Source: Geothrix sp. 21YS21S-4
GTDB taxonomy: Bacteria; Acidobacteriota; Holophagae; Holophagales; Holophagaceae
DNA length: 64,000 nucleotides
Assembly: GCF_030845995.1 (NCBI RefSeq)
Contig: NZ_CP132719.1
Span: forward strand, 1,736,001 to 1,800,000
Direction of reading: 5' to 3'
Program-made: the position numbers and the translations under genes
Shown here: positions 1 through 64,000 of the stretch, in pieces
How positions within the stretch are numbered: the first letter of the stretch is position 1
How the letters are laid out: each line of letters opens with the position of its first letter
Notes under the pieces: generated by a model
What the model was told of the DNA's origin: nothing
Database searches by the model: none
Seen by the model: the letters and a program-made list of their open reading frames with translations, nothing else

Positions 1-1
1 C

Positions 2-718
2 GTCGAGCTGGCCATCGAATCCGGCTGCAACGCCTACGCGGCGCCCCTGGGATTCATCGAGCACGTGGCCTCGGACTACGCCGGCGACATCCCCCTCATC
101 CTGAAGCTCAACAACAGCGACAGCCTCAGCAAGGGCCACGAGCCCTGCAGCGCCATCACCGGCAGCGTGGAGGATGCCCTCCGCCTGGGCTGCGCCGCCA
201 TCGGCTACACGATCTATCCCGGCAGCGGCGCCCGCAACGAGCAGTACGAGGCCCTGCGCGAGCTCATCCTCGAAGCCAAGGCCGTGGGCCTGCCCACCGT
301 GCTGTGGGCCTATCCCCGCGGCGCCGGCCTCAGCAAGGACGGCGAGACCGCCGTGGATGTGGTGGCCTACGCCGCCCAGATCTCCGCCCAACTCGGCGCC
401 CACATCATCAAGGTGAAGCCCCCCAAGAACCACCTGGAACAGGGCGAAGCGAAGAAGGTCTTCGAGAAGTACGGCATCCCCACCGAGACCCTGAAGGACC
501 GCATCGCCCACGTCGTGCAGAGCGCCTTCAACGGCCGCCGGATCGTGATCTTCAGCGGCGGCGAAGCGAAGGGCACCGACGAGGTCCTGAAGGAGGTCGC
601 CGAGATCGCCGCCGGCGGCGGGTTCGGCTCCATCATGGGCCGCAATGCCTTCCAGCGCCCCAAGGCCGAAGCCATCCAGCTCCTGCACGGCGTGATGGAC
701 GCCTTTGCCAAGGCGTAA
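2..718 (+). CDS. fbaB: Class I fructose-bisphosphate aldolase (FbaB/DhnA type), 5' end outside window
   Basis: The reading frame is open from base 2, so the N-terminus lies outside the window; about 238 residues are visible. The protein is the TIM-barrel aldolase of the FbaB/DhnA family, which interconverts fructose 1,6-bisphosphate with DHAP and glyceraldehyde 3-phosphate through a Schiff base. The stretch HIIKVKPPK carries the candidate Schiff-base lysine, and GRRIVIFSGGEAKG followed by GSIMGRNAFQRP matches the C-terminal phosphate-binding strands of the family. The gene ends with TAA and is followed by a strong terminator. The substrate assignment is by family; related enzymes act on other sugar phosphates. 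Confidence 0.85.
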   Translation, partial: VELAIESGCNAYAAPLGFIEHVASDYAGDIPLILKLNNSDSLSKGHEPCSAITGSVEDALRLGCAAIGYTIYPGSGARNEQYEALRELILEAKAVGLPTVLWAYPRGAGLSKDGETAVDVVAYAAQISAQLGAHIIKVKPPKNHLEQGEAKKVFEKYGIPTETLKDRIAHVVQSAFNGRRIVIFSGGEAKGTDEVLKEVAEIAAGGGFGSIMGRNAFQRPKAEAIQLLHGVMDAFAKA

Positions 719-734
719 CCGCGAAGAGCAGAGA

Positions 735-841
735 AACCGCGAAAAGCGCGAAGCCCTGCGGGCACGCGAAAAAGGAAACCGCCCAAATGGAGGGCGGTTT
801 TCTTTTTTCCTTTTTCGGCCTTGTTCGCGTCTTTCGCGGTT
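735..841. repeat. Long imperfect inverted repeat around a terminator
   Basis: Two 18-base arms (735-752 and 824-841) are inverted copies with two mismatches and enclose the terminator at 776-816. The left half is built from repeated purine-rich CGCGAA words. The element sits between convergent genes. A different-sequence element with the same design lies at 23051-23165. Confidence 0.6.
776..816 (+). terminator. Rho-independent terminator of the aldolase gene
   Basis: A perfect 9-bp stem (776-784 with 792-800) with a 7-base loop is followed by a T-rich tract. The left flank of the stem on the other strand is A-rich, so it may also serve the convergent prfC. Confidence 0.85.
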
Positions 842-850
842 CCTTGGTTT

Positions 851-2419
851 CTACTTGGGCGGATGCTCCAGGAAGGTCAATCCGGGGCTCTTCTCGGCGG
901 TGGTGCGGCGCTGCCAGTCGTTCTCGAACAGGATGGCGGGATTCCCTTCGGTGTCCTCCACCAGTTCGCCCCAGAAGCGGCTGGGTTCGGGCCAGCCGCC
1001 CTCGATCCACCGGGCCATCTGGAAGCCGCGGGGTTCCAGGAGGACGGGGCAGGCGTACTCGTCCTTGAGGCGGTGCTGAAGCACCTCGAACTGCAGGCGG
1101 CCGATGGCGCCCAGGATCGGCAGGGGCGCGCCCCCCTTGGGCCAGAAGACCTGAACCACGCCCTCCTCGGCGATCTGGCCGAGCCCCTTCAAAAAGCCTT
1201 TCCGCGCGCCGGGGTCCGCCAGCCGCACGGAGGCGAACTGCTCCGGCGAGAACCGGGGGACGGCGTGGAACTCCACGGGGCCGGCGGCGCTCAGCACGTC
1301 GCCGATGCGGAAGAGGCCGGGGTTGATGAGCCCCAGGATGTCGCCGGGATAGGCCTCGTCCACGATCTGCCGCTCGCGGCCGAAGAACATGTGGGGATAG
1401 TTGAGCTTGATGGACTTCTTCTCGCGGACGTGGAGCGCGTCCATGCCGCGGTCGAATTTCCCGGACACGATGCGGGCGAAGGCCACCCGGTCGCGGTGCG
1501 CTTTGTTCATGTTGGCCTGGACCTTGAACACGAAGGCCGTGAAGGCCTGCTCGGGCGCCACCTCGCCGCCATTCATGAGCGGTCGCGGGCCCGGCGGAGG
1601 GGCGAGATCCAGGAACTCCTCCAGAAATTCCGCCACGCCGAAGTTGTTGACGGCGGATCCGAAGAACATCGGGGACTGCTCGCCGCGCAGGAAGGCCTCG
1701 CGATCGAAGGTGGGCAGCACGTGGTCCATCAGGTCCACATCGTCCTTGAGCTGCTGCAGTTCGGCGGGCGTGAGGAGCGCGGTGATCTCGGAATCGTCGA
1801 GACCGCCCTTCCCCGCCACCCGGGCTTTCCGGCCCGCCTTGGCCCGCTCGAAGACCTGGATCTGGCCCGTGGCCCGGACGTAGACGCCCTTGAAATCCGT
1901 GCCCGACCCGATGGGCCAGGTCATGGGGACGGCGTGGAGGCCGAACAGCTCCTCCACCTCGTCGATGAGTTCCACCGGCTCGCGGCCGGGGCGGTCCAGC
2001 TTGTTCACGAAGGTGAAGATGGGAAGGCGCCGTTCGCGGGCGACGCGGAACAGCTTCTTGGTCTGCTCTTCCACGCCCTTGGCGCAGTCCAGGAGCATCA
2101 CCACGGCGTCGGCGGCAGTGAGCGCGCGGTAGGTGTCCTCGCTGAAGTCCTGGTGGCCCGGCGTGTCGAGCAGGTTGATGGCCCGGCCCTGGTACTCGAA
2201 CTGCATGGCGGCCGACGTCACGCTGATCCCGCGCTCCTGCTCGATGCTCATCCAGTCCGAATGGGCCGCCGCCCCACCCTCCCGGGCTTTGACGGAGCCC
2301 GCGCGATCGATGGCGCCGCCGTACAGCAGCAGCTTCTCCGTCAGCGTGGTCTTGCCGGCGTCAGGGTGGGAGATGATGGCGAAGGTGCGTCGCCGCTGGA
2401 TCTCTTCGGAAAGGGACAT
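851..2419 (-). CDS. prfC: Peptide chain release factor 3
   Basis: RF3 is the translational GTPase that removes RF1/RF2 from the ribosome after termination. The 522 residues match the usual family length. Visible G motifs: P-loop SHPDAGKTTL near residue 17, the switch I region with the conserved QERGISVTSA, DTPGHQDF near 86, and NKLD near 140. These residues and the long C-terminal domains separate it from EF-G, which is about 700 residues. GGAAG precedes the ATG at a normal distance. It is convergent with the aldolase gene and followed upstream by an independent VOC gene on the same strand. Confidence 0.95.
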   Translation of the reverse strand: MSLSEEIQRRRTFAIISHPDAGKTTLTEKLLLYGGAIDRAGSVKAREGGAAAHSDWMSIEQERGISVTSAAMQFEYQGRAINLLDTPGHQDFSEDTYRALTAADAVVMLLDCAKGVEEQTKKLFRVARERRLPIFTFVNKLDRPGREPVELIDEVEELFGLHAVPMTWPIGSGTDFKGVYVRATGQIQVFERAKAGRKARVAGKGGLDDSEITALLTPAELQQLKDDVDLMDHVLPTFDREAFLRGEQSPMFFGSAVNNFGVAEFLEEFLDLAPPPGPRPLMNGGEVAPEQAFTAFVFKVQANMNKAHRDRVAFARIVSGKFDRGMDALHVREKKSIKLNYPHMFFGRERQIVDEAYPGDILGLINPGLFRIGDVLSAAGPVEFHAVPRFSPEQFASVRLADPGARKGFLKGLGQIAEEGVVQVFWPKGGAPLPILGAIGRLQFEVLQHRLKDEYACPVLLEPRGFQMARWIEGGWPEPSRFWGELVEDTEGNPAILFENDWQRRTTAEKSPGLTFLEHPPK

Positions 2420-2489
2420 GAGCTTCCAGACATAGAAAGGCGCGGCCGGTCGCCGCGCCTCTCCATTGTCCCGGGTCCGGGCCCTGGAC

Positions 2490-2921
2490 TCAACCCCGGG
2501 CGTTCAGGCGGCGCTGGATCTCGGCCTCGTCCACGTCCTCGATGTGGGTGGCGATCCACCAGTGGTTCCCCCAGGGATCCAGGACGCCCGCGTTGCGGTC
2601 GCCGTAGAACTGGTCGGAGGGTTCCATCAGGGAGGTGCCCCCCGCCGCCAGGGCGGCGGCGTAGACGGCGTCCGTATCGGGCACGTAGAGGTAGAAGCCC
2701 GCGGGCAGCGGTTTCCATGGATCCTGGGCCTGCGCCACCATCACCATGGAATCGCCGATCTTCACCTCCGCGTTGGCGACGCTCCCATCCGGACGGAGCG
2801 AGCAGCTGCGTTCTTCCGCCCCGAAGGCGGCGCGGAGGAACGCGAGCAGGCCGTGGCCATCGGCGACGGTGAGGTAGGGCGTGACGGTGTGATAGCCCGG
2901 GGGGACGGGGGAAACGGCCAT
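2490..2921 (-). CDS. VOC (glyoxalase/PhnB-like) superfamily protein
   Basis: This 143-residue protein has the beta-alpha-beta-beta-beta fold signature of PhnB-like VOC proteins: HTVTPYLTVADGHGLLAFLRAAFGAE at the N-terminus and YGDRNAGVLDPWGNHWWIATHIEDV near the C-terminus. PhnB-like proteins are usually uncharacterised and bind a metal or small ligand. The start is fixed by AGGAGG seven bases before the ATG; the open frame extends much further upstream, but only antisense to the peptidase gene. No function beyond the fold can be given. Confidence 0.85.
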   Translation of the reverse strand: MAVSPVPPGYHTVTPYLTVADGHGLLAFLRAAFGAEERSCSLRPDGSVANAEVKIGDSMVMVAQAQDPWKPLPAGFYLYVPDTDAVYAAALAAGGTSLMEPSDQFYGDRNAGVLDPWGNHWWIATHIEDVDEAEIQRRLNARG

Positions 2922-2956
2922 GGTTGCCTCCTGATCGCCTGCGGCGTGGAGAAACC

Positions 2957-5092
2957 CTACTTGGAAATGCCCACCTGGGCCAGCATCCAGGCGAGCTCGA
3001 AAGCGCGGTCCTTCAGGGCGTCGTAGCGGCCCGAGGCGCCGCCGTGGCCGGCGGGATCCATCTTGATCTTCAACAGCAGCGGATTGGAATCCGTCTTGAG
3101 GCTGCGGAGCTTGGCGATGTATTTGGCGGGCTCCCAGTACATCACCTGGCTGTCGTTGAAACTGGTGGTGACGAGAATGGCCGGGTAGGCCTTCTTCGCC
3201 AGGTTGTCGTAGGGGCTGTAGGCGCGCATGTAGTCGAAGGCCGCCTTCTCGTTGGGATTCCCCCACTCCAGGTACTCGCCCACGGTCAGGGGCAGGCTGG
3301 CGTCCATCATGGTGTTCATCACGTCCACGAAGGGCACGGCGCTGTGCACAGCCTTGAACAGGTCCGGGCGCAGGTTGGTCACGGCGCCCATCAGCAGCCC
3401 GCCGGCGCTCCCGCCCTCGATGACGAGCCGCTCCTTGGCCGTCCACTTCTCCTTCACCAGGAATTCGGCGGAATCGATGAAGTCCGTGAACGTGTTCATC
3501 TTCTTCATCAGCATGCCGTCGTCGTGCCAGCCCTCGCCCAGTTCGTTGCCCCCGCGGATGTGCGCCAGGACGTAGACCACGCCCCGGTCCAGCAGGCTGA
3601 GGCGCGGGATGTTGAAGGTGGGGGACATGCCGAGGCCGTAGGAGCCGTAGGCGTAGAGATACACGGGGGCGCTGCCGTCGCGCTTGACGCCCTTCCGGTA
3701 GACCACGGACAGGGGCACCTTGACGCCGTCCCGCGCAGGCGCCCACAGGCGCTCCGTCACGTACTGGGACTTGTCGTAGCCGCCGAGGACTTCCGTCTGC
3801 TTCAGCAAGGTCTGCTTGCCGGTGGCCAGGTCGCAGTCGTAGACGCTGGAGGGCGTGACCATCGACTGGTAGGTGAACCGGAAGGTCGTGGACGTATATT
3901 CCGGCGTCCCCGCGGGGAAGGCGGAATACACGCTTTCGGGGAAGGTCACGTCCCGCCAGCCGCCCGTCTTCGCATCCTGGATCCGGAAGCGCGAGAGAGC
4001 CTGGCTCTTCTCGGCCACCACCACGAAATCGCGGAAGGTCTCGATGCCTTCGATGAGCACGTCGGGGCGGTGGGCGACGAAGGTCTTCCAGTGCTTGGGA
4101 TCGGGCGTGGCCGCGGGAGCCGTGACCAGCCGGAAGTTCTTGGCGTCCCTGTTGGTGCGGATGTAGAAAGTGCCCTCGCGGTGCTCGAGGTCGTACTTGT
4201 GGCCCTTCTCCCGGGGCAGCAGAACGCGGAAGGCGTCCTTGGGCTGGGAGGCCAGCAGATAGCGCGTCTCCCAGGTATCGGTGGACTGGCTTTCCACCAC
4301 GAGATACTTACGGTCCTTGGTGCGGCCCACGCCGATGCGGTAGAGCTCGTCCTTCTCCTGGAACACCAGTTCCGGCTTCCCCGCCTGGAGGTCGAGGCGC
4401 CACAGGCGATCCGATCGCTTGGTGACGTCGTCTTCGGTCACGAAGAAGATGTGGCGGCTGTCCGCGGCCCAGGTGCAGGACGTCACCCGCTCCGCCAGGG
4501 GAGCGCTGACGCGGCCCGTGGCCAGATCCTTGGTGAAGAGCTTGTACTGGCGGAAGCCGGTGGTGTCCGTGCTGAACAGCAGCGTGCGGTCGTCGTCGCT
4601 GACGACCAGATCACCCAGCCCCAGGAACTTCAGCCCCTTGGCCAGTTCGTTCTGGTCCAGCAGCACTTCCTCGGCGGCCCCGGGGTTGTAGGCTCCCCCT
4701 TCCCCGGCCTTGCGGCGGCATTGGATGGGGTACTGCTTCCCCTCTTCCGTGCGGGCGTAGTAGTAGTAGCCCCGCCGGCGCACGGGAACGCTCAGGTCCG
4801 TCTGCTTGATGCGGCCGAGCATCTCCTGGTAGAGCGCCTCCGAAAACGGCTTGAGGTCCGCCGTCATCGAGTCGGTGTAGGCGTTCTCGGCGTTGAGGTA
4901 GCCCACCACTTCGGGGTTCGCCTTGTCCCGGAGCCAGAACCAGGAATCGTTCACCTTTTCCCCGTGCCAGAAGGAAATGTAGTCGGCCTGCTTGGCCACG
5001 GGCGGAACCGGGGGCTGGGTCTGGGCGGGCAGAGCCGGGGCGACGCTCACAAGGGCCGCCAGGCCCGCGAGGCGGAAGGAACAGGGGAACAT
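2957..5092 (-). CDS. Secreted S9A peptidase, oligopeptidase B/prolyl oligopeptidase family
   Basis: 711 residues with an N-terminal signal peptide (hydrophobic core LAGLAALVSVAPALPA). A seven-bladed propeller is followed by an alpha/beta hydrolase domain. The nucleophile is the serine of GGSAGGLLMG; the acid lies in FNDSQVMYWEPAKY and the histidine in DPAGHGGASGRYD. RGGNELGEGWHDDG resembles oligopeptidase B (PtrB) more than prolyl endopeptidase, so cleavage after basic residues is possible but inferred. AGGAG precedes the ATG. Export to the periplasm is expected from the signal peptide, unlike the cytosolic E. coli PtrB. Two further S9A genes lie at 44.6-48.9 kb. Confidence 0.9.
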   Translation of the reverse strand: MFPCSFRLAGLAALVSVAPALPAQTQPPVPPVAKQADYISFWHGEKVNDSWFWLRDKANPEVVGYLNAENAYTDSMTADLKPFSEALYQEMLGRIKQTDLSVPVRRRGYYYYARTEEGKQYPIQCRRKAGEGGAYNPGAAEEVLLDQNELAKGLKFLGLGDLVVSDDDRTLLFSTDTTGFRQYKLFTKDLATGRVSAPLAERVTSCTWAADSRHIFFVTEDDVTKRSDRLWRLDLQAGKPELVFQEKDELYRIGVGRTKDRKYLVVESQSTDTWETRYLLASQPKDAFRVLLPREKGHKYDLEHREGTFYIRTNRDAKNFRLVTAPAATPDPKHWKTFVAHRPDVLIEGIETFRDFVVVAEKSQALSRFRIQDAKTGGWRDVTFPESVYSAFPAGTPEYTSTTFRFTYQSMVTPSSVYDCDLATGKQTLLKQTEVLGGYDKSQYVTERLWAPARDGVKVPLSVVYRKGVKRDGSAPVYLYAYGSYGLGMSPTFNIPRLSLLDRGVVYVLAHIRGGNELGEGWHDDGMLMKKMNTFTDFIDSAEFLVKEKWTAKERLVIEGGSAGGLLMGAVTNLRPDLFKAVHSAVPFVDVMNTMMDASLPLTVGEYLEWGNPNEKAAFDYMRAYSPYDNLAKKAYPAILVTTSFNDSQVMYWEPAKYIAKLRSLKTDSNPLLLKIKMDPAGHGGASGRYDALKDRAFELAWMLAQVGISK

Positions 5093-5134
5093 GGAAAGCT
5101 CCTGTACGACACGATGTCCACCGTACCACGAACG

Positions 5135-5162
5135 CGAAGGCCCCTCGGTTGAGGGGCCTTCG
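5135..5162 (-). terminator. Perfect 12-bp hairpin downstream of the pyrophosphatase gene
   Basis: A perfect 12-bp GC-rich stem with a 4-base loop lies between the end of hppA and the start of the S9 peptidase gene. No run of T follows on the minus strand, so it may be a weak or factor-assisted terminator. Confidence 0.6.
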
Positions 5163-5208
5163 GATTAATTCTCTGTCAGGTTGCAGATGCAAGAACCGCG
5201 AAGGGCTC

Positions 5209-7635
<2,427 letters not shown>

Positions 7636-8037
7636 CGTGTTTCCTCCAGATGGATACAGGAAAGGGAGAACGGAAAGTCGGGGGAGATGAAACGAAGGGG
7701 TGGTCTGCACATCCCGGCAGTCCGCACCGAATCGGCGCGAGCCCCCTCCGGGGGCGACCCACCAAAGAGCATGTCTAGATCGTGTCCGAAGATAGCTGGG
7801 AACGGGCTTCCGCCGCAAGTGCGGAGGCCGCCGCCGCTCCCGTTCGACTGCGACGGCGTCTCGTTCCTGGCCCGATTTTCCGCGCTTCTCCGGGGCCGCG
7901 CAGACCGGCATTAGGGCTTGGGATTCGGAACGCCTCCGAGGATACTGGGGTCAGATATGGCCCCCATCTGAAAAGCGGACCCCACCGACCCCCCCGGGCG
8001 TCCGGATCCACCGTCCCGTCATCACAAGGAGTTCCCT
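7636..8037. other. Divergent intergenic region, hppA / sdhCAB
   Basis: About 400 bases between divergent operons, so promoters for both must lie here. Open frames in it are GC-rich noise. A 6-bp dyad TCAGAT/ATCTGA with a 9-base spacer sits at 7951-7971, about 65 bases before sdhC, and could be an operator. No clear sigma70 boxes were found. Confidence 0.5.
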
Positions 8038-8733
8038 ATGTCCGTCGCTGAACACAGCATCGCGGGCGCCGAGGCGCGCGGCCGCGGCTTCATGGCTTCG
8101 TCCGTAGGCCGGAAGGTCGTCATGGCCGTCACCGGCGTCATCCTCTTCGGGTTCGCCACGGTCCACATGCTCGGCAACATGCAGGCCTACCTGGGATCGG
8201 AAGCCTTCAACGAGTACGCCAAGTTCCTCCACCACATGGTGCACGGCGCCGGCATCTGGATCTTCCGGGCCGTGCTGCTGACCGCCGCCATCCTCCACCT
8301 GTGGGCGGCCGCGAGCCTCACCAAGGCCAACATGGCGGCGCGGCCGGTGGGCTACCGCCTCCAGCAGACCTCGGCCTCCACCTGGGCGTCGCGCACCATG
8401 CGCTGGAGCGGCGTCATCCTGGCGGTGTTCATCGTCTACCACCTGCTGCACCTGACCTTCGGCAGCGTGCATCCCGCCTTCGATCCCGCCAATCCCCACC
8501 AGAACTTCGTGAAGGGTTTCCAGGTCCCCGCGGTCGCGGCCTTCTACATCGTGGCCCAGCTCTGCCTGGGCCTGCACATGTGGCATGGCGTGTGGAGCAC
8601 CACCCAGTCCCTGGGCCTCGTGCATCCCCGCTACGACGCGCTGCGCCGCCACATCGCCACGGGCCTCACCCTCGTCGTCGTGGCCGGGAACATCTCTTTC
8701 CCCATCGCCGTCCTCACCGGCCTCATCCACTGA
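8038..8733 (+). CDS. sdhC: Succinate dehydrogenase/fumarate reductase cytochrome b subunit
   Basis: 231 residues with five hydrophobic segments, the di-heme cytochrome b558 type of membrane anchor (as in Bacillus and epsilonproteobacterial enzymes), which needs no separate SdhD. Candidate heme ligands are histidines in [30 protein letters not shown] and [10 protein letters not shown]. It moves electrons between SdhB and the quinone pool. AAGGAG lies seven bases before the ATG. It heads the sdhCAB operon; sdhA begins 16 bases after its stop. Confidence 0.93.
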
Positions 8734-8749
8734 TCCCAGGGAGCGTCCC

Positions 8750-10669
<1,920 letters not shown>

Positions 10670-10680
10670 GGATCTGAGCC

Positions 10681-11469
10681 ATGTCCAAGCACCTCAATCT
10701 CACCCTCCACGTGTGGCGCCAGAAGAACGCCAAGTGCGACGGCAAGTTCATCGAGTACCCCGCCGCCGACATCAGCCCCGACATGTCCTTCCTGGAAATG
10801 CTGGACGTCGTGAACGAAGGCCTCATCCGCAAGGGCGAGGAGCCCATCACCTTCGACCACGACTGCCGCGAAGGCATCTGCGGCACCTGCGGGATGGTCG
10901 TCAACGGCCGCCCCCACGGGCCCAAGGAGCGCACCACCACCTGCCAGCTGCACATGCGCAGCTTCAAGGACGGCGACAGCATCACCATCGAGCCCTGGCG
11001 CGCCGAGGCCTTCCCCGTGCTCAAGGACCTGATGGTGGACCGCGGCGCTTTCGACCGGATCATCGCCGCGGGCGGGTTCATCAGCGCCCCCACGGGGACG
11101 CCGCAGGATGCCAACGCCCTGCCCATCCCCAAGGAGAACGCCGACCTCGCCATGGATGCCGCCGCCTGCATCGGATGCGCCGCCTGCGTGGCCGCCTGCC
11201 CCAACGCCAGCGCCATGCTGTTCGTCTCCGCGAAGATCAGCCAGCTGGCGCTGCTGCCCCAGGGCCAGCCCGAACGCTACATCCGCGTCCGCGACATGGT
11301 CGCCCAGATGGACGCCGAGGAGTTCGGCACCTGCACCAACCACGGCGAGTGCGAAGCCGCCTGCCCCAAGGGCATCAAGATGGAGAACATCGCGCGCATG
11401 AACCGCGACTTCATCAAGGCCAGCCTCACCTACCGTCCCGCGACTGCGGGTGGCGGGGGCGTGGGCTAG
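10681..11469 (+). CDS. sdhB: Succinate dehydrogenase/fumarate reductase iron-sulfur subunit
   Basis: 262 residues. The [2Fe-2S] ligands are cysteines 62, 67, 70 and 88 (CREGICGTC and TTC). The C-terminal ferredoxin domain has [12 protein letters not shown] and [15 protein letters not shown] for the [4Fe-4S] and [3Fe-4S] clusters. It is the electron conduit between the flavin in SdhA and the hemes in SdhC. It starts 11 bases after sdhA, and a strong terminator follows, closing the operon. A glycine-rich C-terminal tail (GGGGVG) is unremarkable. Confidence 0.95.
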
Positions 11470-11488
11470 ACGCCTGCTCCTTCCCGAA

Positions 11489-11518
11489 GAAAACGCCCGG
11501 CAGCCGCCGGGCGTTTTC
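11489..11518. terminator. Bidirectional terminator, sdhCAB / lysR
   Basis: A perfect 13-bp stem with a 4-base loop lies between the convergent sdhB and lysR genes. A-tract and T-tract flank the GC core on both strands, so it can act in both directions. Confidence 0.88.
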
Positions 11519-11536
11519 ATGGCTGGACCGCTTCAC

Positions 11537-12490
11537 TCACGGCTTTCCGTCCCCGATCGCGCCCGGAATGGCCTCCCGCATGGCCTCCACGAAGCGGCGC
11601 AGCCTCGCGGGGTAATAGCGGGCGTAGGGATAGACGAGGTGGACCGGCAGCGCGGGCGCCTGCCAGCTCGGCGCGAGGTGGATCAACCGCCCGTTTTCGA
11701 GATCCTCCGCCAGCATCCAAGCCGAAGCGACGCACGCCCCCAGCCCCATCACGGCGGCGCTGCGCAGGGCATAGAGGCTGTCGGTGCTCACCACCGGATG
11801 GATGGGGATCCGCGCGGTCTGGCCCGTGACGGCATGCGTGAGGGCCACTTCGTTGCGGTAGTAGGGGCGCAGGGCCAGCCAGGGGAGTAGGGCCAGCTCT
11901 TCGGCGCGCTCGGGGGCGGTTCCCGCCTTCAGCAGCGAAGGCGCGGCGACCGCGATGCGGGGCACTTCGGCCACCTTGATCGTCACCAGCGCCGGGTCGC
12001 GCACTTCCCCGACCTGGATGGCACAATCGACCCCCGCCGCGATGAAATCCTGGATGTCGTCGTGCAGCAGCCACTCGACCGTCACCCGGGGATGCCCGCG
12101 GAGGAAATCGGCCAGCAATCGGACGAGCAGCTCCTGGCCGAAGGCGTGGGGCACCACCACCCGCAGGATCCCTTCGGGCTGATCGTCGGTTCCCCGAAGC
12201 TCCGCCTCGAAGGAATCCCACCGGGCCAGCAGGTCCTTGGCGCGCTCGAAGCACCGCTCCCCGTCCACCGTGAGCCGCATGGCGTGCGTGGACCGCTGGA
12301 GCAACCGCAGTCCCAACGAGCACTCCAGCGCCTGTAGGCGGCGGCTGATCGTCGGCTGGGTGGTCCCCATCTGGGCCGCCGCCGCCGACAAGCTGCCGGC
12401 CTCCACGATCCGGACGAAGGTCTGCATCCGTTCCAGGCGATCCCCCGCGCCGGCTAACGGTGCGAAAGGGGATGAGGGGACATCATTCAT
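11537..12490 (-). CDS. LysR-family transcriptional regulator
   Basis: 317 residues: an N-terminal winged helix (MQTFVRIVEAGSLSAAAAQMGTTQPTISRRLQALE in overlapping parts, about residues 21-55) and a periplasmic-binding-like effector domain behind it. LysR proteins usually regulate the divergent neighbour, here an MFS transporter starting about 100 bases away. The ATG at 12490 was preferred over an upstream in-frame start at 12526 because the added residues do not belong to the family. The C-terminal part (VHLVYPYARYYPARLRRFVEAMRE) is typical of the CrgA/AaeR-like subgroup. The effector is unknown. Confidence 0.9.
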   Translation of the reverse strand: MNDVPSSPFAPLAGAGDRLERMQTFVRIVEAGSLSAAAAQMGTTQPTISRRLQALECSLGLRLLQRSTHAMRLTVDGERCFERAKDLLARWDSFEAELRGTDDQPEGILRVVVPHAFGQELLVRLLADFLRGHPRVTVEWLLHDDIQDFIAAGVDCAIQVGEVRDPALVTIKVAEVPRIAVAAPSLLKAGTAPERAEELALLPWLALRPYYRNEVALTHAVTGQTARIPIHPVVSTDSLYALRSAAVMGLGACVASAWMLAEDLENGRLIHLAPSWQAPALPVHLVYPYARYYPARLRRFVEAMREAIPGAIGDGKP

Positions 12491-12503
12491 GCAGTAAACG
12501 TAT

Positions 12504-12517
12504 ATCAAATGTGCGAT
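12504..12517. promoter_or_regulatory. Candidate LysR operator between lysR and MFS gene
   Basis: A short dyad, ATC-N8-GAT, lies in the AT-richer part of the divergent intergenic space, where an autoregulatory LysR site is expected. Support is positional and weak. Confidence 0.3.
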
Positions 12518-12587
12518 GCGGGCCACTACCCTTCTGGTCCTCCGTCCCTAAAATCGCGATATGGCTTTCATTTTCGAGGAGCGCTCC

Positions 12588-13796
12588 ATGACTTCCATTC
12601 TCAAACAACATGATAAGCCTTCAGAGGCTCTCCGCTCCTCGCTCATCCTCCTCCTCGCCGCCGGTGCCGGGTTAGCCGTCGCCTCCCTCTACTACAACCA
12701 GCCCATGCTGGGCGTCCTCGGCGCCGATCTGCACGCCTCGACCCGCAGCATCGGCCTGGTTCCCACTCTTACCCAGCTGGGCTACGCCCTGGGCATCCTG
12801 CTGCTGGCGCCGCTCGGGGATCGCTACGATCGGCGCCGCATCATCCTGGTGAAGTCGGCCTTCCTCGCGGCCGCGCTGCTGACGGCGGCTCTGGCGCCGT
12901 CCATCGGGATCATGCTCGCGGCGAGCCTCGCGATCGGACTGTCCGCCACCCTGGCGCAGGACATCGTGCCGGCCACCGCGACCCTGGCCCCCGAGGCTCA
13001 GCGGGGCAAGACGGTCGGCACGGTGATGACGGGGCTACTCCTCGGCATCCTCCTGTCGCGGGTCGTCAGCGGCTTCGTGGCCGAGCGGTTCGGCTGGCGG
13101 AGCATGTTCCTCGCGGCCGCCGCCAGCATCGGCCTCCTCGGCGTCGCCCAGTGGCGCGGCCTTCCGAGCCTGAAGCCCACCACCGACCTGCCCTACGGCG
13201 CGCTGCTCCGCTCCCTCACCGGCCTGTGGCGCCGCCACCGCACGCTGCGGAGCGCGGCTCTGGCGCAGGGATTCCTATCCATCGGGTTCAGCGCGTTCTG
13301 GTCCACCCTGGCCGTGATGCTCCACGGGGCGCCCTTCCACCTCGGCAGTTCCGTGGCCGGAGCCTTCGGGTTGGCGGGCGCGGCCGGCGCCCTGGGAGCC
13401 CCCTTGGCCGGCCACATCGCCGACCGCCAGGGCCCGGAGCGGGTCACCCGATTGGGCGCCGCCCTGGTCGCGCTCTCCTTCGCCGCCATGGGCCTGATGC
13501 CCCTGCTGACACCCCACGCCCGGCTGTGGCTCCTCGCCGCCAGCGCCATCGGGTTCGACCTCGGCGTCCAGGCCACCCTGATCGCGCACCAGACCATCAT
13601 CTACAGCCTCGACCCCGGCGCCCGCAGCCGCCTGAACGCGGTCCTGTTCGTCGGGATGTTCATCGGCATGGCCATGGGATCAGCCCTCGGCAGCCTGCTG
13701 TTCGCCCAGTGGGGCTGGGGGGCGGTGACGGGATTGGCCACGGGCACGGCGCTGGTGGCGCTTCTCATCCGGATCGGCTCCGCGAAGAGACCGTGA
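12588..13796 (+). CDS. MFS transporter, probable drug/metabolite efflux
   Basis: 402 residues with 12 hydrophobic segments and the MFS motif A variant GDRYDRRRIIL between helices 2 and 3. SLYYNQPMLGVL in helix 1 is characteristic of a proteobacterial-type efflux subgroup related to YnfM-like proteins. GGAG lies seven bases before the ATG at 12588; an earlier in-frame ATG at 12561 lacks a ribosome site. It is divergent from the LysR gene, which probably controls it. Substrate unknown. Confidence 0.88.
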   Translation: MTSILKQHDKPSEALRSSLILLLAAGAGLAVASLYYNQPMLGVLGADLHASTRSIGLVPTLTQLGYALGILLLAPLGDRYDRRRIILVKSAFLAAALLTAALAPSIGIMLAASLAIGLSATLAQDIVPATATLAPEAQRGKTVGTVMTGLLLGILLSRVVSGFVAERFGWRSMFLAAAASIGLLGVAQWRGLPSLKPTTDLPYGALLRSLTGLWRRHRTLRSAALAQGFLSIGFSAFWSTLAVMLHGAPFHLGSSVAGAFGLAGAAGALGAPLAGHIADRQGPERVTRLGAALVALSFAAMGLMPLLTPHARLWLLAASAIGFDLGVQATLIAHQTIIYSLDPGARSRLNAVLFVGMFIGMAMGSALGSLLFAQWGWGAVTGLATGTALVALLIRIGSAKRP

Positions 13797-14106
13797 CCTC
13801 CAGAGCGGGAATCCCACCCTCCCCCGCGACATCGGGCTCGAATCGCTGGATCATGGTTTCCATGGACAGCCCGACGGACCAGGCTCAGGATGAGCCCACC
13901 CCCACCTCTCGACCCAACGTCATCAATACCAGTTCATGACCCAGATCGATCATAAACTCCAGACGTTCCCCACCAGTCGTTGCGCACCCGTGGATCGCTT
14001 CTTTTTCGGCTTCATCCGTACGCTAGAAATTCGGGGCTCTCCCCCTCGAATTCTGGTATACCAGGTACGCCAGTAGATTCGTAAAACCTATATCAAACTT
14101 GAATTG
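13797..14106. other. Junction between core genome and AT-rich insert
   Basis: No gene seen. Base composition falls from GC-rich to AT-rich across this stretch. An imperfect hairpin (AATTCGGGG at 14028-14036 with its partner around 14042-14052) and a perfect palindrome lie near the end of the AT-rich gene and could terminate it. Confidence 0.5.
14053..14064. repeat. Perfect 12-bp palindrome CTGGTATACCAG
   Basis: Self-complementary 12-mer 43 bases beyond the stop of the AT-rich gene, at the edge of the insert. It could be a protein-binding site or a remnant of the insertion boundary. Confidence 0.5.
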
Positions 14107-17100
14107 CTAGGGTTTTGCAGGGCTGTTCAAGTAAGAATAATCTCTACAATCATTAATCACAAACTGTCCTGGTGTAATTTGGTTATCGTTAAAAACTTTA
14201 GTAGGATCATCAGTAGCTAATTTGCTTGTAATCATCTTACCATTAATCACAAAAGTAGGAGCTCCCGCTTGAATTTGGGCTTTATTCTCTGGACTTGGAT
14301 CCCAATAATAATTTGTTAATACTATCCCGCTCGGGAAAGTGGCAATAGGATCCCGATAAAAGTTAGGCATATAATTCGCACCATTCAATATTGAATAAGG
14401 GTTTGACCAAGCAGTAATTATAGATTTATCTAGATTTATTTTGTTGACCCCATTGTTAGCAGTGTGAATGAAGACACCACAAACTTTATTGTTGAGCATC
14501 GAGGAATTTGTTATATCGATGTTATAACCATCAGCAGCAGATTTGCCTTTAACCCCAACGGCTATTTCACAATCTTGAATTGTAACATTATTCATTTTCA
14601 GGTTCGTCGAATTAACGTAAACGCCATTACCACCTTCAGGGAAAGAGCTAGCAACTGAAACAGCATCTTTAAATACTCCTCCCTCAATATTTATATTCAA
14701 AACCTTGCCAGCATCCCCTTCAGCACAAACCCCCGCTTTGCCAGAGATAGGAGCAAGTGATTCATATAATAGCTCACCCCAACTGTTACAATATAAAAAA
14801 TTGTACGTTCCATTAGAATTTATATTAGCATTAGTCCAATTATCGACAGCGTATGCTGCAAAACCTTTGGAGTTTGCATTTGAGAAGCAGTTTCTCAAAA
14901 AGATATTATCACAAGAAGACATGTATATAACTCCGCAAGAACCGGCTAATCTAGCAGTAATATTTTCTAAACATATATTTGATGACTCAGCGATAAAAAT
15001 CGCATGTCCTCCACTAGATATTGCCCACTCAGCACGCTCGGAGCCATAAACGTTTGGCGCATTCACACTATCTACAAACCCCCAAAATTCACCTTTTGCC
15101 TCAATACGGATATTTTTTAATCTCACATTAGAACAATTATCTAATGCAAATGTGCTGTGATAGCAGGTGGGTTTTAATGCTTTATCCTGTACCGATGGAT
15201 GAAGCCAAGTGGGCCAATTTGTAGAAGATCCTCCCTGTTTTGAAACTTGTCCTGAAATGGTGATATTATTTTTATTTCGCACTGCAATAGATCCAACATC
15301 TACATAGACTTTTTTAAGGGGGTCATAAACTAGGGCTGGTTCGACAAAATATTCTCCCGCAGGAATCACGATATTCCATCCGTCATTTATCACTCTATTG
15401 GCAAAATTTACAAATGTATTGTCTGATGATTTTGTTTTTACACCCCACCATTGCGGAATAACGCAAAAAGGAACTCCATCAATCTTAGGTAGGATATCTC
15501 CAGCATCGCCACCCACAGCAAAAACTGTTCTTAAATCTGCATAAATTGAATTATTTATTCTGAATGTATAATTATTAGCAAACTCAATACATCCTGATTC
15601 TTCAAATCGGAGAGAACTGCCAATTGGGATTCTTATATTTTTATCGCTTAATACGATTCTATCATAAACGATGATTTGGTTATTTTTTATACCTAATTTA
15701 ATTTGTTCACCAGAGGCAAAATAACTTGTTACATCCCCCTTCAAATGAACCAAGTAGCTTCCCATTTCAATTCCGGTTAGGTTTTGATTTTTTGCAATAT
15801 CTATAATATCATAACATTTAAAATTAGCATTAGAAACTACTATATTGTAATCAGAGGCAAAATCATATTGTAAATCATTTAAAATCATATATGTATCATT
15901 ACCATCAAAGTTGATACCTTTAATTGATCCAAGATTTTCAAATTCTGAAGCCAAATTAATGGTATAGCCTACTTTAAAATCAGATCTTACGTCGCCTTGC
16001 AGGAATATCAAATAACTTCCGGATTCGTAATAATTCCCCGATGAAACGCGGGATGTGTCTTTATTTATTTCAAGAATATTATAATATTGCTGCGTTAGAT
16101 CTGAAAACAGAAACCCATATGGAGGTATATAACTTAGAGTTAAATTATCCAAAACGACGAACGTTTTATCGTCAGCGAGCCCAACCCCTTTCACCAACCC
16201 TGCATTTTTAAAGCCTTTGGCAATTTTTATTTCAAGATTTTCCGAAAAACCATCTCGAACATCGCCTGACAGATAGATTAAGTAACTCCCTCTTTCATAG
16301 CTATTCCCAGACGAATTCCGAGTCAGATTCTCATTGATTCCCGCGATATTATAATATCTGTTTGTTGCAGAAGAATACAAATAATCATATCCCGGTTTGT
16401 AATTATATTTTAAACTATTTAAGACAACAAATGTATTTACACCTGCCAGTCCATAATTTTCAACTTTCCCTGAATTCTCGACATATGTTCCAAGATTTAT
16501 GGTTGCTCCTATTGGATATCCTGACCTCACATCACCTGGAAGATAAATCAAGTAGCTACCAGTTTCACTATGATTGCCTGAAGAATCTCGTGTGGTGTTC
16601 GCATAAGCATCTATGATATTATTTTGTTGTTGTAATTTATCTGAAAACAAATAGTCGTACGGTGGTTCATAACTCAAATTTAAACTATTTAAAACAACGA
16701 ATGTATTATTGCCAGCAAGGCCAACATTCTCCACCACTCCGGCATTTTTAAAGCCTTTGGCAATTTTTATTTCAAGATTCGCCGAGAAACTACTTCGAAC
16801 ATCTCCGGATAGATAGATTATATAACTACCGCTTTCATAAGTGTTTCCGGACGAATCTCGAGTCATATTTTCGCAAATTCCAGCGATATTATAATATCTA
16901 TTTGTTGTAGAAGAGTACAAATAGTCGTAGCCTGATTTGTAATTATATTTTAAATTATTTAATATAATAAATGTGTTTACTCCTGCCAGTCCATAATTTT
17001 TAACATTTCCTGAATTTTCAAGTAACACATTAGTATTAGTACAGCCAATACCAGTACTGTTAATCATATCCTGGGCTCGTAAACAGAAGTTACACACCCA

Positions 17101-17142
17101 AACGAGTATCAATGCGCATAAACAGCGAGGGATCCATTTCAT
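14107..17142 (-). CDS. Large secreted repeat protein with beta-helix domain, horizontally acquired
   Basis: 1011 residues, AT-rich, with codon use unlike all neighbours. A signal peptide (CLCALILVWVCNFCLRA) leads into five tandem units of about 90 residues (roughly 49-500), each holding NTFVVLN, a PPYDYLFS/PGYDYLYS word, SSGN, GSYLIYL-GDVR. Units 1 and 3 resemble each other most, as do 2 and 4, so a two-unit block of 540 bp has been duplicated. The C-terminal half (about 560-960) has PQWWGVKT, IPAGEYF and runs of Asn-rich strands typical of right-handed parallel beta-helix proteins of the pectate-lyase/tailspike type. TAGGAG before ATG 17142 fixes the start. A surface polysaccharide-binding or -cleaving role is plausible; no catalytic set was recognised. 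Confidence 0.75.
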   Translation of the reverse strand: MKWIPRCLCALILVWVCNFCLRAQDMINSTGIGCTNTNVLLENSGNVKNYGLAGVNTFIILNNLKYNYKSGYDYLYSSTTNRYYNIAGICENMTRDSSGNTYESGSYIIYLSGDVRSSFSANLEIKIAKGFKNAGVVENVGLAGNNTFVVLNSLNLSYEPPYDYLFSDKLQQQNNIIDAYANTTRDSSGNHSETGSYLIYLPGDVRSGYPIGATINLGTYVENSGKVENYGLAGVNTFVVLNSLKYNYKPGYDYLYSSATNRYYNIAGINENLTRNSSGNSYERGSYLIYLSGDVRDGFSENLEIKIAKGFKNAGLVKGVGLADDKTFVVLDNLTLSYIPPYGFLFSDLTQQYYNILEINKDTSRVSSGNYYESGSYLIFLQGDVRSDFKVGYTINLASEFENLGSIKGINFDGNDTYMILNDLQYDFASDYNIVVSNANFKCYDIIDIAKNQNLTGIEMGSYLVHLKGDVTSYFASGEQIKLGIKNNQIIVYDRIVLSDKNIRIPIGSSLRFEESGCIEFANNYTFRINNSIYADLRTVFAVGGDAGDILPKIDGVPFCVIPQWWGVKTKSSDNTFVNFANRVINDGWNIVIPAGEYFVEPALVYDPLKKVYVDVGSIAVRNKNNITISGQVSKQGGSSTNWPTWLHPSVQDKALKPTCYHSTFALDNCSNVRLKNIRIEAKGEFWGFVDSVNAPNVYGSERAEWAISSGGHAIFIAESSNICLENITARLAGSCGVIYMSSCDNIFLRNCFSNANSKGFAAYAVDNWTNANINSNGTYNFLYCNSWGELLYESLAPISGKAGVCAEGDAGKVLNINIEGGVFKDAVSVASSFPEGGNGVYVNSTNLKMNNVTIQDCEIAVGVKGKSAADGYNIDITNSSMLNNKVCGVFIHTANNGVNKINLDKSIITAWSNPYSILNGANYMPNFYRDPIATFPSGIVLTNYYWDPSPENKAQIQAGAPTFVINGKMITSKLATDDPTKVFNDNQITPGQFVINDCRDYSYLNSPAKP
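15950..17030. repeat. Tandem 540-bp repeat inside the secreted repeat protein gene
   Basis: The same 30-plus-base words recur exactly 540 bases apart (for example at 16202 and 16742). Each 540-bp block codes for two diverged 90-residue units, so the array is a duplicated dimer. Confidence 0.8.
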
Positions 17143-17234
17143 TACAACACTCCTAACGAAGCTACGTGCCCAAACACACGTTAAACTGGATTCTAGCATC
17201 TACATAGCAGGCCTAGTACAACCAGGGCAAGTGC

Positions 17235-17435
17235 ATGATGCTAGCCCTCAACGCCAAGAGCGATCTCATCGCCTCTCTCAGATCATGCCTCATGCTAGGT
17301 CACGAGAAACCGCCCACGACTATGCGCTACATCGAAACACGCCCCAAGGGAGCCGCCGAGGCCCAGGCCAAGGTTGCAGAGGCAATGGGACTTGGTTCAC
17401 CTCGTAGTTCACCCCATCTCGCAATAGGTGTGTAA
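17235..17435 (+). pseudogene. C-terminal remnant of a tyrosine recombinase
   Basis: The frame encodes MLGHEKPPTTMRYIETRP, which matches the end of the catalytic domain of phage-type integrases: the LGH box histidine and, ten residues later, the TT-RY tyrosine. The rest of the catalytic domain (the two arginines) is absent upstream, so this is a truncated relic. It sits at the right edge of the AT-rich insert and suggests that the insert arrived with, or next to, an integrating element. Confidence 0.6.
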
Positions 17436-18318
17436 CTTGAAATATTTCAATCAATCAAAAGAGCTCCTAGACATGATCAAGTTCGAGCACACCGTCTTCG
17501 CCCTGCCCTTCGCGTTCCTGGCGGCGCTGGGGGCGGCGCAGGGGATTCCGCCGCTGCGGACGATCCTGTGGATCCTGGCGGCGATGGTGGGCGCTCGGAC
17601 GGCGGCGATGACCTTCAACCGTCTGGTGGACGAGGACGTGGACGCGGACAATCCACGGACCGCGGGGCGGGCCTTGCCGGCGGGTCGGGTCTCCCGGGCG
17701 GGGGCCATGGTTCTGCTGGGGGCGGGAATCGTCCTGTTCGGCGTCGCGGCCGGAGCGCTGGGGCCCCTCACCTGGGCGCTGTCCCCGGTGGCGCTGGTGG
17801 TGATCCTGGGCTATTCGCTGTGCAAGCGCTTCACCAGCTGGGCGCACGTCGTCCTCGGCCTGTCCCTGGCGGGCGCCCCCCTCGGAGCCTGGATCGCCGT
17901 GGCGGGGCGGATCGAACCGCCGGCCCTCTGGCTGTCCGCGGGCGTCCTGGCCTGGACCGCGGGGTTCGACATCCTCTACGCCCTCCAGGACGAGACCTTC
18001 GACCGCGCCAAGGGGCTCCACTCCATCCCCGCCCGGCTGGGGACGGCCGGCGCCCTGGGACTGTCGCGGACCCTCCACCTTCTCGCCCTCGCCGCCTGGG
18101 CCGGTTTCAACCACCACATGGGCAGCCACTTTCTGGCCTGGGCGGGATGGGCGGCGGTCGGGGGCATGCTCGCCCGCGAGCAGTGGCTGGTGCGCGGAGG
18201 GGATCTCTCCCGGATCGACCAGGCTTTCTTCACCTTGAACAGCCTCGTTGGCCTCGTCTTTTTCTTGGGCCACGCCTTGGAATGGTGGCTTTCGCACTCG
18301 ATGCTGGCGCCGATCTAG
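17428..18318 (+). CDS. UbiA-family polyprenyltransferase (MqnP-like)
   Basis: 296 residues, about eight transmembrane segments. Both aspartate-rich motifs are clear: NRLVDEDVDADNPRTAGRALP and DETFDRAKGLHSIPARLG. FEHTVFALPFAF at the N-terminus and GLHSIP place it in the 4-hydroxybenzoate-octaprenyltransferase-like group that includes MqnP of the futalosine menaquinone route; that substrate is inference. The start is uncertain: GTG 17428, TTG 17437 and ATG 17473 are all possible and none has a convincing ribosome site. The uncertainty arises because the gene begins exactly at the edge of the foreign block, which seems to have replaced its upstream region. Confidence 0.85.
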   Translation: MCNLKYFNQSKELLDMIKFEHTVFALPFAFLAALGAAQGIPPLRTILWILAAMVGARTAAMTFNRLVDEDVDADNPRTAGRALPAGRVSRAGAMVLLGAGIVLFGVAAGALGPLTWALSPVALVVILGYSLCKRFTSWAHVVLGLSLAGAPLGAWIAVAGRIEPPALWLSAGVLAWTAGFDILYALQDETFDRAKGLHSIPARLGTAGALGLSRTLHLLALAAWAGFNHHMGSHFLAWAGWAAVGGMLAREQWLVRGGDLSRIDQAFFTLNSLVGLVFFLGHALEWWLSHSMLAPI

Positions 18319-18378
18319 ATCGTTCGTTGTAAGAAGGCGACTCGATCACGAACGCCTTCCCAGGTATGCTGGGTGTCC

Positions 18379-19350
18379 ATGTCCAGTCCCCAGCCCGAAC
18401 GTCGACGCGCCGTGCGCTCCAGCCGCCCCGATTCCGTGCGGTGGCTGACGGTCATGGTCGTCTTCAGCCACCGCACCTTCCGCTGGTCCCTCACCCGCCG
18501 GACGATGCTGTGGGTCCTGGGCTGCGTGGCGGGGTTCTCCGCGCTGGCCATGATCGGGTCCGGCTACGGGCTGTGGGCCACGAAAAAGATCATGAACTTC
18601 GGCCGTCTCCAGCGGGAAACGCAGGAGCAGCAGCAGCAGATCCGGTTGTCCCTCACCCAGGCCCAGGCCCTGGAAGCCGAGGTGGCCACCCTCCGCCAGC
18701 AGCACACGGAACTCCTGAAACTGCTGGACCCCAAGGCGCCCACCACGTCGCCCATCCCCGCCCCGCCGGACCAATCCAGCGCCGCGCCCATTCCGCCCGG
18801 CGCCCGGGAGCGCCTGTCCAAGCTGCGCCAGGATCTCGACTACACCGCCAAGCAGGCCGCCGTGGTGCGCGCCCGGATGGAACCCGTCCTCCGCGCCTGG
18901 AGCCATACCCCCTCGATTCCGCCCACCGCCGGCTACCTCAGCTCCGGATTCGGCGTCCGGGTGAGCCCCTTCTCCCGCGGGAACGAAGCCGGCGACGGCC
19001 TCCTCGGCTATCACTCGGGCCTCGACATCAGCAACGTCCTCGACACGCCCATCCAGGTCACGGCCGACGGGGAAGTGGTGGAAGCCGGATGGATGGACCG
19101 CTACGGCTGGGGCGTCCGGGTCCGGCATACCGACGAGGAAGAGACCCTCTACGCCCACCTCAACCGGGTGGACGTGAAAACCGGCCAGCAGGTGTCCCGG
19201 GGGGATATCCTGGGGACCATGGGACGCTCCGGCAACGCCACCGGCGTCCACCTCCACTACGAGGTCCGGCGGAACGGCAAGGCCGTCAATCCCCAGCCCT
19301 ACCTCCGCCTCCAGCGCCAGTGGCTGAAGGCCCTCGGCAAGCCGTCCTGA
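18379..19350 (+). CDS. M23-family peptidoglycan endopeptidase, membrane-anchored
   Basis: 323 residues: a cytoplasmic basic N-terminus, one transmembrane segment (about 45-66), a Gln-rich coiled coil (about 75-120), a Pro-rich linker and a C-terminal LytM domain. Zinc and catalytic residues are visible as HSGLDIS, YAHLNRV and VHLHYEVR. It should cut peptide cross-links in the periplasm. The bactofilin gene starts ten bases downstream; paired M23 peptidases and bactofilins control cell shape in several bacteria. A GTG at 18373 in frame is an alternative start. Confidence 0.9.
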   Translation: MSSPQPERRRAVRSSRPDSVRWLTVMVVFSHRTFRWSLTRRTMLWVLGCVAGFSALAMIGSGYGLWATKKIMNFGRLQRETQEQQQQIRLSLTQAQALEAEVATLRQQHTELLKLLDPKAPTTSPIPAPPDQSSAAPIPPGARERLSKLRQDLDYTAKQAAVVRARMEPVLRAWSHTPSIPPTAGYLSSGFGVRVSPFSRGNEAGDGLLGYHSGLDISNVLDTPIQVTADGEVVEAGWMDRYGWGVRVRHTDEEETLYAHLNRVDVKTGQQVSRGDILGTMGRSGNATGVHLHYEVRRNGKAVNPQPYLRLQRQWLKALGKPS

Positions 19351-19360
19351 AGGAGCGCCC

Positions 19361-19864
19361 ATGGCCGTCTTCCGCAGCCGCAAACCCAAATCCCCCCCGG
19401 CTCCCGCGATCCATTCCCTGCTGGGGAAGGATGTCGTCCTGACCGGCGAGATCCACACCGGCGCCCGCAGCCTCCGCATCGAGGGCACCGTGGAAGGCAC
19501 CATCCACTCCACCGGCGAGGTGTCCATCGCCCCCGGCGGCCTGGTGAAAGGCAACGTCTTCGCCAAACACCTGGTGGTGACCGGGCGGGCCGAAGGCATC
19601 ATGAAGATCAGCGACTGCCTGGAGATCCACGGCACCGGCTTCGTCGAGGGGGATGTGGAGGTGGGGTCCCTGGTCGTGGACGAGGGCGGCACCCTGCAGG
19701 GAGTCTGCGTCCGCAGGGATCAGGTGCGGCCCGCGGAAGCTCCGGTTTCCGCTCCGGCCGTCGTGCCGGCGACCCCCGTGCACGCCCTGAACGGCGCCGC
19801 CAAGGGCGGGATTCTGCCCCTTCCGAAGGCCGGGGAACTCAAGAAGCTGGAAACGAAGTACTGA
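19361..19864 (+). CDS. Bactofilin
   Basis: 167 residues with the DUF583 right-handed beta-helix of bactofilins (about 20-120): LLGKDVVLTGEIHTGARSL, RIEGTVEGTI and KGNVFAKHLVVTGRAEG repeats. Bactofilins polymerise without nucleotide and scaffold cell-wall enzymes. An Ala/Pro-rich C-terminal tail follows. AAGGAG is placed well before the ATG, and the gene is translationally close to the M23 peptidase upstream, which is the likely partner. Confidence 0.92.
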   Translation: MAVFRSRKPKSPPAPAIHSLLGKDVVLTGEIHTGARSLRIEGTVEGTIHSTGEVSIAPGGLVKGNVFAKHLVVTGRAEGIMKISDCLEIHGTGFVEGDVEVGSLVVDEGGTLQGVCVRRDQVRPAEAPVSAPAVVPATPVHALNGAAKGGILPLPKAGELKKLETKY

Positions 19865-19880
19865 ACCGGCGAGGGACGCG

Positions 19881-20894
19881 CTACCGGAACAGCGGCCCCG
19901 GATCCGGCTTCACGCCCAGGTAGATGTAGGCGGCTTCCGTCGCCTTGCGGCCTTGTGGCGTGCGGTCCAGAAATCCCACCTGCATGAGGTAGGGCTCCAC
20001 CAGGTCCTCCAGGGCGCCTTCGTCCTCGCCCAAGGCGGCGGCCAGGGTGCGGAGTCCCACGGGCCCGCCGCGGTACTTGTGGCAGATCGCCTGGAGGTAG
20101 TCCCGGTCGAGGGCGTCCAGCCCCAGATCATCCACCTCGTGGAGATGGAGGCAGGCTTCGGCGGAGGCCGAAGTGATGGTGCCGTCGCCCTTCACCTCCG
20201 CGTAGTCCCGGCAGCGCCGGAGGAGGCGGTTGCAGATGCGCGGCGTGCCCCGGCTGCGGCGGGCGATGGCCTCGGCGCCTTCGGGCGCCAGGTGGATTCC
20301 CAGCAGGCTCGCGGATCGCGCCGCGATGATGGCGAGGTCGGCCCGGGTGTAGAACTCCAGGCGGTGCACCATCCCGAAGCGGTCGTGGAACGGTTTCGAC
20401 AGCAGCCCCGCCCGGGTGGTCGCGCCCACGAGCGTGAACGGGCGGAGGTCCACCTTGAGCGTCTGGGCGCTGGGGCCCTGGCCGATCAGGATGTCCAGCT
20501 TCCGGTCCTCCATGGCGGAATAGAGCATCTCCTCGATGGGCGCCGACAGCCGGTGGATCTCGTCGATGAACAGGAACTCGCCGTCCTCCAGGTTGGTGAG
20601 GATGGCCGCCAGGTCGCCCTTCTTCTCCAGCGCGGGGGCCTGGATCACCTTGCACGGCGCGCCCATCTCGTTGGCCAGGACGTGGGCCAGGGTCGTCTTC
20701 CCCAAGCCCGGCGGTCCGAACAGCAGGAGGTGATCCAACACCTCGCCCCGCTTCTTCGCCGCCAGCAGCGCGATCTCCAAGCGGGCCTTCACCTTGGCCT
20801 GGCCGATATATTCCTGAAGGCGCAGCGGGCGGAGGGAATATTCGATCGGGTCCTCCGAAGGAGCGGAAGGATCGAGGTCGGGGTGCCGGTGCAT
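19881..20894 (-). CDS. ruvB: Holliday junction branch migration helicase RuvB
   Basis: 337 residues, the usual RuvB length. LRPLRLQEYIGQAKVKARLE opens the AAA+ domain; Walker A is GPPGLGKTTLAH, Walker B is FLFIDEIHRL, and the C-terminal winged helix ends the protein (VGFLDRTPQGRKATEAAYIYLG). It drives branch migration with RuvA. Neither ruvA nor ruvC is adjacent, which is common outside Proteobacteria. It is convergent with the bactofilin gene and divergent from the sensor kinase. Confidence 0.96.
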   Translation of the reverse strand: MHRHPDLDPSAPSEDPIEYSLRPLRLQEYIGQAKVKARLEIALLAAKKRGEVLDHLLLFGPPGLGKTTLAHVLANEMGAPCKVIQAPALEKKGDLAAILTNLEDGEFLFIDEIHRLSAPIEEMLYSAMEDRKLDILIGQGPSAQTLKVDLRPFTLVGATTRAGLLSKPFHDRFGMVHRLEFYTRADLAIIAARSASLLGIHLAPEGAEAIARRSRGTPRICNRLLRRCRDYAEVKGDGTITSASAEACLHLHEVDDLGLDALDRDYLQAICHKYRGGPVGLRTLAAALGEDEGALEDLVEPYLMQVGFLDRTPQGRKATEAAYIYLGVKPDPGPLFR

Positions 20895-21009
20895 GGATCT
20901 ATTCCCTCACGGGACTTCCACTTGTGTCCAGCGAGGGGATGGATCATCTTGAATTCGCAGTCGGATTCCTCCAGCCCTCCTTCCCCCTGACGCCCGCCCG
21001 GGAGATGCC

Positions 21010-22527
21010 GTGGCCCAGCGCTACCAGCTCCTGATCCGAGACCGCCATGGATTCGAGCGCGCCGTTCCCCTCAGCCGGTCCTTGACCCTGGGCCGCCAGA
21101 GCCTCTGCGACGTGGTCCTCCCGGACGGGATGATCAGCCGCCACCACCTCCGGCTGGAGCTCCAGGGCGAGGTCTGGTGGGCGGAGGACCTGCAGAGCAC
21201 CCACGGCACCCTCTACAAGGACCAGCGCCTGGGCCGTGTCGCCTGGGAGCCGGGCGTCCCCCTGTCCCTGGCGGACGGCGCCTACACGCTGACCCTGACG
21301 CGGCGGGACCGCACCATCTCCGAACTCCACCACCAGGCCATCCTTGAGACCGCCCAGCTCCTGGGCCACGAGGTGGATCTGGAGGACCTTCTGGAGAAGT
21401 CCCTGGACTGGCTGCTCGCCATCTCCGGGACGGACCGCGGGTTCATCATGCTGCTGGAAAACGGCGAACTGGCCCAGCGGGTCCAGCGCAACCTCGGGCC
21501 CGAGCTGGAAGGCCACATCCAGTTGTCGATGTCCAGCGTCCACAAGGTGTTTGAAACCGGCGACCCGATCTGGATCCTGAACGTGGCCGACGATCACGAG
21601 CTGTCCAGCCACCAGTCCATCCAGAAGCTCGAGCTGAAGACCATCCTCTGCCTGCCCCTGAAGCTCCAGGGCAAGCGGATCGGCGTGGTCTACCTGGACA
21701 GCCGCCGGCCGGTCACCGAGCCGCCGGACCGCGAGGCTTTCGAAGCCATCGTCTCCATCTGCGCCATCGCCCTGGAGCGCACCCGGCTGTCGGAAGAGAA
21801 CCTGCGCAGCCACGTTCTCGCCACCGTGGGCCAGGTGGCCAGCTCCATCGTCCACGACTTCAAGAACGGGCTGTTCGTCCTGCGGGGCCACGCGGATCTG
21901 CTGGAACTCTCTACCGAGGACCCCAAGATCCGTCACCACAGCCGCAAGATCCTGGACTGCGTGGAGCGGCTGACCCTCCTCACCCAGGACGTCCTCGACT
22001 TCGCCAAGATCCGCGAGCCCAAGCGCGAGACCGTGGACCTGCGGGCCTTCCTGGAAGGAATCGTGGAACCGCTCGTCTCCCGGGCCCGGGAACTGGGGGT
22101 CACCCTCAAGGCCGAGGGCTCCCCCTGCTCCGTCAAGCTGGATCCCGCCCGGTTCACGCGGGTGATGGAAAACCTGCTCGCCAACGCCCTGGACGCGACC
22201 CGCGACATGAAGGGCGAGATCCTGGTGGCCTGGGGCACCGTGAACGGCGGCGTCCAGATCCGGGTGAAGGATCTGGGGCGCGGCATTCCCCGCCGGATGA
22301 TCAAGCGGATCTTCGAGCCCTTCTTCAGCTACGGGAAGAAGAAGGGAACGGGGCTGGGGATGGCCACCGTCAAGAAGATCGTCGAAGAGCACGGCGGCAC
22401 CTTGGAGTTCCTCAGCGAAGAGGGTGAGGGGACGGAGGTCATCATCGTCCTCCCCGAGTCGCCCCGCGGCGGGCGGGGCCCGGAAACCACGGGCGGGCGG
22501 CGGGTCTCCGAGGAGAAGCAGGCATGA
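21010..22527 (+). CDS. FHA-GAF sensor histidine kinase
   Basis: 505 residues, soluble. An FHA domain (about 22-95, with [20 protein letters not shown]) is followed by a GAF domain (about 115-255), a dimerisation helix with the phospho-acceptor histidine in [12 protein letters not shown], and an HATPase domain ([31 protein letters not shown]). FHA implies recognition of phospho-threonine, so it may connect Ser/Thr phosphorylation to a phosphorelay. No response regulator is adjacent. The start is a GTG preceded by GGGAG. Its stop overlaps the ispF start by four bases. Confidence 0.88.
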
Positions 22528-23015
22528 GCGGCTTCCGGATCGGCCAGGGCTTCGACGTCCACCGCTTCGCCTCGCCCGAAGAGGGCCGCGCCCTGATCCT
22601 GATGGGCTGCGAGGTCCCCCACGACCGCGGGCTCGTCGGGCACAGCGACGCCGACGTGATGCTCCACGCCCTGATGGACGCCCTTCTGGGCGCGGCGGGC
22701 CTGGGCGACATCGGCCAGCACTTCCCCGACACCGATCCCGCCTACCGCGGCGCGGATTCGGCCCGGCTGCTGGAACGGGTCATGGCCGACCTCTCCGGCC
22801 GCGGCTGGCGGGTGGTGAACGCCGACGTGTGCCTCATCGGCGAGCGCCCCAAGGTGGGGCCCCACCGCCAGCGGATGCGGGAGCGCGTAGCGCCCCTGCT
22901 GGGAATCGACGCCGAGGCGCTCAACGTGAAGGCCACCACCACGGAGAAGCTGGGCTTCACCGGCCGGGGGGAGGGCCTCGCCGCGCAGGCGGTGGTTCTC
23001 ATCGAGCGGGCCTGA
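22524..23015 (+). CDS. ispF: 2-C-methyl-D-erythritol 2,4-cyclodiphosphate synthase
   Basis: 163 residues, full length. [11 protein letters not shown] holds the metal-binding Asp and His, [19 protein letters not shown] is the family signature, and [16 protein letters not shown] closes the active site. It makes the cyclic diphosphate in the MEP isoprenoid pathway. The ATGA overlap with the kinase gene suggests coupled translation, though the two functions are unrelated. ispD is not adjacent but lies at 55.2 kb. Confidence 0.96.
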
Positions 23016-23050
23016 GGCGGAGCCACACCACGCCGTCTCAAGAAAAAGAA

Positions 23051-23165
23051 CACCACCAAGGCTCGAAGACACCAAGAAGAGCCTGTCTCTGTATCGTCCC
23101 GGACGCTGGAAGCCTTCGCGGCACAACGGACGAAGCACCTTCGTTTCTTGGTGTCTTGAGTGGTG
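23051..23165. repeat. Long inverted repeat between convergent genes
   Basis: The left arm (23051-23078) contains CACCAAG words twice, and the right arm (23145-23165) is its near-complement (TTCTTGGTGTCTTGAGTGGTG). It separates ispF from the convergent cca gene and may act as a factor-dependent terminator or a REP-like element. Confidence 0.6.
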
Positions 23166-23176
23166 AGCAGGATTTT

Positions 23177-24532
23177 TCAGCGGCCGGCCATCTCCAGCCG
23201 CTGCCGCGCCAAATCGGCCAGGGCCTCGGGGGTGTTGAGGGCTGGATCCTCGATCACCGCTTCCAGCAGCTGCCGCTGGAGGTCGCCCAGCCAGGGGCCG
23301 CCCTTCCGGTCCGCCAGTTTCATGAGGGCGGCGCCATCCAGGGCCAGCGCGCGGACGGACAGCGGGGGAGCCGCCGCTGCGAGGGCTTCCAGCCGTGCCA
23401 AGAGGCCGTCGTGCTCCCGCTCCCGGGCGTCCATCTCGATGCCCTTGGCCCGTTGATCCGCCAGGCGGAACGCCGCCCACCGGGCCAATTCCAGCCCGTC
23501 GTCCGCCAGCTTCCGGAGAAACCGCCGGCAGGCCGCGTCGCTCCAGGCTTCCGTGGGATGGGTGCCGTGATGGCGGATCAGGGCGAGGACGTCCTGCTGG
23601 AGGGCCTGGCTCGCCTTCAGGCGGGCGAGGACGGCGGCGGCCGCGTCGAGCGAACCCGCCTCGTGCCCGTAGAAATGCACCTCGCCCTCCGGCGCGGCGG
23701 TGCGGGCGCCAGGCTTCCCCGCGTCGTGGAGGAGCGCCGCCCAGCGCAGGCCGGGATCGGCGGGAACCTCCCGAACCGTCTCCAGCGTATGAGTCCACAC
23801 GTCGAAGCGATGGTGCCGGTTCTGGCCGCAGCCCAGCATCGGCCGCAACTCGGGCATCCACAGGTCCAGCAGCCCCGTGCGGGCCAGCAGATCGAGCCCC
23901 GCCTGGGGCGCGGCGCCGCAGAGGAGCTTCGTCAATTCCGTGAAGACCCGCTCCACCGCCACCTTCCGCGCCACCTCCAGGCGCTGGGGGATGGCCGCCA
24001 GCGTGGCCGGTTCCACCTGGAAGCCCAGCTGGGCCGCGAAACGGCAGGCCCGGAGGGTGCGTAGGCCGTCCTCCGCGAAGCGCTGGAGGGGATCGCCCAC
24101 GGCACGGAGCAGGCGCTTTTCCAGATCGGCACGGCCTCTGAAGGGGTCCACCAGCGGTCCGCCTTTCACGGGCAGTGCCATGGCGTTGATGGTGAAGTCC
24201 CGGCGGGACAGGTCCTCCTCCAGAGAAACGCCCAGCCGCACCGACTCGGGGCGCCGGCCATCCAGGTAGTCCCCGTCGCTCCGGAAGGTGGTGACTTCCA
24301 CCGGCCGGTCCTCCAGCAGGATGGTGACCGTGCCGTGCTGCAGGCCCGTGGGAATGACGCGGAGACCCGCCGCTTTCGCGCGGGCCATCACCGTCTGCGG
24401 GAGCAGCTTCGTCGCCAGGTCCCAGTCCGCGTGGGGGCGGCCCAGCAGTTCGTCCCGCACGGCCCCGCCCACCACCGCCAGCTCCGCCTCCTCGCCCAGA
24501 GCGTCCGCCAGGCGGAGGAGGGGCGCCCACAT
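23177..24532 (-). CDS. cca: CCA tRNA nucleotidyltransferase / poly(A) polymerase family, with HD domain
   Basis: 451 residues. The class II nucleotidyltransferase head has VVGGAVRDELLGRPHADWDLAT, the metal-binding DxD, and RRDFTINAMAL; LRTLRACRFAAQLGF is the adjacent RNA-binding helix. A C-terminal HD phosphohydrolase domain includes LLHDAGKP. The HD domain suggests the bacterial CCA-adding enzyme with repair activities rather than PcnB. The ATG shares one base with the stop of the GNAT gene upstream; the longer open frame beyond it only shadows that gene. Confidence 0.9.
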   Translation of the reverse strand: MWAPLLRLADALGEEAELAVVGGAVRDELLGRPHADWDLATKLLPQTVMARAKAAGLRVIPTGLQHGTVTILLEDRPVEVTTFRSDGDYLDGRRPESVRLGVSLEEDLSRRDFTINAMALPVKGGPLVDPFRGRADLEKRLLRAVGDPLQRFAEDGLRTLRACRFAAQLGFQVEPATLAAIPQRLEVARKVAVERVFTELTKLLCGAAPQAGLDLLARTGLLDLWMPELRPMLGCGQNRHHRFDVWTHTLETVREVPADPGLRWAALLHDAGKPGARTAAPEGEVHFYGHEAGSLDAAAAVLARLKASQALQQDVLALIRHHGTHPTEAWSDAACRRFLRKLADDGLELARWAAFRLADQRAKGIEMDAREREHDGLLARLEALAAAAPPLSVRALALDGAALMKLADRKGGPWLGDLQRQLLEAVIEDPALNTPEALADLARQRLEMAGR

Positions 24533-25014
24533 CAGACGGTGGTCCGGGCCAGGCGATCCAGGGCTTCGCCTTCCACGCGGCAGGTGAGCCAGGAGCGCAT
24601 GATCCTCGCGCCGTGGGCCTCGTAGAACTCGATGGCGGGCGTGTTCCAGTCCAGCACCTGCCACACGAAGCGGGTCCAGCCCTCCTGCACGGCCAGGGCC
24701 GCCAGGTGTTGGAGCAGCGCCTTCCCGATGCCCTTGCCCCGGAACGCGGGGCGGACGAAGAGATCCTCCAGGTAGATCCCGGGTTTGCCCTCCCAGGTGC
24801 TGAAATTCAGGAACCACAGCGCGAAACCGGCGGGCTGCCCGTCCCACTCCGCCATCGTCACCTTCACCAGCGGATGGTCGGAAAAAGCGTGGCGGAGGAT
24901 GTCCGCTTCCGTGGCCACCGCGGCTTCCGGCTCCCGCTCGTACTCCGCCAGTTCGCGGATGTAATGCACGATGAGCGGGGCATCGGCGGGGGCGGCGGGA
25001 CGCAGGTTCAGCAT
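24532..25014 (-). CDS. GNAT acetyltransferase, diamine/spermidine N1-acetyltransferase-like
   Basis: 160 residues. Motif A for acetyl-CoA is LFVRPAFRGKGIGKALLQHLA, and FEY-like elements WQVLDWNTPAIEFYEAHGA near the C-terminus follow the SSAT pattern. FSTWEGKPGIYLEDL also matches that group. Polyamine acetylation is therefore likely but not proven. The gene is one base overlapped with cca and divergent from the E1 alpha gene, whose start is only 17 bases away, so promoters must overlap coding sequence. Confidence 0.85.
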   Translation of the reverse strand: MLNLRPAAPADAPLIVHYIRELAEYEREPEAAVATEADILRHAFSDHPLVKVTMAEWDGQPAGFALWFLNFSTWEGKPGIYLEDLFVRPAFRGKGIGKALLQHLAALAVQEGWTRFVWQVLDWNTPAIEFYEAHGARIMRSWLTCRVEGEALDRLARTTV

Positions 25015-25031
25015 GCGTCTATGCTAACCCC

Positions 25032-25970
25032 ATGGACCGCGAGACCGCCCTGCGCCTGCATGAGGCCATGCTGCTCACCCGCCTCGCCGAGGAGCGGCTG
25101 GTGAAGCTCTTCCGCCAGGGGAAGACCCTGGGCAGCGTGTACCGCAGCCTGGGGCAGGAGGCCACCGCCTGCGCCACCGCTCTGGCCCTCGGACCGGACG
25201 ACGTGATCGCGCCGCTGATCCGCAACCTGGGTTCCATGCTGGTGCGGGGCGTCGCGCCGCGGGAGATCTTCCTCCAGTACCTGGGCCGCGCCACCAGCCC
25301 CACCGGGGGGCGGGAGCACAACAACCACTTCGGGGCCGTGGACCGCGGGATCATCGCGCCCACTTCGATGCTGGGCGCCCTGATTCCGGTGATGGCGGGC
25401 GTCGCCCTCAGCTTCCGGCAGAAAGGGGAACGCCGGGTGGCCATGACCTGGATCGGGGACGGCGGCAGTTCCACCGGCGCGTTCTACGAAGGCCTCAATT
25501 TCGCCGTGGTCCAGCGGCTGCCCCTCATCGTGGTGGGCGAGGCCAACGGATACGCCTTCTCCACCCCGCCCGACCGCCAGATGGCCGGCTCCCTCGCGCG
25601 CCGGTCCCAGGGCGCATTCACCCTCACCGTGGACGGGAACGACGCCGCGGCCGTCCATGCCGCCGCGGCCCAGGCCCGCCAGCACTGCCTCGCGGGAAAA
25701 GGCCCCGTGTTCCTCGTGTGCGAGACCTTCCGCATGAAGGGCCATGCCGAGCACGACGACCAGCGCTACGTGGATCCGGCGCTCCTCCGGGAATGGGCCG
25801 CCAAGGACCCCCTGCCCCGCTTCGAGGCGTGGCTGGCCCAGCGGGGTTGGACGCCGGAACCCGGCCTCGCCGCGCGGCTGGAGGCGGAGTTGCTCGCCGA
25901 TGCGGAGGCGGCCCTGGAGGCGCCGTGGCCGAATCCGGATTCTCTGCTAAGCGGCGTTTTCTCAAGTTAA
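25032..25970 (+). CDS. Thiamine-diphosphate-dependent dehydrogenase E1 component, alpha subunit (orphan)
   Basis: 312 residues, slightly shorter than usual. The ThDP-binding segment is WIGDGGSSTGAFYEGLNFA through VGEANGYAFS; the usual ENN is EAN here. GREHNNHF replaces the more common GRxGSMH region. The protein resembles the E1 alpha of 2-oxo acid or acetoin dehydrogenases. No E1 beta, E2 or E3 gene is adjacent, so the partner must be elsewhere or the protein has another role. Confidence 0.8.
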   Translation: MDRETALRLHEAMLLTRLAEERLVKLFRQGKTLGSVYRSLGQEATACATALALGPDDVIAPLIRNLGSMLVRGVAPREIFLQYLGRATSPTGGREHNNHFGAVDRGIIAPTSMLGALIPVMAGVALSFRQKGERRVAMTWIGDGGSSTGAFYEGLNFAVVQRLPLIVVGEANGYAFSTPPDRQMAGSLARRSQGAFTLTVDGNDAAAVHAAAAQARQHCLAGKGPVFLVCETFRMKGHAEHDDQRYVDPALLREWAAKDPLPRFEAWLAQRGWTPEPGLAARLEAELLADAEAALEAPWPNPDSLLSGVFSS

Positions 25971-26042
25971 ACCACCTGCGTGGCACCTTTCCCCGATTCA
26001 ACCTGACCGCGGGTAGGCCGATGAAGGCCCAAGAGGTGGGGA

Positions 26043-27641
26043 ATGGGTCTGGGCACGATCACTGGCAACTGGAAGATGCGCGAGAAGTTCAATTTGCTGC
26101 TCGCCATCCAGATCCTTGCCCTGAGCGCAGTGGGAGGCCTCGGCTGGTTCACGGTGGCCCGGCTCCAGCAGGGCCAGCGCCATGTGACCACCCAGCTCGC
26201 GAAGTCCTCCACCCTTTCCCGGGTCCTCAACGGGATGAACATCTTCCGGACGCTCCACACCAGCATGATCGGGGGCGCCGCCGATCCCGAGTATCTGGCC
26301 CAGCGGGAAGGCAGGATGAAGGAGTATTCGGACACCCTCACCAAGGATCTGGCCGCCCTCCAGGCCCTGCCCTGGTCGCCCTCGGAAAAGCCCCTGCTCG
26401 AGGAGGCCGTCCAGGCCTTCCACCGCTACGACGAAGGCTTCCCCGCCCTCCTCGCCCAGGCCCGGACGGACCGCTCCCCCAAGGCCATCGGCCGCCTGAT
26501 GGAAGGCAATATCGATGTGATGCGCACGGCGCGCGACCGGATCCTGAAACTCCAGAAATCCGCGGAGACCGCCGCGGAAGGCGCCATCCAGGAGGACCTG
26601 CTCCACGCCGCGCAGGGCAAGATGTGGATCCTGGCCGTCAGCGGAGGAACCATCCTGTTCGGGGCGTTCATGAGCCGCACCATCGGACGGGAAGTGGGCC
26701 ACAAGGCCCAGTCCATCGAAAAGGTGATGGACGCCGTGGCTCAGGGGGACCTGACCCACCTCCCCCAGGTGGGTGGCAAGGACGAGCTGGGGAAAGTCGC
26801 CGAGGAACTGGGGCAGGTGATCCGGGGCCTCCGCAGCGACATCCAGGCCATTTCCCAATCCGCCGAAGGCACCGCCTCCAGCGCCACCCAGTTGGCGGCC
26901 ACCACCGAGGAGGTCAACCGCACCACGGAAGAACTGCGCCGCAGCGCGGAGCAGGAGCGGCTGGCCATGGAGCGGTCCTCCGCGGCGCTGGAGCAGATGA
27001 ACGCCAACATCCATCAGGTCAAGCAGAGCGCCCACCGGGCCGAGGAACTGGCGGCCCGCTCCCAGGGCGCCGGCCGCGACGGGCTCGCCGCCGTCCAGGA
27101 GACGGGACGCGCCATGGAGGCCATCGAGGAGAGTTCCTCCAAGGTCAGCCGCATCACCACCGTCATCACCGACATCGCCCGCCAGACCAACCTTCTGTCG
27201 CTCAACGCCGCCATCGAGGCCGCCAAGGCCGGGAGCATGGGGAAGGGCTTCGCGGTGGTGGCCGAGGAAGTCCGAAAGCTGGCCGAACGCAGCGGCGCCG
27301 CGGCCAAGGAGATCACCGCCCTCATCCAGGAGAGCGGCGAGCGCGTCACCCACGGGACCGATGCCGTGAAGGAGGCCACCCGCAGCCTGGAGCGGATCGA
27401 GGGCCACGTCCGGGACAACGCGGAGCAGCTCAAGGAGATCGCCGCGGCCATGGAGCAGCAGGGCCGCGCCAGCGAAGAGGTGGTCCAGGCCATGGGATCC
27501 GCCACCCAGATGGTGGAACGGAACGCCTCCGCCGCCACCCAGCTGTCGGCCACGGTCCACGAGACCGCCCGCACCACCGAAGAGCTGGCGAACCTCGCCC
27601 AGCAGCTCCAGACGCTCACCCGCCGATTTCGGCTGTCTTGA
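26043..27641 (+). CDS. Methyl-accepting chemotaxis protein
   Basis: 532 residues. Two transmembrane segments (about 18-37 and 196-214) flank a four-helix-bundle type ligand domain. A short HAMP-like linker leads to the signalling domain, whose hairpin tip reads [21 protein letters not shown] followed by [16 protein letters not shown]. Methylation-helix Glu/Gln-rich heptads flank the tip. No Che genes are adjacent. A GAGGTGGGG ribosome site precedes the ATG. Confidence 0.92.
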
Positions 27642-27702
27642 CGACCGGACCATCGACAAAGCGGCATTGGTCACGTGGTCAGACCGCTAGACTAGCTCTG
27701 TG

Positions 27703-28884
27703 ATGGGGGACAACGTGTTCGTTCTGGTACTGAATGCCGGCTCGTCGAGCCTGAAGTTCAATCTCTTCGATATGACGAAGGAAACCTCCATCGCCGAGGG
27801 CATGGCGGAACGGATCGGACTGGCGGAAGCCAATCTGGCCTGCGTCATCGACGGCCAGAAGAAGAAGGAAGTCCTGGCCCTCCCCACCCACCGCGAAGCG
27901 CTGGAAGCCATCCTCGAGCGGCTCCACGCCGCCATCCTGCACGACACGCCGATCCACGCCGTGGGTCACCGCGTCGTCCACGGGGGCCCCAAGTACGGGG
28001 ATTCGGTCCTGGTGACCGAGGAAGTGCTGCGCGACATCGAGTCCTTCGCGATGTACGCCCCGCTCCACAATCCCGCCAACGCCCTGGGCATCCGGGTGGC
28101 CATGGAGACCTTCGCCGAGGTGCCCCACGTCGCGGTCTTCGACACGGCCTTCCACCACAACATCCCCGATCACGCCCGCACCTACGGCATCCCCTACGAG
28201 CTGAGCCAGAAGTACGGCATCCGGCGCTACGGGTTCCACGGCACCAGCCACGCCTTCGTGGCGGCCCGCACGGCCATCCTGCTCTGCCGGCCCCTCCGCT
28301 CCCTCAAGGTGATCACCTGCCACATCGGCAACGGCACCAGCATCTGCGCCGTCAACGGCGGCCGCAGCGTGGACACCAGCATGGGCATGACGCCCCTCCA
28401 GGGCGTCATCATGGGCACCCGCTGCGGGACCATCGATCCCAGCGTGGTGGAAATGCTGATGGAATATGAGCACCTCGACTACGGCGCCATCACCGACCTG
28501 CTGAACAAGAAGTCCGGCCTGCTCGGGATCTCCGGCGTGTCCTCCGACTTCCGCGAGATCGAGACCGCCGCGGACAAGGGCAACGCCCGCGCCAAGCTGG
28601 CCCGCGACCTCCTGACCTACAACGTGCGCCAGTTCATCGGCTCCTACGCGACGGTCCTGGACGGCGTGGACGCCATCACCTTCACCGCCGGGATCGGCAC
28701 CCACAGCACCTACGTCCGGGCCAAGGTCTGCAGCAAGCTGGGCTTCCTGGGCGTGAAGCTCGACGCCGAAGCCAACGAGCACGGCACCGGCGAGCGGATC
28801 ATCAGCACCCCCGATTCCCGCGTCGTGGTCACCGTCGTTCCCACCAACGAGGAACTGATGATCGCCCGCGAGACCATCCGCTAG
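27703..28884 (+). CDS. ackA: Acetate kinase
   Basis: 393 residues, the usual length. VLVLNAGSSSLKFNLF is the N-terminal phosphate loop, GHRVVHGGPKYGDS and FDTAFHHNIPDHARTYGIP hold substrate-site residues, and YGFHGTSHAFVA is the second family signature. It interconverts acetate plus ATP with acetyl phosphate. The ATG at 27703 has no ribosome site; a GTG at 27715 is preceded by GGGGGA at good spacing and would give the compact family N-terminus, so it may be the true start. pta is not adjacent. Confidence 0.95.
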   Translation: MGDNVFVLVLNAGSSSLKFNLFDMTKETSIAEGMAERIGLAEANLACVIDGQKKKEVLALPTHREALEAILERLHAAILHDTPIHAVGHRVVHGGPKYGDSVLVTEEVLRDIESFAMYAPLHNPANALGIRVAMETFAEVPHVAVFDTAFHHNIPDHARTYGIPYELSQKYGIRRYGFHGTSHAFVAARTAILLCRPLRSLKVITCHIGNGTSICAVNGGRSVDTSMGMTPLQGVIMGTRCGTIDPSVVEMLMEYEHLDYGAITDLLNKKSGLLGISGVSSDFREIETAADKGNARAKLARDLLTYNVRQFIGSYATVLDGVDAITFTAGIGTHSTYVRAKVCSKLGFLGVKLDAEANEHGTGERIISTPDSRVVVTVVPTNEELMIARETIR

Positions 28885-28903
28885 ATTTCCGCCTTCCAAA
28901 AGA

Positions 28904-28936
28904 AACGGCCCCCATCGCGGGGGCCGTTCTTTTTTG
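28904..28936. terminator. Terminator of ackA, bidirectional
   Basis: A 10-bp stem (28904-28913 with 28919-28928) and 5-base loop are followed by CTTTTTTT on the plus strand. The minus strand also has a T-rich follow-on, so it can serve the convergent repeat-protein gene. Confidence 0.9.
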
Positions 28937-28947
28937 CGAAGGAAGGA

Positions 28948-29364
28948 CTACTGTCCCTGGCGCTCCAGGCGCTCGCCCTTGCGTTCGATGCGCTGCCCCT
29001 GGCGCTGGTTGCGCTCGCCGCGCCGCTCCTGCCGCTCCCCCTTGCGCTCCTGGGCCTCGCCCACCTTCTCGCGCCGCTCCCCGGCCCGCTCCAGAGCCTG
29101 GCCCTCCTTCACCTTTCCCTGAGCCTCCAGCTTCTCGCCGCGCTTCTGCATGCGGTCGCCCTGCCGCTCCTTCCGGTCGCCCCGGCGCTGGTTGCGCTCG
29201 CCGCGCCGCTCCTGGCGGTCGCCCTTGCGCTCGATCTGCTCGCCCTTCCGCTCCACCTGAGCGCCGGTGGGCGCGGGCTGGGGAACGGGGGCCTGGGCCA
29301 TGAGGGAGGCGCCGATCAGACCGGCCGCCACGAAAAGGGCTGCGCGCTTCTGGCTATTGAACAT
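28948..29364 (-). CDS. Small secreted protein made of Arg/Glu/Gly heptad repeats
   Basis: 138 residues. A signal peptide (AALFVAAGLIGASLMAQA) is followed by a short Pro-rich stretch and about 14 seven-residue units from residue 38 to the end, with consensus ERKGERQ. Basic and acidic residues alternate so that i and i+4 pairs can form salt bridges; a single extended alpha helix or a weak coiled coil is likely. The DNA shows a matching 21-base period. TTAGGAG before ATG 29364 fixes the start; the longer upstream frame has no such support. Function unknown; periplasmic location inferred. Confidence 0.72.
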   Translation of the reverse strand: MFNSQKRAALFVAAGLIGASLMAQAPVPQPAPTGAQVERKGEQIERKGDRQERRGERNQRRGDRKERQGDRMQKRGEKLEAQGKVKEGQALERAGERREKVGEAQERKGERQERRGERNQRQGQRIERKGERLERQGQ

Positions 29365-29427
29365 GGTTGCTCCTAAGGCGGCGGCGCCGCGAAATGGGGG
29401 AATCGTCCCGGCGAACGTCATGCGCCC

Positions 29428-29443
29428 GCCGTGCCAACTGGCA
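29428..29443 (-). promoter_or_regulatory. Sigma54-like promoter candidate for the repeat-protein gene
   Basis: On the minus strand the sequence TGGCACG, four bases, then GCGCA keeps the GG and GC dinucleotides at -24/-12 spacing. The TT of the -12 box is not conserved. It lies about 65 bases before the start codon. Confidence 0.28.
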
Positions 29444-29460
29444 ACCCATTCGACCTGCAA

Positions 29461-29479
29461 GGTTAAGAAAAGGTTGAAG
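29461..29479. promoter_or_regulatory. Direct repeat typical of OmpR-type regulator sites
   Basis: GGTTAAG and GGTTGAAG start 11 bases apart, the helical spacing used by OmpR/PhoB-family response regulators. It lies midway between the divergent genes. Support is by pattern only. Confidence 0.35.
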
Positions 29480-29677
29480 CGCGCAAATGAGGATTCTTGC
29501 CACAGCGGCGCGGCGGGATGCCCCAACCGTTCCCCGGCGCAGGGCGGGCACCTGCCGGCGCCCGCCGCCCCGTGGCCGAATCCTGGCAAAGGTCAACCTA
29601 AACGCCCGCAAACTCTGCTCCGTAGGCCTTTCATCATCCCGGCGAGTCCGGCGTCTTTCCCATCAAGGGGGATTTCC

Positions 29678-30895
29678 ATGCAGAAGCGATGGGTCATCCT
29701 GTCCGTGGCCGGCGTGGCCCTGGCGGCGGGGATGTTCTTCACCTTGCGGGGCGGCGACGGCAAGGGCAAGAAGGCCGAAGCCAGCAGCCCCTTCCGCGTG
29801 GGCAAGGTGCAGGCCGAAGACCTCCAGGTGAGCGTCCGGGAAGTCGGCGTGGTGGATCCCCTCACCAAGGTGGACGTGAAGTCCACCGTGTCGGGCCGGA
29901 TCGTGGGCCTCAAGGTCCGCGAAGGCGCCACCGTGCGGTCCGGCGAGATGCTCGCCGAGGTCGAGCCTGACGTGAATCAGGCCCAGACCCTGTCCGACGT
30001 GCAGGGCAGCGTCTCGCAGGCGCGGGTCAGCTTCAAGAACGCCGAGCGGGACTTCAACCAGCAGGCGGAGCTGTTCCGCGCGGGCCTCATCTCCGACCAG
30101 GCCTACCGCAGCGCCAAGACCCTGCGCGATCTGGCGGAAGAGGCCTACAAGAGCGCCCAGACCCGCTACCAGATCGTCGAGGACCGCGGGATTCCCATCA
30201 GCGGCAACGCCTCCACCCAGAAGGCCCGCATCACGTCGCCCATGGACGGCGTGATCATCAAGAAGGGCGTGGAGCTGGGCGACACCATCACCTCGGGCGT
30301 CAGCTCCTTCAATGCCGGCACCGTGGTGTTCACCGTCGCCGACCTCGCCTCCCTCATCGTGAAGGTCAATCTCAACGAGGTGGACATCGCCAAGGTGAAG
30401 GTGGGCCAGCCGGTGCGGATCACCCTCGACGCCTATCCCCAGCGGGCCTTCACCGGCAAGGTGCGGTTCGTGGCGCCCGCCGCGGATCTCGTCGAGAAGA
30501 TCAAGGTCTTCAAAGTGGAAGTGGCCCTGGACGAGCTCACCGATTCCTTCCGCACGGGCATGAGCGCCAACGTGGAGATCCTCGGCGAGAAGCGCGAGAA
30601 GGCCGTGAGCATCCCCCTGGAGGCTCTCCAGCGCCGGGAGGGCCAGGCCGTGGTCTACCGCCTGAAGGAAGGGCTCCCGCCCCAGGACCTGGCCCGCGCG
30701 AAAGAAGGGCTCGCCGGCCGCGGGAAGTTCATTTGGCTGTCCGACCACTGGAAGGAGTTCTTCGAGGTGGTGCCGGTGAAGGCGGGAATCGCTACGTTGG
30801 AGCGCGTCGAGGTCCTGTCCGGCCTCAAGGCGGGCGACCAGGTCAGCCTGGAGGACCCCAGCAAGAAGAAGGTCGAGAAGGACGACGACAACTAG
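29678..30895 (+). CDS. Periplasmic adaptor (HlyD/MacA-like) of an ABC export system
   Basis: 405 residues: N-terminal membrane anchor (WVILSVAGVALAAGMFFTL), biotinyl-lipoyl-like halves (VDVKSTVSGRIVGLKVREGATVRSG and ARITSPMDGVIIKKGVELGD), an alpha-helical hairpin between them (about 105-165), and a beta-barrel domain. A short acidic and basic C-terminal tail ends it. Its place before an ATPase and two FtsX-type permeases fits a MacAB-type tripartite exporter. AAGGGG precedes ATG 29678; the ORF runs in frame far upstream without a signal. Confidence 0.88.
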   Translation: MQKRWVILSVAGVALAAGMFFTLRGGDGKGKKAEASSPFRVGKVQAEDLQVSVREVGVVDPLTKVDVKSTVSGRIVGLKVREGATVRSGEMLAEVEPDVNQAQTLSDVQGSVSQARVSFKNAERDFNQQAELFRAGLISDQAYRSAKTLRDLAEEAYKSAQTRYQIVEDRGIPISGNASTQKARITSPMDGVIIKKGVELGDTITSGVSSFNAGTVVFTVADLASLIVKVNLNEVDIAKVKVGQPVRITLDAYPQRAFTGKVRFVAPAADLVEKIKVFKVEVALDELTDSFRTGMSANVEILGEKREKAVSIPLEALQRREGQAVVYRLKEGLPPQDLARAKEGLAGRGKFIWLSDHWKEFFEVVPVKAGIATLERVEVLSGLKAGDQVSLEDPSKKKVEKDDDN

Positions 30896-30983
30896 CGCTC
30901 CGCGGGGGGACCGCCTGCTCGGGATGTCCCCCGCCCTTCGATCGGCGTCCGCCTCTTCAGGACCCAGCGACCCCAGGTGCACC

Positions 30984-31670
30984 ATGTCTAGCATCATCCA
31001 GACCCAGGATCTCACCAAGACCTACGGCGCCAACGGGACGGCGGTCCACGCCCTGCGCGGGATCGACTTCACGGTGGAGAAGGGCGAGTTCGTGGCCCTG
31101 ATCGGCCCCTCGGGCTCGGGCAAGTCCACCCTCATGGCCATCCTCGGCTGCCTCGACCTGCCCACGACGGGAACCTACACCCTGGACGGCCGCCAGGTGC
31201 AGGACCTGTCCGGCGGCGAGCTGGCGCGGATCCGCAACGAAAAGGTGGGCTTCGTCTTCCAGAGCTACAACCTGCTCCCCAAGGCCAGCATCGCCCGCAA
31301 TGTCGAGCTGCCCATGCTCTACGCCGGCGTGGGCCGCAAGGAGCGCCGCGAGCGGGCCCTGGCGCTGCTCGACAAGGTGGGCATCGCCGACAAAGCCGAC
31401 AAGCTGCCGGGAACGCTCTCCGGCGGCCAGAAGCAGCGGGTCGCCGTGGCCCGGGCCCTGGCCAACGGCCCCGCCCTGTTGCTGGCGGACGAGCCCACCG
31501 GCGCCCTTGATTCGCGGACGGGCGCGGAGGTCCTCGATCTCTTCCGAGAGCTACACCGGCAGGGGAATACGCTGCTGCTGGTCACGCACGATCCCTCCAT
31601 CGCCGCCCAGGCGGAGCGGCGCGTGGAGATCCGGGACGGCCTGATCGCCGCCGCCGAGGGAGCGGCCTAG
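30984..31670 (+). CDS. ABC transporter ATP-binding protein (MacB/LolD type)
   Basis: 228 residues. Walker A GPSGSGKSTL, Q-loop FVFQSYNLLPKASI, signature LSGGQKQRVAVARAL, Walker B LLLADEPTGALD, H-loop LLVTHDPS. The MacB/LolD/FtsE clade is recognised by EPTGALD and NLLP. The ATG at 30984 was chosen because IIQTQDLTKTYG is the family N-terminus. The permease begins with the base after its stop codon. Confidence 0.93.
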   Translation: MSSIIQTQDLTKTYGANGTAVHALRGIDFTVEKGEFVALIGPSGSGKSTLMAILGCLDLPTTGTYTLDGRQVQDLSGGELARIRNEKVGFVFQSYNLLPKASIARNVELPMLYAGVGRKERRERALALLDKVGIADKADKLPGTLSGGQKQRVAVARALANGPALLLADEPTGALDSRTGAEVLDLFRELHRQGNTLLLVTHDPSIAAQAERRVEIRDGLIAAAEGAA

Positions 31671-32921
31671 ATGACCACTTCCGGCGCGTTCCGCGAGCGG
31701 CTGTTCGGGGCCTGGGTCGAGATCCGCGAGAACCTCGGCCGGTCCGTGCTCCAGGCCCTGGGCGTCCTTCTGGGCGTGGCCTCGGTCCTGGGCGGATTCG
31801 CCATCTCCGACAGCCAGCGGAAGCGGGCGGACGAGATGTACGTGAAGATGGGCGGCCTCGACAAGCTGAACGTCCAGCCCAAGGCCGCCGTCCGCGACGG
31901 CCAGCCCACGGCCCTCCAGCAGGCGAACCTCGGCCTGCGCGACGAGGACGCCCACGGCGGCGAGGCCCTGAAGGCCGACGCCATCCAGGGCGTCAGCCGC
32001 CAGCGGAATGCCCGGGCGCGGGTCGTCTCCCCCTACGCGGACCAGGATCGGCAGATCACGGGGATCGGCGGCGATTTCATCCCCGCCAACGGCTATGAGG
32101 TGGCCCGCGGCCGCGGCTTCTCCAACGCCGAGATGGAGACCGGCGCGTCGGTGGTCATCCTGGGCACGGAGGCCGCGGGCGTGTTCTTCCCCAAGGGCGA
32201 CGCCGTGGGCTCCGTCATCCGCATCGGCGACATTCCCGTCACGGTGATCGGCACCTTCCGGGAGCGCGTGTTCCGCTTCCGCGAGAACCAGCGCAACCAG
32301 TTCCGCTGGCGCAACCGGATCGTCGTCGTCCCCGCCAATCTCGTGCAGCGGCGCATGAACGGCGACGCCTACCGCCGCGTGGACCGCGTCACCTTCCGCA
32401 TCCCCGATCTCCACGTGATGGGCGCCTTCGCCAAGGAGCTGTCGAACCTGGTCAAGGCGAACCACCGCCTGCAGGAGGACTTCCGCCTGGACGACGTGGC
32501 CGCCCGCGTCCGCCGCCGCGACAGCCAGGACAACGTGTACGACATCATCTTCATGCTGTCCGGGGTGCTCGCCCTCGTCGGCGGCGGAATCGTCAACGTG
32601 AACATCCAGATGGCGGGCCTCAAGGAGCGCGTCCGCGAGGTGGGCGTGAAGATGGCGATCGGCGCGCCGGGCCGCGAGATCTTCAAGGGATTCATGACCG
32701 AGGCCCTGCTGCTCACCGCCCTGGGCGGCGTGGCCGGCCTCGTCCTCGGCGTGGGCTTCTCCTGGATCATCACCAAGAGCATCGGCATCCCCCTGCACAT
32801 GACCCCCGCCAGCTTCCTGTGGGCCTACGGCCTTGCAGGAGTGTTCGGGTTCCTGTTCGCGTTGTATCCCGCGTGGAAGGCCTCACGGCTGTCTCCGATG
32901 GAGGCCCTCCGCTATGAGTGA
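31671..32921 (+). CDS. ABC transporter permease, FtsX/MacB type (first)
   Basis: 416 residues with one N-terminal transmembrane segment (about 22-42), a large periplasmic MacB-core domain, and three C-terminal segments joined by the FtsX signature (VREVGVKMAIGAPGREIFKGFMTEALLLT). The ATPase domain of true MacB is a separate gene here. Eight bases overlap with the second permease, so translation is coupled. Such systems move lipoproteins, peptides or macrolides, or act mechanically; no substrate is indicated. Confidence 0.9.
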   Translation: MTTSGAFRERLFGAWVEIRENLGRSVLQALGVLLGVASVLGGFAISDSQRKRADEMYVKMGGLDKLNVQPKAAVRDGQPTALQQANLGLRDEDAHGGEALKADAIQGVSRQRNARARVVSPYADQDRQITGIGGDFIPANGYEVARGRGFSNAEMETGASVVILGTEAAGVFFPKGDAVGSVIRIGDIPVTVIGTFRERVFRFRENQRNQFRWRNRIVVVPANLVQRRMNGDAYRRVDRVTFRIPDLHVMGAFAKELSNLVKANHRLQEDFRLDDVAARVRRRDSQDNVYDIIFMLSGVLALVGGGIVNVNIQMAGLKERVREVGVKMAIGAPGREIFKGFMTEALLLTALGGVAGLVLGVGFSWIITKSIGIPLHMTPASFLWAYGLAGVFGFLFALYPAWKASRLSPMEALRYE

Positions 32922-34227
32922 CGAGACCCTCCCCCTCCGCGCCCCCGGCCCTTCCCTGCTTTCCGGCGAGGCGCCCGCGCCCCGCCCCAAAGCCCGCGGC
33001 TTCGGCCTGGGCATGCTGTGGGAAGTGGTCCGCACGGGGGTGGTGGAACTGTGGGCCCACAAGGTCCGCAGCATCCTCACCCTGACGCTGCTGATGCTCG
33101 GCGTGTTCGCCCTGGTGGTGATGACCTCCGTCCTGGACGGGATCATGGACAAGGTCAGCACCGGTTTCGCGGGAATGAGCTGGGACGGCACCGTCCGCGT
33201 CGCCCCCAAGAGCCCCGAGACCGGCGAGGAGCGCAACCGCTTCGCCATGAGCCCCGGACTGCGTCAGGAGGACGTGCCCCGCCTCACCGCGCCCCACCCC
33301 AAGGTGCTGGCCTTCCTCCCGCGCGCCCAGCGCACGTCCACCGTGCGCGTCGCGGGCGACACCGAGCGGATCTTCGTCACGGGGGTCCTCCCCGACTACG
33401 CCACGTGGATGAACCGCCCCATCGGCCTGGGCCGCGGCCTCACGGAGGACGACCAGCGGCGCCGCTCCACCGTGGCCGTGGTCGGCGCCACCCTCGCGGC
33501 CAAGCTGTTCGGCGGCTCCGATCCCGTGGGCCGCGACCTGGTGGTGGAGGGCGTGCCCTTCCGCATCGTGGGCGTCCAGGCGCCGGGCCAGATCTTCAAC
33601 GAGGAGAACTACACCGACGCCAACGGGATCCTGATCCCGCTGGAGACCTACATGAACCGCATGGACCCGGCCCACAAGCTGGCCCAGGTGACGGTGAAGC
33701 TCCGCAGCGCCGAGGACATGGGCGAAGTCTCCGCCATGCTCCTCAGCCGCGTGCGCCAGGCCCACCACGGCATCGAGGACGCGGAGATCGTGGACCTGGA
33801 TGCCGAGGCCGCCCGCGCCTACCAGAACTTCCTGGAGCAGATCCACGGCTGGCAGGTGGTGCTCCTCAGCCTCGCGGGCACGGTGCTGCTGGTGGGCGGG
33901 GTGGGCGTCCTGTCCGTGATGCTCATCAGCTTCAGCGACCGCCGCTTCGAGATCGGCCTCCGCAAGGCCCTGGGCGCCTCGGACCAGGAGATCTTCATCC
34001 AGTTCCTGCTGGAAGCCGTGGTCCTCGCGGCCATCGGCGCCCTGCTGGGCACCGTCTCCGGGGGGATCCTGTGCCAAGCGCTGTCCGCCAACTTCCCCTA
34101 TGGGCTGGTGGTGAACCCCGTGGGCCTGGTCACCGCCTGGATCGTGGCCCTGGCCCTGGCCGTCGCGTTCGGCCTCTACCCCGCCTTCCGCGCCATGCGC
34201 CTCAGCCCCATGGAGGCGATGCGGTAG
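32914..34227 (+). CDS. ABC transporter permease, FtsX/MacB type (second)
   Basis: 437 residues. A Pro-rich cytoplasmic N-terminus precedes the first transmembrane segment (VRSILTLTLLMLGVFALVVM); the periplasmic core and FtsX signature (RRFEIGLRKALGASDQEIFIQFLLEAV) follow. The two permeases differ in sequence and probably form a heterodimer with the single ATPase. The start at 32914 is within the end of the preceding gene. Confidence 0.9.
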   Translation: MSDETLPLRAPGPSLLSGEAPAPRPKARGFGLGMLWEVVRTGVVELWAHKVRSILTLTLLMLGVFALVVMTSVLDGIMDKVSTGFAGMSWDGTVRVAPKSPETGEERNRFAMSPGLRQEDVPRLTAPHPKVLAFLPRAQRTSTVRVAGDTERIFVTGVLPDYATWMNRPIGLGRGLTEDDQRRRSTVAVVGATLAAKLFGGSDPVGRDLVVEGVPFRIVGVQAPGQIFNEENYTDANGILIPLETYMNRMDPAHKLAQVTVKLRSAEDMGEVSAMLLSRVRQAHHGIEDAEIVDLDAEAARAYQNFLEQIHGWQVVLLSLAGTVLLVGGVGVLSVMLISFSDRRFEIGLRKALGASDQEIFIQFLLEAVVLAAIGALLGTVSGGILCQALSANFPYGLVVNPVGLVTAWIVALALAVAFGLYPAFRAMRLSPMEAMR

Positions 34228-34237
34228 GATTCGGCCC

Positions 34238-34663
34238 ATGGCCGATCCCATTTCCGTCACCGCCACCGTCCGCATCCCCGGCGACGCCATCCGCTTCAAG
34301 GCGGTGCGCGCGGGCGGCGCCGGCGGCCAGAACGTCAACAAGGTGTCCTCCAAGGTCGAGCTGCGGATCGACCTCGCCGCCATCGAGGGCCTGCCCGAGG
34401 ATGCCCTGTTCCGCCTGCGGACGGCCCAGCGCAACCGGCTGGACGCCGACGGCCTGTGGATCGTCGTCAGCGACCGCACCCGCGACCAGCTCAAGAACCT
34501 GGAGGACGCCCGCGAGAAGGCCGCCGACGCCGTGCGCGCCGCCTTGGTGCGCCCCATCGCCCGGCGCGCCACCCGCCCCACCAAGGCGTCCAAGGAGCGG
34601 CGGCTGGATTCCAAGAAGCGCGCCTCCGACGTCAAGCGCCGCCGCAGCGGCCCCTTCGAGTAA
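34238..34663 (+). CDS. arfB: Aminoacyl/peptidyl-tRNA hydrolase ArfB (YaeJ) family
   Basis: 141 residues with the class I release-factor GGQ motif in VRAGGAGGQNVNKVSSKVELRID, and a basic C-terminal tail (KERRLDSKKRASDVKRRRS) that in ArfB enters the empty mRNA channel. It rescues ribosomes stalled without a stop codon. The short size and absence of a codon-recognition domain separate it from RF1/RF2. Start spacing of ten bases from the permease gene suggests read-through from the export operon. Confidence 0.9.
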   Translation: MADPISVTATVRIPGDAIRFKAVRAGGAGGQNVNKVSSKVELRIDLAAIEGLPEDALFRLRTAQRNRLDADGLWIVVSDRTRDQLKNLEDAREKAADAVRAALVRPIARRATRPTKASKERRLDSKKRASDVKRRRSGPFE

Positions 34664-34688
34664 CGTGAATCCATCCCCCGGAGATTCC

Positions 34689-35114
34689 ATGGCCCAGACC
34701 TACGCCACCCACAAGCGCCTCGACCCCTTCCACCACTTCTTCCTGGTGCCGGTGTTCCTGATCACCTTCATCGCCGCCGCCTGGCACGCCGTCCGCTACC
34801 CCAGCCTCCATTCCATCTGGATGGGCATCGCCGCCCTCGCCCTCCTAGGCCTCGCCGCCCAGGTGCGCCTCTACGCCCTCAAGGTCCAGGACCGCCTCAT
34901 CCGCCTGGAGGAGATCCTCCGCCTCCAGCGCCTCCTCCCCGCCGACCTCCAGGCCCGCATCCCCGAGCTCACCGTCAAGCAGCTCGTCGCCCTCCGCTTC
35001 GCCTCCGACACCGAACTCCCCGACCGCACCCGCGAAGCCCTCGACCAGCACCTGGACAACCCCGCCATCAAACGGCGGATCCAGAGCTGGCGGGGGGATG
35101 AGTTCAGGATCTGA
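34689..35114 (+). CDS. Small membrane protein, DUF6526-like
   Basis: 141 residues. YATHKRLDPFHHFFLVPVF and two adjacent hydrophobic segments (about 15-33 and 42-60) are followed by a charged amphipathic domain (VQDRLIRLEEILRLQRLLP, then LTVKQLVALRFASD). This is the pattern of the uncharacterised DUF6526 family as I know it; no function is established. GGAG precedes the ATG. Confidence 0.7.
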   Translation: MAQTYATHKRLDPFHHFFLVPVFLITFIAAAWHAVRYPSLHSIWMGIAALALLGLAAQVRLYALKVQDRLIRLEEILRLQRLLPADLQARIPELTVKQLVALRFASDTELPDRTREALDQHLDNPAIKRRIQSWRGDEFRI

Positions 35115-35156
35115 AGAGTAAATATCCCCCGGCAGAGCCGGGGGCTTTATCAAGTG

Positions 35157-35226
35157 AGCCGCTCAAAGCGGCTAAGAGGGGTCGCTAACGCGGCCCCATT
35201 TCATCGGTGCCACCTCATGGTGGCCA
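35157..35226. repeat. Cluster of three short hairpins 3' of tnpA
   Basis: AGCCGCT/AGCGGCT, GGGGTCGC/GCGGCCCC and GGTGCCACC/GGTGGCCACC follow one another with 3-4 base loops. They may be transposase-recognised DNA hairpins or a transcription barrier protecting tnpA. Confidence 0.55.
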
Positions 35227-35229
35227 CCC

Positions 35230-35658
35230 CTACCAAGGCAACATCTGCTCCAAGCGCTGGTCCTCCCTTTCTTGTCGACGGATGTATTCCCGCACTGTTG
35301 CTTCGTCGCGCCCCACGGTCGATACGAAATATCCTCGGGCCCAGAAATGCTGCCCAACAAAGTTCCGCTTCCTCTCTCCGTAGACTCGAGCCAGGTGAAT
35401 GGCGCTCTTCCCCTTGATGAATCCGATCACCTGCGATACCGAATACTTCGGTGGAATTGAAATCAGCATATGGACATGGTCACCCATCAGGTGCCCCTCA
35501 ATGATTCGGCTTTCCTTCTGCTCTGCCAGCTTCTTCAGGACTTCTCCAAGGTGCGGCCTCAACTTCTCGTAGATCGTCTTCCTCCGACACTTCGGCACAA
35601 AGACCACGTGGTACTTACACTCCCATCTGGAGTGGCTTAGACTTTCTTCTGAGTCCAT
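35230..35658 (-). CDS. tnpA: IS200/IS605 transposase TnpA (Y1 HUH)
   Basis: 142 residues, intact. RWECKYHVVFVPKCRRK opens the domain; the HUH pair is in MGDHVHMLISIP, and the nucleophilic tyrosine is expected in the C-terminal helix ATVREYIRRQ. HFWARGYFVSTVG is typical of the family. AGGAG eight bases before ATG 35658 decides the start over two upstream in-frame ATGs. No tnpB is present, as in IS200-type elements. Confidence 0.92.
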   Translation of the reverse strand: MDSEESLSHSRWECKYHVVFVPKCRRKTIYEKLRPHLGEVLKKLAEQKESRIIEGHLMGDHVHMLISIPPKYSVSQVIGFIKGKSAIHLARVYGERKRNFVGQHFWARGYFVSTVGRDEATVREYIRRQEREDQRLEQMLPW

Positions 35659-35808
35659 CTCAGTTCTCCTCATGTGTGCTTGGCGGCTCACATGAAGATT
35701 TCTGCGGTGGACTCCTGTATATGTCAAACATCTACTGCCTCCCCGGCACAGCCGGGGGCTTTCCTATGAGTTGGTAAGCGCCGCGAGCCTCCAAGAGCGC
35801 CTCCAGGC

Positions 35809-35837
35809 TTGATTCCCGCTCTCGCTCACGGCACACT
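35809..35837 (+). promoter_or_regulatory. Candidate sigma70 promoter of tRNA-Thr
   Basis: TTGATT and CACACT separated by 17 bases; transcription would begin a few bases before the mature tRNA. The -10 box is weak. Confidence 0.35.
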
Positions 35838-35848
35838 AGGAAGCGAGC

Positions 35849-35924
35849 GCCAACTTAGCTCAGCTGGTAGAGCAGCTGATTCGTAATCAGCAGGTCGCAG
35901 GTTCGAATCCTGTAGTTGGCTCCA
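35849..35924 (+). tRNA. tRNA-Thr (CGT anticodon)
   Basis: Full cloverleaf: acceptor GCCAACT with AGTTGGC, D stem GCTC/GAGC, anticodon stem GCTGA/TCAGC around loop TTCGTAA (anticodon CGT), T arm GCAGG-TTCGAAT-CCTGT, and encoded CCA. Its 3' part from the anticodon loop on is the left attachment site of the integrated element, so the present 3' half may derive from the element while keeping the tRNA intact. Confidence 0.97.
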
Positions 35925-35925
35925 A
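35879..35925 (+). repeat. attL: 47-bp direct repeat at the tRNA 3' end
   Basis: These 47 bases, from the anticodon loop to one base past CCA, recur exactly at 42746-42792. Position within a tRNA and an integrase next to the distal copy identify it as an attachment site. Confidence 0.93.
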
Positions 35926-35939
35926 CGATTGCAAGACTT

Positions 35940-35970
35940 GAAGCCGCCCACTGGGCGGCTTCTTCGTTCT
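35940..35970 (+). terminator. Terminator after tRNA-Thr
   Basis: A 10-bp stem (35940-35949 with 35953-35962) with a 3-base loop and a following TTCGTTCT tract. It lies inside the element just beyond attL. Confidence 0.8.
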
Positions 35971-36118
35971 AGCTACAGAAAAGCTACGGCCTCTTTCTGG
36001 CTGAGCACTCTGATTCTGTAAGGCCCACCGTCTGCCACAGAGGCTTCATGCCGTGGCTTTGAGCGGTCTGTGCGAGTTCCAAATCGCAGGGCGCATCTTG
36101 CCGCATCCTGCTCTATCA

Positions 36119-36138
36119 GAATGGACATACTGTATTCG
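36119..36138 (+). repeat. Left 20-bp inverted repeat of the rep module
   Basis: Exact reverse complement of 38259-38278, with partial similarity continuing for several bases on both sides. The two copies enclose the HTH, rep and orf3 genes. Confidence 0.8.
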
Positions 36139-36192
36139 GATTAGCCCGGATCCAGTGGTCTATACGCCTTGTATTTGCTGCAATAAGAAGCA

Positions 36193-36221
36193 TTGACAGC
36201 CCTCTAGACTGCTCCGAATCT
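36193..36221 (+). promoter_or_regulatory. Candidate promoter for HTH-rep
   Basis: A perfect -35 TTGACA followed after 17 bases by GAATCT. It precedes the UUCG hairpin and the HTH gene. Confidence 0.4.
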
Positions 36222-36234
36222 TCACACATCACCT

Positions 36235-36256
36235 GAAGCACTTTTCGAAGTGCTTC
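36235..36256 (+). repeat. Perfect hairpin with TTCG tetraloop
   Basis: A 9-bp stem GAAGCACTT/AAGTGCTTC closed by TTCG. Without a T-run, so it is not a normal terminator; it may be an RNA regulatory hairpin in the leader of the HTH gene or a nicking-origin hairpin. Confidence 0.6.
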
Positions 36257-36313
36257 ACCAAACAAAGGCCTCAAGGTCTTCGCTGCTGGTCAAGTCGCCA
36301 AACCAACCCAGCA

Positions 36314-36363
36314 CCGAGCCCCAAGGCCCACACACCCTCGTTGCCTTGCGACAACGGGCTCGG
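36314..36363 (+). repeat. Larger dyad in the HTH leader
   Basis: CCGAGCCC and GGGCTCGG 34 bases apart, with an inner CGTTG/CAACG pair. With the preceding tetraloop hairpin it makes a structured leader of about 130 bases before the HTH gene. Confidence 0.45.
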
Positions 36364-36455
36364 CCATTGTGTGCCTTCAGCCCGGACCCCGCAAGAAGGG
36401 GCGTTCAATTTTGCGGACGGCGCCAACGGCCCCCGCAGACATCCGGAGGCCACAC

Positions 36456-36710
36456 ATGGCCCAGATCACCACAACCCCCATTGAGGGCGCTTCCCTGAAG
36501 TGCCCTTACCTCACCACCCAGCAGGCTGCGACCTTCATCGGTTGCAGCCGCCACACCCTTGAAGTGCTCCGAATCAAGGGTGGCGGTCCAGAGTTCATGA
36601 AGGTCGGGCCGCGCCGCGTGGTTTATCTTCAGCGCGACCTCGAAGCCTGGGTCGAAGCAGGGCGCAGGAAGAGCACGGCGGACGATACCGTCGCGCGGGC
36701 GCGTCGGTAG
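36456..36710 (+). CDS. Excisionase/AlpA-like helix-turn-helix protein
   Basis: 84 residues. YLTTQQAATFIGCSRHTLEVLRIKGGGPEFMKVGPRRVVYLQRDLEAWVEAGRR is, in sections, the winged-helix HTH_17 fold of AlpA/excisionase proteins. In small integrative elements these act as recombination directionality factors or activators of the int/rep genes. GGAGG before ATG 36456 fixes the start, after a structured leader. Rep begins 60 bases downstream. Confidence 0.85.
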   Translation: MAQITTTPIEGASLKCPYLTTQQAATFIGCSRHTLEVLRIKGGGPEFMKVGPRRVVYLQRDLEAWVEAGRRKSTADDTVARARR

Positions 36711-36770
36711 CAGGGAGAGGCGCGAGGATCCGCAGGGCCTGTCCCTGGGGTGATCCGGACGTAATCACCT

Positions 36771-37754
36771 ATGAGCGCATTCAGAGCCCTCCCCGAGGGC
36801 CGCAGGGACGCCGTCTGCAAAGACGGCACGCCCTCGGCCCGCCCTGAGAAATCCAATCCTTCGCCGAATCGGCGTGGGGACAGCACGAACCAAAGCCGCC
36901 TCGGAGAGGCGGCCTTGAAAACACATGAACAAAGTTGCCCCTCAAGCTCTGCGCGGGTTTCAGGCCACGGCGCCCAAGCCCAGGCCGCACTTGTGACCTA
37001 TCTGGTAGAGGAGGGGTTCATCGAAGTGGCTGGTGAAGTGGCCCGCTGTTGCTCCATGCCTCGGCCAATGAATTCCTGGGTGACGATCCACCAACGGGCG
37101 GATGGAAAGCGCCATGTTGGGGGCCTCGCACACTGTGGACGCATGGTGTGTCCCATCTGCGCGCCCTATCTCATGGCGAGCCGGATGGAGGTCCTAGAGC
37201 GTCGAGTGGCGCAGCTCAAGCAGAAGGAAGGTCTGCGCTGGTTCTTGTTCACGCCGACCATTCGGCATCGCAAAGGCGCGAAGTGGCGTCCGCTGGTAGA
37301 GGTCATGCGCTCCGTGTCTCGAAAGGTGATCCAGCGAAAACCATGGAGGGATGCTGTGGTCGGCTGGGTTCGTGTTCTGGAAACCACCTACGGGTGGGCT
37401 GGCCATCACCCACACGAGCATTACCTGCTCGTGATGAAGGCTTCCGAGGGGTGGGATGCGGAGGGCTTCTTCCAGTGGGTCCAGGAGACCTTCGAGCGTC
37501 TGATAAGAGAGGAAGGCCGGACTTGCGATTGGCCGCAGGGATGGTGGGATGAAGTCGAGAAGGGCAAGGAGATTCAGATGCTGCGCTACTTTGGTGAGGC
37601 CGAGAAGATGGGAACGAATGGTGGTGACGCGCTCCATGAGGTCATGGGCTCCACGACGAAACATCAACCGGTGTGGAGTCTTCCAGCGGCAGCCTTCGCG
37701 GAAGTTTGGGCCGACAGCAAGAACCTTCGATGGTCGGAGTTGGCGGCGTCATGA
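36771..37754 (+). CDS. Rolling-circle replication initiator-like HUH protein
   Basis: 327 residues. A cysteine cluster CGRMVCPIC (residues 122-130) precedes FLFTPTIRHRKG (motif 1, near 158) and the HUH metal site GHHPHEHYLLV (motif 2, residues 211-221). Tyrosine 273 in MLRYFGEAEK is the candidate nicking residue (motif 3). This order matches Rep proteins of rolling-circle plasmids and some satellites. The first 75 residues are low complexity and overlap hairpins, so the true start may be downstream, for example GTG near codon 75. Its stop overlaps the next start by four bases. Confidence 0.75.
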   Translation: MSAFRALPEGRRDAVCKDGTPSARPEKSNPSPNRRGDSTNQSRLGEAALKTHEQSCPSSSARVSGHGAQAQAALVTYLVEEGFIEVAGEVARCCSMPRPMNSWVTIHQRADGKRHVGGLAHCGRMVCPICAPYLMASRMEVLERRVAQLKQKEGLRWFLFTPTIRHRKGAKWRPLVEVMRSVSRKVIQRKPWRDAVVGWVRVLETTYGWAGHHPHEHYLLVMKASEGWDAEGFFQWVQETFERLIREEGRTCDWPQGWWDEVEKGKEIQMLRYFGEAEKMGTNGGDALHEVMGSTTKHQPVWSLPAAAFAEVWADSKNLRWSELAAS

Positions 37755-38044
37755 AGGACCAGGAAACCGAGAAGACAGATGAAGAGATCGAGGAAGAACG
37801 ACAGACCACAGATCCCATCGTTGCCTGCGTGAATAGCTCTGTTTGGAAGTCCTGGAGCCCCAGAGAGCGTAGGGATCGCATGGTCGTGGCCAGAGACCCA
37901 TCACTCCCTCTGGCGGGCTTCCTGAGGGCATGGAAAGCCTGGGGAGGGCTCGTGGGCACTCCTCCCGATTTATGGGGCAGGGAGGGGGGCAGGACTAAGC
38001 CACCGGAAGAGAGTGCAGATCCGGCCGTTGCCAGTCCGAGTTAG
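37751..38044 (+). CDS. Hypothetical protein following rep
   Basis: 97 residues. The ATG overlaps the rep stop (ATGA), so translation is coupled. The N-terminal third is very acidic (ETEKTDEEIEEERQ); the middle has SWSPRERRDRMVVARDPSLPLAGFLRAWKAWGG. No family recognised. A copy-control or nicking-accessory role would fit the position but is only inference. Confidence 0.5.
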   Translation: MKDQETEKTDEEIEEERQTTDPIVACVNSSVWKSWSPRERRDRMVVARDPSLPLAGFLRAWKAWGGLVGTPPDLWGREGGRTKPPEESADPAVASPS

Positions 38045-38127
38045 GCGAGACAAATCCAAGAACTTGCCGCCCTGGGTGGTAGCCTTGATGAGACCACCCG
38101 ACCATGAAACACGGGAATGGTTTGGTA

Positions 38128-38163
38128 GGTAGGGTTGAAGGTAGGGTCTCAGGTAAGGTTCAA
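38128..38163 (+). repeat. Three 12-bp iteron-like direct repeats
   Basis: GGTAGGGTTGAA, GGTAGGGTCTCA and GGTAAGGTTCAA lie head to tail. Tandem 12-mers beside a rep gene resemble initiator-binding iterons. Confidence 0.6.
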
Positions 38164-38169
38164 GAGCGG

Positions 38170-38187
38170 GGGGGGCGAGAGCCCCCC
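38170..38187 (+). repeat. GC hairpin with GAGA loop
   Basis: GGGGGGC/GCCCCCC stem around GAGA, seven bases after the iterons. It could be a terminator of the rep operon, though only two T follow. Confidence 0.5.
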
Positions 38188-38240
38188 TTCGTCGTGCTGA
38201 CGTGGGACGCGAGCGCCTTTGGCTCCATGGCCCATTGGTG

Positions 38241-38264
38241 TATTCAGCCGAGAATCGGCGAATA
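38241..38264 (+). repeat. Hairpin adjoining right inverted repeat
   Basis: TATTC-GCCGA pairs with TCGGC-GAATA; its right arm runs into the 20-bp inverted repeat at 38259. Confidence 0.5.
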
Positions 38265-38278
38265 CAGTATGTCCATTC
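38259..38278 (-). repeat. Right 20-bp inverted repeat of the rep module
   Basis: Exact reverse complement of 36119-36138. Such a pair could be the ends of a nested transposon-like unit or paired Rep or regulator binding sites. Confidence 0.8.
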
Positions 38279-38489
38279 CGTTAGAACAGGGCCTTGGAAT
38301 CCGTGGCAGGCCGTTTTCCACCCCCTGCGAGGTTCGGTTTGGATCCCTCTCTTCTTTCGCAGGTCTTTCAGGTGCTCCCCTGAATGTCCTCTTCCTGCGT
38401 CCGTCCCGGCCTATCACCCCCTCAAATGGTGGGGGTGATGGGCCGGGCGCAAGACAGTCCTCTCGTTCCTTGGGTCAGGCGAAGATAGG

Positions 38490-38587
38490 GTGAGTCGTGC
38501 CTATTCACGGGCACCCTCGCTGCCAGGGGCATGCCGGAGGCTCTTTTGCTCCGGCGAGCCACTGGCGAGGGTGAACCGGTCACTCAC
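38490..38587. ncRNA. Complex folded region, candidate structured RNA or single-strand DNA signal
   Basis: Nested pairings: GTGAGT with ACTCAC at the ends, CACCCTCGC-(TG)-CCAG with CTGGCGAGGGTG inside, and GCCGGAG/CTCCGGC around a 9-base loop at the tip. The whole is about 98 bases and lies between convergent operons. No known RNA family was recognised. Confidence 0.4.
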
Positions 38588-38740
38588 TGGGGTTGATTCT
38601 AAGATCTTGGGGATTCGTTGTGGAGGCATGGGCGATTCCCATGAGTTGATGGCATGCCTTGTGGTCCTCAGATGTTCTTAATGAAATATATCCATCTTTA
38701 TATTGAGTTGTGTTGAGTATCAATAGTGTTTGATTAGCGG

Positions 38741-38755
38741 TTGGATTAAATCCAA
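38741..38755. repeat. 15-base palindrome after the receiver gene
   Basis: TTGGATT-A-AATCCAA, 38 bases beyond the stop of the receiver gene; a possible weak terminator or binding site. Confidence 0.45.
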
Positions 38756-38792
38756 ACTAGCACGGTAAAAATGACAGTAATTGACTCACACA

Positions 38793-39215
38793 TTATAGTA
38801 GTTTGTTGATTTCATTTTTGAAATCAGAAGGACGTCCTTTCAGGACGTATTTACAATTCATTTTTTCAAGTTCTCTTCCGGCTCCTTCATCATCATGTAC
38901 TGTATATGCCATGACCGCAGAGCCAGGATACCCGTGATCGCGGCAATATTGTGCAGCAGCAATCCCAGGGAATCTTTCTATGAGTGGGGTTCGGTCGATC
39001 ATTTTGGGAGTAACGGCATCTAGTGGAGGTATATTCATGTCAATAATGACCAAATCAAATTTCTTTTCCCCCAAAATGGATATTGATTCTGGGAGTGTTT
39101 TTACTGTTGTTACGATAAGGTCTTTTGATTCAAGAAATTCATAGACCCACCCTAAATGCTCGGGTTCATCCTCTACGATTAAGACGTTCTTTGTTCTAAC
39201 GGGTATCTTTTTCAT
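38793..39215 (-). CDS. Stand-alone response-regulator receiver domain
   Basis: 140 residues, a single receiver domain with no output domain. Acidic pocket VEDEPEH (E15, D16), phospho-acceptor D59 in VIIDMNIPP, T105 in MAYTVHDD and K126 in YVLKGRP are all present, so it should be phosphorylatable. The insertion after D59 (about 20 residues, with TPKMIDRTPLIERFPG) is unusual. The gene overlaps the kinase by 20 bases and ends a three-gene operon. Likely it relays phosphate from the kinase to control the nuclease, by inference from the operon. Confidence 0.85.
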   Translation of the reverse strand: MKKIPVRTKNVLIVEDEPEHLGWVYEFLESKDLIVTTVKTLPESISILGEKKFDLVIIDMNIPPLDAVTPKMIDRTPLIERFPGIAAAQYCRDHGYPGSAVMAYTVHDDEGAGRELEKMNCKYVLKGRPSDFKNEINKLL

Positions 39216-40188
39216 ATCGCCATTTCTCCGTGCTTTCTTTATCGATTGTATATTCTGGGAACCTGATTCTGAAAGTTACTTGTCTTAATTTGGTTGCGTA
39301 AATTGCTTCAATTTTTGCATTAAACGCTACTTTTAAAATGTTTTTACAAATATACAAGCCAATACCTGAACCACTTGATTTTATCTTTACAGCTTCTTTC
39401 CCTCTTGTCCCCCTCTTGAAGATGTTGGATATTTCTTCTTTGTTAAAACCAATTCCTGTATTTATAACATCAATGATTAGATTTCCTGTGGTTTTTTGAG
39501 GTTTAATTTCGATTGTGATTTCTGTATCTGGGTCACAGTATTTTAAGGCATTTTCTAGCAAATTCATGAATACTTGTTGCAGCAAGTCTTTATGACCTCG
39601 CACTTTGTACTGTGTCGTTGAGTCAGTAATGCTGATTCTCACCCCTCTTTTTTCAGCAGGCTCTTGAAAGAATTGTACTGCATGCATGGCTACGAGGGGG
39701 ATTGTTGCGATTCCAAGTCGTGCACGTAAGGACTCTCTACCTGACTGAGTTGTGAGTTGGGAAAGGTATGCAAGATTGCGAACGAGCTCAATTGTCATAG
39801 CAAGCTGTGCACGAACAGTTTTTAATTTTTGCTGTCTCTTCTCTTCCTTGATGGTGCCATCAATTACATTGTCGATTGTTCCAATAACTGCATTAAGTGG
39901 AGCAATGATTTGATGTGTAAAATTGAGAATCAAGGGATTATCGATCTCCGTCTGACTCTCCTGAGAATCCTCGTCGTCTATATCGCTAGGGATTTCGGGG
40001 AGAGAAGGGGGAGGCGGGCTGATGGGAATCCCTTCTGCCGAGGGGAGAGGTGTCGTTACGGGCGGGAAATGGGGGATGGGTGGGTTTTCTGGTGTTATTT
40101 TTTCAGCTTTCTGCAATTTTATTGTTCCCGTGCTGGGCTTTTTAGGTGGAGGTAATGTGAAAATTGGTTGTTTTTTTGGGTTATTCAT
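39196..40188 (-). CDS. Soluble sensor histidine kinase
   Basis: 330 residues with no transmembrane segment. Residues 1-80 are Pro-rich and likely disordered. The H-box is LNFTHQIIAPLNAVIG with H92; the ATPase domain has NLLENALKY (209-217), DVINTGIGF (240-248) and GSGIGLYI (273-280). No recognisable sensor domain exists, so the signal may come through a partner protein or the disordered arm. It starts nine bases after the nuclease gene and overlaps the receiver gene. AT-rich like its two partners. Confidence 0.85.
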   Translation of the reverse strand: MNNPKKQPIFTLPPPKKPSTGTIKLQKAEKITPENPPIPHFPPVTTPLPSAEGIPISPPPPSLPEIPSDIDDEDSQESQTEIDNPLILNFTHQIIAPLNAVIGTIDNVIDGTIKEEKRQQKLKTVRAQLAMTIELVRNLAYLSQLTTQSGRESLRARLGIATIPLVAMHAVQFFQEPAEKRGVRISITDSTTQYKVRGHKDLLQQVFMNLLENALKYCDPDTEITIEIKPQKTTGNLIIDVINTGIGFNKEEISNIFKRGTRGKEAVKIKSSGSGIGLYICKNILKVAFNAKIEAIYATKLRQVTFRIRFPEYTIDKESTEKWRYEKDTR

Positions 40189-40197
40189 GGCGTACCT

Positions 40198-41148
40198 TCA
40201 TTGTTGGCGCAAAATTATTTTAATTTGATTTATATCAGCAGTTATTTCAAGATTTGACCACAGGGAGATGATTCTGAACGCTTCCGTTACGGCGGATGCA
40301 CTGAGGTCTATTGAAGGCTGAATATAGAATACAGTGTCTTCAGCTGTTTCAATGGTGGTTCTATCTGCTGGTAAGATTTTAATTGTATCGGATCTATTGA
40401 AATATCTAATGGAAGCCAATAGCGCTCTCAACCCATGACAATCCGCACCTGATAGGGAAACTAATGGGTCTACATTACACCAATCATATAAATCTTTATC
40501 GAGGCGAAATTTTTTCCAGTTGCCACAATCACCGAGTTTGGCCGACTCAGTCCGAACGGAAATCAATTCTGATAATGCGGCAGATAGTTCAATCGACATT
40601 AAAAAATTTGAGGAAATAGGGTCGATTGCTAACAATCCGTATAGACCTTGGACGACCTTTGTCAGAAATTGAGTTAAGGAGAATATGGAAGATTCTATAA
40701 TTTTGTCATTAAATTCTAGTCCATACTTTATTAATAAAACGGATTCATGTGAGATTTTTCGTTCTAACTCGACAGAATCCCAGACCCTAACTATCGGCCT
40801 TCTCCTCGCTCTGTTCCAATTCGATATTTCTGTTTTGCAATTAGGGCTATAGCTGGTGGTAGTGCATAGAAGCAAATAATCTGCTCCATGATTGTCGGCA
40901 TATGCGATTTTTCCGTATACAGTTGGCCAATCAATAGATTTTGAGTATCTTTTACATTCAACATACCATTTTTGCATTTCAATATTGCCGCTTAAGTCAA
41001 TGGAAAGTGCTTGACCCTCAATGTCTCGTCCTCCATCAGCGCCAGGAGTTCTCCACACCGCATTCTGAAGGCCATTAAGGATCATTAAGTCATATATTAA
41101 ATTTTCAAACTCGGTGGGAGTCAATTTCAGCAGTTTGCTTCGGACCAC
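40198..41148 (-). CDS. Mrr-like PD-(D/E)XK restriction endonuclease with unknown C-terminal domain
   Basis: 316 residues. LTPTEFENLIYDLMILNG and GADGGRDIEG, then WYVECKRYSK, are the Mrr-type nuclease core, with D42, E64 and K66 as the expected catalytic residues. QFGK-like downstream elements (YADNHGADYLLLCTTTSY) fit. The remaining 170 residues match no domain I recognise and may be the regulatory or sensing part. A GTG start is supported by GAGGTG at good spacing. It is first in an operon with a histidine kinase and receiver, an arrangement I do not recognise from catalogued restriction systems. Confidence 0.82.
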   Translation of the reverse strand: MVRSKLLKLTPTEFENLIYDLMILNGLQNAVWRTPGADGGRDIEGQALSIDLSGNIEMQKWYVECKRYSKSIDWPTVYGKIAYADNHGADYLLLCTTTSYSPNCKTEISNWNRARRRPIVRVWDSVELERKISHESVLLIKYGLEFNDKIIESSIFSLTQFLTKVVQGLYGLLAIDPISSNFLMSIELSAALSELISVRTESAKLGDCGNWKKFRLDKDLYDWCNVDPLVSLSGADCHGLRALLASIRYFNRSDTIKILPADRTTIETAEDTVFYIQPSIDLSASAVTEAFRIISLWSNLEITADINQIKIILRQQ

Positions 41149-41387
41149 CGGGCACCTCGGCCATTAATGGCGAACGATATTTTGACTGATTTCATTTCGT
41201 ACCAATGAAGATTGAACTCCAATTGGTTGTATCTGCATTGAGCACCTCTGGAAGGCTTACCACACCCTATCCAGGACACGTCCTTCTGAGAAGTCCTTAC
41301 TCAAGAACGAACGTTTGGAATAGGCGCCATGGAGATTCACGGTCAGTAAATCAGAGGAGTGGGCCGCTCACCCACGCTCTAAATTTC

Positions 41388-42578
41388 TCATTCTCTTCCC
41401 TCTGGCTCTGACTTCAATGCAGTCTCCAGCGCCAAAGCGACCCTCTCACTGTTGCTTCGGTGCTGTGAGTTGGCCAAGTGGGCATACCTTTTGGTGGTGC
41501 TCGCTTGGCTATGGCCGAGAAGAGCCCCTATCATTTCAAGGCTCATGCCACCCTGAGCCGCATAGCTTGCGAAGGTGTGGCGAAGGTCGTGGATTCGTAC
41601 GCCTAGGATCTTTGCTTTCTCACGGATGGCGTCCCAGGGTTTCTCTAGGTTCACTAGGTTAGTGCCTTCCTTGTCGCCTGCGATGACGTAGGGGTTATTG
41701 AGCATCTGAGGCAGAGTCTCCACCACTGCGACGGCAGGCTTGTTTAGGAAGACGGCCTTGGCACCGGTTTTGGAGTCCTTGAGGCGCAGAACCCCGCTCT
41801 CAAGGTCCACCTCGTCCCATTGCAAGCGCAGAATTTCGTTGAGTCTGGCGCCGGTGAACATGAGGAGGCGAATGGCGGCAATGGCGAAGAGGGACTGCTC
41901 CTTGGTCTTCTCCATGGTGGTGAGAACCTCTGCGAGGCGTCGAAGCTCGGCAGCTGAAAGAAATCGTTCTCTGGAGTGTTCCTTGAATTTCTGGATGTAG
42001 AAGCAGGGGTTCGAGGCCTGGGGGCGGTAGCCCCAGAGTTCGGCCATTTTGAGCATTTTCGACATGACGGCCAGTACGCGGTTGGCTTGGTAGGGCGTGG
42101 CGCGGATGCTGTGGTGAAGCTTCGCAATGTCGCCAGGCTCCAGATCCCGCACGAGGCGCTTGCCGAGTTCGGGAACGATGAAGCGGGCGATGGCTTCCCT
42201 GTACTGGCGCTGCGTGGTGGCCTTGGTTTTCGTCTCTACATGTTCCTCAAGGAATCGGTTGGCTAGTTCGTTCACAGTTGGCGCGTCGCGCTGCTCTGTG
42301 AGCTTCTTGTGCGGGTCTTCACCTTCGAGGATTTGGAGGCGGATCTTCTGCGCCTTCTTCCGGGCCTGGTCCACGGTTATGACGCCGTAGCGACCGAGCG
42401 TGATCCAGTGCTGCTCTGCGCGTTTCGTGTACTTGAACGCGAAAACCTTCGTGCCGGAGGTCCACACGCGGATGCCGAAGCCGGGCATGTCGCGATCCCA
42501 CACGGTGTAGGCCTTCTCGCCGGGTTGAAGGCTGTCGACCAGTGTCTTGGTGAACCGTTCAGTTGGAGTCCGTGGCAT
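41388..42578 (-). CDS. int: Tyrosine recombinase (phage-type integrase) of the tRNA-Thr element
   Basis: 396 residues, intact. The N-terminal DUF4102 arm-binding domain (TKTLVDSLQPGEKAYTVWDRDMPGFGIRV) is followed by a SAM-like core-binding domain and the catalytic domain with R in FTGARLNEILRLQW, HDLRHTFAS, LGHSQASTTKRYAHL (final Tyr). It lies next to attR and is oriented inward, as in P4-like elements that target tRNA genes. A perfect 8-bp dyad lies just before its start and may be an arm site or operator. Confidence 0.96.
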   Translation of the reverse strand: MPRTPTERFTKTLVDSLQPGEKAYTVWDRDMPGFGIRVWTSGTKVFAFKYTKRAEQHWITLGRYGVITVDQARKKAQKIRLQILEGEDPHKKLTEQRDAPTVNELANRFLEEHVETKTKATTQRQYREAIARFIVPELGKRLVRDLEPGDIAKLHHSIRATPYQANRVLAVMSKMLKMAELWGYRPQASNPCFYIQKFKEHSRERFLSAAELRRLAEVLTTMEKTKEQSLFAIAAIRLLMFTGARLNEILRLQWDEVDLESGVLRLKDSKTGAKAVFLNKPAVAVVETLPQMLNNPYVIAGDKEGTNLVNLEKPWDAIREKAKILGVRIHDLRHTFASYAAQGGMSLEMIGALLGHSQASTTKRYAHLANSQHRSNSERVALALETALKSEPEGRE

Positions 42579-42603
42579 GGTTCCCTCTTGCGTCGGGCGG
42601 TCG

Positions 42604-42625
42604 AGTAGCTATGCTGCTAGCTACT
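42604..42625. promoter_or_regulatory. Dyad upstream of int
   Basis: AGTAGCTA and TAGCTACT separated by six bases, 26 bases before the int start codon. A second CTAGC-containing word follows. Candidate autorepressor or integrase arm site. Confidence 0.45.
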
Positions 42626-42745
42626 GACTGAGCTAGCAATTCGATGATAGCTCCGGGGATTCTCCAAGGCACGAATCTTTGACAAGTATAGAAAATAAAT
42701 GACTTCAATTCTTAATCTGATTTGCCAACCCTACCCATCATGATA

Positions 42746-42792
42746 ATTCGTAATCAGCAGGTCGCAGGTTCGAATCCTGTAGTTGGCTCCAA
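42746..42792 (+). repeat. attR: second copy of the 47-bp tRNA-Thr segment
   Basis: Identical to 35879-35925. It is only the 3' part of the tRNA and cannot form a tRNA by itself. Confidence 0.93.
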
Positions 42793-42795
42793 TGG

Positions 42796-42830
42796 AACCC
42801 CCCGAAACCTAGTGTTGACGGGGGTTTTTT
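42796..42830 (+). terminator. Original tRNA-Thr terminator, now beyond attR
   Basis: AACCCCC pairs with GGGGGTT, followed by TTTT. Its place right after attR suggests it is the ancestral terminator separated from the tRNA by the integration. Confidence 0.75.
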
Positions 42831-43030
42831 CTATGTCGAGATGGTTTGGAAAAGAGCCCACAAAAGCATGTAGAGATTGGCTTGAAGCTTTTTTTACCAA
42901 AATATGGATATTCGAGGGTACAAAAAATCTGGTAACGTAGAGCTATCTCTCGATCTTCTGGTCATGATTGAATGCTCTTCTCTAGAATGAACTTCCTGGG
43001 CTGTTTACTTGGGCCTGAATGGGGGGATGA

Positions 43031-43606
43031 ATGCAATTCCGGATTCTTCCTGCAGGATTATTATTCTTGGGTTCATATTTTCCACTCTCAGTAATCCTCG
43101 CATTGCAAGATATAAAATTGTCAATTTGGGGCGGTCCCTTATGGAAGCAGTGTATCGCACATAAATATATGATCTTTGAACACCCCTATCTTTCCATTAT
43201 TGGTATTTTGGGGACAGGGTTGTGCTTTTTTATTACTATATACCTACTTCAACACATTAGATATAAATACCCAATTACCGTAGTAGAAGCTAAATCAATC
43301 CCCAGTGAGTTAATTGGTTATAGTTTTCCTTATATTGTTTCGTTTATGGGAGTGGATTACGCATCTTTAGGGAAGATTGCGGGTCTTGCGGCATTCCTCT
43401 TCTGGCTATTCATTATTACTTACCGTGCCGGTCAAATCATCATGAACCCACTATTACTTGTATTTGGGTGGAATTTGTATGAAGCGAAGATTACCATTGG
43501 AAGTCAACAAAGGATTGTAAGAATATTATCAAATCAAAAATTAGTGCCAGGAAATTATCTAAGTGAGGAAATTCAACAAAATTATATTTGCAAGAAGGGT
43601 GAATAG
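43031..43606 (+). CDS. kwaA: Kiwa anti-phage system membrane subunit KwaA
   Basis: 191 residues with four hydrophobic segments (about 4-25, 52-75, 95-112 and 115-133) and a C-terminal cytoplasmic tail. NPLLLVFGWNLYEAKI after the last segment, and the size, fit KwaA of the two-gene Kiwa defence system, in which a membrane KwaA works with KwaB. Identification rests mainly on the clear KwaB partner starting two bases downstream. Strongly AT-rich compared with the core genome, so acquired. A GGGGGG run serves as ribosome site. Confidence 0.8.
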   Translation: MQFRILPAGLLFLGSYFPLSVILALQDIKLSIWGGPLWKQCIAHKYMIFEHPYLSIIGILGTGLCFFITIYLLQHIRYKYPITVVEAKSIPSELIGYSFPYIVSFMGVDYASLGKIAGLAAFLFWLFIITYRAGQIIMNPLLLVFGWNLYEAKITIGSQQRIVRILSNQKLVPGNYLSEEIQQNYICKKGE

Positions 43607-43608
43607 AC

Positions 43609-44520
43609 ATGCCTAGTTTTAATGAGTGGAAAAATTTTAACTATACACAATCAACAGTGCAGTTGTGGGTATTTAAAAAAAGCTCAACTGATGCAAAATA
43701 TAAGGGATGGCATGTCAGAACTGATGGAGGAATTGAAGTTATGTTTCGTAATGCAGTAATTAATCAATTATCCAAAATATCAGAGCATTTTGAATACACG
43801 CATATATCTCAAAACAATGAGTCCAGCTGTATGGAACACCCTCTGGAGGATTGTGAGGGTTTGATTGCATTACTTGATATTGTGGATCAGCCTGAAGGGG
43901 AACATGTAGCAGAAAATGTTAAACAACTCCGTGGATCGACGGGTTATTTGGTTAAATTTCAATTTAATGATGAAACCGTTTATGCAGTGAAGAAAACAGC
44001 GCCATCCTGGAGTCCTAAAATTAGAAAGTCATTAATTAATGCTTTATTTATTCAGGGCGAACTCTCAGTCGTGCCCAACGAGGAATTCACCTTCAGTTCA
44101 TTTTTTGATTTTTTCTGTTTCAATGAAAATGTATATATTATTGGCAAGCGCTCATTTGAATCAACCATAGCAGAGAAAAGTGTATATAAAAAGAATTTTT
44201 CAGATTTAAGATTATCTCCTGAATTTATTAGTGTATTCAGCGAGATGACTTCGATCGTTGAATTTGTTGGTGAAAATGCAATGCATCTTCGCAGAATGGC
44301 CACTATTCAAAAGAAAGAAGTATACAGGAATCCCAATTTTTTAATCGAATTAAAAAGAGTGAGTGACATGAGAAATTGGGGTATTGAATTTGATGCAGAA
44401 GGCAGAATAGTACCAACTCTTAGTACTGCTAAAATCATCATACAAGTATTATTAGATCATCGTTTATTTAGCGAAATTACATCAAATTACTATGACGTTC
44501 CAGATGCAATCGTGGTGTAA
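43609..44520 (+). CDS. kwaB: Kiwa anti-phage system effector KwaB (DUF4868)
   Basis: 303 residues, about the known KwaB length. The C-terminal DUF4868 pattern is visible: VGENAMHLRRMATIQKKEVY, then a Phe-Leu-Leu helix, then NWGIEFDAEGRIVPT and a final LLDHRLFSEITSNYYDVPDA. KwaB binds DNA and acts downstream of KwaA, which senses infection at the membrane, according to published work on Kiwa. It forms a two-base-gap operon with kwaA and ends before a bidirectional terminator. It lies outside the att-bounded element, just beyond attR. Confidence 0.85.
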   Translation: MPSFNEWKNFNYTQSTVQLWVFKKSSTDAKYKGWHVRTDGGIEVMFRNAVINQLSKISEHFEYTHISQNNESSCMEHPLEDCEGLIALLDIVDQPEGEHVAENVKQLRGSTGYLVKFQFNDETVYAVKKTAPSWSPKIRKSLINALFIQGELSVVPNEEFTFSSFFDFFCFNENVYIIGKRSFESTIAEKSVYKKNFSDLRLSPEFISVFSEMTSIVEFVGENAMHLRRMATIQKKEVYRNPNFLIELKRVSDMRNWGIEFDAEGRIVPTLSTAKIIIQVLLDHRLFSEITSNYYDVPDAIVV

Positions 44521-44560
44521 TCGAGAGCAAGACAGGTTCGGCGACGGTGAACGTGGAACA

Positions 44561-44587
44561 AAACGGCCCCCAAGCTGGGGGCCGTTT
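44561..44587. terminator. Terminator between kwaB and S9 peptidase gene
   Basis: Perfect 11-bp stem AAACGGCCCCC/GGGGGCCGTTT with a 5-base loop, extended by GTGG/CCAC outside. The poly-T part is short. Lies between convergent genes. Confidence 0.8.
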
Positions 44588-44606
44588 CCACTTCGAAAGA
44601 GACGGG

Positions 44607-46748
44607 CTACTTCCCAAACCCCTCCGGCAACTTAATCCCCAGATTCTTCACCAAAAACGCCCACTGGTCCGCCCTCTCGGCGATCTGCTTGGTGGTGGGT
44701 TTGCCGGCGCCGTGGCCGGCGTCGGTTTCGATGCGGGTGAGCACGGGGGCGGAACCGGCCTGGTCGGCCTGGAGGGTGGCGATGAACTTGTGGCTGTGGG
44801 CGGGGACGACGCGATCGTCGTGGTCGCCGGTGGTCACGAGGGTGGGCGGATACTTCACGCCGGGCTTGAGGGTGTGGAGGGGGCTGTAGGTCATCAGGTA
44901 CTTGAAGCCCTCGGGATCATCGGAGCAGTCGTAGTCGCTCTTCCACATCCACCCGATGGTGAAGGTGTGGTACCGCAGCATGTCCATGACGCCGACGGCG
45001 GGCAGGGCCGCGCCGAAGAGATCCGGGCGCTGGGTCATGCAGGCGCCCACCAGCAGCCCGCCGTTGGATCCGCCGTGGATGGCGAGCCTGGGCGTGGCGG
45101 TGTACTTCTCGCGGATCAGCCACTCGGCGGCCGCGATGAAGTCGTCGAACACGTTCTGCTTGGTCCGCTGGCGGCCGGCCTCGTACCAGGCGCGGCCGTA
45201 CTCGCTGCCGCCGCGCAGGCAGGCGTGGGCGTAGACGCCGCCCATCTCCATCCAGGCGAGGACCCCCGGGCTGAACCCCGGCGTCGCGGGCACGTTGAAG
45301 CCGCCGTAGCCGTAGAGCAGCGTGGGGTTCTGGCCGTCCAGCTTCAGGCCCTTGCGGTAGGCGAGGAACATCGGGATCTTCGTGCCGTCCTTGCTGGGGT
45401 AGAAGACCTCCTTCACCTCGAAGGCGGCGGGATCGAAGGCCACCTTGGACTGGCGGAAGACCTCGCTCTTGCCGGTGGCGAAATCGTAGCGGTAGAGGGT
45501 CGTGGGCCGGTTGTAGCTGGTGAATCCGTAGAAGGCTTCGGTGTCCTCGCGGCGGCCGCCGAAGCCGATCAACGAGCCGACGCCGGGAAGCGCGATCTCC
45601 CGCTCCAGCTTGCCCTTCAGGTCGTAGAGGCGGACGGTGGTGAGGGCGTCGATGCGCCAGGTGGCGACGAAACGATTGGCAACGAGGTTCACGCCCGCCA
45701 GCACGTCGCGGCCCGGTCCCTCGGGAATGAGGGTCTTCCAGTCCTTGGACTCGGGCTTGCCCACCTCGATGGCCACCAGCCGGCTACGGGGGGCGCCCTG
45801 GTCGGTGAGCACGTAGAAAGTGTTCCCGTCGTTGCCCACCACGCGGTAGCTGCCGTCGAACTTGTCCAGCCACGGCGCCACGGGGGCGGTGGGCTTGGTC
45901 AGGTCCTTCAGGAAGACGCGGTCGCGGCGGTCCGTGCCCTGGGACTGGTAGACCACGAGCCATTTGCCGTCGTCGGTCTCCAGGCCGCCGAAGCCCCAGT
46001 CCGGCTGGTCCGGCCGCTCGTAGAGGACGGTGTCCTTCTCCACGGGCGTGCCCAGCTTGTGGAAGAGCAGCTGCTGGTTCTTGAAGACGCCGGTGAGCGC
46101 GCTGCGGTCCTTGGGCAGGGGATAGCGGGTGTAGTAGAAGCCGCTGCCGTCCTTAGTCCAGTCGCTCACGCCGTTGCGGCCCAGGGGCAGCTCGTCGGGG
46201 AGGTCCTGGCCGGTCTCGATGTTCCGCACCTTCCAGATGTTGAGGTCGGCGCCGCCCTTCGACAGGGAGTAGGCCATCAGGCGGCCGTCGTCGGTGAACG
46301 TGGTGATGCCGAGGGAGACGGTGCCGTCCTTGCTGAGGGCGTTGGGATCCAGCAGCACCCGACCCGGCTGCTTCAAGTCGGTGGTGACGTACAAAACGCT
46401 CTGGTTCTGGAGGCCCGTGTTGTGGCTGTAGATGTAGTACTTCCCGCGCTTGGCGGGGGCGCCAAACTTCTCGTAGTCCCACAGCTTCGTCAGGCGGGCC
46501 TCAACGGCCTTCCGCTCGGGAATCTGGTCCAGGTAGGCGCGGGTGGTGCGGTTCTGGGCAGCCACCCAGGCGGCGGTTTCGGGCGAGCGGTCGTCCTCCA
46601 GCCAGCGGTAGGGGTCCGCGACCTTGGTGCCGTGGTAGTCGTCCACCACGTCGGCCTTGCGGGTGGCGGGATAGGTCAGGGGCGCCTGGGCCGACAGGAC
46701 GGCGGCCAGTCCGGCCAGCGCCCAGGCGCGGGAAAGGAGTCGGGTCAT
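44607..46748 (-). CDS. Secreted prolyl oligopeptidase (S9A), copy 1
   Basis: 713 residues with a signal peptide ([13 protein letters not shown]). Propeller start [25 protein letters not shown] is the prolyl endopeptidase hallmark. Catalytic serine in [11 protein letters not shown], aspartate in GDHDDRVVP, histidine in AGHGAGKPT. It should cut after proline in short peptides, here outside the cytoplasm. It is the second gene of a tandem pair; AGGAGG precedes the ATG. Confidence 0.93.
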
Positions 46749-46813
46749 GGGGCAACCTCCTGGAGCAGACGCCCAGGATACCTCGTGACACTAGGTTGAG
46801 AAAGTGGAGGCCG

Positions 46814-48922
46814 TCAGGGGAGCTTCATTCCGAGGTTCTTCACGAGGAAGGCGAACACGTCAGCCCGCTCCTCGATCTGCTTGGCGGTGGGCTTGCCTGC
46901 GCCGTGGCCCGCGTTGGTCTCGATGCGGGTGAGGACCGGCGCGGAGCCGCCCTGGCAGGCCTGGAGCGTCGCCGTGAACTTGTGGCTGTGGGCGGGGACC
47001 ACGCGGTCGTCGTGGTCGCCCGTGGTCACGAGGGTCGGCGGGTATTTCACGCCGGGCTTGAGGGTATGGAGCGGGCTGTACTTCATCAGGCCCTGGAAGC
47101 CGGCCTTGGTGTCGGAAACGAGGTAGTCGCTCTTCCAGGCCCAGCCGATGGTGAACTTGTGGTACCGCAGCAGGTCCATGACGCCCACCTCGGGCACCGC
47201 GGCGCCGAAGAGGTCCGGCCGCTGGGTGAGGCAGGCGCCCACCAGCAGGCCGCCGTTGGAGCCGCCGTTGATGGCCAGCTTGGGCGTGGAGGTGTACTTG
47301 TTGGCGATCAGCCACTCCGCCGCCGCGATGAAGTCATCGAACACGTTCTGCTTATTTTCGAGGCGACCGGCGTCGTGCCAGGGCTTGCCGTATTCCCCGC
47401 CGCCACGCAGGTTCGGCATGGCGTAGATCCCGCCCATCTCCAGCCACACCACGCGGGACACGGAGAAGGCGGGCGTGAGGGACACGTCGAAGCCGCCGTA
47501 GCCGTAGAGCAGCGTGGGGTTCTGCCCGTCGCGCTTCAGGCCCTTCTTGTGGACCAGGAACATCGGGATTTTCGTCCCGTCCTTGCTGGGGTAGAACACC
47601 TGCTCCACCTCGTAGGCGGAAGGATCGAAATCCACCTGCGGCGTGCGGTGCATCACGCTCTGCCGGGTCTTGAGGTCCAGGCGGTAGATGGTGGCGGGGC
47701 GGGCGAAGGAGGTGAAGGCGTAGTAGGTGGTGGCGTCCTTGCGCCGGCCGTCGAAGCCGTCCACGGTTCCGAGCGTCGGCAGGGCCAAATCGCCCAGGAG
47801 CTTGCCGTCCACGGCGTGGAAGCTCACGGCGGAGTGGGCGTCCCGCATCCAGGTGGCGACGAAGGTGTCGCCCACCAAGCTGACGGCGGACAGTACGTCG
47901 CGGCCCTTCCCCTCCGGGATCAGCTCCCGCCAGGCCTGGCGCGTGCGGAAGGGTGCGGCCACCAGCCGGCTGCGCGGCGCGCCCTTGTCCGTGAGCAGGA
48001 AGAACACGTCGCCCTCGTTCCCCACCACCTGGTACTGGGCGTCGAAGGCGTCCAGGAAGGGCTCCACGGCAGCGCCGGGCTTGGTCAGGTCCTTGAGGAA
48101 GACCCGGTTCCTGCGTTCGGTGCCCTCGCTCTGGCTGATGATCAGCCACCGGCCGTCCTCGCTCACGTCGGCGCCGAAGCCCCAGTCGGGCTGATCCTTG
48201 CGCTCGTAGACCAGCTCGTCCTTCTCCTGCGGCGTGCCCACCTGATGGAAGTAGACCTTCTGGAACTTGTTCACGCCCGTGAGGGCGTCGCCTTCCTTCG
48301 GCGCGTCATAGCGGCTGTAGAAGAAGCCCTTCCCGTCCTTCGTCCACGCGGCGCCGCTGAACTTGGACCACCGGATCTCGTCGGCCAGATCCTGGCCCGT
48401 GGCCACGTCGCGCACCTTCCACGTCTGCCAGTCCGACCCGGCGCGGGAGATGGAATAGGCCATCAGGCGACCGTCGTCCGTCAGGCTGGTCCCGGACAGC
48501 GCCACGGTCCCATCCTTGCTCAGGGTATTGGGATCCAGCAGGACGCGCCCGGCCTTCGCGGGATCGTCGGTGACGAACAGAACGGCCTGGTTCTGGAGGC
48601 CGGTGTTGTGGGTGTAGAAGGTGTTGCCGCCCCGGGTGTAGGGCACGCCGTAGCGCTCGTAGTTCCACAGCTTCGTCATCCGCTCCCGCAGGCGGGCGCG
48701 CTCGGGGATCCCCTCCAGGTACGCGAAGGTCACGCGGTTCTGGGCCTCCACCCAGGCCTTGGTCTCGGGGCTGTTGTCGTCCTCCAGCCAGCGGTAGGGA
48801 TCCGCCACCTTGGTCCCGAAGAAGTCCTCCACCACCTCGGCCTTGCGCGTGGAGGGATAGACCAGGGGGACGTGGGCGGCGAGGCCGGTGGTGACGACAA
48901 GAGCCATGGGCAGGATCCTCAT
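46814..48922 (-). CDS. Secreted prolyl oligopeptidase (S9A), copy 2
   Basis: 702 residues, a close paralog of the gene 65 bases downstream: same start motif ([14 protein letters not shown]), [18 protein letters not shown], serine in [11 protein letters not shown], aspartate in GDHDDRVVP and histidine in AGHGAGKPT. Signal peptide MRILPMALVVTTGLAAH is short. GGAGG before ATG 48922 fixes the start; a very long open frame continues upstream to 50956 but only as antisense of phoH. The two copies are probably co-transcribed. Confidence 0.93.
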   Translation of the reverse strand: MRILPMALVVTTGLAAHVPLVYPSTRKAEVVEDFFGTKVADPYRWLEDDNSPETKAWVEAQNRVTFAYLEGIPERARLRERMTKLWNYERYGVPYTRGGNTFYTHNTGLQNQAVLFVTDDPAKAGRVLLDPNTLSKDGTVALSGTSLTDDGRLMAYSISRAGSDWQTWKVRDVATGQDLADEIRWSKFSGAAWTKDGKGFFYSRYDAPKEGDALTGVNKFQKVYFHQVGTPQEKDELVYERKDQPDWGFGADVSEDGRWLIISQSEGTERRNRVFLKDLTKPGAAVEPFLDAFDAQYQVVGNEGDVFFLLTDKGAPRSRLVAAPFRTRQAWRELIPEGKGRDVLSAVSLVGDTFVATWMRDAHSAVSFHAVDGKLLGDLALPTLGTVDGFDGRRKDATTYYAFTSFARPATIYRLDLKTRQSVMHRTPQVDFDPSAYEVEQVFYPSKDGTKIPMFLVHKKGLKRDGQNPTLLYGYGGFDVSLTPAFSVSRVVWLEMGGIYAMPNLRGGGEYGKPWHDAGRLENKQNVFDDFIAAAEWLIANKYTSTPKLAINGGSNGGLLVGACLTQRPDLFGAAVPEVGVMDLLRYHKFTIGWAWKSDYLVSDTKAGFQGLMKYSPLHTLKPGVKYPPTLVTTGDHDDRVVPAHSHKFTATLQACQGGSAPVLTRIETNAGHGAGKPTAKQIEERADVFAFLVKNLGMKLP

Positions 48923-49027
48923 GCGGTGCCTCCGAGCGGGGGCCATTCTGCCACCGCCGGGGGGCGCAATCCCAGCCGTGCAAGGGCGCGCGCTTGGTGG
49001 TAGGCTCCGGCCAGCCGCGGAGGTCTC

Positions 49028-50359
49028 TTGGTCCCCCCATCCAGCAAGAAAGTCTTCGTCCTGGATACGAACGTCCTCCTGCACGATCCCAACTCGATCC
49101 TTCACTTCCAAGAGCACGACGTGGTCCTGCCCATCGTGGTGATCGAGGAGGTGGACCACTTCAAGAAGGACCAGACGGAAGTGGGCCGGAACGCCCGCAC
49201 CGTCTCCCGCCTCCTGGACCGGTTGCGGGCCAGCGGCACGCTCAGCACGGGGGTCCCCCTGGAGGGCGGGGGCTCGCTCAAGGTGGACGTGGCCTCCCAC
49301 AACCTGGACTTTGGGATCCTGTCCGCGGACAAGCACAAGGCCGACAACCACATCCTGGCCTGCGCCCGGGAGCTGCTGCACAGCCGCAAGGAGCGGGTGG
49401 TCCTCGTCACCAAGGACACCAACCTCCGGATCAAGGCCGACGCCATCGGCGTCCAGGCGGAGGACTACACCACCGACCAGGTGGAGATGGACGAGCTGTA
49501 CACGGGCCATACCTCCTGGGAGGTGGCGCCGGCGCAGGTGGATCAGCTCTACGACGCCGGCCTGGAGCCCGATCCCGCCCTGGCGCTGCAGCCCAACCAG
49601 TTCCTGACGCTGGTGGACCAGACCAACCCGAGCCACACGGCTTTGGGGCGGTTCATCGCGGGCGAGGGGCTGCTGCGCCCCCTCCGCCGGATGGAGAACT
49701 ATCCCTGGGGGATCAAGCCCCGCAACCGGGAGCAGCAGTTCGCCATGGACCTGCTCCTGGATCCCACGGTCCAGGTGGTCACGCTCCTGGGCAAGGCGGG
49801 CACGGGCAAGACCCTGCTGGCCATCGCCGCGGGCCTCCAGCAGGTGGTGGACGACGAGGCCTACGACAAGATCCTCGTCAGCCGGCCCGTGATGCCCATG
49901 GGGCGCGACCTGGGCTACCTGCCGGGCGACGTGGGCGAGAAGCTGCGGCCCTACATGCAGCCCATCTACGACAACCTGGAATTCATCGTCGGGGCCAACA
50001 CCGAGGCCCGCCGCCGCACGACCATGACCGCCGGGCAGCTGGAAGAGGCGGGCTACCTCGCCATCGAGCCCCTCACCTACATCCGCGGCCGCAGCATCCC
50101 CAAGCAGTACCTGGTGGTGGACGAGGCCCAGAACCTCACGCCCCATGAGGTGAAGACGATCCTCACCCGGGCGGGCGAGGGCACGAAGGTGATCTTCACC
50201 GGCGATCCCCACCAGATCGACAACCCCTACGTCGACGCCAGCACCAATGGGCTCAGCTTCCTCGCGGAGCACTTCAAGCACCTCGACGTCTCCGGCCACG
50301 TGACCCTGCAGAAGGGCGAGCGCAGCAAGCTGGCGGAACTGGCGAGCAACCTGCTGTAG
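49028..50359 (+). CDS. PIN-PhoH fusion (PhoH2-type) ATPase/ribonuclease
   Basis: 443 residues. An N-terminal PIN domain (FVLDTNVLLHDP, VVIEEVDHFKK, ILSADKHKADNHI, VLVTKDTNLRIKADAIG; acidic residues for metal-dependent RNA cleavage) is joined to a PhoH ATPase (GKAGTGKTLL Walker A, LVVDEAQNLTPHE Walker B, IFTGDPHQID). PhoH2 proteins act as RNA helicase-nucleases. The start is an unusual TTG fixed by GGAGG five bases before it. Full length and catalytic residues intact. Confidence 0.92.
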   Translation: MVPPSSKKVFVLDTNVLLHDPNSILHFQEHDVVLPIVVIEEVDHFKKDQTEVGRNARTVSRLLDRLRASGTLSTGVPLEGGGSLKVDVASHNLDFGILSADKHKADNHILACARELLHSRKERVVLVTKDTNLRIKADAIGVQAEDYTTDQVEMDELYTGHTSWEVAPAQVDQLYDAGLEPDPALALQPNQFLTLVDQTNPSHTALGRFIAGEGLLRPLRRMENYPWGIKPRNREQQFAMDLLLDPTVQVVTLLGKAGTGKTLLAIAAGLQQVVDDEAYDKILVSRPVMPMGRDLGYLPGDVGEKLRPYMQPIYDNLEFIVGANTEARRRTTMTAGQLEEAGYLAIEPLTYIRGRSIPKQYLVVDEAQNLTPHEVKTILTRAGEGTKVIFTGDPHQIDNPYVDASTNGLSFLAEHFKHLDVSGHVTLQKGERSKLAELASNLL

Positions 50360-50368
50360 GAGCCCTCC

Positions 50369-50920
50369 ATGGCGGACGCATCCTGGGACAACGGCGGCCT
50401 CGGCGCTCCCCCCAAAGCGGGGATGCCCCTGTGGGGGAAGATCGCCCTGGGGTGCGGCATCGCCTTCGTCCTCGCCCTGGTCACCTGCGTCGGCGGGGTC
50501 GCCTACGTGGCGACGAAAGCCAAGAAAGACCCCGAGGGTTTCAAGCACCGAATGATGGGCTTCGCCCTGGACAAGGTGCGGCCCGACTGGGAGGACTTCC
50601 GCGCAGTGGTGGAGCAACTCCATACGCCGGAGGGGACCCGCGCCCTCTACGCCGCCAACCCCGCCCTGGCGAAGACCTGGCCCACGGAGGCGGAGTTCCT
50701 GAGCGCCGCCGCGGGCTGGCGCAAGGACCTCGTCCCCGCGCCGGAACTCACGCCGGACGTGATGGAACACCTGGGCCTCCGCATCAATTACGCCCGCGGC
50801 GGGAAGGTGGAAGTGGGGTGGAGCCCCAAGAACGGCCGGGCAATCTACGTCACTTTCGAGGGGGCCCGGAAGACGGGCCAGGCCACGCCGCGGCAGGTGG
50901 TGGCGCTGGACGTGCGCTGA
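50369..50920 (+). CDS. Hypothetical single-pass membrane protein
   Basis: 183 residues. One transmembrane segment (about 24-48, IALGCGIAFVLALVTCVGGVAYVATK) separates a short Gly/Pro-rich N-terminus from an extracytoplasmic-looking domain with INYARGGKVEVGWSPKNGRAIYVTF. No family recognised. AGGAG precedes the ATG, ten bases after phoH, so both are probably co-transcribed. Confidence 0.7.
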   Translation: MADASWDNGGLGAPPKAGMPLWGKIALGCGIAFVLALVTCVGGVAYVATKAKKDPEGFKHRMMGFALDKVRPDWEDFRAVVEQLHTPEGTRALYAANPALAKTWPTEAEFLSAAAGWRKDLVPAPELTPDVMEHLGLRINYARGGKVEVGWSPKNGRAIYVTFEGARKTGQATPRQVVALDVR

Positions 50921-50965
50921 CCGATCCGGATTGAGGATCCGCGGGTTTTCCGCCAAGATTCAAGC

Positions 50966-52165
50966 ATGATCGCAGCTTCCGGATCCATATCTGACGCCCT
51001 CGCCCTGCTCACGAAGGGCACCGTCACCTGCCACAAGGTGGATCAGCTCGAAGCGAAGCTGAAAGAGGGGCGCCCCCTCCGGATCAAGGCGGGATTCGAC
51101 CCCACCGCGCCGGACCTCCACCTGGGCCACGGCGTCCTGATCCGCAAGATGGCCCAGTTCCAGAAGCTGGGCCACGAGGTGACCTTCCTCATCGGCGACT
51201 TCACCGGGCTCATCGGCGATCCCACGGGGAAGAAGGCCACCCGCCCGCCTCTCACGAAGGACGAGGTCCTGGCCAATGCGGAGACCTACAAGGCCCAGGT
51301 CTTCAAGATCCTCGATCCGGAGAAGACCAAAATCCGGTTCAACAGCGAGTGGTTCGGGAACCTGGCGGGCGAGGGCTGGATCCGCCTCGCCTCGCGGTTC
51401 ACCGTGGCCCAGATGCTGGAGCGGAACGACTTCGCCAAGCGGATGGACGCCCGCGAGCCCATCGCCCTGCACGAACTGCTCTACCCCCTGGTCCAGGCCT
51501 ACGATTCCGTGGCCCTCCAGGCGGACGTGGAACTGGGCGGCAACGACCAGCTGTTCAACCTGATGCAGGGCCGCACCCTCCAGGAGGCCTCCGGCCAGAA
51601 ACCCCAGGTCGTCCTCACCGTGCCCCTGCTGGTGGGCCTCGACGGCGCCGAGAAGATGTCCAAGTCCCTGGGCAACTACATCGGGTTCCTGGAGGATCCG
51701 GATACCCAGTTCGGCAAGACCATGAGCATCAGCGACGCCCTCATGTGGGACTGGTACCTCCTCCTGACGGACAAGCTGCCCGCCGAGATCGAAGCCCTCA
51801 AGCAGGGCCATCCCATGGACGCCAAGAAGGCCCTGGCCCGGCAGATCGTGGCCGACTTCCACGGGCCCGAGGCGGGCCGGGAAGCGGAGGCCCGGTGGAT
51901 CCAACGATTCTCGGAGCGCAGCCAGGATCAGGCGCCCGAGGTGGCGATTGCCGGAACCGAGGACGAGGTCCCCCTGACCCGCCTGCTGGTGGACCGGGGC
52001 CTCGCCGGCAGCCGCAAGGAAGCCGAGCGGCTGGTGGCCCAGGGGGCGGTGAGCCTCGACGGCCAGAAGGTGGCGGACCCGGCGCTGCGGATGCGCCTCC
52101 TCTCCGGCCAGTCCGTGCTGGTGAAAGTGGGCAAATTGAAGCTCGAACGATGGGTGGTCACATGA
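50966..52165 (+). CDS. tyrS: Tyrosyl-tRNA synthetase
   Basis: 399 residues. HIGH motif as DLHLGHG ([11 protein letters not shown]), KMSKS motif as EKMSKSLGN, and a C-terminal S4 RNA-binding domain ([20 protein letters not shown]). The class Ic catalytic core reads GFDPTAPDL and [14 protein letters not shown] for tyrosine recognition. Length and motifs match the TyrZ-like bacterial branch. Its stop overlaps the next gene by four bases (ATGA). Confidence 0.96.
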
Positions 52166-53817
52166 GCCTTCCGGCCCTCAAGGATCTGTTCGCCCGGCAC
52201 CGGACGAAGGCCACGGGCCTGTGGCGCCTGGGCCAGGAGCCCCAGCGCACGGTCTTCCTGGAGGGCGGAGACATCGTGTTCGCCGCCAGCACGCACCCGC
52301 TGGACCGGCTGACCCACCTGCTGGTGGAGCGGGGGAAGCTCACCCAGGCCCAGCTCGACTACGCCATGGCCAACCTCAATCCGGCCATGTCCATCGGCAA
52401 GAACCTGATCGAGATGGGGTTCATCACCCAGCGCGACCTGCTGGACGTGGCCCGCTCCCAGGTGGAGCGGGTGGTGTGGGCCGGCATGGCCGAGACGGCC
52501 GACGCGCCCGCCTTCGAGGCCAAAGAGCTGGAATCCACCACCGTCCGGCTGCCCTTCGACACCCCGGCGGTGCTTCTGGGCGGCGTCCTGAATCTAAAGG
52601 ACCGGGAGCGCCTCCTGGACGAGCTGGGTCCCCTCAACCAGGTGGTCGTCCTCGAAGGGCGGCGCCACCAGGAGCTGACCCTTCCCGCCGACCTGGTGCG
52701 GATCCCGGGCCTGCTGGACGGCAGCCGCACGCTGCTGGAGCTCAGCCGGGAATCCGGCGTGGAGCCCTTCCGCCTGGGCGCCTTCGTCCTGTTTCTGCGA
52801 GAGATGGGCTGGGCCCGCCTCCACGAGCTGCCCCCCCTGGACCGCAGGGCCCTGGAACTCGCCTTGGATCCCCCTCCCCAGGCCATCAGCCCGGCCCTGC
52901 CAGAGGCCCCGCCCACGCCCCCCGCGTCCCTCTTCGCGGAAATCCACGCCAGCCAGCACCCCACCACCAATCTGGAGCACCTGTCCGAGGCCCTGGATCG
53001 CCTGGGCCCCGAGGACGAGCTGGAGGATCCCTTCCCCCCCGAGGCGGGACTTCTCACCGGCCCCCTGTTCGGCGGGGCCGAGGAGTTTCCGTTGGCTCCG
53101 GCCCTCACCCCTCCCGTGGAACCGCCTCCCCCGGCGGAGCTTGCGGTCCCCATCCAGCACGAAGCCGAAGGCACCGCCGAAATCCCGGACGCGCCGGACC
53201 CGGAGCCTTCCCGCCCTTCCCGGTGGCCCTGGCTGCTGGTGGCCATCGCCTTGGTCGCCGTGGGTCTGGGGATGGGAGTCCGGTGGTATCGGCATCGGCC
53301 CGCCCATGAGCCCCTAGAGGCGATCCCCGCTCCCGTGCAGCCCCCCCAGGAAGAGCGAAAGGCGGAACCGGCCCCCACGGCAGCCGAGCCTCCTCCATCC
53401 ACCCAGGCCCCTGCTCCAGTCCCTGCGCCAGCCGTCGAATCCAAGCCCGAGCCCCCCGCCCCGGCCTCCAACCAGGAGCGCCTCCAGGCCATCGTGGAGG
53501 GGAAGTGGAAGGCGGCCCTCGCCCAGGGGGCAGCGCACCGGGAACTGGTCCGGGGCAAGTGGTCCCTCCGCCTGGAGATCGCCTGCCAGGAGAGCACCGT
53601 CCAGCACGCCGTGGGCCTGCTGAAGAATCTGGATCCCGACGTGTTCCTCGTGCCCATCGCCATGCGGGACGGACGCACGTGCTACCAGCTGTTCTTCGGG
53701 GCGTACGGCTCCGAGGCCGCCGCCCGGGCCGCAGCCAAGCGGTTGCCCGCCCCCTTCCGGGCTGAGGGCAACCGTCCCAAGCCCTTCCGGGTGAACCAGA
53801 TCCCCGACCGCCAGTAG
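52162..53817 (+). CDS. DUF4388 protein with transmembrane segment and SPOR-like domain
   Basis: 551 residues. N-terminal DUF4388/PatA-like domain (about 1-135: [24 protein letters not shown]), then a helical region, a Pro/Glu-rich linker, one transmembrane segment (355-374), another Pro/Ala-rich linker and a C-terminal SPOR-like fold (about 455-545: [41 protein letters not shown]). SPOR domains bind denuded septal glycan, so the protein may report on wall state to the cytosol. Four-base overlap with tyrS. Confidence 0.75.
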
Positions 53818-53959
53818 GCCCTGCCCCTTTCGCCGCCTCTCACTCAATCAAGTCCGGCATAAGGCCGGCATGAAAATCAAGGCATGTTCGGGTTGCCACC
53901 CCCTTCCGTCCGCCCCATCGTGGGACCGGCCCGGAAGAGGGGCCCAGCCAGGAGACATC

Positions 53960-54286
53960 ATGCCGAGGGGTGACAAGCGTTCCTACACGGATAAGCAGAA
54001 GCGGCAGGCGGAGCACATCGAAGAAGGCTACGAGGATCGGGGCGTCTCCACCGAAGAAGCGGAGCGGCGCGCCTGGGCCACGGTCAACAAGCAGACCGGC
54101 GGCGGCAAGAAGTCCGGATCCGGACGGGACCAAGCAGAGAACCATGCCTCCAGCCGGAAGGGGGGTCGTCTGGGCGGACGGGCCCAAACGACGACTTCCC
54201 GTAGCGCGACCGCCAAAAAGGGGTGGGAGACCCGGCGGAAGAACGCCCGCACGGAAGGCGGCTCTTCCAAACGCCCCAAAGCATAA
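53960..54286 (+). CDS. Small basic plasmid-stabilization-like protein
   Basis: 108 residues. RSYTDKQKRQAEHIEEGYEDRG and ERRAWATVNKQTGGGKKSGSG match a common proteobacterial family annotated as plasmid stabilization protein, whose real function is unknown. The C-terminal half is Ser/Arg/Lys-rich and low complexity (SRKGGRLGGRAQ, ATAKKGWETRRKNARTEGG). GGAG before ATG 53960 fixes the start. Confidence 0.72.
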   Translation: MPRGDKRSYTDKQKRQAEHIEEGYEDRGVSTEEAERRAWATVNKQTGGGKKSGSGRDQAENHASSRKGGRLGGRAQTTTSRSATAKKGWETRRKNARTEGGSSKRPKA

Positions 54287-54343
54287 AAGGCGCCCACGAC
54301 ATCTTTAAAAATAGGTATATATAGTCAATGTTATTTCCCATTC

Positions 54344-54372
54344 TTTACAAACCAGCTGCACCTCTGTATACT
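54344..54372 (+). promoter_or_regulatory. Strong sigma70 promoter upstream of rlpA
   Basis: TTTACA and TATACT separated by exactly 17 bases in an AT-rich island. It is the best promoter match in the window. Confidence 0.75.
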
Positions 54373-54542
54373 TCATATGTATATTGAGGATTATTGATTT
54401 CCTCTGATCTTTGTGGAGCCCGATGCTGTCTTCCCTTCCTACCAACTGGAGCAAGACCTGCGCGCTGTGGATCCACGAGATCCATGTCGCGTTCGATCCT
54501 CCAACGCCGGTGGAACCCGGGAAAGGCGGGCTGCTGAGGCTG

Positions 54543-55262
54543 ATGCGCTGGAGCACGCCCCGCGTCGCCACCCTGGTGGCCCTCAGTTTCACCCTCCATT
54601 GCACCCGTCCCCCCGCGACCGCGCCGGACGCCGCCTCCCGTCCCATGGGGATCCAGGCCAGCGAGGGTCAGGTCTACATGGAGGAGGGCGTCGCCAGCTG
54701 GTACGGCGGCGAGGACGACGGGTTCGCGGGCCGGCCCACGGCCAGCGGCGAGGTCTTCGATCCCGAGCAGTACACCTGCGCCCACCGCACCCTGCCCCTG
54801 GGGAGCTTCGTGGAAGTGGAGAACCTCTCCAACCGGAAGCGGACTGTCCTTCGCGTGAACGACCGCGGCCCCTTCGTGAAGGGGCGGATGCTGGATCTCT
54901 CCAAGCGGGGGGCCGAGGACCTCGGCTTCGCAGGCCACGGCACAGCCCGCGTCCGTCTGCGGACGGTGGACGCCATGGGCGTGCCCACCACCTTGAACGC
55001 GGCGGCGGAGAAGGCCGATCCCTATGTGGTCCAGGTGGCCTCGCTGTCCGATCCCAAGAATGTCGAGACACTTACGCGCGAACTTGAAAACGCCTTCGGA
55101 ACCGTCACCCTGCAGGCCGCGGCCACCCGCGAAGGAAAGCCGGTGAAGCGGGTGCGGGTCGGCAGCTATACCAGCCGCGAAGAGGCCGAGAAGGCGGCGG
55201 AAGAGATCGCCAAGCACCTCAAGGACCGCGGTGTCGAACCCTTCATCACCCGCCAGCGCTGA
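54543..55262 (+). CDS. rlpA: RlpA-type septal lytic transglycosylase lipoprotein
   Basis: 239 residues. Signal sequence with lipobox TLHC, a DPBB domain (VASWYGGEDDGFAGRPTASGE through LRVNDRGPFVKGRMLDLSKRGAEDLG, with the conserved Asp) and a SPOR domain (YVVQVASLSDPKNVETL, RVRVGSYTSREEAEKAAEEI). It cuts naked glycan at the septum. The ATG at 54543 gives a proper lipoprotein signal; in-frame ATG 54423 with GGAG before it is also possible and closer to the promoter. The end overlaps ispD by 32 bases. Confidence 0.88.
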   Translation: MRWSTPRVATLVALSFTLHCTRPPATAPDAASRPMGIQASEGQVYMEEGVASWYGGEDDGFAGRPTASGEVFDPEQYTCAHRTLPLGSFVEVENLSNRKRTVLRVNDRGPFVKGRMLDLSKRGAEDLGFAGHGTARVRLRTVDAMGVPTTLNAAAEKADPYVVQVASLSDPKNVETLTRELENAFGTVTLQAAATREGKPVKRVRVGSYTSREEAEKAAEEIAKHLKDRGVEPFITRQR

Positions 55263-55935
55263 TCCCCTGCGCCCCTTTCTCGTCATCCCGGGCGGAGGCC
55301 GGGGATTGCGCATGGGCGGGGGCGTTCCCAAGCAATTCCGGGACTGGGGCGGCCGGCCTTTGCTCCAGGCGACGGTGGAAGCCTTCCTCGCGCCGGGGAT
55401 GCCGCCCCTCGCCGGGATCGCCCTCGCCGTGCCCGAGTCCCACTTCACCGACGTGAAGGCCTGGACCTTTTCCGTCCCCTGCTGGCCGGTCCTCGGCGGC
55501 GACACCCGCCAGCAGTCGGTGTGGGCGGCCCTGCGCGCCCTTCCGGACCAGCCCCTGGCCCCCGTGATGATCCACGACGCCGTCCGCCCCTTCCCTCCCA
55601 CGGCCCCCCTCTGGGAGGCCCTGGACGAACTCAACCGCTTCGACGGCGTGCTCCTCGGAGAAGCCTCCACGGACACCCTCAAACGGGTGGACGATCAGGG
55701 CCGGGTCCTGGGCACCGAGCCCCGCGAGGCCTTTTTCCGGGCCCAGACCCCCCAGATCGCCCGCCTGGGCACCTGGCTCCGCGCCTTCGAGGCGGCCGAA
55801 GCGGCGGGATTCACAGGCACGGACGACGTGGCGCTGCTGGAACGGCTGGACTTGGCCGTCAAGCTGATCCCCAGCCCCAGCTCCAACCTCAAGCTCACCA
55901 CCCCCGAGGACTGGGATCGGACCCGTCCGGGCTAG
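55231..55935 (+). CDS. ispD: 2-C-methyl-D-erythritol 4-phosphate cytidylyltransferase
   Basis: 234 residues. The CTP-binding loop reads IPGGGRGLRMGGGVPKQF, followed by HDAVRPFPP and ATxTGTDD-type TGTDDVALLERL, all family signatures. It makes CDP-ME in the MEP pathway, two steps before IspF (22.5 kb). A GTG start with AAGGA lies inside rlpA. The Pro-Gly-Gly-Gly start of the loop replaces the usual Pro-Ala-Ala-Gly. Confidence 0.92.
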   Translation: MSNPSSPASADPLRPFLVIPGGGRGLRMGGGVPKQFRDWGGRPLLQATVEAFLAPGMPPLAGIALAVPESHFTDVKAWTFSVPCWPVLGGDTRQQSVWAALRALPDQPLAPVMIHDAVRPFPPTAPLWEALDELNRFDGVLLGEASTDTLKRVDDQGRVLGTEPREAFFRAQTPQIARLGTWLRAFEAAEAAGFTGTDDVALLERLDLAVKLIPSPSSNLKLTTPEDWDRTRPG

Positions 55936-55979
55936 CGGTCACCACGGCGTGTGGTGGTCCCACCCACATTCTTTCCATT

Positions 55980-56007
55980 TTGAATATCAAACAAATATTG
56001 ATATACA
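55980..56007 (+). promoter_or_regulatory. Candidate promoter of lpxC
   Basis: TTGAAT and TATACA spaced 16 bases in an AT-rich stretch 52-79 bases before the lpxC start. Confidence 0.5.
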
Positions 56008-56058
56008 AGGGCTAATAAAACGGCATGGAAATGGCTTAAGCCTCTCTGAGGACGAACC

Positions 56059-56979
56059 ATGCCCCGCAGCACCGCACCCCAGACCCTGAGCCGCGAGATC
56101 ACCATCTCGGGCCACGGGCTGCACGGAAACCGCCCCTGCTCCGTGCGGCTGGTGCCGGTGGACGCGCCCACGGGCCTCGTTTTCGTCCATACCCTCACCG
56201 GGACCGAGATCCCGGCGAAGGCGGGGCTGGCGGGCGATCTGGTGCTGTCCACCACCCTTCTCAAGGACGGCGTGCGGCTCCAGACCATCGAGCACCTCCT
56301 GTCCGCGCTGTCGGGCCTGGAGGTCGAGCATCTCCGCATCGAGGTGGACGCCGAGGAACTCCCCATCCTGGACGGCAGCGCTGCGCCCTGGGCGGACGCC
56401 ATCCTCGCCGCGGGCGTGAAGGCCCTTTCCGGCCGCCGCCGGTTCATGAAGATCATCCGTCCCGTGGAAGTGCGGAATGGGGATCGCTGGATCCGAGCGC
56501 TTCCCTACGCCGGCTTGCGGCTCCGGTACGTCATCGATTTCCCCGTGCCCGCCCTGGGCCGCCAGAGCCGCGAGCTCACCCTCACGCCCGAGAAATATCG
56601 CCGGGAACTGGGCGCCGCCCGCACCTTCTGCCTGGCCCACGAGATCGACGCCATGCGCGCTCGGGGCTTGGCCCTCGGCGGAAGCCTGGACAACGCCGTG
56701 GTCTTCGGCGCCGAGGGCCCCCTGAACGATTCCCTCCGCTACGAGGACGAGGCCGTCCGCCACAAGATGCTCGACCTGGTGGGCGATCTGGCGCTGCTCG
56801 GCGCGCCGCTGCTCGGCCTGGTGGAAGCCCACGCCGCGGGCCACGCCCTGCACGTGGCTTTGGTCCAGGCCATCCTGGGCGATCCCGGCTGCTGGGAGTG
56901 GACCGAGGAAGCCGAACCCGCCGCGGTGCGGTTCTTCTTCCAGCCCGCCGGCCTCCACGTCGCCGCCCAGACCGCCTGA
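56059..56979 (+). CDS. lpxC: UDP-3-O-acyl-N-acetylglucosamine deacetylase
   Basis: 306 residues. Zinc ligands are expected in TIEHLLSAL and in HKMLDLVGDLALLG (His and Asp); the catalytic histidine is in VEAHAAGHALH. It carries out the committed step of lipid A synthesis, so the organism makes a lipopolysaccharide-type outer membrane. GAGGA precedes the ATG. It stands alone, before the histidine operon. Confidence 0.95.
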   Translation: MPRSTAPQTLSREITISGHGLHGNRPCSVRLVPVDAPTGLVFVHTLTGTEIPAKAGLAGDLVLSTTLLKDGVRLQTIEHLLSALSGLEVEHLRIEVDAEELPILDGSAAPWADAILAAGVKALSGRRRFMKIIRPVEVRNGDRWIRALPYAGLRLRYVIDFPVPALGRQSRELTLTPEKYRRELGAARTFCLAHEIDAMRARGLALGGSLDNAVVFGAEGPLNDSLRYEDEAVRHKMLDLVGDLALLGAPLLGLVEAHAAGHALHVALVQAILGDPGCWEWTEEAEPAAVRFFFQPAGLHVAAQTA

Positions 56980-57042
56980 GTCTGCATTTGCGGTTGCGCT
57001 GGGCCGGCGGAAGCTGGCAGGCTAGCTTTTTCGCCCCTTGAG

Positions 57043-58395
57043 GTGCCCCGGTGTTACTTCATCCCCATCAGTGACTTGTCCGGCCGGAGCCCAGCGCCCC
57101 GGGAAGTGACGGAGTGGGTGGCCGGGCTGGCGCGAAACGGGGAGACGGAAGCGGATACGCGCGCAGCCGTGGCCGCCATCCTGGCGGACGTGCGCCGCGA
57201 GGGATTGCCTGCGGTGCTCGCCTGGACGGAGCGGCTCGACGGCGTCCGGCTGGATCCGGCGACCCTCCGCATCCCGGAAGCTGCCTTGCAGGAAGCCCGC
57301 GTCGATCTGGACCGCCGGCGACCGGAGTTGATGGACGCCCTGCGGGAGATGATCGCCCGCATCCGCCGCTTCGCCGAAGGCCAGCGCACGTGCCTCCGCG
57401 ATCTGGAGCTGGCTCTGCCGGAAGGCGGGACCGTGGGCGAGCGGTGGTGTCCCCTGCGGACGGCCGGCGTCTACATCCCCGGCGGCCGGGCCTTCTATCC
57501 CTCCACCCTCGCGATGACCGTGATTCCCGCGCAGGTGGCGGGCGTGGCGCGGATCGTGGGCGTCACGCCCCCCAAGCCCCAGTCCACCCTCCCCGGCGCC
57601 TGGGGCGTGGATCCTCTGGTGCTCGCCTGCGCGGCAGAATTGGGCCTTACGGAGCTGTATCCCTTCGGGGGCGCCCAGGCACTGGCGTGGCTGGCTTTCG
57701 GCGAACCCGCGGTGGATCTGGTCGCCGGACCGGGCAACCGGTTCGTGGCCGAAGCCAAGCGCCAGCTCATCGGGACCTGCGGAATCGACGCCCTGGCGGG
57801 CCCCACGGAATTGCTGGTGATCGCGGACGGCGGCGCCGATCCCGCCTGGCTCGCCGAAGACCTGCTGGCCCAGGCTGAGCACGATCCCGACGCCGCTGCC
57901 GTCCTGGTGAGCGCGGACAGGCCGCTCCTGGAGGCTGTCGGCCGGGAGTTGGAAGTCCGCGTGGCCGCTTCCCCCCGCCGGGCCGTCCTCGAGCAGAGCC
58001 TCGGCGCCCACGGACGGCTGGTCCGGGCGGACCGGGCCACGGCCATCGCCCTCGCGCAGGCCTGGGCGCCGGAGCACCTGGAGTTGTGCGTGGAGGATCC
58101 GGAAGCCTGGCTGCCCTTCCTCACGACCGCGGGCGCCGTGTTCATCGGGAACGCCAGCGCAGAGGCCTTCGGCGACTACGGCGCGGGGCCCAACCACGTC
58201 CTGCCCACGGACCGCAGCGCCCGGCACACCAGCCCACTGGGCGTGGCCACCTTCCTCAAGCGCCAGAGTCTCCTGCGCCTGGCCCCGGCGGACGCGGCGG
58301 CCATGGCCCCGTGGGTCCAGCGGCTGGCGGAGGCCGAGGGCCTGGTCCATCACGGGCGCAGCGCGGGGCTCCGCGCCGCCCACCACCATCCTTAG
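57043..58395 (+). CDS. hisD: Histidinol dehydrogenase
   Basis: 450 residues. Signatures PGGRAFYPSTLAMTVIPA, TELYPFGGAQALAWLAFG, VAGPGNRFVAEAKRQL, QAEHDPDAAAVLV, and the catalytic EHLEL and GAGPNHVLPT are visible. It oxidises histidinol to histidine in two NAD-dependent steps. The start is a GTG at the beginning of the operon; its ribosome site is weak and another start within the first 10-20 codons is possible. First gene of an operon that runs to the window edge. Confidence 0.94.
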   Translation: MPRCYFIPISDLSGRSPAPREVTEWVAGLARNGETEADTRAAVAAILADVRREGLPAVLAWTERLDGVRLDPATLRIPEAALQEARVDLDRRRPELMDALREMIARIRRFAEGQRTCLRDLELALPEGGTVGERWCPLRTAGVYIPGGRAFYPSTLAMTVIPAQVAGVARIVGVTPPKPQSTLPGAWGVDPLVLACAAELGLTELYPFGGAQALAWLAFGEPAVDLVAGPGNRFVAEAKRQLIGTCGIDALAGPTELLVIADGGADPAWLAEDLLAQAEHDPDAAAVLVSADRPLLEAVGRELEVRVAASPRRAVLEQSLGAHGRLVRADRATAIALAQAWAPEHLELCVEDPEAWLPFLTTAGAVFIGNASAEAFGDYGAGPNHVLPTDRSARHTSPLGVATFLKRQSLLRLAPADAAAMAPWVQRLAEAEGLVHHGRSAGLRAAHHHP

Positions 58396-58470
58396 GAGCG
58401 CCTCTTCAGCGCTCCGCTTCGCTTCTTTCCCCGAAGCCTGGCTTTCTCCTACCTTCATTCCGAGTTGCCC

Positions 58471-60234
58471 ATGCCCTTTCTCCGGCCCGACCTCGCCGAC
58501 CTCCCCGCCTACCGCCGGCCGCCCGAAGCCGAGGAGGGCCGGCGGCTGCACATGAACGAGGCCGCGGAGGGCTGGCCGGAAGCCGCCCGGATGGCGCTCC
58601 TCGCGCGGCTGCGGGACCTGCCCTTCCACCGCTACCCCGAGCGCCAGGCCGAGCTGACCGAGCGCCTGCGGAAACGCCTGGGCGCCCCGGAAGGGGGGTT
58701 GCTGCTGGGGCCCTCCAGCGGCGCGCTGCTCGACCTGGTGGCCATGGCCGGCCTCCGTCCCGGCGATGAAGCGGCGGTGCCGGATCCGGGCTTCAGCCTC
58801 TATCCCCTGCTGGCCCGCCGCCACGGCGGACGGACGCGGCCGGTGCCCCAGGGCACGGGCTTCCCCCTCGCGCCCTGGTTCGAGGCCCTCGACTGCCGCC
58901 AGCTTTGGATCACGCTGCCCAACAATCCCACCGGCGCGTGGGTCACACCGGAGGACCTGGAGCCCCTTCTGGAAGCCGCCGCCGCGCGGCCCGAACCACC
59001 CCTGGTGGTGCTCGACGAGGCCTACGCGGAGTTCGCGCCCGCCACCCACCGGCTGGCGGTGGACCGCTACCCGAACGTCCTCCTGCTCCGCACCTTCAGC
59101 AAGGCCCTGGCCTCCGCCGCCTGGCGCCTCGGCTACTTCCTGGGCGACCCGGCCCTGATCGGCCGCCTCGCCACCCTCCAACTGCCGTATTCCCTTCCGG
59201 CCGCCAGCCTGGAAGCCCTGGACGTGGCCCTGGATTTCGCCGCTGATTTCGACGTCGCCGTGCGCGCCATCCCCGGGCGCCGCGACCGGCTGGCGGCCTC
59301 GCTGAAAGCCCATCGCGCCGCGCCCAGCGCCGCCAACTTCCTCCACATCGCGCCCGACCCGTCAGATCCGCTGGAGGCCGCCGGCCTGAAGGTGCGCCGC
59401 CTGCCCGGCTCGGACGCGGCCCGCGTCACCGTGGGCACGGAAGAGGAAACCGCCGCCACCGCCGCGGCCCTGGGAGGAACGCTCCCCGCCCCCCGTCCCT
59501 CCGCGCGGCGCCGGCTCCTGGTCCTGGACATCGACGGCGTCCTCATCGACGCGGACCGCAGCTTCATGGAGGCCGTGAGCCGGGCTCTGGGCGACCTGCG
59601 CCCCGCCCTGCCCTGGTCCGATGAGATCTTCCGCGCCTTCAAGCGCGTCGGCGGATTCAACAACGACTTCCGCCTGGCGGCGGGAGCCCTGGCCCTGGCG
59701 GAGGAATTCGGCGACGGGGACCTCCTGCCGGTCCTGGCGGAGGCCCAGGGACGGGGCTTCCCCCGCCTGGAAGCCCGCATGCGGGCGCTGGAGCCGCGGG
59801 CCCAGGCCGCCGTGCAGAAGCACTACGCCGACACGGTCCGCCTGGAGCGTCCCCTCGCCACCCGGGCCGAGCTGGAAATCACGGGCTGGGACCTGGCCGT
59901 CCTCACGGGCCGGCCACCGGAGGAACTGGAACTGGCCTGGCGGGTTCTGGATTTCCGCCTGCCCGCCGTGTGCGACGCCGCGCCCCACCTTCGGAAGCCG
60001 GAACCGGCAGGGCTCCTCCAGCTGGCGGACGCGTTCCGGGCGGAGGAGGTGCTCTTCGTTGGGGACACCGTGGACGACGCCGCCTGCCTCCGCGCCGCCG
60101 CGACCCTCCGGGCCGAGGTGGCCTGGCGCTTCGCGGCCGTGGGGCCCGACCGCGCCCGGTTCGCGGAGGCTGGGGATCTCCAATCCGCGACCCTGCGGGA
60201 CCTTCTGCCGATGCTCAGCCAGGAGCTGCCATGA
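58471..60234 (+). CDS. hisC: Histidinol-phosphate aminotransferase fused to a HAD phosphatase
   Basis: 587 residues. Residues 1-345 are a class I/II aminotransferase: LPNNPTGAW, VVLDEAYAEFA, and the PLP lysine in RTFSKALASAAWRLGY. Residues 346-587 are a HAD hydrolase: LDIDGVLID with D353 and D355, AVLTGRPPEELEL, then VGDTVDDAA. No other gene in the visible operon supplies histidinol-phosphate phosphatase, and hisB here lacks the HAD part, so the fused domain probably performs that step directly on the aminotransferase product. The ATG at 58471 was preferred to TTG 58465. Confidence 0.88.
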   Translation: MPFLRPDLADLPAYRRPPEAEEGRRLHMNEAAEGWPEAARMALLARLRDLPFHRYPERQAELTERLRKRLGAPEGGLLLGPSSGALLDLVAMAGLRPGDEAAVPDPGFSLYPLLARRHGGRTRPVPQGTGFPLAPWFEALDCRQLWITLPNNPTGAWVTPEDLEPLLEAAAARPEPPLVVLDEAYAEFAPATHRLAVDRYPNVLLLRTFSKALASAAWRLGYFLGDPALIGRLATLQLPYSLPAASLEALDVALDFAADFDVAVRAIPGRRDRLAASLKAHRAAPSAANFLHIAPDPSDPLEAAGLKVRRLPGSDAARVTVGTEEETAATAAALGGTLPAPRPSARRRLLVLDIDGVLIDADRSFMEAVSRALGDLRPALPWSDEIFRAFKRVGGFNNDFRLAAGALALAEEFGDGDLLPVLAEAQGRGFPRLEARMRALEPRAQAAVQKHYADTVRLERPLATRAELEITGWDLAVLTGRPPEELELAWRVLDFRLPAVCDAAPHLRKPEPAGLLQLADAFRAEEVLFVGDTVDDAACLRAAATLRAEVAWRFAAVGPDRARFAEAGDLQSATLRDLLPMLSQELP

Positions 60235-60815
60235 GAACCGCCTCCCTGCACCGCGCTACCGCCGAGACCGACGTGGCCCTCACGCTGCATCTGGACGGGG
60301 GCGAGGCCCGCATCGCCACCGGCCTCGGCTACTTCGACCACATGCTGATGCAGCTCGCCAAGCACGGCGGCTTCGGCCTGACGGTCGACGCGAAGGGCGA
60401 CCTGCCCGTGGACAGCCACCACCTCGTGGAGGACGTGGGCCTGTGCCTGGGCGACGCCCTCAAGACGGCGCTGGGCGACCGCGCGGGGCTCGCCCGGTTC
60501 GCCCACGCCTACGTCCCCCTGGACGAGGCCCTCGCCCGGGTGGTGGTGGACCTGTCGGGCCGCCCCTGGTGCGAATTCCACGCGGACCTGCCGCCGGTGA
60601 TCCTCGGCGATGGGTTCCAGGTGGAGATGGTCCGCGAATTCTTCGTGGCCCTAGCCATGCGCGGCGGCCTCGCCCTCCATGCGGATCTGCTGCGGGGCGT
60701 CAACACCCACCACAAGGTCGAGGCCCTGTTCAAGGCCCTGGCCCAAGCGCTCCGCCGGGCCACGCGCCTCGAAGGCGGCGGCGTGCCTTCCACGAAGGGG
60801 ACCCTGTCCGCATGA
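60231..60815 (+). CDS. hisB: Imidazoleglycerol-phosphate dehydratase (monofunctional)
   Basis: 194 residues, only the IGPD part, without the HAD domain of enterobacterial HisB. GYFDHMLMQLAKHGGF and DSHHLVEDVG and GVNTHHKVEALFKALA carry the manganese-binding histidines. AGGAG lies before the ATG, which overlaps the hisC stop. Confidence 0.96.
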   Translation: MRTASLHRATAETDVALTLHLDGGEARIATGLGYFDHMLMQLAKHGGFGLTVDAKGDLPVDSHHLVEDVGLCLGDALKTALGDRAGLARFAHAYVPLDEALARVVVDLSGRPWCEFHADLPPVILGDGFQVEMVREFFVALAMRGGLALHADLLRGVNTHHKVEALFKALAQALRRATRLEGGGVPSTKGTLSA

Positions 60816-61447
60816 GCACCGTCACCCTCATCGACTATGACGCCGGGAACCTGGCGTCCATGGAAGGCGCCCTGGAGCGGCTGAACCTGCCCTTCGTCCG
60901 CGCCGCCTCCCCCGACCAGGCCGCTCCCGAGGGGCCCATCATCCTGCCCGGCGTGGGCCACTTCGAGACCGCGCAGCGCTCCCTCCGGGATCGCGGCTGG
61001 TGGCGCCACCTGCCCGGCTTGGTGGCCGACGGGCGGCCCGTGCTGGGCATCTGCCTGGGCCTCCAACTGCTGGCGGAGGGCAGCGAAGAAGCGCCCCGGG
61101 CCTCGGGCCTGGGATTGATCCCCGGCATCGTCCGCCGGCTGGGTCCGGGCGTGAAGGTGCCCCACATGGGCTGGAGCCGCGTCCACCGCCGCTATCCCCA
61201 TCCCGGCCTGCCCGATCCCGGGGGCGCGTGGCTCTATTTCGTCCACAGCTACGCCCTGGAGCCCACGGCGGAGACCGTCTACACCGCCGATCACGGACGC
61301 CCCTTCGCCGCCATCGAAGCCCGGGGGAACGTCCTGGGATTCCAGCCCCATCCCGAGAAGTCCGGCGCCGCAGGCCTGATGCTGCTCCAGGCGGCCCTGG
61401 CGTGGATGGGCGCGGTGGCTTCCCTTCCGGAGGCGCCGTGCAACTGA
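60812..61447 (+). CDS. hisH: Imidazole glycerol phosphate synthase, glutaminase subunit
   Basis: 211 residues of a class I glutamine amidotransferase. Nucleophile in LGICLGLQLLAEGSEE, catalytic His/Glu in FQPHPEKSG, and the strand start VTLIDYDAGNLAS. It feeds ammonia to HisF (62.2 kb). Overlaps hisB by four bases and hisA by ten. Confidence 0.95.
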   Translation: MSTVTLIDYDAGNLASMEGALERLNLPFVRAASPDQAAPEGPIILPGVGHFETAQRSLRDRGWWRHLPGLVADGRPVLGICLGLQLLAEGSEEAPRASGLGLIPGIVRRLGPGVKVPHMGWSRVHRRYPHPGLPDPGGAWLYFVHSYALEPTAETVYTADHGRPFAAIEARGNVLGFQPHPEKSGAAGLMLLQAALAWMGAVASLPEAPCN

Positions 61448-62151
61448 TCCCCAGCCTCGATTTGATGCAGGGCCGGCTGGTGCGGCTCCGCCACGGCGAT
61501 CCCGCCCAGGCCACGTTCTACGACCTCATCGCGGAGGACTGGGTGGCGCAGCTCGCCGCGGCGGGCGCCCGCCGCATCCACCTCGTGGATCTGGACGGCG
61601 CCTTCGGCAGGCCCCGCCAGGGGGCGTTCACCGAATTTCCCGCCCGCTTCCCCCATGTCCGCTTCCAGCTGGGCGGCGGCCTGCGGGGCCGCGCCGCCAT
61701 CGAAGCCGTGCTGGACCTGGGCTTCGACGCGGTGGTGGGAACCCTGGCGGTGGAGCGGCCTTCCGCGCTCCGCGGCCTGCCCGCCGATCGCGTGATCGCG
61801 GCCCTCGACCTGAAGGGCGACCGGATCGTCACCCGCGGCTGGCAGACCCCCAGCGCCTGCGCCTCCACGGACGTATTCGAGGCCCTGCTGTCCCTGGGGT
61901 TCGACCGGGCGCTCGTCACGGACGTAAGCCGCGACGGGACCCTGGAAGGCCCCGGCCTCGACGCCGCGGCCCAGGTCGCCCGGGAGGGCTTCCGGGCGCA
62001 GGCGTCCGGCGGCCTCAAGAGCCTCGCCGACCTGGAGCCCCTGTCCCGCCTGGCGGGCGTGGTGGGCGCCATCAGCGGGAAGGCCCTGATGGAGGGGCAC
62101 ATCGCCCTGGACGATCCGGCCACCCGGACCGCCCTGGAAGGAGGGGCCTGA
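61438..62151 (+). CDS. hisA: ProFAR isomerase (phosphoribosylformimino-AICAR-phosphate isomerase)
   Basis: 237 residues of a TIM barrel. Catalytic aspartates are in IPSLDLMQGRLVRL and in LVTDVSRDGTLEGPG; ISGKALMEG binds phosphate. The GTG start is decided by CGGAGG six bases upstream and sits inside the end of hisH. Stop overlaps hisF by one base. Confidence 0.94.
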   Translation: MQLIPSLDLMQGRLVRLRHGDPAQATFYDLIAEDWVAQLAAAGARRIHLVDLDGAFGRPRQGAFTEFPARFPHVRFQLGGGLRGRAAIEAVLDLGFDAVVGTLAVERPSALRGLPADRVIAALDLKGDRIVTRGWQTPSACASTDVFEALLSLGFDRALVTDVSRDGTLEGPGLDAAAQVAREGFRAQASGGLKSLADLEPLSRLAGVVGAISGKALMEGHIALDDPATRTALEGGA

Positions 62152-62903
62152 TGCCCGCCAAGCGCGTGATCCCCTGCCTCGACGTGAAGGAGGGCCGGGT
62201 GGTGAAGGGGGTCCAGTTCCAGGGCCTCCGCGACCTCGGGCATCCGGTGGACCTCGCCCGCCGCTACGATGCGGAGGGCGCGGACGAGCTGGTCTTCCTG
62301 GACATCGCAGCGTCGCTGGAGAACCGGGGGACGCGGGAGGCCTGGGTCCGGGCCGTGGCGCGGGAACTCAGCATCCCCTTCACCGTGGGTGGCGGCGTGT
62401 CCAGCGTGGAGGACGCCCGGTCCCTGCTTCGGGCGGGCGCGGACAAGGTGGCCGTCAACACCGCAGCCGCCCTGCGTCCCTCGCTGGTTTCCGAACTGGC
62501 CGCCGCCTTCGGCCGCCAGTGCGTGGTGGCCGCCGTGGACGTGAGGCGCGATCCCGACCTGGGGTGGCGGGTCCACCTCAAGGGCGGGACGGAACCCACC
62601 GGCCGCGCGGCCCTGGACTGGCTGTGGGAACTCGCGGACCTCGGCGCCGGCGAGTTCCTGCTCACCTCCATGGACCGGGACGGCACCGGCGACGGCTTCG
62701 ACCTGCCCCTGCTGGACCTGGCGTCCCAGATCCCCATTCCCCTCATCGCCTCCGGCGGCGCCGGCACGGCCGCCCATTTCGTGGAAGCCCTGGAACACGG
62801 TGCGGACGCGGTCCTCGCCGCCACCCTCTTCCACGAGAACCGCCTTCCCATTCCCCGCCTCAAGGCCCGCCTCGCCCAGCACGGGCTCACCGTACGGATC
62901 TGA
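62151..62903 (+). CDS. hisF: Imidazole glycerol phosphate synthase, cyclase subunit
   Basis: 250 residues. IPCLDVKEGRVVKGVQFQGLRD (Asp near residue 11) and TSMDRDGTGDGFDL (catalytic Asp near 130) are diagnostic, with VGGGVSSVEDARSLLRAGADKVAVNT as phosphate loop. Partner of HisH. It starts with the last base of the hisA stop. Confidence 0.96.
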   Translation: MPAKRVIPCLDVKEGRVVKGVQFQGLRDLGHPVDLARRYDAEGADELVFLDIAASLENRGTREAWVRAVARELSIPFTVGGGVSSVEDARSLLRAGADKVAVNTAAALRPSLVSELAAAFGRQCVVAAVDVRRDPDLGWRVHLKGGTEPTGRAALDWLWELADLGAGEFLLTSMDRDGTGDGFDLPLLDLASQIPIPLIASGGAGTAAHFVEALEHGADAVLAATLFHENRLPIPRLKARLAQHGLTVRI

Positions 62904-62904
62904 C

Positions 62905-63528
62905 ATGAACCCCGAGACCCTCCGCTTCGGCCCCGACGGCCTCATTCCCGGCATCGTCCAGAGCCTCGCCGGCGAGGTCCGGATGCTGGCCTGGCTCAAC
63001 CGCGAAGCCCTCCAGCGCACCCTCGACACCGGCTTCGTCACCTTCTGGAGCCGCTCCCGCCAGGCCCTCTGGGTGAAGGGCGCGACCAGCGGAAATCGGC
63101 TGCGCCTGCTCCAGATCCGACCCGACTGCGATCGCGACGCCCTGCTCATCCTGGCCGAACCCGAAGGACCGACCTGCCACCGCGGCACGGAGAGCTGCTT
63201 CGACGGCGAAGCGGCGCCCGCCACGCTGCCCTGGCTCGGCCGGCTGGAAGCGCTGCTGAAGGCGCGGAAGGCCGCGGCGGATCCCGCGGGCAGCTACACG
63301 CAGAAGCTCTTCGCTCAGGGCGTGGACCGCATCGCCAAGAAGGTGGTGGAGGAGGCCGGAGAAGTGGTGATCGCCGCGAAGAACGACGACCGCGAAGCGT
63401 TTCTCGGCGAGGCGGCGGACCTGCTGTTCCACCTGGAGCTGCTGCTGCTGGACCGCGGCGCGAGCCTGCTGGACGTGGTGGAGACCCTCCACCGCCGCCA
63501 CGCGGATCGGGCCGGAGGAACGGCCTGA
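62905..63528 (+). CDS. hisIE: Bifunctional phosphoribosyl-AMP cyclohydrolase / phosphoribosyl-ATP pyrophosphatase
   Basis: 207 residues. HisI part: VRMLAWLNREALQRTLDTGFVTFWSRSR and zinc-binding CHRGTESCF. HisE part: VVEEAGEVVIAAKNDDREAFLGEAADLLFHL, the MazG-like helical fold. Catalyses pathway steps 2 and 3. One base after hisF stop plus spacer; stop overlaps hisZ by one base. Confidence 0.95.
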   Translation: MNPETLRFGPDGLIPGIVQSLAGEVRMLAWLNREALQRTLDTGFVTFWSRSRQALWVKGATSGNRLRLLQIRPDCDRDALLILAEPEGPTCHRGTESCFDGEAAPATLPWLGRLEALLKARKAAADPAGSYTQKLFAQGVDRIAKKVVEEAGEVVIAAKNDDREAFLGEAADLLFHLELLLLDRGASLLDVVETLHRRHADRAGGTA

Positions 63529-64000
63529 TGCCCGTCCGCACGCCCCACTTCCCCGACCTCCTCTTCGGGGCCGCCGCCCGCCTCCGCCGCTGGGAGGCCG
63601 CCCTGATGGGCCTTCTTGAAGCCCACGGCTACCGGGAACTGCACCCTTCCCTCGTCCTGCGCGAGCCGGTTTCCGCGACCGCCCTGCGCTTCTTCGACGG
63701 CGACGAACTGGTGGCCCTCCGCTGGGATTTCACGGTGGCCCTGGCGGGCCTCCTCGCCCGGAGCTTCGCGGAGCCGCCCGCGCGGGTGTCCTATGCGGGC
63801 GCCGTCTTCCGCCGCCCCGTGCAGCCCTGGGAAGCGGCGGAGCGCTTCGAGGTGGGTTGCGAGCGCATCCAGCCCGAGGGCGAGGCGACCGCCGAAGGGG
63901 ACGTGGAACTGGCGCGCCTGCTGATGGCCGTCCCGGCCGCCCTGGGCCTCAAAGGCGCGATTCTGCAGGTGGGCAACGCGGCCCTCGTTCGCCGCCCGCT
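63528..64000 (+). CDS. hisZ: ATP phosphoribosyltransferase regulatory subunit HisZ, 3' end outside window
   Basis: The first 157 residues of a histidyl-tRNA-synthetase-like protein: AALMGLLEAHGYRELHPSLVLRE, then ALRFFDGDELVALRWDFTVALAGLLA and FRRPVQPWEAAERFEVGCERI. Absence of a strict HisS motif 1 and the operon context favour HisZ, the regulatory partner of short-form HisG. hisG should follow beyond the window or lie elsewhere. A truncated HisS cannot be excluded from the visible part alone. Confidence 0.8.
   Translation, partial: MPVRTPHFPDLLFGAAARLRRWEAALMGLLEAHGYRELHPSLVLREPVSATALRFFDGDELVALRWDFTVALAGLLARSFAEPPARVSYAGAVFRRPVQPWEAAERFEVGCERIQPEGEATAEGDVELARLLMAVPAALGLKGAILQVGNAALVRRP

Follow-up and report, generated by a model that had tools for sequence, protein, structure and literature searches.

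Two-component signalling is a very common sensing system of bacteria, and to our knowledge Detocs is the only defence family that is based on it. The Detocs effector, typically a PNP ATP nucleosidase, forms one protein with a receiver, a second receiver is free and the kinase has a TPR-like sensor. Detocs has been described as a three-gene, two-component system (PMC11249213). Two other proteins of relevance here are DivL, a kinase-shaped domain that reads a phosphorylated receiver and has neither kinase nor phosphatase activity (PMC4211667), and ChpT, a kinase-shaped phosphotransferase (PMC3433190). Within a window of 64,000 nucleotides from the genome of Geothrix sp. 21YS21S-4, which consists of a single 3.08-Mb contig, we analysed a triplet of minus-strand genes (38793-41148) in the order nuclease, kinase and receiver:

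40198..41148, minus strand: Mrr-type PD-(D/E)xK nuclease, 316 aa, GTG start (Mrr_cat, 1.3e-13)
39196..40188, minus strand: soluble histidine-kinase-like protein, 330 aa (HATPase_c, 2.7e-21)
38793..39215, minus strand: single-domain receiver, 140 aa (Response_reg, 4.4e-10)

The triplet resembles Detocs, a three-gene defence operon made from a histidine kinase and receivers, but nuclease and receiver are encoded separately in all 18 copies that we know of, there is a single receiver gene, the window kinase has no TPR by Pfam and the kinase has lost two catalytic residues. The nuclease shares the catalytic fold and the PD-(D/E)xK residues with Mrr and type IV nucleases and with the Mrr-type nuclease of Avs4, from which it is set apart by the lack of a target-recognition or NTPase domain, by a distinct C-terminal half and by its obligate kinase and receiver neighbours. 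None of the PADLOC 2023 models fits the triplet as a set; weak single-domain matches of about 30-70 bits were obtained with PDC-M58A (nuclease), PDC-M60B/C (receiver) and PDC-M43B (kinase), which belong to three separate candidate systems. No published description of the triplet was found in the freely accessible literature that was searched. Kaur et al. 2020, a BREX paper from 2026, an NLP study, a phage-hotspot study and CapK/CapS concern other arrangements and were set aside. The DefensePredictor paper (PMC13092281) names HATPase and REC among the domains of predicted, unvalidated systems, and these predictions could overlap with the triplet. The triplet is thus probably an apparently undescribed, putatively defensive two-component system that differs from Detocs. 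If this is true, a second design with a separate effector would suggest that relays have been recruited to immunity more than once.

Recurrence and cohesion of the triplet

Homologs were searched with alignments seeded from two nucleases, two kinases and two receivers, one each from the window and from a Diaphorobacter plasmid, on which tblastn against plasmids had located nuclease and receiver together with the kinase in between. As a single-sequence query the window nuclease gave no match to genome and viral contigs, while the Diaphorobacter-based alignments succeeded. Altogether 18 records contain the triplet in the same order, namely the window and 17 others from Alpha-, Beta- and Gammaproteobacteria, one plasmid and viral contigs. 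The same gene order in 17 other records confirms that the triplet is real and more than a chance arrangement, and answers the question of recurrence that a sequence-only reading of the window had raised.

The nuclease alignment detected 31 relatives in GTDB genomes, 12 of them close (E <= 3e-45) and 19 distant (E >= 2e-19). All 12 close relatives are part of a triplet (Sphingopyxis, Nevskia, Xanthomonas, an alphaproteobacterium, Bradyrhizobium, Massilia, Rubrivivax, Comamonas, Pseudoduganella, Castellaniella, Limnobacter and Pseudomonas), compared with none of the 19 distant ones, which match over the catalytic half only. On viral contigs two triplets (L030 and L031) were supplemented by two more (L065 and L066) from a scan led by the kinase, in which all four matches turned out to be triplets. 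The receiver family occupies one place per host genome in each of nine genomes searched, and this place is always the triplet. Members of the kinase family were detected in one of 297 Acidobacteriota genomes (333 bits; the next best matches, at 116 bits, were treated as generic kinases) and in two of 399 Burkholderiales genomes, both already-known carriers, and among 150 related genomes no nuclease relative was found beyond one marginal catalytic-domain match. The distribution is therefore patchy and the triplet rare. The sequence-only reading had also raised homologs with non-defence outputs as a possible objection; no member of the kinase or receiver family was seen together with another output.

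Several further matches were not counted as triplets. A phage collection gave no match to the nuclease, and its sole kinase match (MT835515) was rejected as a generic kinase of the HAMP type that adjoins an OmpR-type regulator. Four other plasmid nucleases (H2-H5) have nothing but the catalytic domain in common with the triplet nuclease and no adjoining annotated kinase or receiver. A receiver match on a Photobacterium plasmid (H7) lies in a record without annotation.

In the window, nuclease and kinase are separated by a 9-nt gap and kinase and receiver overlap by 20 nt, and the three genes have 39-41% G+C in a window of 64% G+C. Coordinates, strand, junctions and AT-richness had all been given correctly by the sequence-only reading. 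Both features are general: the nuclease-kinase junction is overlapping or at most 12 nt wide in 18/18 loci and the kinase-receiver junction overlaps in 16/18, although gene starts were read from ORFs and some are uncertain, and in every locus the triplet has a higher A+T content than the DNA around it. Catalytic domain, kinase and receiver have correlated pairwise distances (r 0.72-0.81, Mantel p 0.0005), for which shared ancestry alone could be a sufficient cause.

The kinase-like protein and the receiver

Besides HATPase_c, Pfam analysis of the kinase revealed a sub-threshold HisKA match (0.015), and none of the three proteins has a further convincing domain. No sensor or membrane domain was recognised by Pfam, as had been claimed before, and 17 of the 18 kinases have a short N-terminus. 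A proline-rich N-terminal arm of 80 residues is peculiar to the window kinase and so cannot be a general sensor. Residues were compared with those of solved kinases and of nine generic kinases that the same model had retrieved. H92, at the position assigned earlier, the proline five residues on, the N-box asparagines N209 and N213 and the G2 glycines G275 and G277 (box 275-278) are kept in 18/18 copies. The residue following the phospho-histidine is glutamine throughout the family and glutamate in eight of the nine controls; the remaining control, an otherwise normal kinase, has glutamine as well, and by itself this exchange need not be disabling. The aspartate of the G1 box, present in 9/9 controls, is replaced by Gly, Asn or Ser in all 18 copies, and the window kinase reads NTGIGF where DxGxG is expected (Asp to Asn). 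This aspartate contacts the adenine, and the acid after the histidine assists autophosphorylation. The earlier statement that the kinase keeps its ATP motifs was thus wrong for G1 and right for N-box and G2.

The predicted fold of the kinase is nevertheless a normal DHp+CA core, with HK853 (Z 22) and DivL (Z 21.4) as close matches in models for which the Diaphorobacter rows were left out of the alignments; the fold matches listed did not include ChpT and Spo0B, which does not speak against a likeness to them. The invariance of N-box and G2 makes us favour a nucleotide site that is unusual or conditional over the lack of one, and the protein would either have an altered, weak or conditional site or act as a ChpT-like phosphotransferase or phosphatase. 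It would share with ChpT and Spo0B the kinase shape and the transfer of phosphate through the DHp histidine, which it keeps; ChpT, however, has lost the ATP lid, while N-box and G2 are invariant here, and the triplet encodes no upstream hybrid kinase. DivL is alike in that a kinase-shaped domain may read receiver phosphorylation, but it has lost the histidine (Tyr) and controls a kinase, whereas the triplet kinase keeps the histidine and the suspected reader is the nuclease.

These residues also bear on an ordinary relay of the Detocs kind, in which the kinase would autophosphorylate with ATP upon infection and pass the phosphate to the receiver, thereby freeing the nuclease. The invariant DHp histidine, N-box and G2, the intact receiver site, the normal core of the kinase model and the control kinase with glutamine after its histidine are all compatible with it. 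We still regard it as unlikely, given that both the G1 aspartate and the acid after the histidine are absent from every copy and that the kinase has no sensor domain, and the plain ATP-driven phosphorelay of the sequence-only reading is weakened accordingly. With two catalytic residues missing from every copy of a kinase that is intact in other respects, the role of the invariant histidine becomes a sharp question.

In the receiver, D16, E17, D59 and K126 are present in 18/18 copies and residue 105 is Thr or Ser. The earlier assignment of D59, T105 and K126 holds with this variation, as does the lack of an output domain by Pfam. Without an output domain, the receiver most likely acts by protein contact, and nuclease and kinase are its likely partners.

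The nuclease and a model for its control

The Mrr_cat match of the nuclease (51.5 bits versus a cutoff of 21) lies in a catalytic half of about residues 1-145 with D42, E64 and K66, which is followed by a C-terminal half (146-316). D42 and K66 are found in 18/18 copies and E64 in 17/18, with Asp in the remaining one; the earlier reading had placed all three correctly. Mean pairwise identity is 49% for the catalytic and 19% for the C-terminal half. In the AlphaFold model (pLDDT 87) the predicted catalytic fold has AspBHI (Z 13.3) and MspJI (Z 12.5) as its nearest matches and is also that of the Avs4 N-terminal domain (Z 10.7). AspBHI and MspJI are modification-dependent, and the likeness to them would fit an Mrr-like type IV restriction enzyme that stands on its own, cleaves modified DNA and is only tuned to the cell state by kinase and receiver. 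This is very unlikely in our view, as the nuclease showed no recognisable domain of a known modified-base reader and its close relatives always occur with both partners.

The C-terminal half is modelled mostly with confidence, except for a weak loop at 264-269, and comprises helices 148-175 and 180-205, followed by a strand, a helix, two strands, a helix and two strands. This predicted arrangement of a helical hairpin and an alpha/beta sandwich can be read as the succession of elements in a DHp hairpin and a minimal CA domain without lid. Two histidine kinases align with the nuclease model over residues 145-316, DesK as bound to DesR (7ssj; Z 8.0, rmsd 12.3 A) and YycG (4zki; Z 7.5, rmsd 7.3 A), both near background, and sequence profiles showed no similarity of the nuclease C-terminus to the kinase family. 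The structure prediction called for by the sequence-only reading yielded a defined hairpin and sandwich, but a likeness to histidine kinases at near-background scores, and we give a kinase-shaped C-terminus about an even chance.

The most economical model would be a post-translational control of the DNase that runs from the kinase via the receiver to the C-terminus of the nuclease. The Mrr-type nuclease would be the effector, silent in healthy cells and released upon infection through protein contact, not transcription. The receiver, which is fully equipped for phosphorylation of its aspartate, would be the switch, and the kinase-like protein would set its phosphorylation state via the invariant histidine. 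The receiver would in turn act on the possibly DHp+CA-shaped C-terminal domain of the nuclease, much as DivL reads phosphorylated DivK. Such gating is favoured by the invariant receiver site and kinase histidine, the missing receiver output, the model of the C-terminal half and the precedents DivL and ChpT; the two catalytic residues lost in all kinases and the near-background kinase likeness of the C-terminus speak against it. Docking of the receiver on the nuclease, the direction of the switch and the defence function itself are what we infer here. A more specific version combines a DNase that has its own histidine-kinase-shaped docking domain and is gated by receiver phosphorylation with a sensor formed by the altered nucleotide pocket of the kinase. 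The pocket, with the G1 aspartate lost and N-box and G2 kept, might sense nucleotide changes induced by infection, so that no separate sensor domain would be needed; in this complete form the proposal is doubtful.

Carriers and neighbours of the triplet

In the window a 6.9-kb integrative element carries the triplet as cargo and is adjoined on its right by a Kiwa system:

35879..35925, plus strand: left attachment repeat, perfect 47-bp direct repeat formed by the 3' end of a tRNA-Thr gene (tRNA at 35849-35924)
36369..36710, plus strand: excisionase-like HTH_17 gene of the element (Pfam)
36771..37754, plus strand: Rep_1 replication-protein gene of the element (Pfam)
41388..42578, minus strand: tyrosine integrase of the element (Arm-DNA-bind_3 and Phage_integrase; Pfam)
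42746..42792, plus strand: right attachment repeat, perfect 47-bp direct repeat
43031-43606 and 43609-44520: KwaA and KwaB of Kiwa, just outside the right attachment repeat, 35-36% G+C

The integrative element suggested by the sequence-only reading is thus real, with 47-bp repeats, a tRNA-Thr 3' end and an internal tyrosine integrase; a third copy of the 24-bp core of the repeat was not found in the window. Its integrase and Rep_1 genes next to the triplet could point to a role in the mobility or replication of the element itself, which we consider extremely unlikely since the carriers differ while the triplet stays constant. They include, besides the tyrosine-integrase element, serine-recombinase neighbourhoods, phage-like contigs, a plasmid and plain chromosome. 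Recombinases were detected near two copies (L037 and L038) and phage genes near two others (a terminase at L066 and a lambda-type tail gene at L031), and other copies have ordinary chromosomal neighbours or lie on short contigs.

A further possibility is an addiction module similar to toxin-antitoxin systems, with the nuclease as a toxin that is silenced by kinase and receiver and that chiefly stabilises the mobile element. The tight translational coupling and the occurrence on an integrative element, a plasmid and phage-like contigs agree with this. Such a module, however, needs no conserved phosphorylation site, whereas the histidine and the whole receiver site are invariant; moreover, the effector gene comes first, two partners are required and several copies are located in plain chromosome, and we regard addiction as quite improbable.

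Recognised defence genes are found near four of the 18 copies (raw count), namely Kiwa in the window (KwaA 6.6e-67, KwaB 2.4e-107), Gabija (L030), a type I R-M system (L043) and the SIR2-domain PDC-S25 together with PDC-S31 (L044). The proximity to defence genes about which the sequence-only reading had asked thus applies to these four and not to the other 14, and it is supportive of a defence role without proving it. From the gene order kept in 18 records, the split between close and distant nuclease relatives, the kinase-led scan and the receiver counts, together with tight junctions, AT-richness, the att-bounded element, neighbouring defence, phage and recombinase genes and the patchy rarity, we lean towards a conserved, horizontally spread three-gene defence module in which the kinase-like protein and the receiver would gate a DNase. 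That only 4/18 copies lie beside defence genes argues against it; an anti-phage role nevertheless appears most likely. Of the phosphorelay defence system suggested by the sequence-only reading, the recurring unit, its mobile DNA and the occasional proximity to defence genes have stood, and the plain relay has lost ground.

Some observations concern the surroundings of individual copies. One tRNA-Thr site of the window holds two adjoining defence-type modules, the triplet and Kiwa. In the type I R-M system next to the Limnobacter triplet, an HsdM-like and an HsdS-like gene flank that of a 302-aa protein without Pfam match (L043:6888-7796). Downstream of the Castellaniella triplet, at a distance of about 0.55 kb, lies the gene for a 444-aa RelA/SpoT-domain protein (L042:2942-4276), which could be a small alarmone synthetase or a toxic synthetase used for defence. 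In the window, a small transposase gene of the IS200/IS605 type, named by eye, is located at 35230-35727, and about 0.66 kb around it has four further copies of 100% identity in the genome. Finally, a single AT-rich ORF of 1030 aa (14107-17199) has a foreign composition of about 35% G+C, an internal repeat and possibly a beta-helix-like C-terminal region.
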